A stretch of DNA of 64,000 nt, taken from the NCBI RefSeq assembly GCF_000970205.1, contig NZ_CP009512.1, forward strand, positions 1,116,001 through 1,180,000, read 5' to 3'. Under the pieces are notes generated by a model, which was given only the letters and a program-made list of their open reading frames with translations, did no database searches and was not told the origin of the DNA. The position numbers were made by a program, and so were the translations under genes. Positions 1 through 64,000 of this stretch are shown here, in pieces (the first letter of the stretch is position 1; every line of letters starts with the position of its first letter). This DNA is from Methanosarcina mazei S-6 (GTDB taxonomy: Archaea > Halobacteriota > Methanosarcinia > Methanosarcinales > Methanosarcinaceae).

Positions 1-30
1 CCACTTCAAATCAAATGATTTGCCAGTAAG

Positions 31-690
31 TTACAGCCCAACCTGCTTTTTGAACTCGTCCAGACCCATATCTTCAATAAACCTTCCAAGCCTCTTTTTT
101 GTGCCGGAATTTTTATAGAAATTAAGGATTCTGTCCACGATTTCAAGGGCATCGTCTTCGGAAAGGTCTTTTGCTACGACCTGGGCAAGCCTGGGGACTG
201 CAGCAGCAGAGCCGCCTACCATCAGGTTGTATCCCTTCGCAGTGCCCATCAACCCTATGTCCTTAATAGCAGGTTCTGCGCATGAGTTCGGACAACCGCT
301 AACGCCGATTTTCAATTTTGAAGGCATGGACATCCCGTGATATTTCTCGTCCAGTTTGAGTCCCAGGCCTACAGCATCCTGTTTAGCCTGCTTGCAGAAA
401 GTTGTCCCGGGACAGAATTTAATGCTTCTAACACAGAGCCCTATGGCTGCACCGGGTTTTATTCCAAGGTCAGCCCAGGCATTATCCAGGTCCTCTTCTT
501 TCAGGCCTACTATTGCAATCCTCTGTGCAGAGGTCGCTTTCAGGGCAGCTGCCCCGTACTTTTTCGCAACTTCACCGATTTTGATAAGAGTATCGGGGTC
601 TACGATTCCTCCCGGGAGGTGGGGAGCTATTGTGTATGTCTCACGGTCTCTCTGAACGATTGCGCCTTTTTCCGGTAAATTGTCTTTCAC
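31..690 (-). CDS. Small sulfite/nitrite reductase-like protein (Dsr-LP type), copy 1
   Basis: A 219-residue protein of the siroheme/[4Fe-4S] sulfite and nitrite reductase superfamily. It shows the coupled siroheme-FeS signature C93-X5-C99 and C133-X3-C137 (motifs CPGTTFC and SGCPNSCAEP). At about 220 residues it carries a single half-repeat of the larger reductases, which fits the low-molecular-weight Dsr-like proteins of methanogens. Those have been linked to sulfite reduction or detoxification, but the physiological substrate here is unknown. The start is GTG at 690 with AAGGAG/AGGAT upstream. The gene is divergent from an HxlR regulator at 966, and a close paralogue lies at 1380-2051 in the same arrangement. 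Family assignment is firm; function is inferred. Confidence 0.87.
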   Translation of the reverse strand: MKDNLPEKGAIVQRDRETYTIAPHLPGGIVDPDTLIKIGEVAKKYGAAALKATSAQRIAIVGLKEEDLDNAWADLGIKPGAAIGLCVRSIKFCPGTTFCKQAKQDAVGLGLKLDEKYHGMSMPSKLKIGVSGCPNSCAEPAIKDIGLMGTAKGYNLMVGGSAAAVPRLAQVVAKDLSEDDALEIVDRILNFYKNSGTKKRLGRFIEDMGLDEFKKQVGL

Positions 691-965
691 GGTTGATCCT
701 TTCTCCTTGGATGTATAATGAAGTTTTACAGTGTGCTGACCTGCCAGGCAGCTTACAATAAATCAGGCAGGTCTCCAGGCTTTCGCTCAATAATTCGTAA
801 ATGCAGCCAGATATTATTATAAGAGCAAGCCCGGACTGTGTGCTTAATAGAGTCATGACAGTTTAAAGGATTTTATTATAAATTACTGTTTTATAATAGT
901 ATCCTTTTGATACCAGTATATTAGAGATACTAATTTATATATCAGACAGTTTCTATCTTTATACC
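691..965. promoter_or_regulatory. Divergent promoter region with AGTAT/ATACT inverted repeats
   Basis: The region separates sulfite-reductase-like copy 1 from HxlR copy 1. A TATA-like TTTATATA at 934-941 lies about 25 bases before the HxlR ATG at 966, so that transcript should be nearly leaderless. Just upstream are two inverted repeats: GTATC-N5-GATAC at 899-913 and AGTAT-N7-ATACT at 915-931. The second HxlR gene has the same AGTAT/ATACT pair. Their closeness to the TATA box suggests operators, probably autoregulatory. A longer inverted repeat, ACCTGCC...GGCAGGT (about 750-783), sits nearer the reductase. Operator function is inferred. Confidence 0.5.
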
Positions 966-1322
966 ATGAAAGACTGCACAGTCTACAAGACCATGAATAT
1001 TATCGGGAAAAGGTGGACAATTCATATCCTCCTTGAGCTGCACAAAGGAGAGAAAAAAGAAAAGCGTTTCAATGAGCTGAAAAGAAAACTCGGATACATA
1101 ACTCCAAAAATCCTTTCGGAAAGGCTTACAGAGCTTGAGAATGAAGGTCTGATTGCAAAAAAAATTGATGATTCTACAAACCCTCCGAAGTCAGAATATT
1201 ACCTTACTGAAAGCGGAAATGATTTTGTAAAAATAATACAGGCAATAAAACGCTGGGGGTTAAAATGGAAATTCCAGAATGAAGAGTGCGAGAGATTGGT
1301 TTGCAAGTACTGTGAGCATTAA
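966..1322 (+). CDS. HxlR-family winged-helix regulator with N- and C-terminal cysteines, copy 1
   Basis: A 118-residue HxlR (MarR-like winged helix) regulator recognised from the N-terminal IGKRWTIHILLEL helix and the LTELENEGLI/YYLTESG wing region. Cys4 occupies the N-terminal position that senses oxidants or electrophiles in bacterial YodB/HypR-type members. The C-terminus adds C108-X4-C113-X2-C116, which could bind metal or form disulfides. It is transcribed away from the sulfite-reductase-like gene and has a paralogue at 2198 with every cysteine conserved. A redox-responsive regulator of the neighbouring reductases is the simplest reading, but it is inferred. Confidence 0.88.
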   Translation: MKDCTVYKTMNIIGKRWTIHILLELHKGEKKEKRFNELKRKLGYITPKILSERLTELENEGLIAKKIDDSTNPPKSEYYLTESGNDFVKIIQAIKRWGLKWKFQNEECERLVCKYCEH

Positions 1323-1379
1323 AAGCAAAAACATGAAAAAAGAGAAAAATGAGGGAAAAAACCGAGGAAAGAATGCTTT

Positions 1380-2051
1380 TTATTTTTCCCAGAGGCCCAC
1401 TTCTTTTTTGAATTCTTCAAGACCGATCTTGTCTATAATGGTCCCGAGTCTTTTCCTGTTTTCTCCATAGTTTTTAAAGAACTCAACTATCCTGTCAACA
1501 GCTGCCAGGACTTCATCTTCAGAGAGACCTTTTGCAACAACGTCAGCAAGCCTTGGTTTAAGCCCTGCGGAGCCGCCCACCATAAGGGTATAGCCTGTTG
1601 CCGTACCCATAACCCCCACATCCTTAATCACAGGTTCGGAACAGGAACTGGGGCAGCCGGATACAGCCATTTTCATCATGTAAGGGAGTTTTACTCCTCT
1701 GTATCTGGCCTCCAGTTTCATCCCGAGGCTCACAGCGTCCTGCTGTCCTTTCCTGCAGAACGTGGTGCCCGGACAGAACTTGACAGCCTTTACAAAAGGT
1801 CCGGCAACAATTCCGGCATCCATGCCGAGATCTGCCCAGGCGGCGTCAATATCTTCTTCTTTCAAGCCTACAATTGCCATCTTCTGTTCGGAAGTCATTT
1901 TCAGGGTTGCAGCCCCGTATTTCTCTGCCACATCCGCAATCTTTCTGAGGGTTGCGGGGTCAACTATTCCTCCAGGGGTTCTGGGAGCTATTACATATGT
2001 TTCCCCGTCGCGCTGAATAATTGCATTTTTTTCAGGTATGGTGCTTTTCAA
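1380..2051 (-). CDS. Small sulfite/nitrite reductase-like protein (Dsr-LP type), copy 2
   Basis: Paralogue of the protein encoded at 31-690, with the same FeS/siroheme signature (CPGTTFC and SGCPSSCSEP) and similar length. I favour a TTG start at 2051, preceded by GAGGCGAT at 2056-2063, because it gives 223 residues and aligns with copy 1. An in-frame ATG at 2075 would add eight residues but has no obvious ribosome binding site. The gene converges on HxlR copy 1, whose stop is only 58 bases away, and is divergent from HxlR copy 2. The pair probably arose by duplication of a reductase/regulator module. Substrate unknown. Confidence 0.86.
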   Translation of the reverse strand: MKSTIPEKNAIIQRDGETYVIAPRTPGGIVDPATLRKIADVAEKYGAATLKMTSEQKMAIVGLKEEDIDAAWADLGMDAGIVAGPFVKAVKFCPGTTFCRKGQQDAVSLGMKLEARYRGVKLPYMMKMAVSGCPSSCSEPVIKDVGVMGTATGYTLMVGGSAGLKPRLADVVAKGLSEDEVLAAVDRIVEFFKNYGENRKRLGTIIDKIGLEEFKKEVGLWEK

Positions 2052-2159
2052 TAGTATCGCCTCTCGACCGAACAACTGTCGTATCTTATCTTTCCAGCTG
2101 GATGTTCGGTAAATGCATACTTCTATGAATCAGGCGTTTTTTAACAGTACTATTTAAAA

Positions 2160-2200
2160 GATGCTGCTTATATAAGGACAGTATCATAGTTTATACTATG
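2160..2200 (+). promoter_or_regulatory. Promoter and candidate operator of HxlR copy 2
   Basis: A TATA-like CTTATATAAG at 2167-2176 lies about 25 bases before the ATG at 2198. AGTAT (2180-2184) and ATACT (2193-2197) form an inverted repeat with an 8-base spacer. Nested in it, CATAGT-TTAT-ACTATG (2185-2200) ends on the start codon itself. The equivalent AGTAT-N7-ATACT precedes copy 1. A regulator bound here would cover the transcription start. Confidence 0.5.
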
Positions 2201-2554
2201 AAAAACTGTGTTCTTTACAAAACAGTCAATATTGTGGGAAAACGCTGGACCATACACATCCTGCTGGAGCTTTATAAAGGAGAAAAGAAGGAAAAAGGCT
2301 TTAACGAGCTCAAACGCAGACTTGGAGGCGTCACCCCGAGAATCCTCTCTGCCCGGCTGATAGAACTGGAAAGGGAAGGTCTTATTGTAAAACAAACAGA
2401 TGATTCTTCACTCCCTGCCGTATCCAGATATTATCTTACGGAAAGCGGGGAAGAATTCATAAAGGTAATTCAGGAAATTAAAAAATGGGGTTCAAAGTGG
2501 AAGTTCAGCAATAATGAGTGTGACAGGTCTGTTTGTAAATACTGTGACCTCTAA
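2198..2554 (+). CDS. HxlR-family winged-helix regulator with N- and C-terminal cysteines, copy 2
   Basis: A 118-residue HxlR-family regulator, same length as copy 1 and closely similar (IVGKRWTIHILLEL helix, LTESGEEFIKVIQEIKKWG segment). Cys4 and the C-terminal C108-X4-C113-X2-C116 motif are kept at identical positions although the intervening residues differ, which suggests selection on the cysteines. It is divergent from sulfite-reductase-like copy 2. Probable redox- or sulfur-responsive repressor; effector and targets are not shown by sequence. Confidence 0.88.
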   Translation: MKNCVLYKTVNIVGKRWTIHILLELYKGEKKEKGFNELKRRLGGVTPRILSARLIELEREGLIVKQTDDSSLPAVSRYYLTESGEEFIKVIQEIKKWGSKWKFSNNECDRSVCKYCDL

Positions 2555-2760
2555 AGTAAAAGACACGCAGTACTCCTTCGAGACGGAATAAATGACTCCC
2601 CACTGAAGAGGCCAGCAAAGTTTTTCGGGTTTTCTTTATCTCGAAAAGGGGAGTCAGACTCCGATTACCTGAAATTAGAATTCTTTTATACAAATAGTCC
2701 ATAAATTATTCTAAATAAGAATTATCACATATCTGGAAGGAAAACCCGGTGAGGTTTTGA

Positions 2761-4167
2761 ATGGATATAGAGGAAGCGGATAAAGAAAAAACTGGCACTG
2801 AAAATAATCTTGATTTTTTCTTCAAGCCTGAAAGCATAGCTCTGATAGGAGCATCCCCGAACCCTGAAAAACTTTCCCACACTATATTGAAAAGCCTCCG
2901 GGAAATGAATTTCAAAGGGAAGATCTATCCTGTAAATCCGGGCTACGAGGAGATTGAGGGCCTCAAATGCTATTCAGCACCGGGGGAGATTAATAACAGG
3001 ATTGACATCGCAATTTTTGCGATCCCGGCCAGAGCAGTCCTTGATACACTGAAAGAGCCTGCAGGAAATATAAAAGGAGCCGTAATTGTAAGTTCAGGTT
3101 TTAGGGAAATGGGGCCCGGCGGAATGAAAATGGAAGATGAGCTGAGGGACCTGTTAAAAGAAAAAGGGATCAGGGCTATGGGTCCCAACTGCCTCGGCAT
3201 ATATGATACAGTTTCAAATGTGGACACTTTTTTCATCGAACGGGAAAAGATAGAGAGGCCTGTCAGGGATGGGGTTTCCGTGCTTACTCAGAGCGGGTCT
3301 TTTGCAGCCATGATAATGGATGAGCTGGCTAACGAAGGGGCAGGCGTTGCAAGGGTTGTGAGTTACGGAAATAAAGTGGACGTGAACGAAAGTGACTGCC
3401 TTGAATTCCTTGCAGAAGACGAAGCCACGAAAGCAGTTGCCCTTTACATAGAATCCGTATCAGACGGCCGAAAGTTCCTTAAAGCTGCCTCAGGCTGCGT
3501 AAAAAAGAAACCCGTAGTTGCTCTCAAAGTAGGGAAGCGGGAGCCCGGAGCAAGGGCAGCAAGCTCGCACACAGGCGCTATCAGCGGGATGTATGAAGCG
3601 TATGAAGCTGCTTTTCGGAAAACAGGCATAATCGAGGTTGCAAGCTACGAAGAATTGAAAGACGCCTGCAAAGTCCTTAACAGGTATTCCCCTGTAAATG
3701 GAAAAAGAGTCCTCATAATAACTGACGGGGGAGGGATAGGCATTTCCATTGCCGATGCATGTGAGGAAGCAGGGCTCAGGGTCCCTGAACTTTCAGAAGC
3801 CGCAGTAAGGAAGCTGAAAGAAAAACTTCCGGCTTTTGCTTCCGTAAGAAACCCTGTTGACCTGACAGGCAGTGTGAGGGATGAACATTATGTTGCTGCC
3901 CTTCAGGAAACCCCTTACGAGGAATATGACCTGGCAATTGTAAGCCTCCTATGGGGCCCGCCTCTTCTTACCGAAGGCGTTGCTGAAAAAATCAAAAACT
4001 TTGCTGATAGCTGTGGAAAACCTGTAATTATCAGTTCACCGGGTGGGAAATTCAGCAGGGAACTGGCTTCGGCATTTACAAAAACCGGAATGCCGGTCTT
4101 TTTCTCTCCTGAAAGTGCAGTAAGGGCTGCAGCAGTGCTGTGCGGAGGGAATGGCAGGCAGAAATAA
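2761..4167 (+). CDS. Acyl-CoA synthetase (ADP-forming), alpha-subunit type
   Basis: A 468-residue member of the NDP-forming acyl-CoA synthetase superfamily. The N-terminal CoA-binding Rossmann domain begins near residue 17 (PESIALIGASPNP) and is followed by succinyl-CoA-ligase-like domains. The phospho-acceptor histidine lies in ASSHTGAISG. Length matches a stand-alone alpha subunit; there is no ATP-grasp beta domain here or nearby. The enzyme class interconverts acyl-CoA, ADP and Pi with acid, CoA and ATP, conserving energy from 2-oxoacid oxidation. The ATG at 2761 has GGTGAGG upstream. An amino-acid dehydrogenase lies downstream on the opposite strand, which is compatible with amino-acid metabolism, but the substrate is not determined. 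Confidence 0.87.
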   Translation: MDIEEADKEKTGTENNLDFFFKPESIALIGASPNPEKLSHTILKSLREMNFKGKIYPVNPGYEEIEGLKCYSAPGEINNRIDIAIFAIPARAVLDTLKEPAGNIKGAVIVSSGFREMGPGGMKMEDELRDLLKEKGIRAMGPNCLGIYDTVSNVDTFFIEREKIERPVRDGVSVLTQSGSFAAMIMDELANEGAGVARVVSYGNKVDVNESDCLEFLAEDEATKAVALYIESVSDGRKFLKAASGCVKKKPVVALKVGKREPGARAASSHTGAISGMYEAYEAAFRKTGIIEVASYEELKDACKVLNRYSPVNGKRVLIITDGGGIGISIADACEEAGLRVPELSEAAVRKLKEKLPAFASVRNPVDLTGSVRDEHYVAALQETPYEEYDLAIVSLLWGPPLLTEGVAEKIKNFADSCGKPVIISSPGGKFSRELASAFTKTGMPVFFSPESAVRAAAVLCGGNGRQK

Positions 4168-4205
4168 AGTGTTAAGCTGTAATGAAAGATAAGCAGAAAT
4201 CAATG

Positions 4206-4353
4206 TAAGTAGAAATCAATGTAAGTAGAAATCGAGCTTGAAAGATAAAAGAGCTAAGAATTCCGGGAAGCCTGAAAAATTAAAGGCTCTACTGGAAAAT
4301 AGCTTAAAGTTATACAAATCCCGGAGCGTAGCTTAAAGTTATACAAATCCCGG
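4206..4353. repeat. Short direct repeats, including a duplicated gene end
   Basis: A 25-base unit (TAGCTTAAAGTTATACAAAT plus CCCGG) occurs at 4300-4324 and again at 4329-4353. The second copy contains the last codons and stop of the amino-acid dehydrogenase gene that ends at 4339, so the 3' end of that gene is duplicated just outside it. A shorter TCAATGTAAGTAGAAA repeat lies at about 4200-4232. Function unknown; replication slippage is likely. Confidence 0.7.
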
Positions 4354-5463
4354 GGCAGAAGAAAAGATCGACCAGCGCCTGTACTTCATTGCCCTGTTAA
4401 CTCTTTTTATGGCAAGTTCAAAAGCAGCTTCCCTTGGCAGTATTCCTCTGGTTTTTGAAGCTTCCAGCACCTGTTCCGTATTGCTTCTAACCTTTTCTTC
4501 AATTAAACCGAAAACTATGGATCTGGTAGTTTTCTGGTGCTCCGAGGCAGCACAGATAACCCCACCTGCATTTGCAATAAAGTCCGGAACATAAAGAATT
4601 CCTTTATCATAGAGAATTTTTTCAGCCTCCCCAGTGAGGGGTATGTTTGCTCCCTCAACTACCAGTTTCGTATCCAGAAGATGGACATTATTCCCGTTTA
4701 TAACATCAGGTCTGGCTGCCGGAATCCAGATGTCGCAGGGAACAGAGACAATTTCATCACTTGCTAGCTTTTTGCCTTCGGGATATTCAAACACATTTTT
4801 CCCTTCATTTTTAAGTGCGATCAGAGAATCAACATCAAGCCCCTCAGGGTTATGGACTGCACCTCTGGAATCGGCGACTCCTACAAGGACAGCTCCTTTC
4901 CTTACAAGGAAGCGGGCAGCGTGTTTTCCGACTGCGCCGAAGCCCTGAATAACTACCCTGGCTCCTTTCAGCTCAAAATCGCAATACTTAAGTGCGACTT
5001 CTGTTGCATTAAAAAGCCCCCAGCCTGTAGCTCCAACCTCATCAAGAGGGATGCCTCCCATCTCACAGGGAAGACCCACAACCCTTCCGATTTCATCTTT
5101 TATGCAGGCCATGCATATTTCATCTGTCCCCATGTCAGGGGCAAAGATATATTCCTCTGTGTACCGGAGAGCACCTGCAAGAGCCCTCAGTAGCTGGCTT
5201 TTCTTTTCGAAAGGCATTTTCGGGTCCCCGTAAACGACAATTTTACCGCCCCCATAAGGAAGGTCTGCAGCCGCATTTTTAAGGGTCATGGCCCTCGCCA
5301 GCCTGAAGCATTCTTCGGCACTCACGTCCGGAGCTATTCTTACCCCTCCAAGGGCTGGTCCCCTTGCAATATTATCAACAACGAGCACTGCTTTCAGGTC
5401 AATAGACGGTTCATAAATGTGAATTATCTTAAATGGCCCCAGTTCATCTGCAAATCTGAACAT
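4339..5463 (-). CDS. Glu/Leu/Phe/Val dehydrogenase family protein
   Basis: A 374-residue NAD(P)-dependent amino-acid dehydrogenase. The N-terminal substrate domain has the family's glycine-rich lysine motif (PYGGGKIVV) and the nucleotide-binding domain has VVIQGFGAVG. Length near 370 is closer to leucine/valine dehydrogenases than to typical glutamate dehydrogenases (about 415), so the substrate should not be assumed to be glutamate. The reaction class is reversible oxidative deamination to a 2-oxoacid. The ATG at 5463 follows a strong GGAGG. The acyl-CoA synthetase at 2761 could act further along the same degradative route, which is inference. Confidence 0.85.
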   Translation of the reverse strand: MFRFADELGPFKIIHIYEPSIDLKAVLVVDNIARGPALGGVRIAPDVSAEECFRLARAMTLKNAAADLPYGGGKIVVYGDPKMPFEKKSQLLRALAGALRYTEEYIFAPDMGTDEICMACIKDEIGRVVGLPCEMGGIPLDEVGATGWGLFNATEVALKYCDFELKGARVVIQGFGAVGKHAARFLVRKGAVLVGVADSRGAVHNPEGLDVDSLIALKNEGKNVFEYPEGKKLASDEIVSVPCDIWIPAARPDVINGNNVHLLDTKLVVEGANIPLTGEAEKILYDKGILYVPDFIANAGGVICAASEHQKTTRSIVFGLIEEKVRSNTEQVLEASKTRGILPREAAFELAIKRVNRAMKYRRWSIFSSAPGFV

Positions 5464-5992
5464 ATCCTCCGTTACCTTATCCCCCTATGATCTGTATTCC
5501 GAGGTTCTAATGTTGCATGAATCTCAGACTAAGAAAGATATGTTACAGAGACCTATTATAGTTACTGCTAAGTTAATTACATTCAACTGCTAAGTTAATT
5601 ACATTCATATTGATCGGATGTTTTCGGCGATTTTTCAAACTCCTCCTGAACCAGTCATTTTCAAACCAGCAAATGAAGTTTCAGAACATTTTAAACTGCC
5701 CGTTTTGCAGGGAAAGCGTTTTTAAGAATCTTTTAAAACCAAATAATTTTGAAAGAATAAAAAGCTTGCAGCTAAAGAGCCAGAGCCATTTACCCTTCCA
5801 TTGCTTATCTCCTTGAAAATACATAAATCCAGGAGCTGTTAACAAAGCTGACAAATTAACTTTTTATTCTGGTTTTTCTCTTTTCAGAGTAATTTTTCTC
5901 CTTTCAAGTGACATTTCTCTTCTTTAATTCATGTTTTTCTCTTTAGGGTTCTTTTTACTCGATTTCATTTTTTTCGGATTTTTACCTTTTTT
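5464..5992. other. Intergenic region with a 22-bp tandem repeat and a T-rich tract
   Basis: No gene is supported here. A perfect 22-base unit (ACTGCTAAGTTAATTACATT plus CA) occurs twice head to tail at 5564-5607, about 100-145 bases upstream of the dehydrogenase start. Bases 5850-5990 are strongly T-rich on the plus strand. A 68-codon open frame at 5610 lacks a good start context and any recognisable motif. Confidence 0.6.
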
Positions 5993-7075
5993 TCAGGTTT
6001 CTGTGTTTTTTATCCAGTTATCTATAAGCGCCCATAATTCAGGAGAATTTTGATCGATCAGCAGACTGGCATGCCCCTGGTTATTCCAGATCATAGAGGT
6101 AACTCTGCTGTTCGTATTCCCAGCCTCGTTCTCATACCACCAGGAACCGTAATCGCCAAATCCTCCTCCGAGACCAACATAAAGTACTGGGGAATCCACA
6201 CTGGAAGAGTTTATTTCATACCCGTCCACATTGCCCATCAGCCCGGCCATGAATTGATCCATATACTTTGGCGTGAATGGTGCAGCTCCTCCGCTCAGAG
6301 TCAGATAGAGTAACCTGCTTTCATTGACATAGGAAAGGCCGCTGAGGTCCCCGCTCCAGTAGTGATAGTCCGGAGTGTAGGGATATGAGGAAAGAATATA
6401 TGTCTGACTGGCCATGAGCCTGAACAACTGGATATTTGTAAGCCCAGGGTAAGGAGAACTTCCTTCAGGATTTGAGTAAGCCATGCTGGCTACATAAATC
6501 ATAGAAGCCATACCAGTGCCTTCATAGACCTCATTTTCGATCTCACTGGAAATAATATTAAATTCCTGTGTCTGATTATATATTAACTCGGGATACTGGG
6601 GGTCGTATTTAATGATAATATCCACAGGCACTATCCTGTCAACAGACCCCAGGGGCATGTCATCATACTGGCTTGCCTCATAAGCTGTAAGGATTAATGC
6701 TCCATGGCTGTGGCCTATAGCTGTAACCTCTATATTTTCTGCAGGTTTTTTGCTTAAGAAAGAAGTATGGCTTCTTGAAGCATTGATAGCTATGTATGTG
6801 TCATTCAGGTGTTCTTCAACAGTCCAGTACTCCATAAAACTGAAATCGTCTTCATCTGGCGGGATATTTGTCTCTCTTCTGTCCAGGATATATACACTGT
6901 ATTTACGCTGGGCATAATATATTGCCATGTCAGAATAGAACTGTTCAGTCAGGCCCTGTCCCGGAAGAATTACCAGGTTTTTACCTGTATTTATTACTAA
7001 GGGAGCGCAGAGGGTCACGAATACCCCATCCTTTAGGGTGGGGATGAAGTGAACCCTCGCCTCTTCGTTTTTCAC
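5993..7075 (-). pseudogene. Secreted alpha/beta hydrolase gene, 3' part, split by IS200/IS605 element
   Basis: Bases 5993-6997 encode the catalytic portion of an alpha/beta-hydrolase-like protein: nucleophile elbow GHSHGA, an early LPGQG segment, and a late QGHASLL segment that may supply the catalytic histidine. The first 26 codons of the present open frame (7075-6998, GTG start) are read from the left end of the IS200/IS605 element and are not native. The native N-terminus, including the signal peptide, lies at 7715-8017. Removing 6998-7714 joins the two halves in frame into a 435-residue preprotein. The IS-supplied GTG could still give a cytosolic product without a signal peptide, so inactivation is likely but unproven. 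Substrate unknown. Confidence 0.8.
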
Positions 7076-7123
7076 TTTAAATATCTTAATCCTTGCTTTT
7101 TTTGTAAAATAAGCTTGTTTTTG

Positions 7124-7204
7124 GCACCATAGCCACCGATGGTGCCATCCATCTATGGCTAGGATGTGATATCAGTTGGAATTACACAGTTTTAGCCATG
7201 GCTA
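7124..7204 (+). promoter_or_regulatory. Inverted repeats around the tnpA start
   Basis: GGCACCAT pairs with ATGGTGCC, and a TAGCCA/TGGCTA pair spans the same region, so two alternative hairpins precede the TTG start at 7176. A perfect palindrome TAGCCATGGCTA lies at 7193-7204 inside the first codons. Structures sequestering the tnpA translation start are known for IS200; a similar role here is inferred. Confidence 0.45.
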
Positions 7205-7640
7205 TGGTCAGATTACCTACCACATCGTGTTGGTGCCTAAGTATCGATACAGTATATTCTACAATAAGCGAATTAAAAAAGATTGCGAGTTAATTTTCAG
7301 TAACATTTGCACTAAAAATGGCTACAAAATACATGCAATGGAAGTAGTAGACAATCATGTTCACTTGTTTCTGGAATTCCATCCAAGTAATTCTCTGTCA
7401 GAGGTAATTCAATATTTGAAAGGAGGCAGTTCTTACAGACTGTTCAAGCTCCATCCTGATCTTAAAAAACAGTATTGGGGTGGAAGTCTATGGTCAAATG
7501 GAAAGTTCTATCGATCCGTTGGAAACGTAACTGCTGATACAATTAAGCATTACATTAAAGAATCGCAAGGAAAACCGAGTGAAGAGTCTCAATTGTATAG
7601 ATTCATGAGATCCGAGCAAAGAAAACTTGATGATTTCTAA
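7176..7640 (+). CDS. tnpA: IS200/IS605 transposase TnpA (HUH, Y1)
   Basis: A 154-residue Y1 transposase of normal length. It has the HUH metal-binding motif HVHLF and a C-terminal helix with the candidate nucleophilic tyrosine (TIKHYIKESQG). These enzymes cut and join single-stranded DNA at the hairpin ends during transposition coupled to replication. Translation probably begins at TTG 7176. The frame is intact, so the element may be active. It runs opposite to the hydrolase gene it interrupts. Confidence 0.93.
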   Translation: MELHSFSHGYGQITYHIVLVPKYRYSIFYNKRIKKDCELIFSNICTKNGYKIHAMEVVDNHVHLFLEFHPSNSLSEVIQYLKGGSSYRLFKLHPDLKKQYWGGSLWSNGKFYRSVGNVTADTIKHYIKESQGKPSEESQLYRFMRSEQRKLDDF

Positions 7641-7684
7641 CTACCAGAACAACCGGGCGGGCGGCCCGAAGCATACCCCATCCT

Positions 7685-8017
7685 TTAGGGTGGGGTGGCC
7701 GCCCGCAATTTGATTTTCCAGGGTCTTTTTTCTTTCACATAGTTGGTAAGGGTGATGTAGTCGTATTCACCGGGTCCAACGTTTATCCTGATCCTGTACT
7801 CTGCCACGCCTCCGGAAACAAGCCCTATTCTGCTGCATTCAGCTGGAGGTAAGTCTGATTTTAAAACCTCATAATGAGAAGAAGTACAGGAAGGTTCCTG
7901 ATCGAATTCCTGATTGAAGAGATTGCTCATCCGTAAATCAGGAACAACGGCTGAAGCCGGAGAAGAAATAGTTAACAGGACAAAGAAAGCAGCTATTAAC
8001 ATTATTCGCATTTTCAT
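7685..8017 (-). pseudogene. Secreted alpha/beta hydrolase gene, 5' part (signal peptide and N-terminus)
   Basis: ATG at 8017 with GGTGAG upstream starts a sequence with a clear signal peptide (MKMRIMLIAAFFVLLTISSPASA). The native codons run to 7715; the last nine residues of the present frame come from the IS right end. Codon 7717-7715 (Lys) would be followed directly by codon 6997-6995 (Val) once the IS is excised, restoring the hydrolase frame. As it stands this half encodes a short secreted fragment with no catalytic motif. Confidence 0.8.
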
Positions 8018-8760
8018 GAGCTCACCTTTGTGATATTTTAAACCTAAAATACAGACCTGAGAAATTGTACGTTTTAGACTTCTTTTTAATAGAAGACCTG
8101 TTATTCCCGTTTTTACGTTAAAGTGAGCAGTGTAAAACAGTAAGAATAAGCCAGACGGCTAAAAGTCACAGCACAGGGAAAGGAAACTATGACAGGTTTT
8201 TCAGGGTAACCGGTGACGATAGGAACGGAAAAGATTCCTCATTCGAAAAGTCATCCCATACATTTGTACTCCTCTCCTTATGCCCTCAAAACACTACCTC
8301 TCAAATAAATATTATTTACACAGATAAGGGTTGTGATTTTTACTTTATTTTCTATTTTTTTGCGATGTTCTGGACAATTTTTCTCAAAAATACTTTTGAG
8401 GTAAGATGCAGACCTGAAAAAAAATCGAGTAAAGCATATTTTTCAATTTTTAATAAACTGCCAGCAGTGCTGATATCTCTGATCCTATTTTTTTAAAAAG
8501 GTTTTACAAACGGCATGCAGAAAAATTCAGGGACAGGTCAGAAGTTGTTATCCTGTTTTATAAATATCGTAATTGGAAGGCAAAATTCAGATAATTTTAC
8601 TACAGTAAGCCGGCCGAAAGGGAATTAAAGCATAGGCTCAATAAACCCAGGACGTACTTATTGGAGAAAAATAGTTCCTGGTGAGACCAACAGACAAAAT
8701 TTTGAAAAATATATTTGGGAAAATAATTCTACAGGTAATCCCCTGGAAGAGGTATAGAGG
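8018..8760. other. Intergenic region, no supported gene
   Basis: About 740 AT-rich bases between the hydrolase promoter (minus) and the surface-protein gene (plus). I see no open frame with a ribosome binding site and no tRNA. AGAGG just precedes the ATG at 8761, and an A/T-rich TATA-like stretch occurs near 8705. Confidence 0.5.
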
Positions 8761-9723
8761 ATGAAAAAATATCTGTCAATACTATTAGTTTCAGTCCTTA
8801 TTTTTGGGGCTGTACTCCCGTGCGCTACTGCAGGGGCGAAGGCAATTTCATCAGGAGATAATTCGACTATTGAAGATGAGACTACTGTTGTTGATGTTTC
8901 TGATGACACCAATGAAAATTCAGTTAAAAAAGAAGACAATATCGTTGCAGATGATTCTGTTGTAATTGATACTACGGTAATATCTACAGATAACGATATT
9001 TACAATTCTGACGATGACTATGTGTATTCTGATGATGATATTATTACATCCGTAAACACAGACGACGATATTATCACAGCTAACAATTCTACTGTATACG
9101 ACGGGAATGTTGTATCTTCAGATGATGACATAGTAATAACTGATTCGTCGCAGACTAATATCCAGTATATAGAAACAACACAGATAAACATGGATAATAG
9201 CCAGACGGTAACTGTTGACGTTAAAAATGACAATTCAGTTGTCAACAATATATATTTTGAATCAACAAAGGATTCAGGTAAGGCAAAAGTTGTTATCGAA
9301 GATCTGAAAGATGATACAGGCCTGGTTGAGAAACCATCAGGTGATGTCTACAAGTCATTTAATATATGGATCGACAGTGATAATGTAAATAATATTGAAA
9401 ATGCAGCTGTTGATTTTAAAGTTGAAAAGACATGGCTTAAAGCAAATGGGATTGATGAATCCTCCATTGTCCTGAACATGTATGATAACGGTAAATGGGT
9501 AAAAGTGCCAATTACAATAACAGGACAGGATTCAACGTATGTGTACTTTACAGCTAAAGTATCAGAATATTCTACATTTGCAATTACTAGCAAAACAATA
9601 ACTGTAAATAATACTATTACATCAACATCTTCGGATAATGATACAGAAGAAAAAAGTGGCATAACAAGAAGTGAGATTATACATATACTTGAAATGATTC
9701 TCGCATATCTTAAGGGAAACTAA
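8761..9723 (+). CDS. Secreted surface protein with acidic repeats and PGF-pre-PGF domain
   Basis: A 320-residue exported protein. Residues 1-27 form a signal peptide. Residues 35-130 are very acidic, with recurring SDDD/TDDD clusters (for example YSDDDII, NTDDDII, SSDDDIV) separated by about 8-16 residues. Residues about 195-277 match the PGF-pre-PGF domain found in Methanosarcina surface proteins (YKSFNIWID...VEKTWLKANGID...STFAI). Unlike many relatives it has no PGF-CTERM anchor; it ends with a predicted amphipathic helix (EIIHILEMILAYLKGN). Acidic clusters may bind Ca2+ or other cations at the cell surface, which is inference. Confidence 0.8.
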   Translation: MKKYLSILLVSVLIFGAVLPCATAGAKAISSGDNSTIEDETTVVDVSDDTNENSVKKEDNIVADDSVVIDTTVISTDNDIYNSDDDYVYSDDDIITSVNTDDDIITANNSTVYDGNVVSSDDDIVITDSSQTNIQYIETTQINMDNSQTVTVDVKNDNSVVNNIYFESTKDSGKAKVVIEDLKDDTGLVEKPSGDVYKSFNIWIDSDNVNNIENAAVDFKVEKTWLKANGIDESSIVLNMYDNGKWVKVPITITGQDSTYVYFTAKVSEYSTFAITSKTITVNNTITSTSSDNDTEEKSGITRSEIIHILEMILAYLKGN

Positions 9724-9753
9724 TTTCCATCTTAAGGGAAACTAATTTCCCTT
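9707..9753 (+). terminator. Tandemly duplicated 22-bp gene end forming a terminator hairpin
   Basis: A 22-base unit (ATCTTAAGGGAAACTAATTT plus CC) occurs at 9707-9728, covering the last codons and stop of the surface-protein gene, and again at 9729-9750. In the second copy AAGGGAAA (9734-9741) pairs perfectly with TTTCCCTT (9746-9753) around CTAA, followed by ATTTTTTAA. The duplication may have built or doubled the terminator. Confidence 0.65.
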
Positions 9754-10224
9754 ATTTTTTAATGTGATAGCGAGCGTAAGCATACAAAATTATCATGGTT
9801 TTTCTTTTACCTTTATTCTAAATTTATTTTGTTACCCTCTTTCTACCAATCCTTTTCCGGTTACTTTTCAGCATAGAACTTCTCACGAGTGGTTGCCCGT
9901 TTTGCTGAAAAATACAGAGACTGACATGGAAGCCATTTACCTGCCAGGTGAGCTAAAGGAAAAATTTTGAAAAAGGCTCCGTGATTTGTTCGAGTATAAG
10001 GTACTGTTCCTGAAATCCGTTCTCTGTTCATGTGGCTCCTTTTTAATAAAGCCTTTCACTGGCGGGACGATTTTTATTGCCATGCTTCCTTTCCTATCTG
10101 GCGGGCCGCTTTCGAGAGCCTCCGGGAAGAAGATTGAATATATAAGACTATATATGCAAGAGAAAGAGAAAATCTGAAGGCTTTTTCGGAAGACGGAGGG
10201 AAGATGTGCATTAAAAGGAGTAAT
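9754..10224. other. Intergenic region, no supported gene
   Basis: About 470 bases between the plus-strand surface protein and the minus-strand HExxH protein, which converge. Open frames of 60-70 codons at 9764 and 9986 lack start context and motifs. Confidence 0.5.
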
Positions 10225-11220
10225 TTATAATAAGAAAACATAATTGCTGTCAATCCTGTCATACAATTCCTCCACATCCCTGCTCAGCCTGAAAACTTCC
10301 CTCTCCCAGTCTTTTTTATTAGAATCCGAATACGGAGCCATTTTAAGGGCAGCCATCCGGGCATAGTTGCGTGAAATTTTCCGGTTGCTCCAGGAAAAAC
10401 CGAAAGCCTGATCGGTTTTTTTGATGCTGTATTTTTCGTGGATCAGGAACTCATAGATTTCGGAAACAGTGCCCGGCTTTCCTGCAGAGCTTTCGGAAAA
10501 ATCTGGGGAAAGAGCAGACAGATTCTGGATGTGAAGCTTGACCCCATAACTTTCAGGGCAGAGTTTTCCGGAATTTGCAAACTCAAGCACTTCCCTGAAC
10601 TCGAGAGAAATATCCGTCTGCCCAAGACCTGATGGCAGGGTTTTTTCCAGTGAAATAAAGACATGGATGCATTCGTGAAAGAGGATTTTTGCCATCAGAA
10701 ACTCGATCCTCTCCTGAATGTTCCACAACCTTTCTACCAGTTCTTCGTCCCACAGTTCATGGGGATTTACCAGGATGAGGTACCTGAAGGTTATTTTCTT
10801 CCTTTTTCTGGAAATGACCCTTTCAGGTTCGAAAGCCAGGCCCTGAAGCTTTCCGAAAAACTCTACCCTGACTGCCAGTTCCCAGCAGTATTCCCATCCC
10901 CCTGAACGCACGCTTTTTACCTGATAATATTTTCCGTCAAAATGTGTCTTTTTTATAAGTCTGTAAAGGTCTTCGCTATGCTTTTTAATGAGGGATTTTA
11001 TTACAGGCTCCCGGTAGATATTAAGGTCAAGCTGAAGAAGCGTCGGAGAATAAAACAGGTATTCGGGAGCAGGAAACGAAACCGGAGCAAACACAGGGGC
11101 AAGATACGGGAAAGGTGAAGCTGAAGAGGACATTTTTTCCCGTATGCTGTATGCTTGCGAACCGGCTTTTTCCCTGGAGGAAGCCTTTTTTGCTCCTGCT
11201 GTCTGAGTTTCCTGCTCCAT
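10225..11220 (-). CDS. Uncharacterised protein with HExxH zinc-metallopeptidase motif
   Basis: I do not recognise a named family. The 331-residue protein has HECIH at residues 182-186 inside a predicted helix (MAKILFHECIHVF), the usual arrangement of zincin metallopeptidases. A nearby glutamate (for example in SLEFREVLEFA, about 25 residues later) could be a third zinc ligand. There is no signal peptide or membrane segment; the N-terminal 45 residues are low-complexity and Ser/Pro-rich. ATG at 11220 with GGGGTGT upstream. It has no operon partner. Peptidase activity is inferred from the motif alone. Confidence 0.65.
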   Translation of the reverse strand: MEQETQTAGAKKASSREKAGSQAYSIREKMSSSASPFPYLAPVFAPVSFPAPEYLFYSPTLLQLDLNIYREPVIKSLIKKHSEDLYRLIKKTHFDGKYYQVKSVRSGGWEYCWELAVRVEFFGKLQGLAFEPERVISRKRKKITFRYLILVNPHELWDEELVERLWNIQERIEFLMAKILFHECIHVFISLEKTLPSGLGQTDISLEFREVLEFANSGKLCPESYGVKLHIQNLSALSPDFSESSAGKPGTVSEIYEFLIHEKYSIKKTDQAFGFSWSNRKISRNYARMAALKMAPYSDSNKKDWEREVFRLSRDVEELYDRIDSNYVFLL

Positions 11221-11517
11221 TAAGACACCCCTGTTAATCGACCCTTTTTTCCCCGTATTACTGATTCAATTCGTATTACTATTTTTAATTTAGGTAATAA
11301 CAAATAATATTGAATTTAAAGATATAAATATTTTTTCATATGAAACTCAATTTAAGTATTACAAAAATGGAGCGAATGAGAAAGTGAAACTATTCAAAAA
11401 TCGGTAAATGAAACTTTATACTTCGGATAAAAAAATCTTTAAAAAGTAAAAAGGAAAAGGATTAGGAAAAGGATTATAAAAATATAAAAAAGGAAAAAAT
11501 TGAAGAGTTTTTTAATC

Positions 11518-12294
11518 TCAAATAGCTGGACAAACTGTAGGGTATCCCTCAGCTTTCCAGGTGAGGATGCCGCCTTCCAAATTATAGACATGCCTGTAAC
11601 CTGAATCTACCAGTAAATCTCTTGCAGCATCGCTTCTTGTCCCACTCTTGCAATAAACCAGAATAGGCTTATTTTCCGGAATTTCACAGAGGCATTGAGC
11701 TAAGAGCTTTTCCGGGGGTAATTCAACCGGGTCTTCCTTTGGAACATTTTTCAGTGGAATCAATATTGCCCCCTCAATATACCCTGCATTAAATTCAGCC
11801 GGAGTGCGCACATCCAGAAGGAAGAACTCCCCTGTACCGAGCAGTTCATCAGCTTTATCGGCGTTTACATCTACAGTACACCCTCTGGCTAACCAGCAGT
11901 CAATGCCTCCTCTCATATTATAGACTTTCCTGTATCCGTTGCTGACAAGTAAACTGCATGCAGCGGCACTTCTGGCACCACTCTTGCAGTAAACAAGTAT
12001 TTTTTCATCGGCTGGCACTTCATTTATTCTCACTTCCAGCAGTTCATCAGAGGATAATTCTACAGGGTCCTGTGCAGGTACATTTTTCACAGGAATAAGT
12101 ATCGTGCCCTCAATATGTGTTTTATTAAATTCAGCAGGAGTACGCACATCCAGAAGAAATACGTCTTCTTTTTCGACCATCTTTTCAGCTTTACAAACAC
12201 TCACATTTTTATATCCATCTGGACAGGTCTCTGCGGCGGCAATTCCCGGAATGATCATGAGAAATGCCATAAGGACCGCAGCAAAATAAAACAT
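11518..12294 (-). CDS. Exported tandem rhodanese-domain protein
   Basis: A 258-residue protein with an N-terminal signal peptide (residues 1-20, ending near GIAAA) and two rhodanese domains at about residues 28-130 and 140-252. Each has the LLDVRTPAEFN entry motif and an active-site loop, CKSGARS in the first and CKSGTRS in the second, so both retain the catalytic cysteine. Rhodaneses transfer sulfane sulfur, for example from thiosulfate to a thiol acceptor or cyanide. Keeping two intact cysteines is less usual than the common inactive-plus-active arrangement. The predicted location is outside the membrane. The relevant substrate is unknown. Confidence 0.87.
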   Translation of the reverse strand: MFYFAAVLMAFLMIIPGIAAAETCPDGYKNVSVCKAEKMVEKEDVFLLDVRTPAEFNKTHIEGTILIPVKNVPAQDPVELSSDELLEVRINEVPADEKILVYCKSGARSAAACSLLVSNGYRKVYNMRGGIDCWLARGCTVDVNADKADELLGTGEFFLLDVRTPAEFNAGYIEGAILIPLKNVPKEDPVELPPEKLLAQCLCEIPENKPILVYCKSGTRSDAARDLLVDSGYRHVYNLEGGILTWKAEGYPTVCPAI

Positions 12295-12456
12295 AGTTCG
12301 TTTATTCAGTTACATCCCTCCACATTCTGTAATTCATTAAATTCATAAACCTGAAAGTCAAAGTTTTTTCATTGAAACACTATAATTTTTATTAAAACCC
12401 TCATTTAAAACAGTACCCACAAATGGAAGTTATTTGCTGGATATTGATATTTTTAC

Positions 12457-12723
12457 AACGGGAGCGCAGAGGGTCACGAATACCCCTTCCTTTAGGTAGG
12501 GGATGAAGTGAACCCTCGCCTCTTCGTTTTTCTCTTTAAATCTCTAAATCATAGCTTCCTTGTATAATAATCGTAAATCGGACCGGAAACCGAGGCAAAT
12601 TTCAATCACTTATGTTCATGAAACCTTGTTAGAGGATGCTTAATTATCTGTCCCCGAGTAACCGGGCGGGCGGCCCGAAGCATACCCCATCCTTTAGGGT
12701 GGGGTGGCCGCCCGCAGTTTGAT
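12457..12723. mobile_element. Non-autonomous IS200/IS605-like element (MITE/PATE type)
   Basis: A 267-bp element whose ends match those of the full IS at 6998-7714 but which lacks tnpA. The left 85 bases and the right 60 bases are near-identical, while the roughly 120 bases between differ. It also lies 3' of TTAC (12453-12456). The left tip stem-loop (12483-12502) differs from the full element by a change at one base pair that preserves pairing, and the right stem (12666-12675 with 12706-12715) is unchanged. It is probably mobilised in trans by the related TnpA. Confidence 0.82.
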
Positions 12724-13277
12724 ACGTATTCAGCAAACAAACATGCCGAATTGTAGAATGAATTGGTACAAAAAAGCAGGAGCCCAAAATCTGGATTTTA
12801 ATAATTGTATAATGTAATTGGTTCAAGTATATATCTTATTAGGGATAATCAGCACATTCCATCATTATTCATCATACATTCTCCAACTAATTCTCCAAAT
12901 AGAATGAATTTTATATTAATAGTCGGATTGGGTAAGTTTTTCTCCATTTCTTCCTTAATTAATAAATTTACTGCCAGAACCTGCGGCAAAAATAGCTTCT
13001 TTATATCATGTTTACGTCTCCAGCTATGACTGATGATGACAGTACAGAAAAACATGTAAAATGTCATTCATGTTGTCCGGGAATAATTAACCGATCAGAT
13101 CAAAAATACCATAGGAGTTCCGCAGTTGGCTCTTTAATCGCGAATTTGTCATAAATTCGAGGTTCAATTTTCGTATGCTGCAAGTGAAACTAAGGAATAA
13201 AGAAGATATAATCTCATTATTTTTGTTCTCGATATCGTCTTCAGCAATGGCTGTGAAGTCATTCCTAGAGTAAATAT
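12724..13277. other. Region between two mobile elements, no supported gene
   Basis: About 550 bases. Overlapping open frames of about 70 codons on both strands near 12805-13067 have no recognisable motif; one could be a relic. A perfect hairpin CGAATTT-GTCAT-AAATTCG lies near 13140-13160. Confidence 0.45.
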
Positions 13278-13346
13278 TACAGTAGTTCCGAATATCCTTA
13301 GTTCCGAGACCTGTTTTTTACAATTGAAGGTATAATCAAAAAAGTA

Positions 13347-13940
13347 TTGAAGACTATGAAGTCGTTTGCTATGACTCCAAAAAACGACTCCATGTCTGAT
13401 GTAGACACAGCCAGTTTACTGGCTTTGTCTTCTGAATTCTTTAGCATCGTTGATATAATAACTTTACCCGATGGAGCAAACTACAGCTATCAAGAGTTTC
13501 TTAACGTTTTACTTCATGCGGCAACATCTTCTACTGATTCTCTTGAATCTGCAAGTAATGATCTCAAATCAAAAGTTCCAAACACAAGAATACCTTCAGC
13601 TGATACTATTTTCAATTACATAAAATCCAATTCTATTGAATATATCCTCTCTTCTTTCCGAAAAATAAATAATGAAATTTTTAGGATGATGAAGCTTAAA
13701 AACAATGTTCATGACATCGCTATTGACTTTCATGACGTTGAATATTATGGATGCAGAGACACTCTCTGTATAAGGGGAATCAAACCAAAGAATGGAACTT
13801 CATGGGGATATTCTTTCTGCACCTTAGATGTAATTGGGAATTCTAAGCTAACACTTGATGTTATTGACATCAACGGATTAAGCAAAGATTATTCAATTCT
13901 TATGGAATCATTGTTTGAAAGGATTGAAAAATGGGAGTAA
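13347..13940 (+). CDS. ISH3-like transposase, N-terminal frame
   Basis: A 197-residue open frame with the first part of a DDE transposase. It contains the first catalytic aspartate region (IAIDFHDVEYYG). It stops at TAA (13938-13940) ten bases after the -1 frame opens at 13931. The junction has a GAAAAATGG run, so either -1 slippage on the A run makes a fusion of about 400 residues or a single-base loss has broken the gene. Confidence 0.8.
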   Translation: MKTMKSFAMTPKNDSMSDVDTASLLALSSEFFSIVDIITLPDGANYSYQEFLNVLLHAATSSTDSLESASNDLKSKVPNTRIPSADTIFNYIKSNSIEYILSSFRKINNEIFRMMKLKNNVHDIAIDFHDVEYYGCRDTLCIRGIKPKNGTSWGYSFCTLDVIGNSKLTLDVIDINGLSKDYSILMESLFERIEKWE

Positions 13941-14560
13941 AAGTGGGAACAGTATACATGGATAGAGAATTTTTTAACAGAAAAGTTATCTCAAAGATGG
14001 AGAAATACAAAGTCGATTTCGTAATTGCAGCTAAATCAAACAAAAGAATTAAGGAGATGCTTGAAAGGCATAGAAAAGAAAATGGAGATACTTCTACGGT
14101 TTTTGAATATAAGTTTCAAGGAGAAGAACAAACTTTTAACATTGTAGCAGTGTGGGATAAAGAAAAAGAATACAGTATATTTGCAACAAATAAAAAAGTG
14201 AGTTCAATAGACACATTTGTAAAGCAAATACCTGAAGAATACAGGAAGAGATGGAATATAGAAACAGGGTATAGAGTAAAAAAGGATTTTAAGATACGAA
14301 CATGTTCTAAATCACCTGTTGCAAGGACACTATTTTTTGTAGTTCAATGTATCATGTATAATATTTTGAATGTATTAAAGTCAGTTCTTGACATTACAGC
14401 ATACCAAATGAAATCAGTAATAAATCAAGACATTATTAAGGCAGTAAAAGAAGGAGTTAATTCATTATCCAATATTACAGTCAGGTCATTTCTTGAGTGC
14501 TTAACCAGATATAATAAAGAAAGAAGGCGAGCGCTTCGCGCTCGATTAAGAGATTTATAA
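13931..14560 (+). CDS. ISH3-like transposase, C-terminal frame
   Basis: A 209-residue open frame with the second catalytic aspartate (VYMDREFF) and the glutamate region (RWNIETGYRVKKDFK) of an ISH3/IS4-type DDE transposase. It is in the -1 frame relative to the upstream piece, and its ATG lies within the overlap, so independent initiation is also possible. Near the end, a GC-rich perfect hairpin (CGAGCGC-TTC-GCGCTCG, about 14528-14544) stands out in an AT-rich element. Confidence 0.8.
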   Translation: MGVKVGTVYMDREFFNRKVISKMEKYKVDFVIAAKSNKRIKEMLERHRKENGDTSTVFEYKFQGEEQTFNIVAVWDKEKEYSIFATNKKVSSIDTFVKQIPEEYRKRWNIETGYRVKKDFKIRTCSKSPVARTLFFVVQCIMYNILNVLKSVLDITAYQMKSVINQDIIKAVKEGVNSLSNITVRSFLECLTRYNKERRRALRARLRDL

Positions 14561-14778
14561 ATTTTTAAATATAACCAAAAAAAAAATCATAAAATTAGTT
14601 AGTGGAAACTATGCACAAATTTTACTTCAGGACTTTAAAATACTGAAGTTTTTAGAACATTATATAAAAAATGAAATCAGAATCGATGAGATGAAAACAT
14701 TTTTCATGAACTATTAAGGAAAAATTGTAAACGAATGAAAGTTGTCATTCGGAACTATAACAAATCGGAACTACTGTA

Positions 14779-15103
14779 TTAGAAATTATATTTTTACCAT
14801 TCCTTAAACTAATGATCTCGAGTTCTCTTGACTCTAAAACCTTTAAAAATTCATAATTTTAGGAAAATTGGCACACTGCCATCATATTTCTGGATCCTAT
14901 TTTTAGATCCTATTTTCAGATCCTATTGCCTGATTATTCTAAGATTATATCCTCAGATCGCACTTTCTGGCACTGCACGAGAAAAACAAATGAAAAGTTT
15001 TTCATTACATATGAGAAAATGTTAAAGGCTGAGAGACTAAAGAAGAATAGGGCAAAAACTTTTGTTAGAATGAAAATATGATAGTCCAAAAACGGTGTGG
15101 AAA
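14779..15103. other. Intergenic region between ISH3-like element and MATE gene
   Basis: No gene supported. It includes a short GATCCTATTTT repeat (about 14891-14926). The MATE start has only a weak GGTG upstream. Confidence 0.45.
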
Positions 15104-16573
15104 ATGAGCAGGGAAGCAGTAGAACAAAAGGGGCAGGGAGAGGAAGACTCAAAGGAAAACAGGGATCAAGAAAGAAAAACGGAAACGAAATCCCCTCATA
15201 AAGTTACAGAAGGCGTGGATATCCTCCTTGGGGACCCCGAAAAAGCTGTAATCAAGCTCTCCATTCCTATTATAGTTGCAATGGGTGTACAGACCATTTA
15301 CAGCCTCACCGATACCTTCTGGGTCGCAGGCCTTGGTGCGGATGCCCTGGCTGCCGTAGGTTTTGCATTCCCTTTTTTTGTAATCCAGATGGCTCTTACA
15401 GGCGGGCTTGGAGTCGGTGGCGGTGCTGCAATTTCCCGCAGGATAGGGGCCAGGGATAAAGCCGGAGCGGACAATGTTGCAGTACATACATTTGTAATTA
15501 TGCTGGTACTGACCGTTGTTCTCACAGGGATAGGGCTTTCTCTTGTGAGAGACTTATTCGTATTCAGCGGGGCAGGAGAAACTACTCCACTCGGAGTTGC
15601 GTACGCAAGGGTACTTTTTGCAGGCAGTTTTGTGTTCTTCTTTACAAATGTCGCAAACTCCATACTCAGGAGTGAAGGAGATTCAAAAAGAGCTATGCAG
15701 TCGATGGTCCTTGGATCTCTCCTGAACGTCGTCCTTGACCCGATTTTTATATATGTGCTGGACCTGGGAGTTGCAGGAGCAGCCCTTGCTACAGTATTCT
15801 CCTTCTCCTGTTCCGGACTGCTTATGTTTTACTGGTTTTTTATCAAAAAAAATACCTATATATCATTCGCTTTCCGTTCCTTCAAATTCAACCGGGATAT
15901 TGCAAAAGACATTTTCAGGGTAGCCATACCTTCTTCAATAGAACAGGTTGCTCTCGCCCTTACTGCCCTGATAATGAATTATATTATAGTGAATGTCAGC
16001 AATACTGACGGGGTTGCTGTTTACGCTACAGCCTGGAGGATTACAAGCATTGCGGTTTCCCCTCTAATAGGAATTTCAATCTCCGTGGTCTCGATTTCGG
16101 GAGCAGCTTTCGGGGAAAGGAGTTATAAAAAAGCAAGAAGCGCTCTTCTTTATGCAACAAGGACAGGTTTTCTGGTAGAAGCAGCAGTCGCAGTTGCAGT
16201 ATATATCTTCGCTCCGTATATTGCTGGCGCCTTTACGCAGGCAGAAAATACTGCCCAGATAGCCCCTGAACTGACAAGGCTGCTTAAAATCATGACCGTA
16301 TTTTATCCGGCTGTTGCTTTCGGAATGCTCTCTGCCTCTCTTTTTCAGGGTGCGGGAAAGGGTACAAGCGCACTTATTGCCACACTCCTTAGAAGTTTGA
16401 TACTGACGCCGGTATTTGCCCTGCTTTTTGCCTTTACATTCGGCTGGGGGTTGTCCGGAGTCTGGTGGGGGCTTGTTATGGGAACAGTTGTTGGGTCGCT
16501 GGTCACCTTTGCGTGGGCGCAGGTTTATTTGAGGCGCATGATAAAGGTAGAAGGAGAGGGAGAGAAGTGTTGA
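15104..16573 (+). CDS. MATE-family multidrug/cation antiporter, copy 1
   Basis: An integral membrane protein of about 489 residues with the twelve-helix MATE fold. A hydrophilic N-terminal tail of about 45 residues precedes the first helix. Diagnostic segments include the duplicated-half motifs DTFWVAGLGADALAAVGFAFP and LRSEGDSKRAM. MATE exporters expel organic cations and drugs in exchange for Na+ or H+. A paralogue lies at 18592-20028, with a MarR and a TrmB-like regulator between them. The start is ATG 15104; a GTG at 15095 is the alternative. Substrate not determinable. Confidence 0.9.
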   Translation: MSREAVEQKGQGEEDSKENRDQERKTETKSPHKVTEGVDILLGDPEKAVIKLSIPIIVAMGVQTIYSLTDTFWVAGLGADALAAVGFAFPFFVIQMALTGGLGVGGGAAISRRIGARDKAGADNVAVHTFVIMLVLTVVLTGIGLSLVRDLFVFSGAGETTPLGVAYARVLFAGSFVFFFTNVANSILRSEGDSKRAMQSMVLGSLLNVVLDPIFIYVLDLGVAGAALATVFSFSCSGLLMFYWFFIKKNTYISFAFRSFKFNRDIAKDIFRVAIPSSIEQVALALTALIMNYIIVNVSNTDGVAVYATAWRITSIAVSPLIGISISVVSISGAAFGERSYKKARSALLYATRTGFLVEAAVAVAVYIFAPYIAGAFTQAENTAQIAPELTRLLKIMTVFYPAVAFGMLSASLFQGAGKGTSALIATLLRSLILTPVFALLFAFTFGWGLSGVWWGLVMGTVVGSLVTFAWAQVYLRRMIKVEGEGEKC

Positions 16574-16878
16574 AAACTCAGAGTCCTCCCATTACTCCAC
16601 GTGCAGTCTATCCGCTCAACCCCATATAATCCTGCTCAGCATCATACAACTTTTTTACTTTCTTATTTGTGCCTTTTTCCCGGAATTTTTCTCCTCTCTC
16701 AACAATAAAATTAATTTTATAGTGTGGTCAGATGTTATATACTGGAACGTCTAAATAAATACATAATGTGACTGTTAAAATGGACTTCCTGGAGTAAAAA
16801 GAAAGGATGGATTCTACTTAACAGTAAAAATTGAAAAATAGGATTTATATCTCGATAAACAAAGAAAGAGGCAAAATA
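16574..16878. other. Intergenic region with promoter of the following small gene
   Basis: No gene supported. A TATA-like GTTATATACT lies near 16733, and AAAGAGG precedes the ATG at 16879. Confidence 0.45.
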
Positions 16879-17289
16879 ATGACGGTTATGGTTCAAACGG
16901 ACTTAAATAGAATATTTATGGAGAAAACTGGAATAAATGAAGTGCAAATTAAAAAATTAGAGCAGTTGTCAAAAGACGGTCTTGGAGGCTCTATTGATCA
17001 AAACTTTTCAATGCCTATCGTTAACGGTAGCGGCAGCTATAATTATTCAACAACAAGTTTCTGGGTAACTATTTCCGGTTATGCCACAATTACAGGCCCC
17101 GATGAAGGCAACTGGCACTTCGTCGCAAAAGATGGCAATAACATTATTTTCGACCGGCAGGGGGTTACGAAAGGCCAGCAGATTCCTTTCAAATACAAAA
17201 CAGGCTTTACTCTGAACCTTACTTTGACTGCCACATGGAGTGAAAAGAAGGATACAAATCTTACCGGGTATCTAAATGCACAGTATTAA
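16879..17289 (+). CDS. Small hypothetical protein, predicted beta-rich
   Basis: 136 residues from ATG 16879, chosen for its AAAGAGG ribosome binding site; an open frame 16 codons longer begins at 16831. I recognise no family. There is no signal peptide or membrane helix. An N-terminal helix-like segment (about residues 1-35) is followed by alternating beta-type sequence rich in Ser, Thr, Gly and aromatic residues (SFWVTISGYATITG, FTLNLTLTATWS). It resembles a small beta-sandwich or lectin-like fold, a guess from composition only. It stands alone between the MATE gene and MarR. Confidence 0.6.
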   Translation: MTVMVQTDLNRIFMEKTGINEVQIKKLEQLSKDGLGGSIDQNFSMPIVNGSGSYNYSTTSFWVTISGYATITGPDEGNWHFVAKDGNNIIFDRQGVTKGQQIPFKYKTGFTLNLTLTATWSEKKDTNLTGYLNAQY

Positions 17290-17672
17290 GTTGCCAGTAT
17301 GAATTTCATTTATTCTTTACTTCAATTCTTTTTTCTTTGCTTTTTTTTAAAAATGTTAACTTTCCTTCCTGAAATCAGAAAGGAGTCCATATCACAATAT
17401 AAAATCATAAAATATAAATAAACCCTGCCCTATTTTCGTTTGGAATCAAACAATAAGAAAAGAGAATAGTACGATTAAAGACAGTCAGATCCGGATGATA
17501 AATACAGACCAGACCGGTCAAATCCAATAAAACCCGTCAAAACCAGTCAGATTGAACACTGAACGCCTCGCAAAAGAAGACTGACTGGATCATAAACGCC
17601 TCTCAAAAAGACCTCTGACGGATTTTAATATGGTTTTATCATCCGGGTCAGGACTGAAAAAAGTGCCTCATT
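17290..17672. other. Intergenic region upstream of marR
   Basis: About 380 AT-rich bases, no gene supported. It includes several imperfect AGACCAGACCGGTCAAAT / AAACCAGTCAGATTGAA repeats (about 17500-17560) and related AAGACTGACTGGAT. These sit 100-170 bases upstream of marR and could be regulator sites or slippage products. Confidence 0.45.
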
Positions 17673-17675
17673 GTG

Positions 17676-18140
17676 ATGCCGATGAAAGAAGAACGAATAA
17701 AAGAGACGGTAAAGCTTCAATTTGACATGATTCATCTTTTTCATAAGAATTTTGCCAGAGCTTTTCATAAAACAGGCAGCGGTTCCTATAACCTGAATAA
17801 AAATCAGAATAAGGCAATCCTGATTATAGGTGCGGTTGGTGAAATAATGCCCACAACTCTGGGAAGATGCCTTGACCTTCAGAAAGGAAGCCTGACCAGC
17901 ATGATAGATGCTCTGGAGAAAGAGGAGCTTGTCTACAGGAGAGGAGACCCGTCAGACCGGAGAAAGATCCTGGTTTCTCTTACTGAAAAAGGAGAGGATT
18001 ACAGGAACTGGCTTATAGAAGAGCTTGAAAAAAATAATTCAGAAGTTTTAAGCAGGTTAACTGAAGAAGAGATTGCAGCTTATCAGGAAGGCCTGAAAAC
18101 AATTCTGGACACATTAAAAAAGCTGGACGAGAGCACCTGA
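17676..18140 (+). CDS. MarR-family transcriptional regulator
   Basis: A winged-helix regulator of about 154 residues. The DNA-binding core is visible as GRCLDLQKGSLTSMIDALEKEELVYRRGDPSDRRKILVSLTEKG, the usual MarR recognition helix plus DxRxK wing. A long N-terminal helix (residues about 1-35) should serve dimerisation. Starts GTG 17673, ATG 17676 and ATG 17682 are all possible. It precedes a TrmB-like regulator and a MATE exporter on the same strand, a typical regulator-efflux arrangement. Confidence 0.88.
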   Translation: MPMKEERIKETVKLQFDMIHLFHKNFARAFHKTGSGSYNLNKNQNKAILIIGAVGEIMPTTLGRCLDLQKGSLTSMIDALEKEELVYRRGDPSDRRKILVSLTEKGEDYRNWLIEELEKNNSEVLSRLTEEEIAAYQEGLKTILDTLKKLDEST

Positions 18141-18180
18141 AGAGGAAAAACGGCTTCTAAACACTGATTTGAGGTCTGCA

Positions 18181-18510
18181 ATGCAAACTGAGCTAACAGG
18201 CAAACTTCAGAAACTTGGATTTACCGAAAACGAGGCAAAAATCTATATAGGACTCCTGAGACAGGGAGAGGCAACAGCAAGGGAAATTCACGAATTCACT
18301 CACGTTCCGAGAACGAAGATCTATTCTACTCTGAATAGAGTGTCAAAGAAGAAATACATAGAAGTCATAGAAGGTACTCCGGCATATTTCAGAAGCATTG
18401 ATCCGGAACAGCTGTTAGAAAGGTTAAGAGACGAATTCCTTTTCTCACTTAATGAAACACTAGAGGAACTTAATTCTGCAGGTTACGGGATGAAGAATAA
18501 ATGCTGTTAA
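18181..18510 (+). CDS. TrmB-like helix-turn-helix regulator, DNA-binding domain only
   Basis: 109 residues from ATG 18181 (GAGGT just upstream). It contains the TrmB N-terminal winged helix (LGFTENEAKIYIGLLRQGEATAREI...VPRTKIYSTLNRVSKKKYIEV) and a short helical tail, but not the C-terminal sugar-binding domain of full TrmB proteins. It ends in KCC. It lies 40 bases after marR and 80 before MATE copy 2. It is probably a compact regulator of the efflux genes. Confidence 0.85.
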   Translation: MQTELTGKLQKLGFTENEAKIYIGLLRQGEATAREIHEFTHVPRTKIYSTLNRVSKKKYIEVIEGTPAYFRSIDPEQLLERLRDEFLFSLNETLEELNSAGYGMKNKCC

Positions 18511-18591
18511 TTTCGGTATGTCTTCCCGGACCCTTGAAAAAATACAGCTCAGGAGAAAAGGTAAAAAGACATATTGAAGGGAAGACAGTAA

Positions 18592-20028
18592 ATGGAGCTT
18601 AAAACAGCAGCAGATTCAAACTTTTCTGAATCTGAAGAAAGCCCGGAAACTAAAGGCGTAAGGATTCTTGAGGGCGATCCCAAAAAAGCAATCATTAAAC
18701 TTGCAGTCCCTATGATTGTTGCAATGTCCGTTCAGACTCTTTACCAGCTCATAGACACCTTCTGGGTCTCGGGGCTCGGAGCAGACGCACTTGCTGCAAT
18801 GGGTTTCGTATTTCCATTTTATTTCATAAGCATGGCTTTATCCAACGGCCTGGGCATAGGAGGAGGAGCAGCCATCTCCCGAAAAATCGGAGCGCGGGAT
18901 AAGGCAGGAGCAGACAACGTAGCCGTACATACGATTATAATAATGATGCTGCTCGTTCTCATATTTACCATACCTTTCTATGTTTTTGCCCCTCATATAT
19001 TCTCACTTGTAGGAGCAGGGAAAACAACCGATCTTGCGGTAGCTTATGCGAGGGTAATATTTCTCGGGAGCATAGTGATCTTTTTTACTAACGTAGCGAA
19101 CTCTATCCTCAGGTCCGAAGGGGATTCAAAGCGGGCAATGTACGCAATGGTCCTCGGGGCAGCCCTGAATATCGTTATTGATCCCATTTTCATATACACC
19201 TTTAAAATGGGGATTGCAGGTGCAGCCTGGGCAACACTGCTTTCTCTTGCGGTCTCCTCAGCCATGATGCTGAACTGGCTCTTTTTCAAAAAGGACACTT
19301 TCGTTTCCTTTGACTTTAAAGACTTCAGCTTTGAGAAAAGTATAATAAACGACATATTCCGGATTGCAGTCCCGGCTTCCGCACAGCAGCTTTCAATGTC
19401 GTTATCCATGCTCGTCCTCAACCTGATTATTGTGAACGTGAGCAGCACTGACGGAGTTGCAGTGTACTCCACAGGCTGGCGTGTTGCTACAATTGCAGTT
19501 GCCCCACTTGTAGGTATAGCAACTGCAGTAGTTTCTGTTTCCGGAGCCGCCTTCGGGGCGAAAGACTTTGAAAAAGCAAAAACAGCACATACCTATGCAG
19601 TGAAAGCCGGACTCCTTATAGAAGGCGGGGTTGCTGCATTTACTTTTATATTCGCCCCACAGATTGCAGCCGTTTTCACGCAGACGGAAGAAGCCGCTCA
19701 CATAGCTCCGGATCTTATCCAGTTCCTGCGCATAATCTGCCTCTTCTATCCAACAGTTTCTCTCGGAATGCTCTCGACATCCCTATTCCAGGGGGCTGGA
19801 AAAGGCTTCAGCGCGCTTACCGCAAATCTCCTGAGAACCATAGTATTTACCCCGCTCTTTGCAGCTTTTTTTGCCTTCAATCTGAATATGGGCCAGGTAG
19901 GTGCCTGGTGGGGGATCGTTGCAGGCAATGCTATTGGAGCCGGGGTGGTCTATGTCTGGGTAAAGCTTTATCTCAGTACGATTCTGAAAACAGGGCCCCT
20001 GCATAAACCCTTCGAGCAGGGGATTTAA
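18592..20028 (+). CDS. MATE-family multidrug/cation antiporter, copy 2
   Basis: A 478-residue paralogue of the protein at 15104, with the same DTFWVSGLGADALAAMGFVFP, GGGAAISRKIGARDKAGADN and LRSEGDSKRAM motifs and twelve predicted helices. It lies directly downstream of marR and the TrmB-like gene on the same strand, with AAGGGAAG before the ATG, so it is the more likely direct target. Divergence from copy 1 is moderate, with conserved cores and different tails, suggesting an older duplication. Substrate unknown. Confidence 0.9.
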   Translation: MELKTAADSNFSESEESPETKGVRILEGDPKKAIIKLAVPMIVAMSVQTLYQLIDTFWVSGLGADALAAMGFVFPFYFISMALSNGLGIGGGAAISRKIGARDKAGADNVAVHTIIIMMLLVLIFTIPFYVFAPHIFSLVGAGKTTDLAVAYARVIFLGSIVIFFTNVANSILRSEGDSKRAMYAMVLGAALNIVIDPIFIYTFKMGIAGAAWATLLSLAVSSAMMLNWLFFKKDTFVSFDFKDFSFEKSIINDIFRIAVPASAQQLSMSLSMLVLNLIIVNVSSTDGVAVYSTGWRVATIAVAPLVGIATAVVSVSGAAFGAKDFEKAKTAHTYAVKAGLLIEGGVAAFTFIFAPQIAAVFTQTEEAAHIAPDLIQFLRIICLFYPTVSLGMLSTSLFQGAGKGFSALTANLLRTIVFTPLFAAFFAFNLNMGQVGAWWGIVAGNAIGAGVVYVWVKLYLSTILKTGPLHKPFEQGI

Positions 20029-20169
20029 ACCTTTTTGAGCAAATATTTATAGAAAGAATTCTAATAAATCGTAAATTTTGTACCAAATATTTATATATAT
20101 GTAGAAGGTAATAAGTTACCGTCTGCCGGCAAAACCAAAAAACAAAAGTTCAATCAAAGGTGAGCCAGA
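20029..20169 (+). promoter_or_regulatory. Promoter region with strong TATA box
   Basis: AAATATTTATATATATG at about 20084-20101 is a clear archaeal TATA-type element. AAAGGTGAGCCAGA immediately precedes the ATG at 20170. It appears to drive the small open frame that follows. Confidence 0.5.
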
Positions 20170-20319
20170 ATGAAAGAAATTATTACGCAAAAGCCTCTGA
20201 GACCAGTTCTTCACGGGTTTCTTCTCAAAGACCGTAAGTTTGTCCCGGCCTCAAAATCTAAAGTCCTGAACATTTTCGGACTTTTTGAGACAGGAAGCAT
20301 AAAGTCGGAGGAGACCTGA
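20170..20319 (+). CDS. Small hypothetical basic protein (49 aa)
   Basis: A 49-codon open frame with a strong ribosome binding site (AAAGGTGAG) and a strong upstream TATA box. Composition is basic in the first half (KEIITQKPLRPVLHGFLLKDRK). No family is recognised and there is no membrane segment. The good expression signals make a real small gene plausible. GAGGAG overlaps its end and precedes a further ATG (20321) with only eight codons. Confidence 0.4.
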   Translation: MKEIITQKPLRPVLHGFLLKDRKFVPASKSKVLNIFGLFETGSIKSEET

Positions 20320-21334
20320 AATGCAGGAACAGCTGTCTCCCGCATGAAGTGCTTAATAAAACATTCGGGGGACGGATACATTCTACAGACAAAGATAAAT
20401 TTCCTCCACCGAAAAACGCCGAATATTCTTTGACCAGTCAGTAGAGAGAAAAAGCATAAGTCAAAATTGCCATATTCAATCTTTAAAAGTATAAATAATG
20501 TAAAATTTCCGAAGAAATCCCAAATAAGCACTCATGAAATAAAAACCGCTGGGAAAAGTCTCTTGGAAAAGTCTCTTGGAAAAGTCTCTTGGAAAACACA
20601 CCTCCCAAAACAGAAGAAAAACGCCGTATATACTAAAAACGTACTCAAGAACAGTTCAGATAAACAGTATTTCCTAAAAGATCTTCAAGTCTGGTTTCAA
20701 AAAACATATTTAAAAACGAGAAAAGTAGATCTTTAAGCCAGAACACCTTGAAGAAACAAATCAGGACACCAGCATCTCCATCCCTGGAGTAACTAAATAC
20801 AAAAAACGGCGGTACAAAGGAAAACTCTCCCAAAAAACGGACATATGGGGAGGATAAAAGAATGAACTGGAAATCATTTCCGGTTCTTTCAAAAAAACAT
20901 AATTATATTACTATTTTTTGCTTTCTCTTTACTAAACCTTTTTTGTCCCGCTCAATACAGGAGAGCGGCCTCTCCCATGAAAAAGAAGAAAAAACAGATG
21001 AATATTGTTCATTTAATTTTCAACCTTTTTTTAATTTTTACTTCTTCTACTCCTTTTCCCTTTAACTTCTTCTTTGGGTTAGATCGCCAGACAAACTGGC
21101 GAAGTCTTCGATACAATGCGAATTTAAAATCCCTTATAGGGGGATATTTCAGACCTGTTTCCAGGAGAATGAGAATTATTGATCCGGTAGCTCAACTATG
21201 ATGGAGATCCGGAAAAGAATGAAATAAAAAGAGACTGGAAAGACAAAAAGATTTGAAGCGAAGAGATAATATTTACTCAAAAAGGTTTTCAGGTAAAGAA
21301 ATACAGCAGATATTATCGGTTCAGAGGGAAAGAC
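20320..21334. other. Long intergenic region with a 13-bp triplicate repeat
   Basis: About 1 kb without a convincing gene. GGAAAAGTCTCTT is repeated three times perfectly at 20552-20590; 13 is not a multiple of 3, so the region is unlikely to be coding despite an 89-codon frame. An open frame at 20862-21065 has a good GGGAGG site but no recognisable motif. A hairpin CGCCAG-ACAAA-CTGGCG lies at about 21085-21101. Confidence 0.5.
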
Positions 21335-21733
21335 TTGAATCTTAATATAGAAACTTCGAGGCGCATAGAGTTGATAGATATCACCTCAGAGGTAAAGGAA
21401 GAGGTGAGGATAAGCGGGGTACGGGAAGGTGTATGCATTATCAGCACCAGACATACGACTGCGGGGATAATTGTCAATGAAAATGAAAACGGGCTCCGGG
21501 AGGATATCCTGAATATGCTGGAAAGACTTGTACCTCAGGGGGCAGGATACAGGCACGACAGAATAGACAATAACGCTGATTCGCATCTTAAAGCCATATT
21601 GCTCGGATCAAGCGAAGCCCTGCCCATTGTAAAGGGCGAACTGGAACTCGGTACCTGGCAGAGCATTTTTTTTGCCGAAATGGACGGGCCAAGGAACAGG
21701 GCGGTAAATCTGACGATTTTAAAAACTGAATAA
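21335..21733 (+). CDS. YjbQ/UPF0047 family protein
   Basis: 132 residues matching the small YjbQ (UPF0047) family, with the conserved STRHTTAGIIVNENE segment and the late GTWQSIFFAEMDGPR motif. Members have been reported to have a weak thiamine-phosphate synthase activity, but the true cellular role is unsettled. The start is TTG at 21335 preceded by AGAGGGA. It is monocistronic here. A dedicated ThiD-ThiN enzyme lies 3 kb downstream, so this protein need not supply thiamine phosphate. Confidence 0.87.
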   Translation: MNLNIETSRRIELIDITSEVKEEVRISGVREGVCIISTRHTTAGIIVNENENGLREDILNMLERLVPQGAGYRHDRIDNNADSHLKAILLGSSEALPIVKGELELGTWQSIFFAEMDGPRNRAVNLTILKTE

Positions 21734-21824
21734 AGGCAGAAAAAATTGAGTAAAAAAATTAAGGAATAAAAAATAAAAATATAAAAAATTAAGAAAGAAG
21801 AAATTAAGAAATGTGAAAAAATCC

Positions 21825-23282
21825 TTAAAGGCTGTCCGGAGATACTGCCTGAGAGGATCTTTCAGCCTTACTGAAATCGTCCAGACGGGTCTGTTTCTTT
21901 CTGCATTTCTCGCCCGGGATCTCTACAGGATATTCTCCTGTAAGGCAGCCAATGCACATGTCGTTCTTGTCGCACTCAAGTGCTCTCATAAGCCCGTCGA
22001 TGCTGAGGTAGCCGAGAGAATCAGCACTTATCAGCCCTTCGACCTCTTTTATGGTCTTGTATGAAGCGATAAGTTCCTGCCGGGTTGCCATATCGATTCC
22101 CAGGTAGCAGGGGGCAATAATTGCCGGGCTTCCGACCCTTGCGTGGACTTCTGACGCGCCTGCCTTCCTGACCATATCTATGATACGCCTCGAGGTAGTC
22201 CCGCGGACAATGCTGTCATCTACCAGGACAACACGTTTGCCTTTGATATTGTCCTGAATAGCGTTCATCTTAAGCCGAACTGCAGTTTCACGCAGGTCCT
22301 GTCCCGGAAGAATGAAGGTGCGCCCGATATAACGGTTCTTCATGAGCCCTTCCAGGTACATTATACCTGATTCCCTTGCATAGCCGATTGCGGAAGTGAT
22401 TCCGGAGTCAGGGACAGGAGACACGATGTCTGCGTCTACATGATGTTCGCGGGCAAGCTCCCTTCCGATTCTTTCCCTTACTTTATAGACAAGCTTGCCG
22501 TCTATAACGGAGTCTGGCCTTGCAAAGTAAATGAACTCAAAAACGCAATGTGCCGGATGCGGTTCATTTGCGAGCTGGTGGCTTTCAAAACCTGAGCCTG
22601 TAAAGACCATGACCTCGCCTGGTTTGACGTCCCTTATAAGGGTGCCGTTCAGGGTGTCAATGGCTACGCTCTCGGAAAATACTCCGTATCCGCCGTCAAC
22701 TTCTCCAAAACAGAGTGGCTTAAAACCGAAAGGATCCCTTACGGCGTAGATAACACCGTTAATGAAAATGACAAGAGAGTAAGAGCCAACAAGCTTGCGC
22801 ATTACAGTCCTGATAGACTCGATAGGTTCGTGTTTTATCAGTTCTTTTACAAGCAGATGGCCAATAACTTCAGTATCTGAATCACTGATAAAAATTCTGC
22901 CTTCATTTTCCAGCTCATCCTTCAGTTCCCTTGCATTTACCAGATTCCCATTATGAGCAATGGCAACTGTTCCGCCCTTGAAGTTCAGGATAAAAGGCTG
23001 ACAGTTTTCAATCTTTGACCCGCCAGTTGTGGAGTAACGGACATGCCCGACTCCTGCATTACCGACCAGACGCCCGAGGGAATCTTTGTTATATACATCA
23101 GGTACAAGCCCCATTCCTTTGATGGAAAGCGGACATGAGCCGTTGTGCACCATTATGCCTGTCGATTCCTGTCCTCTGTGCTGAAGGGCATAAAGGGCAT
23201 AATAAAGCTTGAATGCGACAGCATTTGACGCGGGTCTGTCATCAGGCAAAATTATGCCTGCAACCCCGCACTCTTCTTTCAA
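21825..23282 (-). CDS. purF: Amidophosphoribosyltransferase (PurF)
   Basis: A 485-residue enzyme catalysing the first step of de novo purine synthesis, PRPP plus glutamine to 5-phosphoribosylamine. The N-terminal Ntn glutaminase begins MKEECGVAGI, with the nucleophilic cysteine exposed after removal of a short propeptide. The C-terminal PRPP-binding loop is VVLVDDSIVRGTTSRR. The start is TTG 23282 with GGAGGTC upstream. The gene follows L37e by 50 bases on the same strand and may be cotranscribed with it and LSm. A cysteine-containing C-terminal region (CDKNDMCIGCLTGEYP) is typical of this family. Confidence 0.95.
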   Translation of the reverse strand: MKEECGVAGIILPDDRPASNAVAFKLYYALYALQHRGQESTGIMVHNGSCPLSIKGMGLVPDVYNKDSLGRLVGNAGVGHVRYSTTGGSKIENCQPFILNFKGGTVAIAHNGNLVNARELKDELENEGRIFISDSDTEVIGHLLVKELIKHEPIESIRTVMRKLVGSYSLVIFINGVIYAVRDPFGFKPLCFGEVDGGYGVFSESVAIDTLNGTLIRDVKPGEVMVFTGSGFESHQLANEPHPAHCVFEFIYFARPDSVIDGKLVYKVRERIGRELAREHHVDADIVSPVPDSGITSAIGYARESGIMYLEGLMKNRYIGRTFILPGQDLRETAVRLKMNAIQDNIKGKRVVLVDDSIVRGTTSRRIIDMVRKAGASEVHARVGSPAIIAPCYLGIDMATRQELIASYKTIKEVEGLISADSLGYLSIDGLMRALECDKNDMCIGCLTGEYPVEIPGEKCRKKQTRLDDFSKAERSSQAVSPDSL

Positions 23283-23331
23283 TTTTGACCTCCGGTGCAG
23301 GTAAAAAATAGAGAAAATTGAGCAGGCAGGT

Positions 23332-23523
<192 letters not shown>

Positions 23524-23643
23524 TCAATCTAGCATGTAATATTCGATAATTCGAAGCGATTTCGTTTTTCTGAATTCATCCCAGCTCTACAGATCTTGCT
23601 GCTTACCGAGTTTAACGATAATAGATGAAGTGCTTGATATAGA

Positions 23644-24433
<790 letters not shown>

Positions 24434-25780
24434 ATGACAGAAAAAACCCCTATGTTTAAAACTCCTGTTGTGATGACTATCGCTGGTTCTGATTCAGGAG
24501 GGGGAGCAGGAATTGCTGCTGACATCAAGACCTTTGCAGCATTCGGAGTCCACGGGACCTGCGCCATTACTTCCGTAACCGCCCAGAATACTACAGGGGT
24601 TCTTGAAACATTTGATCTTGCTCCTGAAGCCGTTGCGAGCCAGATAGAGGCTGTCTGTACCGACATGGATGTTAAGTGGGCAAAAACCGGAATGCTTGCC
24701 TCTTCAGAGATCATAAAAGAGGTTGCAAAGCAGGTAAAAAAACATAATCTCTCCCTCGTGCTCGACCCTGTAATGGCTGCTGAAGCCGGAGGAGACCTGC
24801 TGAAAAAAGAAGCCCTTTCAGTCCTTATTAAAGAACTGTTACCTCTCTGCAAGGTTACAACTCCAAACGCCTCAGAGGCGGGCGCACTTGCAGGTGTCAC
24901 TGTCAAGACCCATGAAGATGCAAAACTTGCGGCAAGAAAAATTGCAGACCTTGGGGTTGAATCCGTTATTGTTACGGGAGGGCATATCGACGCGACTGAC
25001 CTCCTTTATGAACCTGTGTCCGGCACCTTTACACGCATTCCGGGCACTTTTGTAAAAGGAGGGACACATGGGTCTGGATGCACTTATTCCGCGTCAATGG
25101 CTGCCTGCCTTGCCCGGGGTGACAGCACGGAAACCGCTGCCAGAAAAGCAAAGACGTTTGTGGAACAGGCGATTTTGAGGAGCGTGCCTGTAGGAAAGGG
25201 AGTGGGACCTGTAAATCCTCTGGCAAATACACTTGAAGAAAAAGAGCGGTACCTGGCTCTTCAGGACGTAAAAGAAGCGGTTTCAATCCTCACATACAGC
25301 CCTGATTTTGCAAAACTAATCCCTGAGGTTGGCTGTAATATAGGGATGGCAATCCCATGTGCCAGGACTTATAATGAAATAGCTGCTGTCGAAGGCAGGA
25401 TAATCAGGTTCAGGGAAAAGGCAATTCCCGTCGGATACGTTAATTTCGGAGCCAGCCAGCATGTTGCCAGGGTTATTTTAGCAGCTCTCCGCGAGAATCC
25501 TGAAATGAGGGCTGCCATGAATGTGAAATACTCGGAAGAAATTCTTGAAGCATGCAGAGAAATAAATCCTGGAATCTCTTCTTTTGACAGGGCTGAAGAT
25601 CCTGGGGATGCCAGCACCATGGAATGGGGAACATCGGAGGCAATTAGAAAATACGGAGGAATGCCTGAAGTAATCTATGATAAAGGAGCAATAGGAAAAG
25701 AACCCATGGTCAGGCTGCTTGGTAAAAGCGCTTCAGAGGTCGCAAAGCTTGCCGTGGAACTTGCCAGGAGAGTAAAATAA
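24434..25780 (+). CDS. Bifunctional HMP(-P) kinase / thiamine-phosphate synthase (ThiD-ThiN)
   Basis: 448 residues from ATG 24434 (TGAGG upstream; ATG 24422 is less likely). Residues about 1-265 are ThiD, which phosphorylates hydroxymethylpyrimidine and its phosphate, with [17 protein letters not shown] and a late [11 protein letters not shown]. Residues about 275-448 are the archaeal ThiN domain, which couples HMP-PP and thiazole phosphate to thiamine phosphate in organisms lacking ThiE. The fusion therefore covers two successive steps of thiamine synthesis. It stands alone without other thi genes nearby. Confidence 0.92.
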
Positions 25781-26240
25781 CACCCGTTGAGCATAACGCC
25801 AGCTGAAACCAGGATTTTTTATTCCCAATTTTTCTTATTTTAAATATTTTTTCAGATATATCCAGTTTTGATATATTTATTACTATTATTATCTTATTTT
25901 TAATCTTTTCTTTTTTCCTAATATAATGTCTTATTTTTTTATCTTTTAACTTTTCTTTTTTACTAATTTCCTTTTTATTTTTATTTCTTCTATTTCTATT
26001 CTCTTTTATTTCTCATCTTTATTTTTATTATTTTTTATTTTTATTACCTTTTGTTTCCATTCATCTTTATTTTTATTCATTTTCTTTTTTCCCTTTTGTT
26101 CTCACACCTTCCAGCTCCAATAACTTTGTGAATTTTTATAAAGTATAATGGTGGAGCTTATTGGATATAGATGAGAAACAGATAACACTTAAATACATCA
26201 AGGTATGATTTTGTACAGAAACGTTACGCAGGAGATTTTC
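25781..26240. other. Polypyrimidine low-complexity intergenic tract
   Basis: From about 25815 to 26105 the plus strand is nearly all T and C with scattered A (TTTTATTTTTATT-type runs) and very few G. No gene is supported. It follows the ThiD-ThiN stop. AGGAG at about 26230 precedes the TrpB2 ATG. Confidence 0.6.
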
Positions 26241-27539
26241 ATGGAGCAGACAAAAATTATTCTTGACGAAAATGAAATGCCGAAGAGATGGTACAATGTC
26301 CTTTCAGACCTGCCGTCTCCAATAGACCCGCCTCTGGACCCAAGAACCTGGCAGCCTATAAACCCTGAGGCTCTTGAGCCTATTTTTGCAAAGGAACTGA
26401 TCAGGCAGGAAATGAGCAGTGACAGGTACATCGATATCCCTGCAGAAATACTCGATGTTTACAGGCTCTGGAGGCCAAGCCCCCTCTTCAGGGCTCACCA
26501 GCTTGAAAAGGACCTCAAGACCCCTGCAAAAATATATTATAAGTATGAAGGAGTCAGCCCCGCAGGCAGCCACAAGACAAATACCTCCATTGCCCAGGCC
26601 TACTACAATATGAAAGAAGGCACGGAAAGGCTCACAACCGAGACCGGAGCAGGACAGTGGGGAAGTGCACTTTCTCTTGCCTGCAACTACTTTGACCTCG
26701 AATGCAAGGTCTATATGGTTCGTTCAAGTTATTACCAGAAACCTTACAGAAAATCCCTTATGACCCTCTGGGGAGGAAATGTCGTACCTTCCCCGAGTCC
26801 TGATACGGAGTTTGGAAGAAAAATCCTGAAGGAGCAGCCTGACACGCCCGGGAGCCTCGGGATTGCAATCAGTGAGGCTGTAGAGGACGCAATAGCCCAT
26901 GATAATACAAAATACACGCTTGGAAGCGTGCTGAACCATGTTGTGCTCCATCAGACCGTGATAGGAGCTGAATGTAAAAAACAGCTTGAACAGGTCGAAG
27001 AGTATCCTGATGTGGTTATAGGGTGCTGCGGAGGAGGGAGCAACCTCGGAGGGATCGGACTCGAATTCATAAAAGACAGGCTTGAAGGAAAGCACAATGC
27101 AAGAGTGGTCGCAGTCGAGCCTTCAGCATGTCCTTCCCTGACAAAAGGAGAATACAGATATGACTTCGGAGACACTGCCGAGATGACGCCTCTTCTCAAG
27201 ATGTACACTCTCGGACACAAGCACATACCACCTGCCATCCATGCAGGAGGACTCCGTTATCACGGCGACTCTCCCATTATAAGCAAACTCTGTGCCGAAG
27301 GGCTCATGGAAGCGGTTTCTTATGGCCAGAAAGAGGTCTTCGATGCCGCTGTCCAGTTTGCCAGGACGGAAGGAATAGTGCCTGCACCTGAATCTTCCCA
27401 TGCAATACGCTGTGCGATTGATGAAGCCCTTGAAGCTAAGCAGAAAGGAGAAGAAAAGGTAATTCTCTTCAACCTTAGCGGGCACGGGCACTTTGACATG
27501 GCTTCCTACGACAAATATTTCAGCGGAGAACTTGAGTGA
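26241..27539 (+). CDS. Tryptophan synthase beta-like protein (TrpB2 type)
   Basis: 432 residues from ATG 26241, chosen for AGGAG upstream; an extended frame starts at 26205. It is a PLP enzyme with the cofactor lysine in GSHKTNTS, the phosphate-binding loop [10 protein letters not shown] and the TrpB2-specific N-terminal extension (residues about 1-60). TrpB2 proteins convert indole or a serine derivative to tryptophan but do not form the standard complex with TrpA. No other trp gene is nearby, as is common for trpB2. Confidence 0.92.
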
Positions 27540-27605
27540 TCTGCATATATCAGGAAAACATCTGATAAAAGTAATTGGATAAAAGTAATGGTGCCAAAAA
27601 AACAT

Positions 27606-27647
27606 AGCCTGAAACATGAACCCGAACGATGCCCGGGTTTTCAGGCT
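27606..27647. terminator. Terminator hairpin downstream of trpB2
   Basis: AGCCTGAAA (from about 27608) pairs with TTTTCAGGCT, with an inner CCCG/CGGG stem in the loop. It lies between the convergent trpB2 and the minus-strand gene ending at 27724. A second small hairpin, GATGCC-TCAG-GGCATC, follows near 27678. Confidence 0.6.
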
Positions 27648-27723
27648 AAAATATATAACTGAACAGTATATAACAGGGATGCCTCAGGGCATCTCTATAT
27701 TTGAGAAATCCTGGGAATTTCTT

Positions 27724-28134
27724 TTATAACTCAAGAGGTTTTTTGTTCAGGATATAAAGGATCATTTTCTGGTTGAGTTTGCTTTCTTTGCTCATTTTCT
27801 CTGCAATTTTATCATTGGGGATTCCATCGACTTTCATATTCCTTATCTTATTCATCACTGAAGAAGGGACCGTGTAGTATTCATTGATGTCTTTTCTGTG
27901 ACCCCAGACGTCTCCTTCAATCAGCTGTATTTTCTGCATCTCTAAAAACATCTCCATTGATTTTGACATAGTTCGCTGATATGAGCTTGGAAGCTGGACT
28001 ATCTCGAGTTTGGGACATGTTTCGACAAGCAGAAAAATATCTTTATTCGAAGGCCTGAACGCAAGATGAATCACCTTTTCGTTCGGGTTTAAGGAGAGAA
28101 TTTCATCTCTCGAACTTACAACTCTTATTTTCAT
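27724..28134 (-). CDS. Uncharacterised protein, probably DUF1699 family
   Basis: A 136-residue cytosolic protein. Its sequence (KVIHLAFRPSNKDIFLLVETCPKLEIVQLP, VWGHRKDINEYYTVPSSV) resembles a family I recall as DUF1699, found in Methanosarcina; that label is from memory and moderately sure. It has no catalytic motif I can name. The C-terminal part is predicted helical and may be a small HTH-like domain (KVDGIPNDKIAEKMSKESKLNQKMILYIL). Function unknown. Confidence 0.7.
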   Translation of the reverse strand: MKIRVVSSRDEILSLNPNEKVIHLAFRPSNKDIFLLVETCPKLEIVQLPSSYQRTMSKSMEMFLEMQKIQLIEGDVWGHRKDINEYYTVPSSVMNKIRNMKVDGIPNDKIAEKMSKESKLNQKMILYILNKKPLEL

Positions 28135-28546
28135 ACTATTCCCCAGACCCTAGTTTAAATTAAGTACTGAATGAAGTTTATTAGACTGCAATATTTAAAT
28201 ATTTTTCTGTGTTTTTGTAGAAGTTTTATTCGTTTAGTAGAAGGATATTTGAAAAAAAGAGTTATAGAGAATTAATAATAAAAAGTGTTGAAGGAATAAT
28301 CGTAATTGATAGATAAAAAATTAATCAATTTTTTTAATTTTTCTGAATAAATATAAAAATTGAGTCTGGATGTAAATTAATTTATTTTTTACCCGGAAAG
28401 AAAAGCCCTCTTCCTCGACAGATCGGATTTCTCCGACCTGCCATGTGGGATGAAAGCCGTCATTCAGTACAGTACTGTGTTTCTTTATTGCTGTTTCTTA
28501 TTTTACCGGTAGATTGAACCTGTTTTATCCCGCACCTTTGCCAGCT
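28135..28546. other. Intergenic region with hairpin after hmgA
   Basis: No gene supported. An inverted repeat AGATCGGA-TTTC-TCCGACCT (28420-28439) lies about 110 bases beyond the hmgA stop and might end its transcript. A TATA-like TATTTAAATATT near 28192 may belong to the minus-strand gene at 28134. Confidence 0.45.
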
Positions 28547-29803
28547 TCAGAACTTTCCGCGGCCGAGCTGTGCATGAGCGCGTGCCAGGTGTCCGGCTGC
28601 CTGTGCTCCTATCAGGGAAATTTCTCCTGCAAGCACTGCAGAAGCAACGATTTCTGCAAATTTCCGCGAGTTTATTCCGGGGGTGTCTCCTGCCCCTGCT
28701 ACACCAAGGATATTGAGACAGTCTCTCTGTGTCCCAAGCCCGGTCCCTCCTCCCACCGTACCCACGGGAAGGGCTGGAAGAGTGACAGAGCAATGGATTT
28801 CTTCATACTTTGTAAGTTCCATACTTGTAATCGCTGTGCTGCCTTCGACAACATGAGCAGCATCCTGCCCGCATGCAAGATATACAGCAGCAATAATGTT
28901 TGCAGCATGAGCGTTGAACCCCATGGCTCCTGCCCTTGCAGAACCGAGAAGGTTTTTACTGTAATTTACCTCAAACATTGATTCAGGCGTGCATTTGAGA
29001 GTCTCTTTGACTATCTCCTGAGGAATGGTCACTTCAGCAACTACGGTTTTCCCCCTCCCGAGGATGGCGCTTATGGACGCAGGTTTTTTGTCAGTACACA
29101 TATTTCCTGAAAGGGTAACAGGGTGTGCGCCGAACTCATCTTCTATTAGGTGCATTACAGCATCCGTTGCTATGGTCACCATGTTCATGCCCATTGCGTC
29201 TTTTGTATCATAGGAAAACCTGAGATAGATGTATGTTCCTGTCACAAAGGGCTTTACTGAAAGCAGTTTTCCAAACCGGGTCGTTTTTTCAGCAGCCTGT
29301 TTCATCTGTTCGAAAGTTTCCGGGCTCTTCACCCAATCATAAAATTTTCTGGCTCTTTCAAGACTTTCAAACTTGAAGACCGGAGCTCTTGTCATTTCGT
29401 CTTCAAAAACTCTTACATTTGCTCCTCCTGATCTGGTGATTACCGAGCAGCCGCGATTTACACTGGCAACAAGTGCTCCTTCCGTTGTAGCCAGAGGAAT
29501 ATAGTATTCTCCTGCTGCATATTCTCCGTTTACTTTCAGAAGCCCGGCAACTCCCAGAGGGATCTGGACTGCGCCTATCATGTTTTCGATATTTCTCTTT
29601 GTTACGCTTTCCACGTCCAGTGAGAAATTCTGTATATGCTCAAATTCCAGTTTTCCATACTCCTGAATAGCAAGCCTTCGGATCTTTACGGCTGTCAGCG
29701 GGTCTGCAAATTCTTCAATCTTGCGAAATGCTATATCTCCATCGAGAACCTTTTGTAAAAGAAGTTTCTCTTCCTCAGTAAGTTCATAAGCTTCCGTAAA
29801 CAT
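28547..29803 (-). CDS. hmgA: 3-hydroxy-3-methylglutaryl-CoA reductase
   Basis: 418 residues from ATG 29803, chosen because GGTGAT directly precedes it; an in-frame start at 29830 adds nine residues. It is a class I NADPH-dependent HMG-CoA reductase making mevalonate for archaeal isoprenoid lipids. Visible motifs are ENMIGAVQIPLGVAG (substrate binding), DAMGMNMV (cofactor binding), and GTVGGGTGLGTQRD near the C-terminus, with a histidine-containing AGHLARAHAQLGR tail. Monocistronic. Confidence 0.96.
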   Translation of the reverse strand: MFTEAYELTEEEKLLLQKVLDGDIAFRKIEEFADPLTAVKIRRLAIQEYGKLEFEHIQNFSLDVESVTKRNIENMIGAVQIPLGVAGLLKVNGEYAAGEYYIPLATTEGALVASVNRGCSVITRSGGANVRVFEDEMTRAPVFKFESLERARKFYDWVKSPETFEQMKQAAEKTTRFGKLLSVKPFVTGTYIYLRFSYDTKDAMGMNMVTIATDAVMHLIEDEFGAHPVTLSGNMCTDKKPASISAILGRGKTVVAEVTIPQEIVKETLKCTPESMFEVNYSKNLLGSARAGAMGFNAHAANIIAAVYLACGQDAAHVVEGSTAITSMELTKYEEIHCSVTLPALPVGTVGGGTGLGTQRDCLNILGVAGAGDTPGINSRKFAEIVASAVLAGEISLIGAQAAGHLARAHAQLGRGKF

Positions 29804-30368
29804 GATATCACCTGATCCTTTTACTTTCAACTAAAAATTAAAGTCTTGTGGTGCCGCAATAAGGAATGCAAATTCTAATATATTATCCTTTTAAACATGA
29901 AGCCTTTATGTTAGATAAGATTCCCTTTATCTTAAATATCCGTATATTAACATATAATTCATTCCTCTAAAAAAGTAAATCCCTTACTCTAAAACAGTCA
30001 ATTCTCCGTTTAAAGCAATAATTCCGCATCTAAAACAGTTAATTCTTTGTTTAAAGCAGTAATTCTTCGTTTAAAGTAGTTATTACCTCGCCTAAAACAG
30101 TTAATTCTTCATTTTCATATCATTTTTTATCCTGGCAAGAGCGCTTTCAAGATGCTGCAGGGGCTTTATTCCTGGACTGGACTTTTGAAAAAGAGATGCA
30201 AGAAGACAATAACTATTTTTTTATTTAATTTATGTATTTCTATAATTTACTGCAGGAAGTCTTTAAAAAAATAATTATAAGCTTATACCTTTTAAGTAAT
30301 TATTTTAAAAGAGATTTTAAAGTAAGTTTAAATATCCTTTAAAGTTGACTCCGGACAAACCGCCAGAT
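29804..30368. other. Intergenic region containing iteron-like repeats
   Basis: About 560 bases between hmgA (start side) and the DsrE-like gene (end side), both on minus. Bases 29966-30110 hold seven degenerate repeats described separately. Elsewhere it is AT-rich without a supported gene. Confidence 0.5.
29966..30110. repeat. Seven degenerate direct repeats with 20-22-bp period
   Basis: Units start at about 29966, 29987, 30009, 30030, 30050, 30070 and 30091. The consensus is close to TTAAARCAGTTAATTCTTCG; adjacent units differ at several positions but keep the spacing. The period equals about two DNA helical turns, so a bound protein could contact every copy on one face. The array lies 160 bases upstream of the hmgA start. 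Role unknown. Confidence 0.65.
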
Positions 30369-30737
30369 TCAGAAATTTATAATCAGCTGGTTTTCTTCAC
30401 TGTATGTTAGAAAAAGTTCAGCCACTTCTTTTGAGCAAATAAACTCAATTCCCGGGATCAATTCTTCCTTCTTAAGTCCGATCATGTCTGAGGCAAGCTG
30501 ACAGCACCGGAACTCTACTCCCATGTCTATACATTCCTGGACCGAGGCATCGTATTTCGGTGAACCTCTCGTTTTATCTTTCTTTGCAAGCAACACTCCC
30601 ATAGGTCCCCACAGAATAACCAGAACGTCGAGCCCTTTACTTCTATAATACTTAGCAAATTTGAGAGTTTCCTGCGGGCTGGTGCTTTCGTACACCATGT
30701 TTTTGAGTAATAGTAAAACCTTTTCTACTTTTGTCAT
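30369..30737 (-). CDS. DsrE/DsrF-like family protein
   Basis: 122 residues with the small DsrE/F-like fold signature: an N-terminal beta strand (KVLLLLKNMVYE), then helix and the LDVLVILWGPMGVLL segment, and a paired cysteine site RCCQLASDM near residues 77-78. Members include sulfur-relay proteins, but many archaeal ones have no assigned role. Whether the cysteines act as persulfide carriers is not shown. ATG 30737 with GGGGTT upstream. Confidence 0.75.
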   Translation of the reverse strand: MTKVEKVLLLLKNMVYESTSPQETLKFAKYYRSKGLDVLVILWGPMGVLLAKKDKTRGSPKYDASVQECIDMGVEFRCCQLASDMIGLKKEELIPGIEFICSKEVAELFLTYSEENQLIINF

Positions 30738-31238
30738 AAGAACCCCAGGTCTGAATAATACTTTTCTGAAACAGATTACCTGGATGTATATAAAGTTTCA
30801 CATTGAAATTGAGGGTATGCCCATTTTTTCACTCTATTTATATAAATTTATTAACTCTTCAAAAACCTGCAAAACCTTTGCATATACTAATTTAATTGAT
30901 TTTACTGCCGTTCCAAAAATCACAGTTAATTTTTTTCTTCTGAAATGATTTGACCTCAAATCTAAAAAAACTTATAAAGTCCTGTGCTAATAATAGGGTC
31001 GAATTCTGAAATTCTATTTTTATATTAATTCTATTTTTATATTAATTCTGTTTTTCATTATTTCTTATTAATTTTCATTATCTCTTATTAATTTTCATTA
31101 TCTCTTATTAATAAATTAACTGTCCATTCTTTCGGAATATCTTCTGGCAGAAAGTTTCTTTTTATTACCTATACATTTAAATACTTTATACAATTATAAT
31201 GATAGTTATTATATATACTCTTAGGGGATTGATTGAGC
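30738..31238. other. AT-rich region upstream of the chemotaxis operon
   Basis: No gene supported. Bases about 31011-31113 hold direct repeats: TTCTATTTTTATATTAA twice, then a TTTTCATTATCTCTTATTAA unit three times (the first copy varied). A TATA-like TTATTATATATAC at about 31207-31219 precedes the receptor start at 31239, and AGGGGATT is its ribosome binding site. Confidence 0.55.
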
Positions 31239-33236
31239 ATGTCTTCAATAGTTTCTGATTTTAAAAAGACAAAACCAAAAAACAGTGTAAAAAATATTCT
31301 TGAAGATACTGATTCAAAAGCAAAGGAAATAAGCCTGTTAATAGACAGTCTTCCAGTAACTGTTTTCAGAATTTCAAATGAATCGTCCTGGGCAATACAC
31401 TATATAGGCAAGAGTGTAGAACAATTAACCGGTTACTCCAAAATGGATTTTATTACCCGGAAACTGACCTGGTCCGATCTTATTTGTCCAGAGGATATTC
31501 CTGCACTCAACAAGGTTGTACAGAAAGCGACGAAAAACAGGACTCCCTATCAGGTTGAATACAGAATTAAAAAAGCAGACGGCAGTACAGTATTCATTCA
31601 GGAACAGGCTCATCCGGTGAATGATGATAAGGGAAATTTAGCTTATGTTGACGGTGTGTTTCTGGACGTCACTCAACAAATAATACGTAGAGAAGAGTCT
31701 CAGAAGGCAATTGTTAGCAGCATACCCAAGCCATCACTTGCTCTTTATGTAGATGCTTCTGGAAAAATAAAATATATCAATGACTATTTTGTGAAAATGT
31801 GTAAGTTTAAAAGTGCCAGTGAAGCAATCGGTCTCTCTCCTGCTGACTTAATGGAGAGCAATAACAAAAAATCAATTGCTGAAACAGTCCTTGAAACTGG
31901 AGAAGGAGTTTTCAATTTTGAAAGGGCGCTGAAACTTAAGGCTCAGGATAAACCACTGCATACAGTAACTTCCTCCGTGCCGATAAAAGATGATACTGGA
32001 GCAATTGTTGCAAATCTTACTATTATTACTGATATGACAGAGATGAAGGAGAAGGAAAAAGAAATCCAGGATTTGCTGGAATATACTAACAGCTGCCTGA
32101 AGAATCTCGGAGAAGGTATCAGAATAATTGGTGAAGGCAACCTTGATGTCCAGCTCGAAAAGGTTAAAGACGATGATTTTGGCAGGATTTTTGATGAATT
32201 TAATAAGCTTGTTTTTACTCTAAAATCAGTTATTGAGAATGTCCTTGAGGATATGCTTACTACTCTTGAAGAAGCCCGCCAGTCCGAAGAAGCCGTTAAC
32301 CAGATGAACATGGGAATGCAGCAGATCTCAACTGCTGCAGAGCAAATCGCAACCGGTTCCGAGAACCTTTCCAGGCATGCAGGCGCAGCAGCTTCTGATA
32401 TAAAAGCCTCCCAGGAAATCTTCAAAAAGCTCAGTGACTCTTCTACAAAATCCTCCAGTTATGCCTCCCAGGCTGGTAAAATCAGTGACGAAGCCCAGGA
32501 TCTCAACAACATGGCTCTGGAAGGGGTGGAACAGTTTGTTGAAGAAATTTCCAAACTCGGAGATATTGTCCACTCCCTTGATGACGCTGTCAATAACATC
32601 GGAGCTGTCACAGGAAAAATCAAGTCCATTGCCGACCAGACCAACCTCCTTGCTTTAAATGCAGCTATCGAAGCAGCACGAGCCGGAGAATACGGCAGAG
32701 GTTTTGCTGTCGTTGCTGACGAGGTCAGGAAACTTGCAGCAGATTCGAGAAAGAGCACTGACGAAATAAATGAGATCGTTACAAACGTCCAGAAAGAGAC
32801 CAAAAAGGTGACAGAAGCCATCAACACCGCAGACGGACAGGCGAAAACAGGAAGCAAAAACATCAAACAGGCCCTGAATAAGAGCCATGAGATCGCCGAT
32901 GCGGTTGCCACTATAAACTCCATGCTTGCTGAGTTAGATAAGCTCTCGGATGAAGGTCTAAGCAGAGTTGAGAATATCGAGAAAAGCATAAGTGAGACCG
33001 CTTCAACAGCAGAAGAAAATGCTGCAAGCAGTGAAGAAACCTCTGCTGCAATTGAAGAACAGACAGCTGCCATGCAGCAGGTGAGCACGTCTGTACAGAA
33101 TGTCAGTGGGCTTGCCCAGAAAACGGTCAATACTCTCCTGGAAAACTTCGATGTGTCAGGGGAAAAGAACAACGTCCAGCCTTCTCCCGGAAAACCACAG
33201 GGTTTTGACAGAAACAAGGTCTCAAAAATATACTGA
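31239..33236 (+). CDS. Cytoplasmic methyl-accepting chemotaxis protein with two PAS domains
   Basis: 665 residues from ATG 31239. There is no hydrophobic segment, so the receptor is soluble. Two PAS domains occupy about residues 30-145 and 155-280 and probably sense an internal ligand or redox state. A HAMP-like segment follows (about 285-335, EGNLDVQL). The C-terminal half is the long signalling coiled coil with hairpin tip ([22 protein letters not shown]) and paired Glu/Gln methylation sites (for example [22 protein letters not shown]). It is the first gene of the che cluster. Confidence 0.92.
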
Positions 33237-33319
33237 ATGTTGAATCTGTTTGATTGAGGGGTGATGAGGTGCAGCAGTTTTAACTTGCTGTTTCTTTAAA
33301 GCCCCTTTAAGGTGATAAT

Positions 33320-33799
33320 ATGAGTTATCATAGTCAGATCGTAAATGTGGATAATACGATTCAGGTGATTGTTTTTAGTCTTGGAGAAGAGAGGTATGGA
33401 GTCGAAATTTCTCAGGTAAAAGAGATTATCCTGCCAACTCAAATCACCAGAATTCCTAATGTTCCCGGCTTTGTAGAGGGAGTGCTGAACCTCAGGGGCC
33501 AGATAGCAACAATCATCAATCTCAGAAAGAGATTGGGGAAAGAATCCAAGAAGAACGATGAAAATACCCGGATTATAGTTATTGAATACAATAATGCCAC
33601 TATCGGGATGATGGTTGACAGTGTAAGTGAAGTCAAGTACCTGTCTTCTCAGAATATTGAAGAAATACCCAAATTCCTGGCTTTAAGAGACGATTCTAAG
33701 TTCTTAAAGGGAGTGGGAAAACTTGAGGATGGGCTTCTCACATTAATGGACCTTAAAGAGTTATTCAGCGAGGAAGAGCTGAAGGAGATGCGGGGATGA
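33320..33799 (+). CDS. cheW: CheW chemotaxis coupling protein
   Basis: A 159-residue CheW domain protein linking receptors to CheA. Typical motifs are YGVEISQVKEII near the N-terminus and the NLRGQIATIINLRKRLG segment. The start (ATG 33320) has AAGGTGATA upstream. Its TGA stop overlaps the ATG of cheF, indicating translational coupling. Confidence 0.94.
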   Translation: MSYHSQIVNVDNTIQVIVFSLGEERYGVEISQVKEIILPTQITRIPNVPGFVEGVLNLRGQIATIINLRKRLGKESKKNDENTRIIVIEYNNATIGMMVDSVSEVKYLSSQNIEEIPKFLALRDDSKFLKGVGKLEDGLLTLMDLKELFSEEELKEMRG

Positions 33800-34596
33800 C
33801 CGATAAAGTCCACCTCCGAGCTCCTGTTAAAATTTATGATGACGGATGGGTGGATGTAGAACTTGTAGTCACCGACAGCAGCTTCGTTATTGGAAAACGG
33901 AACATCTCCCTGCGGGAAATAGAAGACCTGGAAGATGTTGAAATCGAGGGCGTTAATTGTATCCAGATTAAAAAAGAAAGCAAAATTGTCCTTCAGCTTC
34001 CTAAAAACCTCCACCATCAGGTCTTCAAATACATTGCATTTAATCTCAAAGCAGATAAGTTTGCAGTGTTTTTCCTCTCGTCCGCAACTGTTGGGGGCGT
34101 TGTTTCATCGGATGCACAATGGGAAAAAGGGTATTTCAGTGTAACAGATGAAGGTTTCTGGTTTCTATCTGCCAGAAACCAGAAAAGAATCCCTATTGAG
34201 AATCTCGGATCTGTTAAGACTGACTTTAGAAATGTTGGCGGGAAACAGAGGAAGGTTCTTGTCCTCTCTCATGTTGAAAAAAGTAATGTAGTAACAAGCC
34301 TGGTACTTTGTCCCGAAAGCACGCTGGAAATGCTTGAAGGCTACCTTCAGCGGCTTTTCGAAAAGCATAAGCCGGCAATTAAACTGTCCGAAGATGAAAT
34401 GCAGATTCTCACTCTGATATATTCCGGGCTGGATTTTGCATCAATTGAAAACATAGCTGGAATGTCAACGGATGAGTTAAACAGTTATTATGACCGCCTT
34501 GTAGATTCCGGGCTTGCTAAAGTTGTAAAAATCAGAAAAGAAATTGAACTGACTCCTCATGGGGTAAGTATGGTAGATAAAATTTCTAAAAGATAA
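33796..34596 (+). CDS. cheF: CheF, archaeal chemotaxis-archaellum adaptor
   Basis: A 266-residue protein matching the archaea-specific CheF family (KVHLRAPVKIYDDGWVDVELVVTD at the start). A C-terminal winged-helix-like stretch is visible (LTLIYSGLDFASIENIAGM...GLAKVVKI). Studies in haloarchaea showed CheF connecting CheY, CheC and CheD to the archaellum. Here it sits between cheW and cheY, consistent with that role. Overlaps cheW by four bases. Confidence 0.88.
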   Translation: MTDKVHLRAPVKIYDDGWVDVELVVTDSSFVIGKRNISLREIEDLEDVEIEGVNCIQIKKESKIVLQLPKNLHHQVFKYIAFNLKADKFAVFFLSSATVGGVVSSDAQWEKGYFSVTDEGFWFLSARNQKRIPIENLGSVKTDFRNVGGKQRKVLVLSHVEKSNVVTSLVLCPESTLEMLEGYLQRLFEKHKPAIKLSEDEMQILTLIYSGLDFASIENIAGMSTDELNSYYDRLVDSGLAKVVKIRKEIELTPHGVSMVDKISKR

Positions 34597-34621
34597 TTTC
34601 AGATAATTTTGGGGGATATAT

Positions 34622-34984
34622 ATGGCAAAAGTATTGATTGTTGATGATACCGCTTTTATGAGAAAACTTCTGAAAAACATTCTTTTCGGTGCAGGGTTCG
34701 ACATCGCAGGGGAGGCTGAAAACGGAAAGCAGGCTGTGGAAATGTACAGGACAATAAAGCCGGATGTTGTTACCATGGATGTTGTCATGCCGGAAATGAC
34801 CGGAATTGACGCATTAAAACAGATTAAGACTGCTGACAAAGATGCTAAAATCGTGATGTGCACTGCCATCGGTCAGGAAAATATTGTAAAAACAGCCATA
34901 AAACTGGGGGCAAGAGGTTACATCATAAAACCTTTCCAGGCCCCCAAGGTCATTGAAGAGATTAAGAAAGTAGTCGGTGAATGA
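34622..34984 (+). CDS. cheY: CheY response regulator
   Basis: A 120-residue single receiver domain. The acidic pocket is D8/D9, the phospho-acceptor is D53 (VTMDVVMPEMTG) and the conserved lysine lies in YIIKPFQ. CheY-P would act through CheF on archaellum rotation. The start has GGGGGATATAT. The TGA stop lies 13 bases before the probable cheB start. Confidence 0.95.
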   Translation: MAKVLIVDDTAFMRKLLKNILFGAGFDIAGEAENGKQAVEMYRTIKPDVVTMDVVMPEMTGIDALKQIKTADKDAKIVMCTAIGQENIVKTAIKLGARGYIIKPFQAPKVIEEIKKVVGE

Positions 34985-34997
34985 ATTCGGGGATAGT

Positions 34998-36050
34998 ATG
35001 ATTCGTACTCTTATTGTTGATGATTCTGCCTTCATGCGGATGGCAATAAGAAGCATGCTTGCCAGCAGCCCGGATATAAAGATAGCAGGAGATGCGTGTA
35101 ATGGAAAGGAGGCTGTAGATAAATCAAAATCATTGCACCCTGACATAATCATAATGGACGTTAACATGCCAGTCATGGACGGGCTTACAGCCGTTAAAAC
35201 CATTATGAGTACGGACCCTGTCCCGATAATCATGTTCAGTACTCTGACAGTAGAGGGCTCAAAAGAGGCTTTAGAAGCTTTGCAGCTTGGAGCAATAGAT
35301 TTTGTCCCGAAATCTGAATCTCACCACGATGTGAATAAGATTGAGAAAGAGCTTGTTGACAAAATAAGAAATATTCACAGCTCGAACCCCAGCATATTAA
35401 GATTAATTAATATGAGGAAATTTAAAGGCGAGGTTGTCAGAGGGAAATGGAGCTGTGCTGGAGACTTTGCGGTCCTTATAGGTTCGTCTACCGGAGGTCC
35501 TTCATCTCTTGAACAGGTGATCCCAAGGCTTCCGGGTGACCTGCCTGCTCCGGTCTTTGTTGTCCAGCATATGCCAGAAGGCAATTTTTGCAAACAACTT
35601 GCAGAGAGGCTGAATTTCCTTTCAGAGCTGGAAATAAAGGAAGCCAGAAATAATGAAAAAGTAACTGCTGGTGTTGTTTACATAGCCCCCGGCGGCTATC
35701 ACATGACTGTTAAAAAGGCTCTGGGTGTAACCAGAATAAAGCTCATAAAAAGCCAGCCTGTTCATGCGGTAATGCCTGCAGTTGATGTGATAGCTGAAAG
35801 CATGCTGGACGTTTACGGAAAGAACATAGTCGCTGCAATTCTTACGGGAATGGGGTTTGATGGGGCTGCCGGATTTAAAAAGATAAGGGATGCAGGCGGC
35901 TCCACAATTGCATGCAGTGAAGATACCTGCGTTATTTTCGGAATGCCAAAAGCTGCAATAGCAGCCGGCGGTATTGATACGGTAAAACCCATTTTTGAGA
36001 TCCCTGAAGAAATAGTAAGGATGTCGGAGGTGAAATGCAATGGAAAGTGA
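34998..36050 (+). CDS. cheB: CheB receptor methylesterase/deamidase
   Basis: 350 residues from ATG 34998; an in-frame GTG at 34977 overlaps cheY. An N-terminal receiver domain has acceptor D54 (IIMDVNMPVMDG). A short linker leads to the methylesterase domain from about residue 155. Its catalytic triad is visible as the serine in GSSTGGP, the histidine in VQHMPEG and the aspartate in GMGFDGAAGF. It removes methyl groups from receptor glutamates after CheA phosphorylation. cheA starts before its stop. Confidence 0.95.
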   Translation: MIRTLIVDDSAFMRMAIRSMLASSPDIKIAGDACNGKEAVDKSKSLHPDIIIMDVNMPVMDGLTAVKTIMSTDPVPIIMFSTLTVEGSKEALEALQLGAIDFVPKSESHHDVNKIEKELVDKIRNIHSSNPSILRLINMRKFKGEVVRGKWSCAGDFAVLIGSSTGGPSSLEQVIPRLPGDLPAPVFVVQHMPEGNFCKQLAERLNFLSELEIKEARNNEKVTAGVVYIAPGGYHMTVKKALGVTRIKLIKSQPVHAVMPAVDVIAESMLDVYGKNIVAAILTGMGFDGAAGFKKIRDAGGSTIACSEDTCVIFGMPKAAIAAGGIDTVKPIFEIPEEIVRMSEVKCNGK

Positions 36051-38685
36051 TATGGCAGCCTATAAAAGCGATTTCCTTCAGGAAGTATACGAGTGCCTTG
36101 ATATATTCAACCAGTCTTTTGTGGACCTGGAAAATGGGGACACTGCTGCAATTGATGAAATCTTCAGGATAACCCATACAATAAAAGGAATGGCTGGATT
36201 TCTCGGCTATGCTTCACTCGAACATCTGTGCCATACCATGGAAGAAGTCCTCTGCGGCATAAAAAATGGAGATATAGAGATAGATGGCGAACTTGTTGAT
36301 ATCCTGCTTTCAACAGTCGACCGGATCACGGATATTGTCAAACAGATCGAGAATGCGGATAACGATAATGTAAAAATTGACGACCTGGTAGAAGCTTTTG
36401 AAAATTATGATAAAATAAAGAACGGAGAACATGAATCTCTCTGCCCTTTATCCGCAGACAACAGTGTCCCATCTCCTGCAATAGAATCCTCACAGAATTC
36501 GGAGAAAAATATTTCTCCGAGTCCGGAATATCAGAAGGATAAAGCCGAAAACAGAGGGACATGCAGTACGGATGGCTGCAACCTTATGAACAGAGGAACA
36601 TGCAGTACGGATGAGTGCAACCTTGTTCTTGATGTAACCCTTGTTAAGGATTGTGCCATGAAAGGTCTGAGAGCATCGTTGATTATAGAGTCTCTCAAAG
36701 ATATCAGTAAACTGGCTAAAACAGAGCCTGATGAAAACGACATGGAGAACGGCTTTGACGGTTGCTTTAAAGTATTCCTTTCAGGGGACAGCAGTAAGGT
36801 AGAAGAACTGATGGATAGAATTTCAGAAATCGAACAATTTAATATTTCTGAAATTAAACCGCTTAATGGTGCCTCTGATAAAGAAATAAAACGTAATAAT
36901 TCTATTTCGGAGAAGTCTCAGCCGGATGTCATATCAACTACCATTCTGCCGTCTGAAACCCTTTCCGTTCCTTCTGATACAACGTCTGTTTCGGAGGTGA
37001 ACAGCAGAAATTCACTCCACTCATACATATACGGTTTAATAGCAAGGATGCACCGCATTCTGGACGGAATTGGTAAATCCGTAAACTGTTTTAAAAAGAC
37101 CGAATCCGCCGGAGTGCTCCTGAAGAAAAAATGTAAGGATTCCAGGGGAGATATTCCGGAGCAGCAGGAAACTCTAGAGCAACAGGAAACTCTAGAGCAG
37201 CAGAAAACTCCAGCTTCCGAACTGGATATTGAACTGGGTCCTGCAGTTTCCGATCAAAAGCTGCAGATAGAAGAATTCGGGATTCCTGATCATGTTCCAG
37301 AAAAGGTTTCTGAGGAGGATCTTCCGGACTGGAACATCTCGGACAGGATCATTGATGGTCTGGAGATAAAGCCGGATAAATTCCAATCTCCTGCAGAAAA
37401 TATTAACGGCTCTTCTCCTCAGTTACTGGAGTTATGCGAAGCTTCCGGGACTGAAGAATCCGAACCGGGTTCAAACAACCACCTCTCCGAATCAGAATCC
37501 TCCACAAAAGCGATGTTTGACCCAAAAAGGCAGGAAACCATCCGTGTCAGGACCTCCAATCTGGATAATATAATGAATCTTGTGGGTGAGCTCGTCATAA
37601 ACAAAGGGCGCCTGCTCCAGATATCCCAGCAGTACAACCTGCCTGAACTTGGGGAGGCAACCGGGACTCTGGACAAATCGATTTCGAGCCTTCAGGATGA
37701 GGTAATGAGAATAAGGATGGTAAAAATTGAGAGGGTCTTCAGCAAGTTTCCGCGTATGGTAAGAGACCTGAGCAGGAAATTCAACAAAAATATCGAGTTT
37801 GAAATTGAAGGTCAGGATACGGAACTTGACAGGACTATTCTGGATGATATCAGTGATCCTCTGGTTCACCTTGTAAGAAACTCGGTTGACCACGGTATTG
37901 AACTCCCTGAAGAGCGTTCAAAAGCCGGAAAAAGTGAAGTCGGGCAAATAAAGCTCTCTGCAAGAAGAGAGAAAAACAACGTAATCATCGAGATAGAAGA
38001 CGACGGCAGAGGCATAGATGTTGAAGTAATAAAGAAGAAGGCTGTTGAGAAAGGACTATTGTCTTCATTTGATGTGGAGAGCCTGAGCGAAGAAGAAGTC
38101 AGGATGCTGATCTTTGCTCCGGGGTTTTCAACAAAGGACGTCCCGACAGAGATCTCAGGCAGGGGCGTGGGTATGGACGCAGTAAAAACTGCTGTTGAAA
38201 AACTTGGTGGAAAGGTCAGGATATATTCAAAGAAAGGGGAATTTACAAAAATCAGAATTGACCTGCCTCCAACAGTTGCTATAATCAAATCCCTGCTTGT
38301 AGATGTCGGTCCCGAGACCTATGCTATTCCTATCTCCAATGTTGTGAAAGCTTTGAGCGTCGGCAGCAGTGATTATAAACTCATTAAAGAAACCCCCCTG
38401 CTCTATATCAGGGATAAATTGATACCGATTCTCGAATTGAAAGAATTCTTCGATATCGAATGCGAAAAACCCGACCGGCAGATTGCCATAATCGTTGAAA
38501 AAGAAAACGAGGAAGTTGGCCTGATAGTTGATTCTATCATTGACCAGCAGGAAATTGTCATTAAACCACTCGGAAATGTTTTATCGAACTCAAAAGGATT
38601 CATCGGTGCCACCATACTGGGAGATGGGCGTGTGATACCGATTATAGATGTTTCAATGCTTATAAAAGGTGATATTGATGACTGA
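36040..38685 (+). CDS. cheA: CheA sensor histidine kinase
   Basis: An unusually long CheA at 881 residues. The P1 domain carries the phosphorylated H46 (THTIKGMAGF). P2 lies at about 197-275, followed by an acidic linker to about 490. P3 dimerisation (NIMNLVGELVINKGRL), the P4 kinase (LVRNSVDHGIE; GRGVGMDAVK) and the P5 CheW-like domain complete it. The linker between P1 and P2 contains a 13-codon tandem duplication (36550-36627) adding two CSTDxC cysteine pairs, and there is an EQQETL triplicate at 37159-37212. ATG 36040 with GGAGGTGA, overlapping the cheB stop. Confidence 0.95.
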   Translation: MESDMAAYKSDFLQEVYECLDIFNQSFVDLENGDTAAIDEIFRITHTIKGMAGFLGYASLEHLCHTMEEVLCGIKNGDIEIDGELVDILLSTVDRITDIVKQIENADNDNVKIDDLVEAFENYDKIKNGEHESLCPLSADNSVPSPAIESSQNSEKNISPSPEYQKDKAENRGTCSTDGCNLMNRGTCSTDECNLVLDVTLVKDCAMKGLRASLIIESLKDISKLAKTEPDENDMENGFDGCFKVFLSGDSSKVEELMDRISEIEQFNISEIKPLNGASDKEIKRNNSISEKSQPDVISTTILPSETLSVPSDTTSVSEVNSRNSLHSYIYGLIARMHRILDGIGKSVNCFKKTESAGVLLKKKCKDSRGDIPEQQETLEQQETLEQQKTPASELDIELGPAVSDQKLQIEEFGIPDHVPEKVSEEDLPDWNISDRIIDGLEIKPDKFQSPAENINGSSPQLLELCEASGTEESEPGSNNHLSESESSTKAMFDPKRQETIRVRTSNLDNIMNLVGELVINKGRLLQISQQYNLPELGEATGTLDKSISSLQDEVMRIRMVKIERVFSKFPRMVRDLSRKFNKNIEFEIEGQDTELDRTILDDISDPLVHLVRNSVDHGIELPEERSKAGKSEVGQIKLSARREKNNVIIEIEDDGRGIDVEVIKKKAVEKGLLSSFDVESLSEEEVRMLIFAPGFSTKDVPTEISGRGVGMDAVKTAVEKLGGKVRIYSKKGEFTKIRIDLPPTVAIIKSLLVDVGPETYAIPISNVVKALSVGSSDYKLIKETPLLYIRDKLIPILELKEFFDIECEKPDRQIAIIVEKENEEVGLIVDSIIDQQEIVIKPLGNVLSNSKGFIGATILGDGRVIPIIDVSMLIKGDIDD
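36550..36627 (+). repeat. 39-nt in-frame tandem duplication in cheA
   Basis: Thirteen codons starting AACAGAGG are repeated at 36550-36588 and 36589-36627, encoding NRGTCSTDGCNLM and NRGTCSTDECNLV. The DNA copies differ at only a few bases, so the duplication is recent. It lies in the linker before P2. Confidence 0.85.
37159..37212 (+). repeat. 18-nt in-frame triplicate in cheA
   Basis: GAGCAGCAGGAAACTCTA and two variants occur in a row, coding EQQETL, EQQETL and EQQKTP in the acidic linker between P2 and P3. Confidence 0.8.
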
Positions 38686-39280
38686 TCTGGATAAGCTTGG
38701 TGAAGAGGAAATGGATGTTTTGAAGGAACTCGGCAATATCGGAACCGGACACGCTGCAACATCTCTTTCCAAGCTGCTTAATAAAGATGTCTATCTTTCA
38801 GTGCCAAAAGTTAAGGTGGGGGAAATAAAAAACCTCTCCCGTGAATTCATTGGCGAAGTTGTTGCCGGAGTGATTATAGCACTTCAGGACCTCGAAGAAA
38901 AGAAATCCGGATATCTGTACATCATGTTTCCGGAAAAGTCTGCAAGAAAAATTGCAGGCGATCTTTTCGGAATGGATGAGCTTGATGAAGAGATGTATGC
39001 GTCCACGATCATGGAGGTCGGGAATATACTTTCTTCGTCCTTCTGTGATGCGTCAGCTGATTTTATGAACATCATATTACTCCCTTCCCCTCCAAGTTTT
39101 GCAGTCGATGTCCCCACTGCAGTCATCGATTCTGTAGTTTCACAGATGGCAAAGAACACCAACCATATTATCCTGTTTGAGACCTCTTTAAGCTCTGATT
39201 CGGATATAGAGATTTATCTGGCCCTGCTCCCTGAACCCTGCCTGCTTGATGATATGATGAAGATAATGGGACGATTATGA
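38678..39280 (+). CDS. cheC: CheC, CheY-phosphate phosphatase
   Basis: 200 residues from ATG 38678 (AAAGGTGAT upstream), overlapping the cheA stop. It has two CheC phosphatase motifs, ELGNIGTGHAATSL near the N-terminus and EVGNILSSSFCDAS around residue 110, each with the conserved Glu and Asn that attack the CheY phospho-aspartate. CheC and CheD usually interact. The TGA overlaps the ATG of cheD. Confidence 0.93.
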   Translation: MTDLDKLGEEEMDVLKELGNIGTGHAATSLSKLLNKDVYLSVPKVKVGEIKNLSREFIGEVVAGVIIALQDLEEKKSGYLYIMFPEKSARKIAGDLFGMDELDEEMYASTIMEVGNILSSSFCDASADFMNIILLPSPPSFAVDVPTAVIDSVVSQMAKNTNHIILFETSLSSDSDIEIYLALLPEPCLLDDMMKIMGRL

Positions 39281-39942
39281 GCAGCGTCTTCCTGTTCATT
39301 TCGAATGAAAGCGGAAAAGCGATTTTCCTGATCAGCGGGGACGTACTGGTAAAGTCCTTCTGCTCACTTTCGGATACATGCCCATTTCAGGATTCCTGCC
39401 GGTCGTGTTCCCTGCTTAATGCTGCAAAAAATTATCTTGCAGGCACTGCGCCAGACTCAAGAATTAAAACCCTGGACGGGGAACTGTCCGCCGGCATAGG
39501 GGAATATAAAATCGGAAAAAACGTGCTTTTAAAAGTCATGGGCCTCGGCTCATGCATCGGCGTTATTCTTTCCGATGTTTCTACTGGGATATGCGGGATA
39601 GCACATGTACTGCTTCCGGGAGCTTCGGATAGAGGCGAGACCAAGTATGCTGAAACAGCGATAGAAAAAATGGTTGAAGATATGGTTAAAATGGGGGCAA
39701 GAAGGAGCAGGATTACTGCAAAATTTGCAGGCGGGGCTCAAGTTTTCAAGCACATGAGCCTTGATATTCTCAAAATAGGCGACAGGAACGCAATCTCTGT
39801 TGAAGAAACTCTTATAAAAAAGAATATCCCGATTCTGGCAAAAGATGTCGGAGGGGAAGTTGGCAGGAACGTTATTTTTAATCCTGCGGACGGGAGCATG
39901 ATTGTTAAATATACTGCTAAAGGGGAAGTACTGTGGTTGTAA
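39277..39942 (+). CDS. cheD: CheD with a cysteine-rich N-terminal extension
   Basis: 221 residues. From about residue 72 it is a normal CheD deamidase (GIGEYKI, GLGSCIGVIL with the catalytic cysteine, GIAHVLLPG with the histidine). Residues 1-70 are an extra segment with C29-X5-C35-X5-C41-X2-C44, not part of standard CheD. The ATG overlaps the cheC stop (ATGA), and no internal start would give a standard CheD, so the extension is probably translated. It could bind metal or an FeS cluster, or respond to redox. Confidence 0.88.
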   Translation: MSSVFLFISNESGKAIFLISGDVLVKSFCSLSDTCPFQDSCRSCSLLNAAKNYLAGTAPDSRIKTLDGELSAGIGEYKIGKNVLLKVMGLGSCIGVILSDVSTGICGIAHVLLPGASDRGETKYAETAIEKMVEDMVKMGARRSRITAKFAGGAQVFKHMSLDILKIGDRNAISVEETLIKKNIPILAKDVGGEVGRNVIFNPADGSMIVKYTAKGEVLWL

Positions 39943-40745
39943 ATATTGATGACGACTTCAATTTTCTTGTGCGAAAGATTTCAAAATCTTCCGGTATTGT
40001 CCTGACCGGGTACAGGGACAGTTATCTCAGAAGAAGAATTGACCTGAGGATGAAAGCTGCAGGAGTGGACAACTATACGTCTTATAGCGGTCTACTGGAA
40101 AGGGATAAGCACGAGATGAAAGAAGTCATAAATACGCTTACAGTAAACGTTACTGAGTTTATGCGGGACAGAACTCCGTTTCTTTTTTTCCGGGAAGAGA
40201 TCCTGCCGAATATAATGGAAAGAAAAAAGCAGTGTAAAAGCAATATTGTCAGGTTCTGGAGTGCAGCTTGCTCTTACGGGGAAGAGCCTTATTCGATTGC
40301 TATCTGTTCAAAAGAGGTCCTGCCTGAAGAATGGACCGTGTCAATTTATGCAACTGATATTGATGAAAAATGCCTGAAAGGTGCTTCACAGGGAACATAC
40401 AGTAAAGAACAATTAAAAAACCTTGACCCCTCCCTTGTAATTAAGTATTTTGAGCCCTCGGGGGAAAACTTCAAAGTAAGAGATATCAGCAAACTGTCAA
40501 TAAGGTTCCAGAAGCATGACCTGACAGGCGAACCTCCGATATCAAGGCATTTTGATGCAGTTTTCTGCAGAAATGTTATGATATATTTTAATGAAAACCA
40601 GAAAATAAAAATGTTGAAAGATTTCTATAATTCTCTTTCGGATGGCGGCTACCTTATTATTGGCAAATCCGAAACCCTACCCGTTGAAATTAGAGAGCTG
40701 TTTGCCCATGTAAGCGTGAAAGAAAAGATTTTCAAAAAGGTTTAA
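39933..40745 (+). CDS. cheR: CheR receptor methyltransferase
   Basis: 270 residues. The N-terminal helical domain includes NVTEFMRDRTPF. The SAM-dependent methyltransferase core has WSAACSYGEEPYSIA and the FCRNVMIYF motif. It methylates receptor glutamates and balances CheB/CheD. GTG start at 39933 with AGGGGAAG, overlapping cheD. Last gene of the che cluster. Confidence 0.94.
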   Translation: MVVNIDDDFNFLVRKISKSSGIVLTGYRDSYLRRRIDLRMKAAGVDNYTSYSGLLERDKHEMKEVINTLTVNVTEFMRDRTPFLFFREEILPNIMERKKQCKSNIVRFWSAACSYGEEPYSIAICSKEVLPEEWTVSIYATDIDEKCLKGASQGTYSKEQLKNLDPSLVIKYFEPSGENFKVRDISKLSIRFQKHDLTGEPPISRHFDAVFCRNVMIYFNENQKIKMLKDFYNSLSDGGYLIIGKSETLPVEIRELFAHVSVKEKIFKKV

Positions 40746-41498
40746 ATGACGTCCAGGCCTGACTGCCCATTTACATTTCCCACAAGGTAGACATTCTTAT
40801 TTCACAGGAAGATTTCTAAGAATGATTTTCTTCCTGTGAATCTGTAATTATTTCTGTTATTTTTTATTTGCTTTGCTTACATACTTCTGTTCATTGTTAT
40901 GAAAACCCGTCTGTAATATTCAGTTTAATATATATTATAATATGTAAGTATATGTATTATAATATATTATCAGCTACAACAATCTTTATTTTATATTCTC
41001 AAATCGTCGGGCAGAATGGAGATGATATAATAAAATATTATCATTCTTTTCTTAATTATGTAATTATTTTCTATATGTCACGGCATTAACGATAAAAAAT
41101 GATCATGCGCCTTTAAATTATCATAAAAGAGAAATTAATTAATTTAATGACCAGTTTTTTAATAATACATTCTAATTTTAGTTATAAAGATTTTCTTTAA
41201 TTAATTTATTATGTATATTTTTATTACTGCGTGGATAAATCGCTTTTGCAAATAAAGTTATATTTATTTTCACTTTTTGTTTTTTCTAAAAATGGTGATG
41301 AGCAGGCTTATCTGTCTTTCATATTTTTCACTATCTTATTCTCCAATATAACTTTCTTCTTCATTTAAAGTATCTTAATACACTCCGGTGCGTCAATAAT
41401 TTTTATATAAAGTAAACTCTATAACAGCCGAAACATTTATAATATTACTTGATATTCTATTTACTGTTATAATAATTACACCATAAAGGTGATTTATT
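40746..41498. other. Che-archaellum intergenic region: terminator and archaellin promoter
   Basis: 750 AT-rich bases without a supported gene. It starts with a terminator hairpin. Near its end TTTTATATAA (41401-41410) is a TATA box about 90 bases upstream of the archaellin ATG, predicting a leader of about 65 bases. The middle (about 40920-41300) is extremely A/T-rich. Confidence 0.6.
40801..40840 (+). terminator. Terminator hairpin after cheR
   Basis: TTCACAGGAAGA (40801-40812) pairs perfectly with TCTTCCTGTGAA (40829-40840) around a 16-base loop, followed by T-rich sequence. It separates the che and archaellum operons. Confidence 0.65.
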
Positions 41499-42146
41499 AT
41501 GTGGAATCGATTTATAAAAAATGATAAAGGGTTTACCGGGCTTGAAGCTGCAATAGTGCTGATAGCCTTTGTAGTCGTAGCAGCAGTTTTTAGCTACGTC
41601 ATGTTGGGAGCGGGGTTCTATACAACCCAGAAAAGCCAGGAAGTCGTGCACACCGGTGTAGCGCAGGCAAGCAGTAGCCTTGCACCTTCCGGGGATATAA
41701 TTGTATTAGGAGGAACTGATGTCGTTGCTGAGCCTGACGTTCCGGCTATAGATTCGATAACATTCTATATAACCAACACAGCAGGTGGATCAGCTGTAGA
41801 TCTTGATAAAACGATAATTACCTATACAGATCTCGATGACTTTGCAACACAAGCACACTTAGAGACTGCGGGAGTTGAGGACGGAGCATGGACTTATGAA
41901 GGAATAATTGAGACCACAACTGGTGCGTCGAACCTAGTTGAAAAGGGTGAAAAATATAAGATTGAACTCAGTCTTCTCCAAACTGGTGATACTGGTGTAC
42001 CTGATAATCCTCTTGGTCTCACTTCAAAGCCTGTAGTAAACGAAAAAGTCAAGATTGAGGTAAAACCTCCAGAAGGTGCAGTCCTTATTCTTGAAAGAAC
42101 AATGCCCCCTTCAATTACTGCTGGGCAGTATTATACAGTTTACTGA
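41499..42146 (+). CDS. arlB1: Archaellin (major archaellum filament protein) 1
   Basis: 215 residues. The class III signal peptide ends at DKG with mature sequence FTGLEAAIVLIAFVVVAAVFSYV, the hydrophobic helix that packs the filament core. It is cleaved by a prepilin-peptidase-like enzyme. The C-terminal domain is beta-rich and outward-facing. ATG with AAAGGTGAT upstream. It is followed after 11 bases by a second archaellin with a nearly identical first 55 residues. Older name flaB1. Confidence 0.93.
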   Translation: MWNRFIKNDKGFTGLEAAIVLIAFVVVAAVFSYVMLGAGFYTTQKSQEVVHTGVAQASSSLAPSGDIIVLGGTDVVAEPDVPAIDSITFYITNTAGGSAVDLDKTIITYTDLDDFATQAHLETAGVEDGAWTYEGIIETTTGASNLVEKGEKYKIELSLLQTGDTGVPDNPLGLTSKPVVNEKVKIEVKPPEGAVLILERTMPPSITAGQYYTVY

Positions 42147-42157
42147 GGTGATTCTCG

Positions 42158-42754
42158 ATGTGGAAAATGTTCTCAAAAGATGAAAAAGGATTTACCGGGC
42201 TTGAAGCTGCAATTGTTCTCGTAGCTTTTGTAGTAGTTGCTGCAGTTTTCAGCTACGTTATGCTCGGAGCAGGTTTCTATACTACTCAGAAAAGCCAGGA
42301 GGTTGTGCACACCGGTGTACAGCAAGCAAGTAGCAGTGTTGAACTGAGTGGAGATGTAGTTGCTAAAAGTGACGACGGTAATACTGAAATTGACACTGTC
42401 ACTTTATTCCTTCAATTGACTTCAGGCGGCTCTCCAGTGGATATGGCTAAAACTCTCATAGTTGTTTCAGCTCCGGATATCGAGCCAAGTGAATTGAAAC
42501 TTGGTGCTGTCGCTGATGGCGATGAATTTGCTATAGCAGCCAGATATAACGGTAATACTGATGACCTTATAGATAGGTTTGAAAAATTCCAAATAACAAT
42601 TGATTTGGATCAAGTGGCTGCTGACGCTGCTACTCCTACATCTGTTGGAGCTAATAGCGAGTTTCAGCTTGAAATCAAACCACCTCAGGGAGCAACCTAT
42701 ACCATTCACAGGACTGCACCAGCAGCAATCTCTGATATAATGACACTCGTCTAA
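42158..42754 (+). CDS. arlB2: Archaellin 2
   Basis: 198 residues with the same class III signal peptide and core helix (EKG then FTGLEAAIVLVAFVVVAAVFSYV). The N-terminal 55 residues match archaellin 1 closely and the outer domain is divergent and 17 residues shorter. GAGGTGATTCTCG upstream. Two unequal archaellins may form different filament segments; not shown by sequence. Older name flaB2. Confidence 0.93.
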   Translation: MWKMFSKDEKGFTGLEAAIVLVAFVVVAAVFSYVMLGAGFYTTQKSQEVVHTGVQQASSSVELSGDVVAKSDDGNTEIDTVTLFLQLTSGGSPVDMAKTLIVVSAPDIEPSELKLGAVADGDEFAIAARYNGNTDDLIDRFEKFQITIDLDQVAADAATPTSVGANSEFQLEIKPPQGATYTIHRTAPAAISDIMTLV

Positions 42755-42833
42755 AATTAAAATTAAAGCAATAATGACATTCCTCGGGGTGCCATTATCT
42801 TTTATTTTTTTAACGCTACAGTTGGGTGATATG

Positions 42834-43502
42834 ATGAATAGTGGGGAATCGTTTGACCAGTCCATGATTGATAAACTTGTAGCTACAGCTGAAAGCGATA
42901 CTATAGAATACAAGGTTGCAAGCCTTGAAGAAGAGGTAACCGAGATCAAAGGCTCTATAAAGACTCTTCTCATGGACATCAGGGAAACGATGGGGGTCCT
43001 GGAAAATCCTTTCCAGAATATTCAGGGTATTGCCAATATTTCCAGTGCCATAGTGAATCCAAAGTCGATGGAAGATCAGCCTCAACCTCCGAAGAATGAA
43101 GAAATCGAAGAGGAGGACGAGCCTGAAGATGAAGACCTGGAAATGGAAAAAATACCAAAAAACCTCTTTGAAGACCTGAAAAAGGCTGCTAAAAACCAGC
43201 CTAAAAGGGCTGACTCGAAACTAATTGATCCCATTTCCTTCTACAGGACCATTGTCTGGAGCAAGGACATGGTGGAGAAATATGACCAGAACGCCATAAA
43301 GGAATTAATTGAAGTGTTCTCTCTCCTGGGATATATTCCAGGTGAAATTAAGGAAATTATTGTTAAAGTCATTGAGATTCTGATCAAAAATAACAACCTT
43401 GATGATGCAGTTGTGGACCTGTACAGACTTTATCACATACTTTATCCAGAAGACATGTCTCTTGACTCCAAGGTGCTGGATCACATCCTGAATGAAAGAT
43501 AA
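42834..43502 (+). CDS. ArlD/E-type archaellum cytoplasmic ring protein
   Basis: 222 residues from ATG 42834, three bases after GGGTGAT; an upstream ATG at 42774 gives 20 extra hydrophobic residues and is less likely. An N-terminal coiled coil (about 25-55, SLEEEVTEIKGSIKTLL), a very acidic linker, and a C-terminal ArlD/E (FlaD/E-type) domain are seen (about 135-222). In euryarchaea ArlC/D/E proteins form the switch complex that receives CheF-CheY input. No separate arlC is in the window. Confidence 0.82.
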   Translation: MNSGESFDQSMIDKLVATAESDTIEYKVASLEEEVTEIKGSIKTLLMDIRETMGVLENPFQNIQGIANISSAIVNPKSMEDQPQPPKNEEIEEEDEPEDEDLEMEKIPKNLFEDLKKAAKNQPKRADSKLIDPISFYRTIVWSKDMVEKYDQNAIKELIEVFSLLGYIPGEIKEIIVKVIEILIKNNNLDDAVVDLYRLYHILYPEDMSLDSKVLDHILNER

Positions 43503-43517
43503 AACGGTGAAGAACGC

Positions 43518-43991
43518 ATGTCAAAGGAAGTGATAACTTCAGCGATACTCGTAATAGTGAGTGTAATAGCTGCAGTGGCTTTTGTTAATGCCATCCTTCC
43601 TTCTGTGTATGGTCTCTCCGAATCTTACAGTTCAGTTGCTCAGAGCATGGAAGACCAGTTCAAAACAGATATCGATATTATCTTTATCTATCCTGACGGG
43701 AACAATGTGTACGTCTGGATAAAAAATGTCGGGTCCTCAAACATACCCCTTTCACAGCTTCAATACTGTGACATCTTTATCATGTCTTCTTCAGGATACT
43801 GGAACCCGGGATTCGAATCGGAATCAAATCCCTCATGGGATTTCACGCTTGAAAATGGGGACGGAGATACCTGGGACCGCGGCGAGACTATTAAGGCATC
43901 AATAGCGATTGATACCCTGCCGGCTGACATTTACAAAATCACCTTTTTCCTTTACAACGGGGTATCGACATCAGACACGTTCTCCAGGTGA
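43518..43991 (+). CDS. ArlG-type archaellum stator protein
   Basis: 157 residues with one N-terminal membrane helix (ITSAILVIVSVIAAVAFVNAIL) and an external beta-sandwich (VWIKNVGSSNIPLSQLQYCDIF). The segment matches ArlG (FlaG) better than ArlF. ArlF/ArlG anchor the motor to the S-layer. A GGTGA ribosome site for the next gene overlaps its stop. The choice of G rather than F is moderately sure. Confidence 0.78.
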   Translation: MSKEVITSAILVIVSVIAAVAFVNAILPSVYGLSESYSSVAQSMEDQFKTDIDIIFIYPDGNNVYVWIKNVGSSNIPLSQLQYCDIFIMSSSGYWNPGFESESNPSWDFTLENGDGDTWDRGETIKASIAIDTLPADIYKITFFLYNGVSTSDTFSR

Positions 43992-43995
43992 TATC

Positions 43996-44469
43996 ATGGG
44001 CCTTGATACGATAATCGTGGCTTTCTTTGTAATCGGGACGGTTCTGGTTGTTGCAGGTACTCTGACAATGGGGACCAATAACCTTGTTGAGTCTTCTTAT
44101 CACGGATACGTCTCAGCCCATCAAAGCATGATGGACCGGCTCCAGACCCGAATTGAAATTCAGGATATAACATTCAACATTTCAACAAATCATGCGAGCT
44201 TTACGGTTGTGAATACAGGGGAGACCAGGTTACACAATTTCGACCACTGGGACATTATCCTGGTTAAAGACGGCCAGGCTTCTTACTTGAACAGGTCCGG
44301 TTACAGCATAAAGCCTGAAATAGATCTCATAAATCCCAGAATCCTGGACCCTCACGAAAGTATTAACATTGAACTCTTAACCGAGCTTGAATCCGGTGAC
44401 AGCTTCATTGTAAAGATCATCACGGAAAATGGTATCGTCTCTTCCGCAGAGCATATTGTAGGTGAGTAA
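43996..44469 (+). CDS. ArlF-type archaellum stator protein
   Basis: 157 residues from ATG 43996 (GGTGATATC upstream). One N-terminal membrane helix (IIVAFFVIGTVLVVAGTLTM) and a beta-sandwich (FTVVNTGETRLHNFDHWDIILVKDG) typical of ArlF/FlaF. ArlF binds the S-layer and works with ArlG. Its stop lies two codons before the arlH start. Confidence 0.8.
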   Translation: MGLDTIIVAFFVIGTVLVVAGTLTMGTNNLVESSYHGYVSAHQSMMDRLQTRIEIQDITFNISTNHASFTVVNTGETRLHNFDHWDIILVKDGQASYLNRSGYSIKPEIDLINPRILDPHESINIELLTELESGDSFIVKIITENGIVSSAEHIVGE

Positions 44470-44470
44470 T

Positions 44471-45187
44471 ATGGGAGAAATAGAGGATAAAAAGAATATT
44501 ATCTCAAGCGGCAATGATGAAATTGATAAAAAGTTAGGTGAGGGCATCCCTCTGGGTTCTCTTGTGCTCATTGAAGGAGAAAATGATACCGGAAAGAGTG
44601 TATTCTGTCAGCAAATGGTGTATGGTGGATTGAATCAGCTTCACAGGATAGCTTACTATTCAACCGAGAACACAGTTAAAAGCATGCTGGCTCAAATGGA
44701 CAGCCTGAGCCTTGATATCTCGGATTTTTACAGCTGGGGGTATTTCAGGATTTTTCCGGTTCACCTTGAAGGTGTCGAATGGACTTCCGAGCAAATGAAA
44801 GGTACCCTGCACCTTGTTACGACTCACATAAAAAGCGTCAGGGAAAAAGTCATCATAATTGATTCTCTCACAATGTTTACTACTTATTCTGATGAGGATA
44901 ATATCCTTGAATTCCTTACAAGTTTGAAAAATTTGTGTGACAAAGGGTATACCATTTTCATTACTTTACATCAACATGCTTTCAAAGAAGACACTCTTGT
45001 CAGAATACGGTCTTCATGTGACTGTCACCTGTTCCTAAGGAAGGAACAGCTCACTGACCGCTATATTAGCGTTATGGAAGTCTCAAAAATAAGAGGCGCC
45101 AAGAAGAGTACAGGTAATATAGTGAGTTTTGAAGTCCAGCCTGGGTTCGGTTTAAAGATAATTCCAATATCACAGGCTAAAGTCTAA
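44471..45187 (+). CDS. arlH: ArlH, archaellum motor ATP-binding protein
   Basis: 238 residues from ATG 44471 (GGTGAG upstream; GTG 44462 overlaps arlF). RecA/KaiC-like fold with Walker A variant EGENDTGKS and Walker B strand KVIIIDSL. ArlH binds ATP without rapid hydrolysis and docks on ArlI to regulate assembly and rotation. Cotranscribed with arlI. Confidence 0.9.
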   Translation: MGEIEDKKNIISSGNDEIDKKLGEGIPLGSLVLIEGENDTGKSVFCQQMVYGGLNQLHRIAYYSTENTVKSMLAQMDSLSLDISDFYSWGYFRIFPVHLEGVEWTSEQMKGTLHLVTTHIKSVREKVIIIDSLTMFTTYSDEDNILEFLTSLKNLCDKGYTIFITLHQHAFKEDTLVRIRSSCDCHLFLRKEQLTDRYISVMEVSKIRGAKKSTGNIVSFEVQPGFGLKIIPISQAKV

Positions 45188-45224
45188 ATAAATTTGAACA
45201 TTATTAGCCGCGCATGGGGTTGAC

Positions 45225-47078
45225 ATGGATAGCATCGAGGAAAAGCTGGGTACTGAAGACGGTCATGTACTTAATGCAGGAGTATACACAAATTTTCCGT
45301 TTAAACCAAAAAAATACGACGGACATGACCATTCAAACCTGAAAACGTGTAACCTTTACAAACTCCTCCCTCCGGAAATGAAGGCGGAAGTTGAAAAAAA
45401 CCTTCATCTTCTGGAGTACCTGCATATCCTGCCCATAGATACAATGGGCATACCCAGATATGTTCCAAAGCTTGAATCCAAGCATGGTGATATAGAAGAT
45501 CCCAATCTGATATACAGGGTCAATGACCAGATATACGTCCATATTTATCCGAACAAAAACGATGTGAGGAATTTCTATATTCCTATTGAGCCCATACTTC
45601 TTACCGGAGTCGGATTTCTTATTAAAGAACTGGAAATAAAGCTTGTAGACCACCTTACAGGGATTCAATTTGATCCTGAAAATTTAGAGGAAAAAGAACG
45701 TATACTGAGAGAATCCCTGGATGCCATCTGCATAATTGGCAAAAAAAATCCGGCTGCCAGTTCTGCCGCAGGGGCTGAATCAGGGATCAAAAAACTGGGG
45801 TCACGTTTTTTCCCATCAAAGGAAGATCCTGATAAAAATCATATATACGTAACAAAAGAGCAGTATGAAGCTCTGAAATACTCGGTTATCAGGGACAAAA
45901 TCGGTGTCGGTTTTCTTGACCCTTACATAAATGACAACAAAATTGAAGATATAACCTGTAATGGTCTCGGGCCCATCTTTATTGAACACAAGGTGTTCAA
46001 GGGTCTCAGGAGCGTTATAGAATTCAATGACAACGACGCCCTCAATCATTACATTGTCAGGCTTGCAGAAAGGATAGGAAAGCCCATCACTTTCAAAAAC
46101 CCTATAGTTGACTCCACACTCCCGGACGGGTCAAGGATTAACATTGTTTTTGGGGACGATATCAGTAAAAACGGGAGTAATTTCACTATACGTAAATTCG
46201 CTGACATTCCTTTCAGCATCCTTCAGGTCATAAAAGGAGGGACTCTGGATTACAGGATGGCAGCTTATCTCTGGATCCTGATTGGTGAAGGAATGAGCGG
46301 TTTCATATGCGGAGAAACCGCCAGTGGTAAGACGACCACATTGAACGGAATTACAGCTTTTGTAAACCCCGAGTCAAAACTGGTTTCAATCGAAGACACG
46401 CCCGAACTGCAGATTCCTCACAAAAACTGGACCCGGGAAACAACAAGAGGCAGTACAAGGGGTGCAGGAACCGGAGAAGGCAGCGGTTCGGATGTTACAA
46501 TGTTCGACCTTCTCAAAGCAGCATTGAGGCAGAGGCCAAACTATATCCTTGTGGGAGAAATCCGAGGAGTTGAAGGTAATGTCGCATTCCAGGCTATGCA
46601 GACCGGCCATCCTGTTATGTCAACGTTCCACGCCGCAACCGTTGAGAAACTGATCCAGAGGCTTACTGCTGATCCTATAAACATTCCTAAAACGTATGTG
46701 GACAACCTCAACTTTGTTATAATCCAGTCTGCTGTCCGGAGACCTGACGGCAAGCTTGTGAGGAGAGTCCTCAGTATAAATGAGGTTCTCGGATACAACC
46801 CGGATAAAGGGGGAATTTCCTTTATTGAAGCTTTTTCCTGGGATCCTGTTACTGATACACATGTTTTCAGTGCTATGGGAAGTTCTTATATCCTTGAGAA
46901 TAAAATCGCCACAAGGCTTGGAATTCCGGGTAAGAAAAAGAAAGCAATTTATGATGAGATTGAAAAACGGGCAAAAATTCTGGAAAGACTGAGCGATGAA
47001 GGAATTGTAAACTACTGGGAATTTTTTAACACAATCGCAAAGATTACAAAGTCCGGTATGCTGAGGATTCAGTTCTAA
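45225..47078 (+). CDS. arlI: ArlI, archaellum assembly and rotation ATPase
   Basis: 617 residues of the GspE/VirB11-type secretion ATPase superfamily. Walker A GETASGKTTT near residue 365, an Asp box (SIEDTPELQIPHKNW), Walker B ILVGEIRG and a His box (MSTFHAATVE) are all present. It powers both filament assembly and rotation as a hexamer. A large N-terminal domain of about 220 residues is longer than in many homologues. GGGGTTGAC precedes ATG 45225. Confidence 0.94.
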   Translation: MDSIEEKLGTEDGHVLNAGVYTNFPFKPKKYDGHDHSNLKTCNLYKLLPPEMKAEVEKNLHLLEYLHILPIDTMGIPRYVPKLESKHGDIEDPNLIYRVNDQIYVHIYPNKNDVRNFYIPIEPILLTGVGFLIKELEIKLVDHLTGIQFDPENLEEKERILRESLDAICIIGKKNPAASSAAGAESGIKKLGSRFFPSKEDPDKNHIYVTKEQYEALKYSVIRDKIGVGFLDPYINDNKIEDITCNGLGPIFIEHKVFKGLRSVIEFNDNDALNHYIVRLAERIGKPITFKNPIVDSTLPDGSRINIVFGDDISKNGSNFTIRKFADIPFSILQVIKGGTLDYRMAAYLWILIGEGMSGFICGETASGKTTTLNGITAFVNPESKLVSIEDTPELQIPHKNWTRETTRGSTRGAGTGEGSGSDVTMFDLLKAALRQRPNYILVGEIRGVEGNVAFQAMQTGHPVMSTFHAATVEKLIQRLTADPINIPKTYVDNLNFVIIQSAVRRPDGKLVRRVLSINEVLGYNPDKGGISFIEAFSWDPVTDTHVFSAMGSSYILENKIATRLGIPGKKKKAIYDEIEKRAKILERLSDEGIVNYWEFFNTIAKITKSGMLRIQF

Positions 47079-47090
47079 ATGGTGGTTTAG

Positions 47091-48716
47091 ATGGGTGTCA
47101 ATAAGATAAAAAACATTTTTAGCAAAAAGTCTAATTCAGGATCCATTTTAGACCAGCTTTATGTTAAATATCAAGACTACCAGAAAGAACTCTATATGAG
47201 CAATGATATGCTTTTTGCTCTTACTTATATGGCTTCAATCTCGACTGCCAATCTTACAAGGGACAAAATATTCTCAAGCATATCTGGAAAGAAAGAGTAC
47301 TGCCCAAGCAAATATTTTAACCTGATTAAAGAGCTGGCTCAGCACTGGCATTATGATTACGCCAATGCCTGTGAGCTTATATCCACAAAAGTAAAGCATG
47401 ACAGGATGAGGGAACTTCTCAACAGGCTGTCAAACGCCATAGCGGCAGGAGAACCTGATAGTGAATTTCTCACCAAGGAATGGAGACTATTCAAGACAAA
47501 AAGAAAAGATGAGTTCGAAAGAGACCTTGATACCACGAAAGAATGGTCAAACGCATACACAGCATTGCTTGTCTCCACATCGCTTGTAGCTATAATTATA
47601 CTGCTTTCAGTGATTTTATACAATATCGGGGATCCGGCTGATACGCTTTATTCCACAATGTTTATCATATTTTTTATGGCCTTCTTTGGAGTAGGCCTGC
47701 TTTTTAGATGTTCTCCAAAAGACACTAAAGTCCATAATTTAAGTGTAAAATCAAAAGAGCAGACTTATATTTATAAGTGGGCTCCTCTTACACTTGTTAT
47801 CGCAGCCCTGGCTGTTTTATTGCTAACTGTTCTGCCGGCTTTCACCGGTTCAGCTGCTGATTTCTTTATTGATATTAAAGGAGTCGGGATGATTGTTGCA
47901 GGAGTTACCATGATTCCTGTAGGGATTGCGGCAAAAAGAGATATTGAAAAAATTAACAAAAGGGATGAAAGTTATACAACTTTCATAAGAAGCCTCGGGT
48001 CTATTATAAGTGGGTCCGGTCTGACTGTTCCAAAAGCTCTTTTAAAGATTGACCCCAAGAACCTTGGAGAGCTTAAAGATATGAGCCAGGAGCTTTATAA
48101 GAAACTGGCATCCGGGCTGGACCCTGCCCTTTGCTGGGGGAGATTTGTCGGAGAAACGGGCAGTTATTTGATCTACAAATTTACAAGCGTTTTTGTGGAC
48201 GCTGTCAATTTCGGAGGTAATGCAGAAGTGGTAGGCGAGCTCGTGAGCTCGTCAAACCTTGAACTTGTCCTTCTGAGAATGAAAAGAGAACGCATAGCCA
48301 AAGGATTTTCCAGTCTTGTTATTCCTCTCCATGTATCGATGGTTGGCCTTCTTCTTTTCATAGGGCAGATCCTTACTATCTTTTCAACCATTATAAATTC
48401 CCTTTTTACCCAGTTTGAAATAAACGGTTCCGAACTCGAGGGCATACCCGGTGGCATGGGTGGCATGAATATGGGCATATTCGGGGGTGTCCCCCTCGAA
48501 TTGCTGGGGCAATTTGTTGTGATAGTTACTATTATTCTAACAATTGCCAACCTACTTGCGATCGTTGCCGTAAAAGGAGGACCGATGTACCTGGCGATCT
48601 ACTATGGTATATTTATGTTCATACTTTCGGGAATACTGATGATTATAGTCCCTCCGTTAGTGGAAATGGCCTTTTCATTTAATGGAGTACTCGATAGTCT
48701 AGCAGAAGGTATGTGA
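47091..48716 (+). CDS. arlJ: ArlJ, archaellum platform membrane protein
   Basis: 541 residues, a TadC/GspF-like platform protein with hydrophobic segments near residues 160-215, 235-290 and 400-535. Cytoplasmic loops between them would contact ArlI. The last hydrophobic part contains a Met/Gly-rich loop (GIPGGMGGMNMG). It completes the core motor. Confidence 0.92.
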   Translation: MGVNKIKNIFSKKSNSGSILDQLYVKYQDYQKELYMSNDMLFALTYMASISTANLTRDKIFSSISGKKEYCPSKYFNLIKELAQHWHYDYANACELISTKVKHDRMRELLNRLSNAIAAGEPDSEFLTKEWRLFKTKRKDEFERDLDTTKEWSNAYTALLVSTSLVAIIILLSVILYNIGDPADTLYSTMFIIFFMAFFGVGLLFRCSPKDTKVHNLSVKSKEQTYIYKWAPLTLVIAALAVLLLTVLPAFTGSAADFFIDIKGVGMIVAGVTMIPVGIAAKRDIEKINKRDESYTTFIRSLGSIISGSGLTVPKALLKIDPKNLGELKDMSQELYKKLASGLDPALCWGRFVGETGSYLIYKFTSVFVDAVNFGGNAEVVGELVSSSNLELVLLRMKRERIAKGFSSLVIPLHVSMVGLLLFIGQILTIFSTIINSLFTQFEINGSELEGIPGGMGGMNMGIFGGVPLELLGQFVVIVTIILTIANLLAIVAVKGGPMYLAIYYGIFMFILSGILMIIVPPLVEMAFSFNGVLDSLAEGM

Positions 48717-48717
48717 T

Positions 48718-49689
48718 ATGGATTTAATAACTATATACGAAACAAATTTTACAATATTCATAGGTATTTTTGTAACTCTGGCTGTAATGGGGACAACAAC
48801 TCTATACGATAGATATGAAAGTAAAGGAGGAGCCTCATTCGATCTTATGAAAATTAAACTCTTTTCGAATCAGAACCAGCAAACAGCAGCTTTCGGCTCT
48901 AAAAGTTTGAAACAGTTTTCTGATTACAGTAAAAAATTTAGCAGTTTAATCCTGAATAAGTCCATCTCAGGTCAGGAAAAGTCCAGTTCAATGAAGAAAA
49001 AATCCACCTCAATCCGGAGTAACTCCAATAATAATTCCTTCGAAAGAGTGGAAAAAATACTCTTTAAAGCAAAAGATGCTGTTCAGAATCTTTTTGTTAA
49101 CCTCCGCAGTAAAACTTTATCCCTTTCATCAGCTTTACCCCGCAGAAGCAGTAAAGATAAGGAAAAATTTGTTTCTTTATCTGATACCCAGAAAGCAGAT
49201 CTAAATTTCAGTGCTGCTGACAAAGCTAACACTCTTGATAAAGTAGTCGAATCCAAAAAAGATGAATTAGATTTTGATGACGACCTTCTAACTAAAATGT
49301 CTACTTCAGACACTTTAACAGTCAGCAGTCCTGAACTTAAGACTGTAGAGCCGTCTCTTGGTGGTATGTCTCTGGATCTAGATGCATCATTTGATACCGA
49401 TTTTAAGTTAGATGAAAATGAATTTGCGATTAAAGTTGATGGACTGGATGATGAACCTGATGAAAATAACTTCAAATTTAGCGGGAACACTGAAGAAATA
49501 AAGTTTGGTGACGAAAGTGATAATTTCTTAGCTTCACTGAAGAAAGATATCATAATTAAAAAAGAGAAAACGATCAATTTCATGGATAATATGCAGGGAG
49601 AAAATCTGGATTTGAAGCTGATGAAATCCGACCTTGAATGTGTTCTCAAGGACCTTAAAAAGTACAGACAGTATTCACATCGAAACTGA
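48718..49689 (+). CDS. Unassigned archaellum-operon protein with one N-terminal membrane helix
   Basis: I do not recognise a family. 323 residues start two bases after arlJ, so it is almost certainly cotranscribed. Residues about 8-30 form one membrane helix (NFTIFIGIFVTLAVMGTTTLY). Then comes a long, mostly cytoplasmic region rich in Ser and Lys (about 55-160), an acidic segment (about 175-275, repeated DxDFD/LDxD patterns), and a short terminal helix. The topology recalls crenarchaeal ArlX (one membrane helix plus a long soluble tail) but I see no sequence identity. Possible motor-scaffold component. Confidence 0.72.
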   Translation: MDLITIYETNFTIFIGIFVTLAVMGTTTLYDRYESKGGASFDLMKIKLFSNQNQQTAAFGSKSLKQFSDYSKKFSSLILNKSISGQEKSSSMKKKSTSIRSNSNNNSFERVEKILFKAKDAVQNLFVNLRSKTLSLSSALPRRSSKDKEKFVSLSDTQKADLNFSAADKANTLDKVVESKKDELDFDDDLLTKMSTSDTLTVSSPELKTVEPSLGGMSLDLDASFDTDFKLDENEFAIKVDGLDDEPDENNFKFSGNTEEIKFGDESDNFLASLKKDIIIKKEKTINFMDNMQGENLDLKLMKSDLECVLKDLKKYRQYSHRN

Positions 49690-49789
49690 TCAATCGTTTA
49701 TTCTGATACAGAATAAATTGCCGTACTTCTAGCTAATATTCCAATTTTAAAAAAAATAATTTGTAGAAAAACAAAGCGAGTGATGAAAA

Positions 49790-49969
49790 ATGGTAGACGC
49801 AAAATACATAGGACTTATAATTTTAGCAGTATTTTCAGGATCAATGCTGGTGTACACCTGGCTGTCCCTTTATAACCGGTTTGATCCAAGCGTAATGTTT
49901 TATGCAGCGCTTCTTATCTTTTCTTTTTCTCTAATGCTGGTAAGAGGCAAAACATCAGAAACTAATTAA
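49790..49969 (+). CDS. Small two-helix membrane protein at the end of the archaellum operon
   Basis: 59 residues with two predicted membrane helices (about residues 6-24 and 33-50) and a short charged tail. ATG 49790 has AGTGATGAA just upstream. It follows the unassigned gene by 100 bases on the same strand. No family is recognised; its position suggests, but does not prove, an archaellum role. Confidence 0.6.
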   Translation: MVDAKYIGLIILAVFSGSMLVYTWLSLYNRFDPSVMFYAALLIFSFSLMLVRGKTSETN

Positions 49970-50147
49970 AAATATTTCCTGGGGTTTCACACGCCTGTAA
50001 AATCAAGCTATCTGTGCGGAGCGTAACGTAAAGTCCGGAAAGCAGGAAAAAGCAGGAAAAAGAAAAAATAGAAATGTTCAGTGCAGTGAATAAGGTTGTG
50101 CGGGTAAGAGATGTTCTTAACCCGCCTGAAAACCCTGCCTGAGGTCC

Positions 50148-52757
50148 TTACCTTACAATTACAACTACTGCGCCTTTTATATCCAGAACATCGACCTCTC
50201 GGCCGCCGGAAATTACTTCTTTCCGGATTTCGACTGCTTCAGGTTCGAGTTCAATCTTTTCTCCGTTTACGGTAACGGTTATCCTGCCTGATGCTATCTG
50301 GGCTTCGACTGAAGCAGGGTCTTCTGCCTTGAGGGCTTTCACGATGGCTCCTGCATCTTTTCTGAAGCGCGGTCCTAGGATGCCCATATTGGGTTTAACT
50401 TCCACAGGCACATAATCAAACGAAGGGGCACCTTCCATAAGCTCAACCTCGGAGTTTGTAGCCCCTGCAATATCCCCTGTATCAATCTGCGTGTTATAAA
50501 TCTCTATTTTTTTCAGAGGAGCGTTGAGAGCCATTCCAAGGTCTGACTTATACCTGCGGACTTCACCTGTGATATCTTTGATCATTTCGCCTGCTGCTTC
50601 GGCTTCTTCGCTCATCAGGCTTTCATTGACCGCAGGCCATGCCCGAGTATGGACACTCGCACTGTCGAACCTGGAGTACATTTCTTCTGCAAAGAAAGGT
50701 ATAAACGGAGCCAGCAAAAGGGAAAGTGTTCTGGTTGTGGTATAAAGCACATACTGGGCTGCTTTTCTGCCTTCCTTATTTTCCCCGTAGAGCCTGCCTT
50801 TCACAAGTTCAAGGTAGTTATCTGCAAGGACTTCCCAGGCAAAGCCCCTTATAGCCTTGAATGTGGAATCAAACTGGTACCCGTCAAGCTCCTTTGTTGT
50901 GGATTCTACAAGCCTGTTAAGCTTGCTCAGGAGCCACCTATCAATTGTATATAGGGAGTCCGGAGGGAAGTTTTCGGCATCTGCAGGATCAAAGTCCTTT
51001 AAGTGGGACATCGAAAACCTGTAAATGCTCCACATCTTCTGCAGGAAACGGGAAGCTGAAACCACATCTTTCCAGCGGAACATTACATCTGAGCCTGTTG
51101 AACCTCCAACAGCACCCCACTGCCTGAAAGCATCGGCACTGTACTGTGTGGTCACTTCTTCGGGGGAAATAACGTTTCCGAGGGACTTGCTCATCTTGTG
51201 TCCGTCCGGTCCGAGCACCATCCCGTTAATCACTATGGAGTCCCAGGGCCTCTTTCCTTCAAGCGCCAGGCTTCTGAGAATCGTATAGAAAGCCCATGTC
51301 CTTATGATGTCATGCCCCTGGGGGCGGATCTGTGCAGGAAGGCGGAGGTCGTGCTCGCTTTCCCAGCCAGAGACGTGTAACGCAGTAATCGAAGAGTCCA
51401 TCCAGGTGTCCAGGACATCGGTTTCAGGCTCGAATTCGGTTGACCCGCAAGCACAGGCTTTCTTTGGTACGTTTTCGTTCGGGTCAATCGGGAGCCAGCT
51501 CTCTTCGGCAATCATGACTTCGCCGCACTTCTTGCAGTACCAGATAGGGATCGGGGTTGCAAAGATTCTCTGCCTGGAGATGCACCAGTCCCATTCCATG
51601 GTGCCTGTCCAGTTCTGGAGCCTGACCTTCATGTATTCAGGGTACCAGTTTATCTCGTCTGCGGCTTTCAGGATGCCTTCATGGTTTATTTTTACAAACC
51701 ACTGGGGCTCGGAAAGGATTTCTATAGGAGTATCACAGCGCCAGCAGAGCCCGACATTCTGTTCGAGGGGCTTCTGATTGTAGAGGAAGCCTGCATCTCT
51801 CAGGTCGGAAATGACTGCCTGCCTGCACTCAGGGATGCTCATGCCCTCGTACTTGCCTGCTGCTTTTGTCATCCTGCCCTGTTTGTCAATGGCTTTTATC
51901 AGTGGAAGCCCGTATTTTGCCCACCAGCGCACGTCCTGCTTGTCTCCGAAAGTACAGATCATTACAGCGCCTGTACCGAACTCGGGCTCGACTGCCTCGT
52001 CAGCGATAAGTGTTACTTTCTGCCCGAAGAGCGGAACTTCAATTTCTTTCCCGATATACTGGCTATAACGCTCGTCTTCAGGGTTTACAGCAACCGCAAC
52101 ACACGCTGCCATCAGTTCCGGCCTGGTGGTTGCAATATCTACTTTGTCGAAGTGGACAAAATTGAGTTTTGTTTGCCCCTGATCGTACTCTACTTCTGCA
52201 AAGGCAATTGCAGTTTCACAGCGGGGGCACCAGTTTACAGGGTGGTCTTCATGGTAGATGTGCCCGTTATTGTACATCCTGACAAAGGACTTCTGTGTCT
52301 TTACAAAGTACGAAGGCTCCATAGTGACAAATTCGTTGCTCCAGTCCACTGAAAATCCCAGGCGAAGCATTGTCTGGCGCATCTTGTCGATGTTTCCAGC
52401 AGTCAGTTCTCTGCACATTCTGCGGAACTCAGCCCTGGGGACCTGGTTTTTTGTAATCCCATGAGTTTCTTCAACCTTGACTTCGGTTGGCAGGCCGTGG
52501 CAGTCCCAGCCCTGGGGGAACATCACATTATATCCGCGCATGCGTTTGTACCTGGCAACAAAGTCGATATAACACCAGTTGAGCGCGTTTCCAATATGGA
52601 AATTACCTGTTGGATATGGAGGTGGGGTATCAATAATATACTGGGGGCGTGTATCTTCTCCCCAGTTGAAGTGGTACATGGAGAGGTTCCATTTCTCCAT
52701 CCACTTTTTCTCAACCTCATTTGCATTATATTCTTTTGGAATTTCTGATTCTGTCAT
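50148..52757 (-). CDS. valS: Valyl-tRNA synthetase
   Basis: An 869-residue class I aminoacyl-tRNA synthetase charging tRNA-Val. The HIGH motif appears as [11 protein letters not shown] near residue 50 and the KMSKS loop as HKMSKSLGN near residue 525. Between them are the editing domain and a zinc-type cysteine cluster (CKKCGEV and CACG). The C-terminal anticodon-binding domain is present, with a short final domain. ATG 52757. Monocistronic. Confidence 0.96.
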
Positions 52758-53335
52758 AAAGACACTCCGTGATGAGAAATGAGTGTAAGAATTTCTTTGG
52801 TTTTAGAGTGCTTGCGATTATTTAAATATATCTGGTTTCGAGCAGAATGTAAATTTCTTGCTTTTCAGTGTTTGCCAGGAATGTAAGCCTGTCATAAACC
52901 TGTTTTTTGTTGATTACGTTTTTTGCCTGAATACCGGTTTTCAGGAGGTCCGCGAAAATCGGGAAAAAATCAGTTAGATAATACTCCTGAGTATCCTGAC
53001 CGCTACTCACTGGTTATTATCCGGAGTCCTGCACGCGCGGGTGGGCTTACTGGCATGGAACGATAAAAATTAATGTAGCAAAAAGAATGTAACAATAAAA
53101 ATGAATGTAGCAATAAAAAGAATGTAGCAATAAAAACGAATATTCCAGAGTTGCCGGACATTTAAGTTTCAAATAAATCTGTCCAGTAGTTTGACACCCG
53201 AGTGCAGGAATGAATAAATTTAATCTGCATGTGTAATTTTGTAAGGATTGCATCTACTGGATCATATTTACTGAACCAGCACAAGCGAAAATGTATCAAA
53301 ATATTAACGTGGATTTTATGCTATACTGTCAATAA
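52758..53335. other. Intergenic region upstream of valS with short repeats
   Basis: About 580 bases. A 62-codon frame at 52822-53010 (minus) has a GTG start and no motif, so I do not call it. Bases about 53072-53137 contain four imperfect copies of an AATGTAGCAATAAAAA unit (17-19-bp period). No tRNA recognised. Confidence 0.5.
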
Positions 53336-53989
53336 TTATGCATATCTCCAGGCATCCCGGATATGCATCGCATTCATGCCAAGGCTTTGAGGGGCATATA
53401 TATCGTTTTCCGGAGTGTCCCCGATTGAGAGCACTTCCCATGGTTCAAGCCCGAGGCGGTCAAGAGCCATTTTGAAAAGCTTTGTATCAGGTTTTTTGAT
53501 TCTGTGGTCTGAGGACATGATTACAAAATTGAAGCGGTCGTATAAACCAAGGAAGCGGAGTTCCTGTTCTGTAAAAACCCTCTGGGCGTTAGAGACAATG
53601 CATTTAGGAACGTTTCTGTATTTTTCAAGAAGCCTGAAACTCTTAGGGTAAGCTTCAAGTTTTCTTAATGAAGCGGTCCTGAAGACCTTTGCAGTTTCAA
53701 TACCGAGCCAGTACGGGTCAATTGCTCTGAAGGCATTTTCTGCACAGATCTCGGCAAAAATCTCTTCTATGCGGATGTCCGGATACTGCTGGCCTGAGTT
53801 GCCCAGCCTGCCTGCAACTTTCCATCTGTACTCTTCCCTGAGCCTATCAGGTTCAATCCTCACTCCCTGGTAAAGCAGCCAGCTGCTTACTCTCTTGTTT
53901 GTCTCCCTGCTTTTTTCGTCAGTTTTGATATCAATAAGGGTTTTGTAGCAGTCAAAGATCAGACCTTTGATTTTTCCATTCTGGAGCAT
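53336..53989 (-). CDS. HAD-superfamily hydrolase, paralogue 1
   Basis: 217 residues of the haloacid dehalogenase superfamily with a helical cap. Motif I is FDCYKTL, with Tyr two positions after the nucleophilic Asp instead of the Asp usual in phosphatases; this DxY form is seen in L-2-haloacid dehalogenases. Motif II serine is in IVSNAQ, motif III lysine in KKPDTKLF and motif IV acidic pair in GDTPENDI. Substrate unknown; phosphatase or dehalogenase activity should not be assumed. A paralogue lies at 54407. Confidence 0.85.
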   Translation of the reverse strand: MLQNGKIKGLIFDCYKTLIDIKTDEKSRETNKRVSSWLLYQGVRIEPDRLREEYRWKVAGRLGNSGQQYPDIRIEEIFAEICAENAFRAIDPYWLGIETAKVFRTASLRKLEAYPKSFRLLEKYRNVPKCIVSNAQRVFTEQELRFLGLYDRFNFVIMSSDHRIKKPDTKLFKMALDRLGLEPWEVLSIGDTPENDIYAPQSLGMNAMHIRDAWRYA

Positions 53990-54406
53990 AAAGCATCCTC
54001 TTATATGTTTTTATTAGCTCTATTTTATAGATTGAACTTTGTTTCTATTCTTTTCTCTATAAATATTGTTATGGCTTTTTTAGTATATAGTCGTTGTGCA
54101 AATATCTATATTTTATGCTGGAATTATATATTTTTCAGATTAATCGGGATATTTTCAAGATTTTTCCTTCTGCGATGTCTCATTTTATGAAGAGAAGCAA
54201 TTCTCTAAAAAATAAGAATTAGAGTAAAAGGAAGAAAAGAGAAGGAGAGAAAATAAAAAGAGATGAAAGGGAAGGAGAGATAAAATAAAAAAGAGGAAAA
54301 AGAAAGAAAAAGACAATAAAAAGCTGGCAGGCAAAAAAGAATCCTGGAAGCCAGGAGATCAGGTAAAATGGGTTAAAAAAGTATTTTGCATGGCAGGTAT
54401 TCCGGT
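53990..54406. other. Purine-rich intergenic spacer between HAD paralogues
   Basis: About 415 bases. Positions about 54190-54330 are almost all A and G on the plus strand (AAGGAGAGA-type runs). No gene supported; a 61-codon frame at 54005 is hydrophobic and without start context. Confidence 0.5.
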
Positions 54407-55171
54407 TCAGTCTGTTATCCCGAAATGTTTCCAGGCTTCTCCAATCGTCATTGCCTGCATCCCGAGCTTTCTCGCCGGAAGGATCTCATTTTCGTAAGAG
54501 TCTCCTAGGGACATAACACATTTGGGTTCGAGTTCGAGTTCCATCCTTTTAAGGGCGGTCATAAAAAGCCTGAGGTCGGGTTTTTTGTATCCCACATCTG
54601 ACGAGAATATTACAAAATCGAAGTAGTCATAAAGCCCTAGGAACCTCAGTTCAAGTTCGGAAAAGACCCTTTGCCCGTTGGAGATTATGCACTTTGGGAT
54701 GTTTATGCACTGCTCGATTAGTTTTATGCTCTGAGGGAAGGGGCGCAGCTTTCGGATTGAAGCCGCCCGAAAGACCCTTGACGTTTCAATTCCCAGGCTT
54801 TTTTCGTCGATTTTCCAGATAGAGTTTTCCTGGCAGATCTCGGCAAAGATTTCTTCAATTCTTATCTCGGGATATATCTCCTTTGAGTCTTTCATCCTTT
54901 CTTCAACCTTAAATATGTAAGTATCCCAGAGCTTTTCCGGCTTAATCTTTACCCCATGGTAGGCAAGCCATGAGCTTACGGTCTCATATGTCTCGATTCT
55001 GTGTTCTTCGGTATGGATATCAATAAGCGTCTGGTAGCAGTCAAAAATAACCCCTTTGATCTGGCAGCTCTCAAATACATCTTCCCCGGCTTCTAAAGGA
55101 TCGCCCAGAAAAGTGACAGTGCCTCCTTTAGGATCAGCTTCATCATTCCTTGAAATGTTCTTGCCTCCCAT
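54407..55171 (-). CDS. HAD-superfamily hydrolase, paralogue 2
   Basis: 254 residues, a paralogue of the previous protein with a 40-residue N-terminal extension of low complexity. Motif I is FDCYQTL (again DxY), motif II serine is in IISNGQ, motif III is KKPDLRLF and motif IV is GDSYENEI. The two proteins share cap residues such as IRIEEIFAEIC, so they may act on the same type of substrate. The gene lies 85 bases from the kinase-like gene at 55256. Confidence 0.85.
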   Translation of the reverse strand: MGGKNISRNDEADPKGGTVTFLGDPLEAGEDVFESCQIKGVIFDCYQTLIDIHTEEHRIETYETVSSWLAYHGVKIKPEKLWDTYIFKVEERMKDSKEIYPEIRIEEIFAEICQENSIWKIDEKSLGIETSRVFRAASIRKLRPFPQSIKLIEQCINIPKCIISNGQRVFSELELRFLGLYDYFDFVIFSSDVGYKKPDLRLFMTALKRMELELEPKCVMSLGDSYENEILPARKLGMQAMTIGEAWKHFGITD

Positions 55172-55255
55172 GTCCCCCTTGTGATGTTTTCAATATCTTT
55201 GATTTTACTTTCAGTCTCCTATCTCGTTTACTATCTTAAAGCTTTCCTATTTTAC

Positions 55256-56206
55256 TTAATTCCCTCTATAAATTGCACCCAGACATTCACGCGCTTCATT
55301 TATCAGGTAATTCCTGTAATCTCCCTGGTGAAGCCTTGCGGAACGGAGCAGCCCTATACTCATGAAAAAAGGCAAAATTCCGGTAATGCTGTAAAAGTCC
55401 TTTTCCCCGCGGCTGTACTCCCAGAGGAAGTTTCCTATATAGGGCTCGGCTTTCCAGCCTCCCCCTTTGTGCAATTCAAATTCATTCTTAAGTTCTGCAG
55501 TAAGGACCCCGAGGTCTCTTATGGGATGTGCCTCAAACCATGAGCTCTCAAAATCGATGGCATAGGGCTTTTCTTTGCAAAAAATATAATTTGAAGGAGT
55601 AACGTCCCTGTGGACCATACAGCCATGATCCCGGTCGAGCAATGAACTGTACCACCATTCTCCCAGAAGTTTATTGAAAGTCTCTCTCGTGCCGTAATCA
55701 AGTTTAAGGTGGTCCAGAACATCATGAAAGTTTCTGAACTCATTTTCTTTATTGTAAGAAGACTTTGTATTGTCATGTAGATTCCTGAGCATGTGAGCCA
55801 CAGCAGACAGCCTTCCGTAAAGGTCTTCTTCGCGTTTAAGGTACCAGCCAAGAGATTTTCCGGGTATGTGTTCGGTTACAAGGACACAATTGAAGTCTTT
55901 TCTTACTGCAAGAGGCTTTGCAACATTTATTATCGAAGCTGCTTTTTTCAGGTTCCTGTACTCGTTCATCATGCCTTTATAGGGATTGTATGCTTTCAGC
56001 TTGCCTGTCGGTTCGGCAAAGAACTTTGCCATTACGCTGAAATGTTCCCCTTTAAACTGATACCTGCAAACAGTGTGGGAAGAGTTGTATTTAAAAACGT
56101 TTACACAGCATTTTTTATCCCGAATCCTATTTGCAACAACCTCTTCTACAAGCCAGTCCCTGAACGGGTCTCCAGGGTTTAAAGTGTTAACATGGCTATT
56201 TGCCAC
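55256..56206 (-). CDS. Kinase-like protein (APH/RIO-type fold)
   Basis: 316 residues with a protein-kinase-like catalytic loop HRDVTPSN at residues 199-206 and a metal-binding DFE at about 218-220. The N-terminal lobe is less typical, so this is closer to atypical small-molecule or Bud32/RIO-like kinases than to Ser/Thr kinases. Start GTG 56206 with GGGGTAAG. It lies upstream of the HAD paralogues on the same strand and might share their promoter. Substrate unknown. Confidence 0.78.
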   Translation of the reverse strand: MANSHVNTLNPGDPFRDWLVEEVVANRIRDKKCCVNVFKYNSSHTVCRYQFKGEHFSVMAKFFAEPTGKLKAYNPYKGMMNEYRNLKKAASIINVAKPLAVRKDFNCVLVTEHIPGKSLGWYLKREEDLYGRLSAVAHMLRNLHDNTKSSYNKENEFRNFHDVLDHLKLDYGTRETFNKLLGEWWYSSLLDRDHGCMVHRDVTPSNYIFCKEKPYAIDFESSWFEAHPIRDLGVLTAELKNEFELHKGGGWKAEPYIGNFLWEYSRGEKDFYSITGILPFFMSIGLLRSARLHQGDYRNYLINEARECLGAIYRGN

Positions 56207-56932
56207 TTCAACTTACCCCCATTTTTCCAGAAACAATATCGACAGTCTTTTGCTTCATAGTCATCTCTAACTTAAGCGGCTATATCTCCCAGCTTAAAGT
56301 CTATGCTATATTTCCTGACTTAAGCGGTTACATCTCCTAACTTGAAGTCTATGCTACATATCCTAACTTAAAGTCTATAATTCTAAATTTAAATCATTAT
56401 AATCCTGAATTTTGATAGTATTGTGGATAAATACAGGGCATGAAACCTTACCTGATTATGAAAGCAGACATCCACACAGGCATTTAATGAAATTCAGATC
56501 GGCATAAACCTCAGTATCTCGAAAGATGGAGTAATAAAAGGTATTATGATCAAAACATATGAAATCAAACATAACCAGCTACATAGCTTGTTTTCCGGTT
56601 TTAAATCTTCAATACTGCCAGAAGTATACTATAGCCTGTGTATCTTATATTATTGTTGGTGTTTCAATAAATGTTTTTATCTACCTTTCAAAAGCAGGCC
56701 CGCCGACATCAGCTATGTTATTGCCGGACCAGCTATGTTATGGTGTGTGTTTTTGCCGGTAAGCTCTGTAAGGCGAGCTGCTCAGTTCGATCTTTACTAT
56801 CCATTTTTTCCTATTTTCTACTCTGAAAATACGTATCCGGAATGATAAATGATTATTTATAAAAGAAAACTCTAAAGTTTTAACCTTAATAAACGGCAAT
56901 CTACAGGTTACAATATTCATAGAGCTGTTAAC
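56207..56932. other. Divergent intergenic region with composite repeats
   Basis: About 725 bases between the two kinase-like genes. Bases 56271-56387 contain alternating A and B units described separately. Further downstream several frames of 65-100 codons lack start signals. No tRNA recognised. Confidence 0.45.
56271..56387. repeat. Alternating A-B-A-B-B direct repeats
   Basis: Unit A (CTTAAGCGGYTAYATCTCC, 22 bases) at 56271 and 56319, and unit B (CTTAAAGTCTATGCTAYAT, 26 bases) at 56293, 56341 and, degraded, 56367. The composite period is 48 bases. The array begins 65 bases upstream of the minus-strand kinase-like start. Confidence 0.7.
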
Positions 56933-57850
56933 GTGATTAAATTCCCTGATGAAATCCCTGACTCCTGTAAATGGCAAAAAGTCGAGCCCATTAACAGGGG
57001 GTGGTCAGATGATCAGAAATATTATGTCCGAACTACAGACGGCAGAGAACTATTACTCCGAGTATCGGACGTCTCGCAATACGAGAACAGAAAACGGGAC
57101 TTTGAAGCAATAAAACAGCTTGATAAGCTTGATATTTTGATATCGCATCCGGTTGATTTTGGAATTTGTAATAACGGAAAATCAGTGTACTCTTTGCTAA
57201 CCTGGATTAAAGGTAAGGATGCAGAATATCTTCTTCCGAGACTTGACAGAAAAGAGCAATACCAGTTTGGAGTTAAAGCGGGTGAAATCTTAAAAATAAT
57301 ACATCAAGTATCTACGGCAAAAAATCAAATCTCATGGTCGGAGCGGTTTAATCGGAAAATAAACAGAAATATTGCCGCTTATGAAGCTTGCGGGATTCGT
57401 CTGAAGGGAGCAGAGAAGATAATTGAATACATAGAACAGAACCGGTATTTGCTGGATAATCGGCCTCAGTGTTTTCAACATGGTGACTATCATGCCGGAA
57501 ATATGATTATTACAGAGTCTGGAGAGCTGGGAATTATTGATTTTAACAGAGTTGATTATGGTGACCCCTGGGAAGAATTCAACCGTATTACATGGTGTGC
57601 GGATATAAGTGCCTCATTTGCTTCAGGACGCATAAATGGATATTTTGAACACGATGTACCTGCTTTATTTTTCAGATTAATGGCTTTATATATTGCAAGT
57701 AACCAGCTTTCATCAATTCCCTGGGCAATTCAATTTGGATAGAAAGAAGTCAACACAATGCTCAGGCAAGCCGAAACCGTTTTGAAATGGTATGATGGAT
57801 TTGAAACATTCATACCAGAATGGTATAGTTCAAAAAATAACAGGAATTAA
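56933..57850 (+). CDS. APH-family phosphotransferase with in-frame UAG (possible pyrrolysine codon)
   Basis: An aminoglycoside-phosphotransferase-fold protein. The catalytic loop is HGDYHAGN (residues 183-190), with metal-binding D203 in IIDFN and the GDPWEEF segment. The frame meets TAG at 57740-57742 (residue 270) but continues open for another 35 codons to TAA at 57848-57850. The extra residues (KEVNTMLRQAETVLKWYDG and an IPEWY end) look like the C-terminal helix expected of this family. In Methanosarcina UAG can be read as pyrrolysine, and no other complete gene I checked in this window ends in TAG. The alternative is a stop at 57742 (269 residues) or a nonsense mutation. Start GTG 56933; weak ribosome site. 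Confidence 0.75.
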
Positions 57851-57903
57851 GGAACATTGAAATTTAAAAGAAACATTGAAATTTAATAAAGCCTGAATTG
57901 TTT
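57851..57903 (+). terminator. Bidirectional hairpin between the UAG kinase gene and ahbC
   Basis: AAGCCTGAA pairs with TTCAGGCTT around a short loop (about 57890-57911), the right arm overlapping the ahbC stop. An AACATTGAAATTTAA repeat occurs twice just upstream. It would terminate both converging transcripts. Confidence 0.6.
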
Positions 57904-59103
57904 TCAGGCTTCATCGTATCCTATTTCTTCTTTTGTAAGATAGCAAGCCGGGTCATCCGCCCATACGTTTCCGTATACTGCTTCGGCTCTTACCCTGAAG
58001 TTTCCGTTGCATACATCAAACCATTTGCATTTTGCACATCGGTCTCCGTTAGCCTGGATGAGGGGCTTCCTGTACTTGAGCCCTGCCATAAGTTCGTCAC
58101 TGAGGTCGGTCCAGATCTCGCTGAAAGGTCTTTCCCGCACATTTCCGAAGGAGTAGTGCCTCCAGAACTGGTCGGCGTGGACCGAACCGTCCCAGGAAAC
58201 GCATCCTATCCCTATTCCTGAGGAATTTCCCTGGTTCATTGAAAGGAGCTCAAAAATTTCGGCAGCCCTTTCAGGGTTTTCTTTCAGCATTTTCAGGTAA
58301 ATGTAGGGGCCGTCGCAGTGGTTGTCCACGGTAAGTACTTCTGCAGGGAAGCCTTTTTCGTGCAGTTCCCTGGTCTTTTGCATGATCAGGTCAACAGCCT
58401 TTCTGGAATCTTCAAGAGAGAGGTCTTCATCCACCATTTTCGAGCCCCTGCCGGCATAGACAAGGTGGTAAAAGCAGATCCTGGGGATATTTTCTTTCTC
58501 AAGAAGGTCAAAGATCGCAGGAATATCCTTTACATTTTGTTTGTTGATTGTAAAGCGAAGACCTACCTTTATGCCTTCTTCCTGGCAGTTGTACAGGCCC
58601 CTGAGAGCCGCATCAAAAGCTCCAGACATGCCCCTGAATTTATCGTTAGTCTCCCTTATGCCGTCAAGCGAGATCCCCACATAAGAAAGCCCGACTTCCT
58701 TTAGCTTTTTTGCCAGGTCCTTATCAATGAGGGTGCCATTTGTTGAGATTACAGCTCTCATACCTTTTTCGCGGGCATAGGCTGCAAGTTCGGGCAGGTC
58801 CTTTCGAATAGTGGGCTCGCCACCCGAAAAGAGCATAACCGGGGACCCAAAAGCTGCAAGGTCATCGATAAGGGCTTTTCCTTCTTCTGTTGAGAGCTCG
58901 TTTTTGAACTCTTCATCCTTTGCCTGAGCGTAACAGTGGACACACTTCAGGTTGCAGCGGCGGGTCATGTTCCAGACCACAACCGGCTTTTTATCTTTTG
59001 AAAACTGCAGAAGGTGAGAGGGGAGCTTCTTTGAGTCCCTTCCATAACGAAGGGCGTCAGAAGGTTCCACGGTTCCGCAGTAAAGTTTTGAAATTCCTAT
59101 CAT
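57904..59103 (-). CDS. ahbC: AhbC-type radical SAM protein (12,18-didecarboxysiroheme deacetylase)
   Basis: A 399-residue radical SAM/SPASM-type enzyme. The [4Fe-4S] SAM motif is C-X3-C-X2-C (RRCNLKCVHCY), and a C-terminal cysteine cluster (CAKCKWFDVC and a later C) should bind an auxiliary cluster. The opening MIGISKLYCGTVEPSDALRYGR matches AhbC, which removes acetyl side chains from didecarboxysiroheme to give Fe-coproporphyrin III in the alternative heme pathway. SUMT and a HemD-like gene lie upstream on the same strand, supporting this. AhbD is a related family, less likely here. Confidence 0.87.
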   Translation of the reverse strand: MIGISKLYCGTVEPSDALRYGRDSKKLPSHLLQFSKDKKPVVVWNMTRRCNLKCVHCYAQAKDEEFKNELSTEEGKALIDDLAAFGSPVMLFSGGEPTIRKDLPELAAYAREKGMRAVISTNGTLIDKDLAKKLKEVGLSYVGISLDGIRETNDKFRGMSGAFDAALRGLYNCQEEGIKVGLRFTINKQNVKDIPAIFDLLEKENIPRICFYHLVYAGRGSKMVDEDLSLEDSRKAVDLIMQKTRELHEKGFPAEVLTVDNHCDGPYIYLKMLKENPERAAEIFELLSMNQGNSSGIGIGCVSWDGSVHADQFWRHYSFGNVRERPFSEIWTDLSDELMAGLKYRKPLIQANGDRCAKCKWFDVCNGNFRVRAEAVYGNVWADDPACYLTKEEIGYDEA

Positions 59104-59213
59104 ATTGATCCTTAAAAGTGAGATTGTTTTCCAGAACCAGATTGTTCCACAGAACTATAATAAATATTGTTTTTTAACTGGAAATATTTTTAACCGGCTC
59201 TGGAACCGACTTT

Positions 59214-60005
59214 TCAGAACTCTTTCTTCATAGCCTTTATAAGGGCTTCAAAGGTGAACTCATCAGGGATCACGTTTGCATTGACCCCGTGTTTTTTCAG
59301 GGTATTTCCTGTCGGAGTCCCAATTGCGCCCACAACAGCCCTGCTGAGAATTTCTTTTACAGCTTCTGAAGCTCCCAGGTTTTCTGCGTGCTTCATAAAT
59401 CCCCTGACCATCATAGAGCTTGTAAAGGCAAAGGCGTCAACCTCTCCCGAAAGGGTGCGCTCTATGAGCTCTTTCTGGGCTGCTCCTTCAGGGATGCTGA
59501 GAGTATATACATGGGTCTCGTAAACCGTTGCCCCACATTTTTCAAGGCCGTCTATTAAGAGTTTTGCCCCATAAGCGCTCCTTGCAAGGTCAACAGTTTT
59601 TCCTTTCACTTCAGGACAGAGAGCTTCTACGATTCCCTCGGAACTGTAATCCGCAGGCATGAAGGAGTTCTCAATTCCTATTCTCACAAGCTCTTTTTCC
59701 GTGTTGGGACCGATTGCTATTACTTTTCTTTTTTTAAGGGCTGTGATGAAGTTTTTCTTTTCATCTTCCGTTAGTTTATCCAGTGTGAAAGTTATCCCGT
59801 TTGCACTTGTGAAAACAACGTAGTCCGAAGTCCCGTCAATGACCCTCTGAATAAAAGGCTCGAAACCGTCATCTTTTATGCCTTCAAGCTTTATCATCGG
59901 GACACATAAAGGCTCAAATCCATAGTCCCTGGCAATAGCTTCGGATTTTTCGCGGTAACTTTCCGGCCTCATGATCGCAAGCACGGGAATTTTCTCTTCT
60001 GCCAT
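59214..60005 (-). CDS. hemD: Uroporphyrinogen-III synthase
   Basis: 263 residues from ATG 60005 (AGGAGAAAG upstream; an in-frame start at 60023 is possible). HemD is poorly conserved, but the two-domain pattern with the LAIMRPESYR start, VVFTSANGITFTLDKL and AFTSSMMVRGFM, GAIGTPTGNTLKKHG segments fits. It closes hydroxymethylbilane into uroporphyrinogen III, feeding the next enzyme. Cotranscribed with the SUMT gene. Confidence 0.88.
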   Translation of the reverse strand: MAEEKIPVLAIMRPESYREKSEAIARDYGFEPLCVPMIKLEGIKDDGFEPFIQRVIDGTSDYVVFTSANGITFTLDKLTEDEKKNFITALKKRKVIAIGPNTEKELVRIGIENSFMPADYSSEGIVEALCPEVKGKTVDLARSAYGAKLLIDGLEKCGATVYETHVYTLSIPEGAAQKELIERTLSGEVDAFAFTSSMMVRGFMKHAENLGASEAVKEILSRAVVGAIGTPTGNTLKKHGVNANVIPDEFTFEALIKAMKKEF

Positions 60006-60032
60006 ATTTCTTTCTCCTGTCACTTCAGCAAG

Positions 60033-60800
60033 TTAAAACTCAGCCCCTGTAAGCTGTTCCCCTAGAATTTCGTGCAGGTTAACTACCTCTCCTACGACTG
60101 TGATGGCAGGGGCTTTTACTTTTCTCTCTTCCGCCAGGTCGGCGATATTTTCAAGGGTGCCCACGGTTACCCTCTGGTCAGGCCGGGTTCCCCTTTCAAT
60201 GACTGCCACAGGGGTTTCAGGGTCTTTGCCGTGCTTTATGAGCTCTTCTGCATTTCGCCTGAGCATCTTTACGCCCATGAAGATTACAATGGTTCCGTTA
60301 AACTTTGCCAGAGTCTTCCAGTCGAGTCCGCTTTCTTCCTTTGTTGGGTCTTCGTGGCCGGTTATGAAAGTAACCATTGAAGTGCTTTCCCTGTGGGTTA
60401 CAGGAATTCCGGCGTAGGCAGGCACTGCGATTGCGGAAGTGATCCCTGGCACGACTTCAAATTCTATACCTTCTGCTACAAGTACCTCGGCTTCCTCTCC
60501 TCCTCTTCCGAAAACGTAAGGGTCTCCCCCTTTCAGGCGGACTACCATTTTACCCTCTTTTGCTTTCCGCACAAGTACATCGTTGATCTCAGACTGAGTC
60601 ATGGTATGGTTGCCCGCATATTTTCCTACATCAATTTTTTCTGCGGTTTCCGGCATTGAGCTTAAAATTGTTTTTCCCGGAAGCTGGTCATAGATTATGA
60701 CTTCAGCACTGTCGATCAGCCGGCGGGCTTTCAGGGTAAGAAGCTCAGGGTCACCTGGACCGGAACCCACAAGATAGACTTTTCCGTAATTTCCTGACAT
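60033..60800 (-). CDS. cobA: Uroporphyrinogen-III C-methyltransferase (SUMT)
   Basis: 255 residues of the precorrin methylase family. The N-terminal VYLVGSGPGDPELLTLKA and the VVRLKGGDPYVFGRGGEEA loop are diagnostic. It methylates uroporphyrinogen III at C2 and C7 to precorrin-2, the branch point for siroheme, heme via Ahb, cobalamin and F430. First gene of the cluster, with hemD 28 bases downstream. Confidence 0.95.
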   Translation of the reverse strand: MSGNYGKVYLVGSGPGDPELLTLKARRLIDSAEVIIYDQLPGKTILSSMPETAEKIDVGKYAGNHTMTQSEINDVLVRKAKEGKMVVRLKGGDPYVFGRGGEEAEVLVAEGIEFEVVPGITSAIAVPAYAGIPVTHRESTSMVTFITGHEDPTKEESGLDWKTLAKFNGTIVIFMGVKMLRRNAEELIKHGKDPETPVAVIERGTRPDQRVTVGTLENIADLAEERKVKAPAITVVGEVVNLHEILGEQLTGAEF

Positions 60801-61253
60801 GTAACAACGGTTCCTTTTTTCTTTATTTATAATTGGTGATGGATTCTTCTTTGATGAATAATTCTCTTCATATACACCCAGGGAGATTATTCGTACCCGA
60901 ATGGAATTTTTCCATAGCAGGCAGCTTCTGGGGAAGGTAAGATTCTTAGAAGAGATGTTAACAGAAATGCAAATCTGTAGGTTTTAAAGAGCTTTTATAA
61001 TAAATAGTATCCCATCTTTATGCAGATTTATTACATATCTTCTATATATTATATCTCATATTTTTGTAATTCAATATCAATCACACCTGTTCACTGCGTA
61101 TACTGAAAAAGTACCTGCAGATGGGCAGGAATCAATAAATACCCCTGATGTAATTATGAGTCCTTTATTACCAGCCAGTTTATCACAAATGGCCGTTTTA
61201 TCATAAATGAATGGTCATCACATCAGTATTCAGCATAAATCAGTGAGTTCATC
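60801..61253. other. Divergent intergenic region between SUMT and RNase Z
   Basis: About 450 bases, no gene supported. TATA-like TATTATATC near 61046 and GTGAG before ATG 61254. Confidence 0.5.
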
Positions 61254-62171
61254 ATGCTTCGCATTATTTTTCTCGGCACTGGAGGCTCTCTCCCGACCCG
61301 CAACAGAAACCCGTCTGCAGTGATTGTCAACCTGAAAGGGGAGCTCCTCCTCTTTGACTGTGGTGAAGGAACCCAGCAGCAGATGATGAGGGCAAAGACA
61401 GGAATGATGAGCCTGTCTTCTATTTTTGTCAGCCATTTTCATGCTGACCATTTCCTCGGGATTCCCGGCCTTATTCAAACAATGTCTTTCCTCGGCAGGA
61501 AAGAGCCGCTGACGATTTACGGACCTGAAGGGACAAAGGAGTTCACCGAGGTTTTTAAGGTCCTTGGATATTGCAACCTTAAATACGAAGTCAGAGGTGT
61601 CGAACTGAGTCCTGGGGACATTGTGGAAGGAAAAAATTATGTGGTCCGTGCTCTGAAGACCGAACACAGCACTCCGAGCCTCGGGTATTCTCTTATTGAA
61701 AACCCCAGGCCCGGACGTTTCAACAGGGAAAAGGCAGTAGAGCTTGGAGTTCTTCCTGGACCTCTTTTTGCGAAACTGCAGAAAGGCAACCCTGTAGAAG
61801 TAAATGGAAAGCTTGTAAAGCCCGAAGAAGTTGTGGGAGCTCCAAGGCCCGGAAGGACGGTTGTATACTCAGGAGACACCCGGCCCTGTGAAGCAGTGCT
61901 CGAAGCCAGCAGGGATGCTGATGTCCTGATTCATGATGGCAGTTTTGCAGACGAGATGGCAGGCTGGGCGGAAGAATCCATGCATTCGACAGCAGGCGAG
62001 GTTGCATCTCTCGCTAAAGAAGCCGGAGTCAGGCAACTTGTCCTTACCCATATCAGTTCACGTTATACTGATGATGTGGGACCTATCCTGAATGATTCGA
62101 GAAAAGTATTTGAAAATGTTATTGTAGCCGAAGACCTGATGGAACTTGAAGTCCCTTACAGACCTGATTGA
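61254..62171 (+). CDS. rnz: Ribonuclease Z (tRNA 3'-processing endonuclease)
   Basis: 305 residues of the metallo-beta-lactamase fold, short form. The zinc-binding motif is SHFHADHFLG, with further ligands in VYSGDTRP and VLTHISSRY. It cuts tRNA precursors just after the discriminator base. No tRNA gene is nearby. Monocistronic. Confidence 0.95.
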   Translation: MLRIIFLGTGGSLPTRNRNPSAVIVNLKGELLLFDCGEGTQQQMMRAKTGMMSLSSIFVSHFHADHFLGIPGLIQTMSFLGRKEPLTIYGPEGTKEFTEVFKVLGYCNLKYEVRGVELSPGDIVEGKNYVVRALKTEHSTPSLGYSLIENPRPGRFNREKAVELGVLPGPLFAKLQKGNPVEVNGKLVKPEEVVGAPRPGRTVVYSGDTRPCEAVLEASRDADVLIHDGSFADEMAGWAEESMHSTAGEVASLAKEAGVRQLVLTHISSRYTDDVGPILNDSRKVFENVIVAEDLMELEVPYRPD

Positions 62172-62440
62172 GTCCACTGCTGAGGATATTAATAATTTAA
62201 TTTTTAGAAACAAAGATTGAGATTCAGGTTACAGGATTTAAAAAGTAGATTCCAGGTTTAAAAAATGGGTTACAGGATTTAAGGTACAGGATTTAAAAAA
62301 TAGGTTACAGGATTTAAGGTATATGATTTAAAAAGTCGATTCCAGGTTTAAAAAGTAGATTAAATCTCTCTTCAGGAAACAAACCTGTAGAAAGAATCTT
62401 TATTTTATCCGGATTACTTCCCGGCTTTACCATCACCTGT
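62172..62440. repeat. Short direct repeats after rnz
   Basis: Between about 62223 and 62361 a GGTTACAGGATTTAAGGTACAGG-type element (written as GGTTACAGGATTTAAGGTAC plus AGG) and a GATTCCAGGTTTAAAAAGTAG element recur in imperfect copies. No gene is supported. Confidence 0.6.
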
Positions 62441-62701
62441 TCAAACAAGTGTCCAGTCAAGCGGTTTGTCTTCAGAGTTGTAGAGTGTAACTCTCATGGT
62501 CTTATCTTCTATTTCATAAATCGGCCTGATTCCAAGATAAAATGTGTCTCCAGGGTTTATTTCAATATCCCCGTTAACCCTTCCGAAGTACACCCTTCCT
62601 TGTGTGCCTTTTTCTTCAACTGTCACACCTTTCCAGGCCAGATTCTTGATCACACTTATAACACTGCACTCAAAACGGTCGACTTCACGTATTTCACTCA
62701 T
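62441..62701 (-). CDS. Small hypothetical protein (86 aa), predicted beta-rich
   Basis: 86 residues with ATG 62701 and GGGATTCCC upstream. No family is recognised. The sequence has alternating strand-type segments (GRVYFGRVNGDIEINPGDTFYLGI) and a highly charged profile, compatible with a small beta-barrel (OB- or SH3-like), which is a guess. It stands between rnz and the AAA+ gene. Confidence 0.65.
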   Translation of the reverse strand: MSEIREVDRFECSVISVIKNLAWKGVTVEEKGTQGRVYFGRVNGDIEINPGDTFYLGIRPIYEIEDKTMRVTLYNSEDKPLDWTLV

Positions 62702-62954
62702 GGGAATCCCTTTTAAATCTTGTTTCGGATATCGTTAAGACTTTACTGAAATATGGTTTCTGATAGAAAATAATGATCTCCATACATAAAACTATCCCAG
62801 AGGATTCAACGGAAAAAGTATCTTTAATTTTTTTAAATTTTATAAAAAATAATACATAAGAGAGGTGTCTGAAAAAAATAAAATATAAGAGAGGTGTTTG
62901 AAACTTTTTATAAAAAGAAATAGAGGACACTTCTCTTTAATTTATACGTACAGG

Positions 62955-64000
62955 TTATACGTATAGGTGGGTCGGGTCCGGCATGAAATCTTTCCTGCCC
63001 AGTCTTGCAAGGGCTTTTTCAAAGTCTTTGCCGGTGACAATTTCCCTGTCTTCGATAATTGTCTGGTGCAGGGCGGTTTTAAGGATTTTCTCGACAATAT
63101 CCCTTCCGGAAAGCCCTTTCGCTTTCTTTGCGAGTGCCTGAAAATCACACTCTTCGACACCCAGAGGGAAAGTTTTCACATTTGATTCCAGTATATGGAC
63201 GATTTCTTCTTCTCCCGGAAGGACAAACTCTATTTCCTCTTCAAACCTGCTCCTTACTGCAGAGTCCAGGGAATTTATCCGGTTTGTCGAACAGATGGTA
63301 CAGACTCCGTCGCGTTCGATAATCCCATCCATTTCTGTCAGGAGGGCATTTACAATTTCGCTGACATCCCCTCTGAGCTCCTGAAACCTTCTGTCAAGGG
63401 CTATTGCATCAAGCTCATCAATGAAAATTATGCAGGGAGCCATCTCCTCTGCCCTGTCATACAGCTGATGGATCTGGCGGGCTCCGTCTCCCACATATTC
63501 TCCTATCAGCTGGGTGGCTTTGACAGGAATGAGCGGAACATCGGTTTTGTTTGCGAGGGCTTTTGCAAGCATGGTTTTTCCCGTTCCGGAGGGTCCGAAA
63601 AACAGGATGTTTCTTGGCGCCCATTTTCCGAATCGTTCGGGCTCTTCAAGGAAGCGTTCGATCAGCCTGCATTTCTGCTTTGCAAGTTCCTGCCCTATGA
63701 CATCTTCAAATATGACATCGCCTTTAATCTCTGAGGAAGAAGGAATTCCGCTTTCCTCTTCGGTTACTATAATTGAAGTTGAGCTGCCTATCATGGATTC
63801 TGCGGGTTCCACATCTATAATGCGGTATGCAAAGTCAGGGAACATTCTCCTGTCAAAGAGATAGTCCCCTTTGCGGGCGACATATCCGCTCCACTGTTCC
63901 CGTGCATAGAACTCAAATACATCCCTGTTTTCAATAACCGGATACTCTTCCATCATCCCGCTCAGGGGGTATCCTTCAGGTTTCAGGATAAGAAGTTCGG
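62955..64000 (-). CDS. AAA+ ATPase, N-terminus beyond the window edge
   Basis: At least 333 residues. The AAA+ module lies in the C-terminal part: Walker A GPSGTGKTMLA, Walker B IIFIDELDAI, sensor-1 asparagine in CSTNRINSLD and an arginine finger in SRFEEE. The N-terminal part (about 85 residues from an in-frame ATG at 63956) is not recognised. The frame stays open through 64000 without a stop and no ribosome site precedes 63956, so the gene probably starts outside the window. A single AAA module makes it a Cdc48/proteasome-ATPase-like relative, not one of those proteins. Confidence 0.82.
   Translation of the reverse strand, partial: ELLILKPEGYPLSGMMEEYPVIENRDVFEFYAREQWSGYVARKGDYLFDRRMFPDFAYRIIDVEPAESMIGSSTSIIVTEEESGIPSSSEIKGDVIFEDVIGQELAKQKCRLIERFLEEPERFGKWAPRNILFFGPSGTGKTMLAKALANKTDVPLIPVKATQLIGEYVGDGARQIHQLYDRAEEMAPCIIFIDELDAIALDRRFQELRGDVSEIVNALLTEMDGIIERDGVCTICSTNRINSLDSAVRSRFEEEIEFVLPGEEEIVHILESNVKTFPLGVEECDFQALAKKAKGLSGRDIVEKILKTALHQTIIEDREIVTGKDFEKALARLGRKDFMPDPTHLYV

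Follow-up and report, generated by a model that had tools for sequence, protein, structure and literature searches.

The gene directly behind arlJ in the archaellum operon of Methanosarcina mazei S-6, here called X, is a member of a conserved, previously unnamed and mostly membrane-anchored protein family that travels with fla2-type archaella. With modest confidence, we regard X as a part of euryarchaeal fla2 archaella that has so far escaped notice and that probably tethers the cytoplasmic motor to the membrane, and the small protein Y encoded behind it as tied to the same locus. Both genes lie in the window, that is, the whole stretch of 64,000 nucleotides that was analysed, and X is best explained as closing the archaellum operon proper.

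The archaellum locus and its last genes

The operon of the window, in which cheD and cheR lie upstream of the archaellins, contains the following features:

41499..42146, + strand: arlB1 (Pfam Arch_flagellin)
42158..42754, + strand: arlB2 (Pfam Arch_flagellin)
42774..43502, + strand: short diverged ArlCDE-type protein, without an arl family match in Pfam and tied to canonical ArlCDE via fla2B only
43518..43991, + strand: arlG (Arch_flagellin)
43909..44469, + strand: arlF (Arch_flagellin at 29.1 bits, just below the 29.5 cut-off; the G–F order is that of fla2, PMC1914349)
44462..45187, + strand: arlH (Pfam KaiC ATPase)
45225..47078, + strand: arlI ATPase (Pfam T2SSE)
47091..48716, + strand: arlJ, platform protein (Pfam T2SSF), used as synteny anchor
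48718..49689, + strand: X, 323-residue post-ArlJ protein (family: homologues in 17 of 111 genomes; phylum: profile matches in 111 of 392 genomes)
48724..48822, + strand: X residues 3–35, predicted N-terminal transmembrane helix (hydropathy; AlphaFold2)
49249..49305, + strand: X residues 178–196, conserved middle motif ESKKDELDFDDDLLTKMST (alignment, invariant columns)
49510..49665, + strand: X residues 265–316, C-terminal helical segment defining the family (profile searches; AlphaFold2)
49778..49785, + strand: gagtgatg, a ribosome-binding-like stretch ahead of Y that 8 sequences of the genus conserve
49790..49969, + strand: Y, 59-residue two-helix hairpin protein (open frame, family homologues, selection, AlphaFold2)

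The real start of arlF is probably the ATG at 43996. The start of the ArlCDE-type frame at 42774 is probably too early as well; its relatives start near MMNSGESFDQ, making a position around 42831 the likelier one. A single base separates the stop codon of arlJ from the ATG of X, 100 bases lie between X and Y, and an aminoacyl-tRNA synthetase-like gene comes after Y.

An order with arlG before arlF is diagnostic of the fla2 (arl2) type (Desmond et al. 2007, PMC1914349), and because the window has this order together with two archaellin genes, its cluster fits fla2A. The best relatives of the window arlJ outside its own family are found in family f10 (48–61% identity), with those in f13 and f15 reaching up to 43% each. 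We infer f10 to be Archaeoglobaceae, and f9, f17 and f26–f28 to be Methanomicrobiales; it is via this assignment that the window also has the third fla2A feature, relatedness to the Archaeoglobus cluster. A second archaellum cluster in the same genome, with one archaellin and its arlJ at G000:C1:1060148-1061593, matches fla2B.

Both X and Y were confirmed as real genes. An earlier note on this DNA had described a 323-residue protein just after arlJ followed by one of 59 residues, and the two frames were found there, conserved and under purifying selection. For X, dN/dS was 0.22–0.48 in 14 of 16 comparisons, the other two being saturated. Purifying selection on Y was strong: of 14 comparisons three were saturated, and the other 11 gave dN/dS of about 0.035–0.09. 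These ratios were computed by hand from printed, rounded dN and dS values, leaving aside the G085 copy because its start differs. Neither protein gave a match above cut-off in Pfam or NCBIfam, and X had none among solved structures. No name for the gene after flaJ in euryarchaeal fla2 clusters was found in a literature search that covered listings and text excerpts, although an arCOG or other entry may exist; the only post-flaJ gene named in the excerpts found was arnR1 of S. acidocaldarius, a regulator.

The single membrane helix that had been read at the N-terminus of X was borne out, with one N-terminal hydrophobic region in all 17 X proteins of the window's family by hydropathy and a helix over residues 3–35 in the AlphaFold2 model. 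Among post-ArlJ proteins of other loci this stretch is longer or double in L139, L140, L148, L150, L151, L153 and L155. By the positive-inside rule, the N-terminus would lie outside the cell and the C-terminus inside. The model of X is mostly of low confidence (mean pLDDT 46.8), its helices on conserved parts being residues 3–35, 266–279 and 296–322, and its best block (pLDDT 73) coincides with the C-terminal segment. The tail is charged and mostly poorly conserved, with the exception of the middle motif and the C-terminus of about 50 residues, and judging from the model it may be disordered or flexible. The f10 homologues carry a similar motif, by eye of the form xxNLLEEMETA, and the C-terminus of X looks like a docking element.

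Distribution of the post-ArlJ family

Within the window's family, X was present in 17 of 111 genomes, and a fla2A-type arlJ (64–100% identity) in the identical 17, adjoining X in every one of them, while an arlJ-like gene of any type occurred in 80 of the 111. The assignment of X to the archaellum locus made in the earlier note is thus upheld. Its suggestion that X and Y might be specific to Methanosarcina did not stand, as homologues of X are encoded behind arlJ in numerous further families of the phylum and Y, too, has relatives elsewhere. A profile of X C-termini from the window's family only found post-arlJ proteins in other families, with E values down to 1.6e-16, and after iteration a match was obtained in 36 of 43 archaellum loci examined, including a fragment in L112. 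Twenty shuffled sets together gave 2 matches at E<=0.01 (best 0.0041), compared to 27 in the real set. One iterative match, L124_3685, was rejected as a false positive; it sits in the gene after X, at a locus that already has a proper X match.

The phylum was searched with a 52-row profile of the X C-terminus, which scored only candidates passing a loose first look in the 392 genomes and returned 114 matches in 111 of them (the window X scored E=2.6e-25 against its own family profile, being itself in the alignment). Of these, 106 are found on the strand of an arlJ and at most 3 kb downstream of it, a weak one in G401 (E=0.0019) included. This search covered orthologues away from archaellum loci, which would have counted against the proposed link, and the eight matches not called beside arlJ were read individually. 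Two (G448 and G265) are behind arlJ fragments at contig edges, and in G365 (L189:5604-6260) X is relocated to between arlH and arlI of one operon. The G512 match lies at the edge of a contig and the gene after it is CheF-like by eye, and G459 (L192) has a second, short X copy inside a cluster that by eye is che-like. The remaining three (G441, G463 and the second match of G262; E 0.0016–0.009) showed no arl gene in the surroundings that were read and were treated as chance matches.

Seen from the arlJ side, 144 genes were listed at E<=1e-38, 141 of them fla2-like, and 38 of the 144 had no X call nearby. Fourteen of the 38 are fla2B genes of the window's family, all with an open frame of the fla2B post-arlJ gene (X2), three (G356, G337 and G035) are of low identity and fla1-like, and G365 and G512 are accounted for by X elsewhere in the operon and by the contig edge, respectively. 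This leaves 19 of the 141 fla2-like arlJ genes, 18 in f11 and one in f29, for which the missing X call is unexplained; three of the f11 loci and the f29 locus were read, and behind arlJ they have just a short dissimilar protein. Of the seven loci missed by the iterated profile, L141–L143 (f11) and L156 (f29) have only the short dissimilar protein, L122 is the G365 locus, L157 is a low-identity fla1-like control, and L154 (G314) later gave a match at E=1.2e-8 in a separate 132-residue frame 2.9 kb downstream. In most f11 loci, X has either been lost or diverged beyond these profiles. The short post-arlJ protein of f11 loci, for instance L141:1572-1982, is acidic and by eye similar to X2, though missed by the profiles. 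Separately, the post-ArlJ gene is broken or split across two frames in L083 (G009) and L149 (G285). At all nine fla1-type (type-3) loci read, L089–L097, the next displayed gene of at least 90 residues after arlJ is on the opposite strand, so that arlJ closes these operons; L093 holds both types.

Of the 21 fla2B loci found, 20 were examined and all have a gene behind arlJ, with an open frame in 19 and a broken one in L083; the twenty-first (L058) also has a post-arlJ gene. None of the 19 X2 proteins has a predicted transmembrane helix, so a tether at these loci would need another kind of membrane binding. In profile comparisons, X2 aligned with the X C-terminus at P=1.1e-4 (best of 13 controls 0.039) and with the wider X family at P=4.8e-6 (13 control profiles at P>=0.11). 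Bridging sequences were found in both directions. Among 4675 open reading frames, a fla2B profile built without L085 recovered L085 (9.6e-10), L083 (6.6e-9) and L110 (1.8e-6), as well as L112, L111 and L113 at 5.8e-5 to 3.6e-4, while an X family profile built without the bridge sequences found L085 at 7e-5 and L083 at 8e-5. Taken one by one, 18 of the 19 fla2B proteins escaped the family profile and on average scored lower than their shuffles; a single-sequence tie works for L085 (20.5 bits, best of shuffles 10.8) and the broken L083 and fails for the other 18. Since most are not detected singly, the link rests on the profile comparison and the bridge sequences, which connect X2 to X as a putative diverged homologue.

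The small protein Y

The two-helix character proposed for Y was recovered in its AlphaFold2 model, which forms a hairpin of helices 4–30 and 33–57 (mean pLDDT 76.1). Y was found in 16 of the 17 X-bearing genomes of the family, being absent from G033, and partial matches were obtained in G083 and G092, where a fla2A arlJ was not found. Both partial matches are 5'-truncated remnants (L107:6236-6445 in G083, L106:59-202 in G092) and adjoin an 869-residue opposite-strand gene that by eye resembles the synthetase-like gene after Y in the window. Only G083 is a clean case, because G092 is an incomplete draft with its Y at a contig start. The occurrence of Y remnants where the fla2A arlJ is missing supports a tie of Y to fla2A.

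A Y profile matched 58 of the 392 genomes of the phylum, 45 of them in f10. Of the 16 loci read, six encode short forms (52–75 residues) beside arl genes (L174, L175, L176, L181 and L184) or, by eye, che-like genes (L171), and one further short form (L173) had no arl or che-like gene in view. The other nine (L169, L170, L172, L177–L180, L182 and L183) encode longer Y-like forms of 105–160 residues, away from arl and che genes. With short forms mostly at arl or che-like genes and longer ones elsewhere, Y looks like the short, archaellum-linked offshoot of a broader family of membrane proteins, and it probably serves as an accessory to the motor or to the link between motor and chemosensory system. 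The longer forms have two helices and a coiled-coil-like tail ending in YR, and five of them adjoin a gene that is FEN1-like by eye; one is also present in G257, a genome without a listed archaellum arlJ.

Possible function of X and its relation to ArlCDE and ArlX

Judged from published descriptions, the layout of X resembles that of the crenarchaeal ArlX (FlaX), which likewise has one N-terminal membrane helix, a cytosolic remainder and a gene in the archaellum operon; a ring of about 30 nm that binds ArlI/ArlH is a further trait of ArlX. ArlX is described as membrane-tethered, interacting with ArlH and ArlI and stabilised by ArlJ (PMC8978795, PMC12024892). The likeness does not extend to gene position, since the S. 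acidocaldarius unit reads flaX-J (PMC4307647) with ArlX at its start, whereas X comes after arlJ; moreover, X is mostly low-confidence in AlphaFold2 and its locus additionally has an ArlCDE-type protein. In the mechanism that we propose, the N-terminal helix would hold X in the membrane, probably beside ArlJ, from where the long, flexible, charged tail would extend into the cytosol. ArlH/ArlI, or the short ArlCDE ring with CheF, may be where the conserved C-terminal helices dock, perhaps together with the middle motif, and X could thereby tether the cytoplasmic ring, acting like ArlX. Both the docking partners and the tether function are inferred. Because a membrane tether is reported to be absent from ArlCDE (PMC12024892) and present in ArlX (PMC8978795, PMC12024892), the tether role is the most economical reading, and a scaffold role of X, as the earlier note had envisaged beside a single ArlD/E-type protein, is plausible.

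The neighbouring genes admit a different function. The gene after X matches CheF in L140 and L148, the two loci tested outside f10, and encodes a HisKA protein in the f10 loci L174 (L174:2796-3470) and L121 (L121:160-831). The usual HisKA motif is SHELRT; by eye, the histidine reads as aspartate in the f10 proteins (ADRLRN), which are perhaps dead kinase relatives. CheF is an adaptor reported to bind ArlCDE (PMC9126983). X might accordingly be a chemotaxis adaptor, its tail connecting the motor with CheF/CheY or with the chemosensory array and serving switching rather than assembly or anchoring, and the second short X copy in the che-like cluster of L192, as well as cheD and cheR upstream in the window, would agree with this. 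We nevertheless hold it to be unlikely, as X lies within the arl operon right behind arlJ, or between arlH and arlI in G365, and the gene after it in the window is Y and not a che gene. Together with the CheF neighbours in two non-f10 loci, the G365 arrangement suggests a place for X on the cytoplasmic side of the motor.

The tight coupling of X to arlJ, one base apart in the window and behind arlJ in 106 of 114 matches, would also fit an assembly or stability factor for ArlJ or the archaellins that stays outside the running motor. Such dependence has a precedent, given that ArlJ is unstable without ArlX (PMC8978795), but the long tail with its conserved distal end suggests a cytoplasmic partner, and we rate this explanation as improbable.

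A further explanation is true orthology of X to ArlX or to ArlC/D/E, hidden by extreme divergence. X has the ArlX layout by published description, and a census reports that only more sensitive methods joined ArlX to FlaC/D/E (PMC4858521). ArlC/D/E (PF05377, FlaC_arch; PF04659, Arch_fla_DE) resemble X as cytoplasmic, motor-associated accessory proteins of euryarchaeal archaella, but are described without a membrane helix. No similarity between X and ArlCDE was seen in 15 profile comparisons (X, X C-terminus, X2, X2 C-terminus and the family, each against three ArlCDE sets): the best, X2 C-terminus against fla2B ArlCDE, gave P=0.022 (Prob 2.2%) and the rest P 0.11 or worse, including 0.19 for the X C-terminus and 0.17 for the family profile against type-3 ArlCDE. 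A likeness by eye between the C-termini of X and canonical ArlCDE was dropped (15 columns, P=0.19). X matches no Pfam family, PF05377 and PF04659 included, and a genome search with PF04659 gave two matches below cut-off, neither at X; in two type-3 loci with ArlCDE that were scanned, both domains were present. X also shares its locus with the short ArlCDE-type protein upstream of arlG, presumably the single ArlD/E-type protein of the earlier note. This identity was sustained by way of fla2B, the window protein matching the fla2B ArlCDE-type at P=1.6e-17 and the latter the canonical fla1 ArlCDE at P=4.7e-6; a direct link to canonical ArlCDE was not obtained, with just P=0.0066 on a non-matching stretch. 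We rate hidden orthology of X as very unlikely. The hyp1 and hyp2 genes of Desmond et al. (2007) are, like X and Y, uncharacterised genes of fla2A/fla2B clusters, but they are located between flaB and flaG and were described as distant FlaD, whereas X and Y come after flaJ; the text excerpts of that paper, figures with further hypothetical genes aside, name no gene after flaJ (PMC1914349).

That X and Y are bystanders merely following the operon is barely credible and for X already disfavoured, because the 100-base gap between them and the longer Y-like proteins elsewhere in f10 genomes are outweighed by the one-to-one co-occurrence of X with the fla2A arlJ, the adjacency kept across many families, the purifying selection and the truncation of Y where fla2A is missing.

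The tether reading of X can be extended, tentatively, to the post-ArlJ family as a whole, which would then be a core fla2 component, a membrane tether and possibly a stator part holding a ring for which ArlCDE alone provides no anchor, and whose fla2B form would act via a membrane-binding N-terminus; we see this broader proposal as a possibility somewhat short of even chances. M. acetivorans, whose archaella require FlaB1/FlaB2, is genetically tractable (PMC8546582). According to a 2025 review, it is open which archaellum parts rotate and which stay static, and one rotation model requires a structure, placed between ArlI and the stator, that serves as an anchor (PMC12024892). The X family, being mostly membrane-anchored and encoded directly behind 106 of the 141 listed fla2-like arlJ genes, offers a concrete candidate for such an anchor.

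Follow-up and report, generated by a model that had tools for sequence, protein, structure and literature searches.

Does an in-frame TAG near the 3' end of a kinase-like gene of Methanosarcina mazei S-6 end translation, or is it at least partly decoded as pyrrolysine (Pyl)? The question arose from a sequence-only reading of a 64-kb stretch of the genome, hereafter the window, in which a kinase frame was seen to run into a TAG (57740-57742) and then to remain open over 35 more codons up to a TAA. Re-reading the frame confirmed this arrangement: the gene starts with GTG at 56933, its coding sequence before the amber codon comprises 269 codons (56933-57739, + strand), the TAG stands in phase as codon 270 (57740-57742, +), and 35 sense codons (57743-57847, +) lead to the TAA (57848-57850, +) that closes a full-length frame of 305 codons. 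The TAG is the single disruption of this frame, whose start region and reading phase are intact.

The encoded protein is a member of the APH phosphotransferase superfamily, with a match to the Pfam profile APH (PF01636) over residues 17-241 that lies well above the curated cut-off (130.5 bits versus 23.2, E 1.1e-37) and with the HGDxxxxN and D motifs of the active site in place. These residues (HGD at 183-185, N190 and D203) all precede the TAG, and H183, G184, D185, N190 and D203 are invariant across the aligned homologues. An identity as aminoglycoside resistance enzyme was considered and rejected, as the score against the NCBIfam equivalog model for APH(3') was far below its cut-off (35 versus 205 bits). 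The top Foldseek matches, 4dca and 4fev, are aminoglycoside phosphotransferases at low identity; the likeness to the APH(2'')/APH(3') enzymes is thus one of fold, whereas sequence identity amounts to about 15-20% and TM-scores mostly range from 0.55 to 0.65. In the AlphaFold2 model of the protein (mean pLDDT 92.8, pTM 0.89) the last helix spans residues 270-286, which places the TAG exactly at its start, and the blocks covering residues 271-300 were modelled with a pLDDT of about 95-97. The 35-codon continuation, which the sequence-only reading had found to resemble the C-terminal helix expected for the family, indeed comprises this helix and the family-invariant tail P295-x-W297-Y298: W286 is found in 52 of 53 homologues, and P295, W297 and Y298 each in all 53. 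Judging from the model and from conservation, the 269-residue form is probably impaired, since truncation takes away the C-terminal helix together with the invariant PxWY residues.

Homologous coding sequence was found on both sides of the TAG, and in the nearest syntenic genome 19 of 20 residues before and 18 of 20 residues after it are identical. When 464 kb of M. mazei were compared with a 520 kb contig from the closest relative, 111 orthologous alignments were obtained, five of which contained stops; the target gene was the only clean case with high identity on both sides, while the other four cases lay near the ends of alignments or where the sequence was gapped or broken several times. 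With a single clean case, this synteny test was discarded as a basis for an interruption rate. Given the identity flanking the stop and the P-x-W-Y tail shared by all 53 homologues, the amber interruption of the APH-fold gene is real and homology-supported and does not reflect a chance extension.

A search of same-genus genomes recovered the orthologue in nine other Methanosarcina with 77-82% identity, all without a stop, and a scan of genome contigs retained 80 loci, mostly from Firmicutes and a few from methanogenic archaea, which partly derive from the same genomes as the genus search. Reading these relatives to their own stops revealed that every one reaching position 270 has a sense codon there and continues through the tail, one contig ending earlier; none ends at the TAG, the outcome that had been named beforehand as refuting Pyl insertion, and TAG at codon 270 occurred in none of the nine Methanosarcina and about 80 loci examined. 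The other Methanosarcina carry CAG, CAA, CAC, AAC or AAT at this codon. An alignment to APH homologues, which had been proposed to identify the residue at position 270, gave mostly Gln or Glu in a variable column: of the 53 homologues, 22 have Q, 17 E, four N, four K, two G and one H, and a few carry other residues. The conservation of TAG among orthologues that is the hallmark of functional Pyl sites was therefore not found, the codon being absent from all other relatives examined. Twelve loci of the Firmicutes set (L023, L025, L033, L037, L041, L044, L048, L058, L059, L065, L067 and L079) are long-frame homologues, and in many Firmicutes the homologue forms the N-terminal half of an open frame of 556-597 aa, the second half of which is apparently a further conserved domain. 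A homologue with about 51% identity was also present in another methanogen family (L092, a Methanocalculaceae archaeon MAG), its best matched frame beginning only at query residue 53, which may indicate a frameshift.

The gene order around the target is common to several Methanosarcina and runs from a second APH-like gene through the target gene to ahbC, hemD and cobA. The neighbour ahbC (57904-59103, - strand) encodes 12,18-didecarboxysiroheme deacetylase (TIGR04546, 789 bits; synteny). The second, very divergent APH/kinase-like gene (55256-56206, -; 316 aa) stands back to back with the target, a position kept in other Methanosarcina. The proposal of a recently arrived bacterial-type gene is contradicted by this shared locus, which instead indicates, on comparative grounds, that the APH-fold gene is old in the genus and vertically inherited.

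Stop-codon usage agrees with the claim that no other gene of the window ends in TAG, at least for ORFs of at least 150 aa, which end in TAA (25), TGA (20) and TAG (1, the target gene). As terminal codon TAG was found in 8 of 289 ORFs of a genome sample and in 10 of 303 ORFs of the 464 kb block that surrounds the window, i.e. about 3%, which is near the TAG share of 4-5% given for Methanosarcina (PMC4153887). These statistics were rejected as a sign of enrichment, the TAG-ended ORFs of the sample being too few. Since TAG is produced by 50 of the 164 one-step nonsense changes possible in the gene, the identity of the stop alone is likewise weak to modest evidence. Compared with the roughly 3% of ORFs that end in TAG in the M. 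mazei block 816001-1280000, the share reached about 10% in contig C16 of ERenArc_MAG2 (G019), which exceeds the usual Methanosarcina range; this genome, too, encodes PylS and an mtmB with TAG.

The host is equipped to decode UAG. When the catalytic domain of its PylS (residues 185-454) is aligned to 2q7e, the structure of the M. mazei PylRS, no difference is visible. A tRNA-Pyl with anticodon CTA was detected upstream of pylS by ARAGORN, and the ORFs following pylS are arranged as expected for pylB, C and D, assignments that are putative and made by position. Two mtmB genes with TAG are present in the same genome, and together with tRNA-Pyl and PylS they bear out for this host the earlier statement that Methanosarcina decodes UAG as Pyl. 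A TAG also terminates the ORF at the pylB position, as reported for M. mazei pylB (PMC2933860). One aRF1 passed the cut-off, and other parts of the genome gave weaker, partial matches. In another Methanosarcina genome (G020) PylS matches in two pieces (C63:2100-2914), which points to a frameshift either of the gene itself or of its assembly.

Taken as a whole, the data are best explained, in our view with fair though by no means full assurance, by a lineage-private nonsense change that is tolerated and partly suppressed with pyrrolysine. In this scenario, a gene for an APH-fold small-molecule kinase would have acquired, in the M. mazei lineage only, one nonsense change at a codon that varies among relatives. 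The simplest origin appears to be a one-step C-to-T transition from Gln CAG to TAG, because CAG is carried by the three Methanosarcina grouped nearest the M. mazei sequence, an origin judged from the tree and its tip codons with the M. mazei sequence placed at a node support of 32%. Pyl-tRNA(CUA) would then compete with the release factor aRF1 at the UAG codon, giving two products: a 269-residue protein that lacks the C-terminal helix along with the invariant PxWY, and a 305-residue one carrying pyrrolysine at position 270, the latter presumably being the active form. Pyl insertion is thought to reflect such a competition between Pyl-tRNA and release factor (PMC9499178). In M. acetivorans, where the PYLIS element is not essential, the apparent efficiency of translating an amber codon placed in a reporter was 20-30% (PMC2933860). 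From this efficiency and the release-factor competition we expect, by analogy, that general suppression probably places pyrrolysine at codon 270 in some rounds of translation, provided that the gene is expressed. A PYLIS-like element or other RNA structure downstream of the TAG was considered and rejected, as the fold z-score of -1.26 was not significant; such an element is not required anyway. Support for tolerance comes from column 270, which accepts Q, E, N, K and H. The suggestion of a tolerated nonsense change fits a TAG private to the M. mazei lineage at a variable column. The parallel suggestion of a pyrrolysine-containing kinase holds in part: the Pyl machinery and the conserved tail speak for insertion, whereas a Pyl-specific function is not supported, since the TAG is private, the sisters carry Gln, His or Asn codons instead and the column is variable. 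From these comparisons, the codon does not qualify as a Pyl site of the conserved or catalytic type.

The main rival to partial Pyl suppression is that the gene is being lost. Here, the nonsense change would have turned a dispensable kinase into a young pseudogene, the truncated protein being degraded and readthrough being irrelevant, which we consider possible but, on balance, rather unlikely. That the gene is dispensable follows from its being missing from 21 of the 30 Methanosarcina genomes searched, some of which are incomplete, and the truncation does remove family-invariant residues. Furthermore, the lineage-private changes amount to 3 amino-acid and 0 synonymous changes in the tail, where the head has 14 and 27, respectively; from such small tail counts, this hints that constraint on the tail may be relaxed. 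A pseudogene would be recognized by multiple lesions or relaxed selection, however, and the gene has one lesion with intact start region and frame. Its pairwise dN/dS values versus the sisters, which mostly reflect the time before the nonsense mutation, are 0.10-0.16 for the head and 0.11-0.50 for the 30-codon tail with its few sites, similar to the 0.06-0.45 of sister-sister tails. These ratios are as low as in sister-sister pairs, although the mutation may be too young for visible decay, and some suppression is to be expected in a Pyl-decoding cell. A codon-usage score per codon (tail 0.05, head 0.04, typical genes 0.17) was dropped as a test of the tail, being uninformative because the tail is as low as the head.

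Alternatively, the 269-residue protein could itself be functional and the tail expendable in M. mazei, as the active-site residues HGD, N190 and D203 would all be retained. We regard this as very unlikely, given that the last helix is modelled with high confidence as part of the domain, that W286 is near-invariant and P295, W297 and Y298 are fully conserved, and that no homologue ends at position 270. A sequencing or culture error would concern the one genome by which M. mazei is represented; the genome is a single contig of 4.14 Mb and the change a plain base substitution with no homopolymer indel, which makes an error highly improbable. A selected Pyl site or regulated readthrough switch that links kinase activity to Pyl supply during methylamine growth, suggested by the Pyl machinery and by the TAG coinciding with the first residue of the conserved C-terminal helix, is scarcely credible for a TAG found in no other species examined, at a variable, non-catalytic position and with no supporting downstream RNA element. 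It likewise appears doubtful that partial suppression has made the full-length kinase active only when Pyl-tRNA is present, tying an unrelated enzyme to the methylamine-linked Pyl system as a first step of amber reassignment.

If pyrrolysine is inserted, the kinase would extend the small set of natural Pyl proteins by a non-methyltransferase. It would then also support the view that, in cells decoding Pyl, nonsense mutations can survive long enough for UAG to turn into a sense codon; without such insertion, the gene would carry an ordinary young nonsense mutation. Among known systems, the methylamine methyltransferases MtmB/MtbB/MttB share the in-frame, read-through TAG in the same genome, but their TAG is conserved across species and their Pyl is catalytic, whereas the TAG of the APH-fold gene is private to one lineage at a variable column. 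Interruptions recognized, as here, from homologous sequence flanking the stop on either side include 16 extra amber-containing genes in 'Ca. M. alvus' (PMC4153887) and 87 read-through ORFs in M. mazei (PMC1242214). The in-frame amber of Thg1, the tRNA-His guanylyltransferase of M. acetivorans, is described in the title of the original work as 'appearance of pyrrolysine by neutral evolution' (Heinemann 2009, cited by PMC2933860 and PMC4153887); both this title and the papers citing it take Thg1 to contain Pyl, while the APH-fold gene is known here from sequence. Both cases involve a TAG in an ordinary gene of a Pyl-decoding Methanosarcina with no catalytic role for Pyl. By analogy, the APH-fold amber thus matches the 'neutral' in-frame ambers reported previously (PMC3639795; PMC4153887), like that of Thg1 in M. 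acetivorans.
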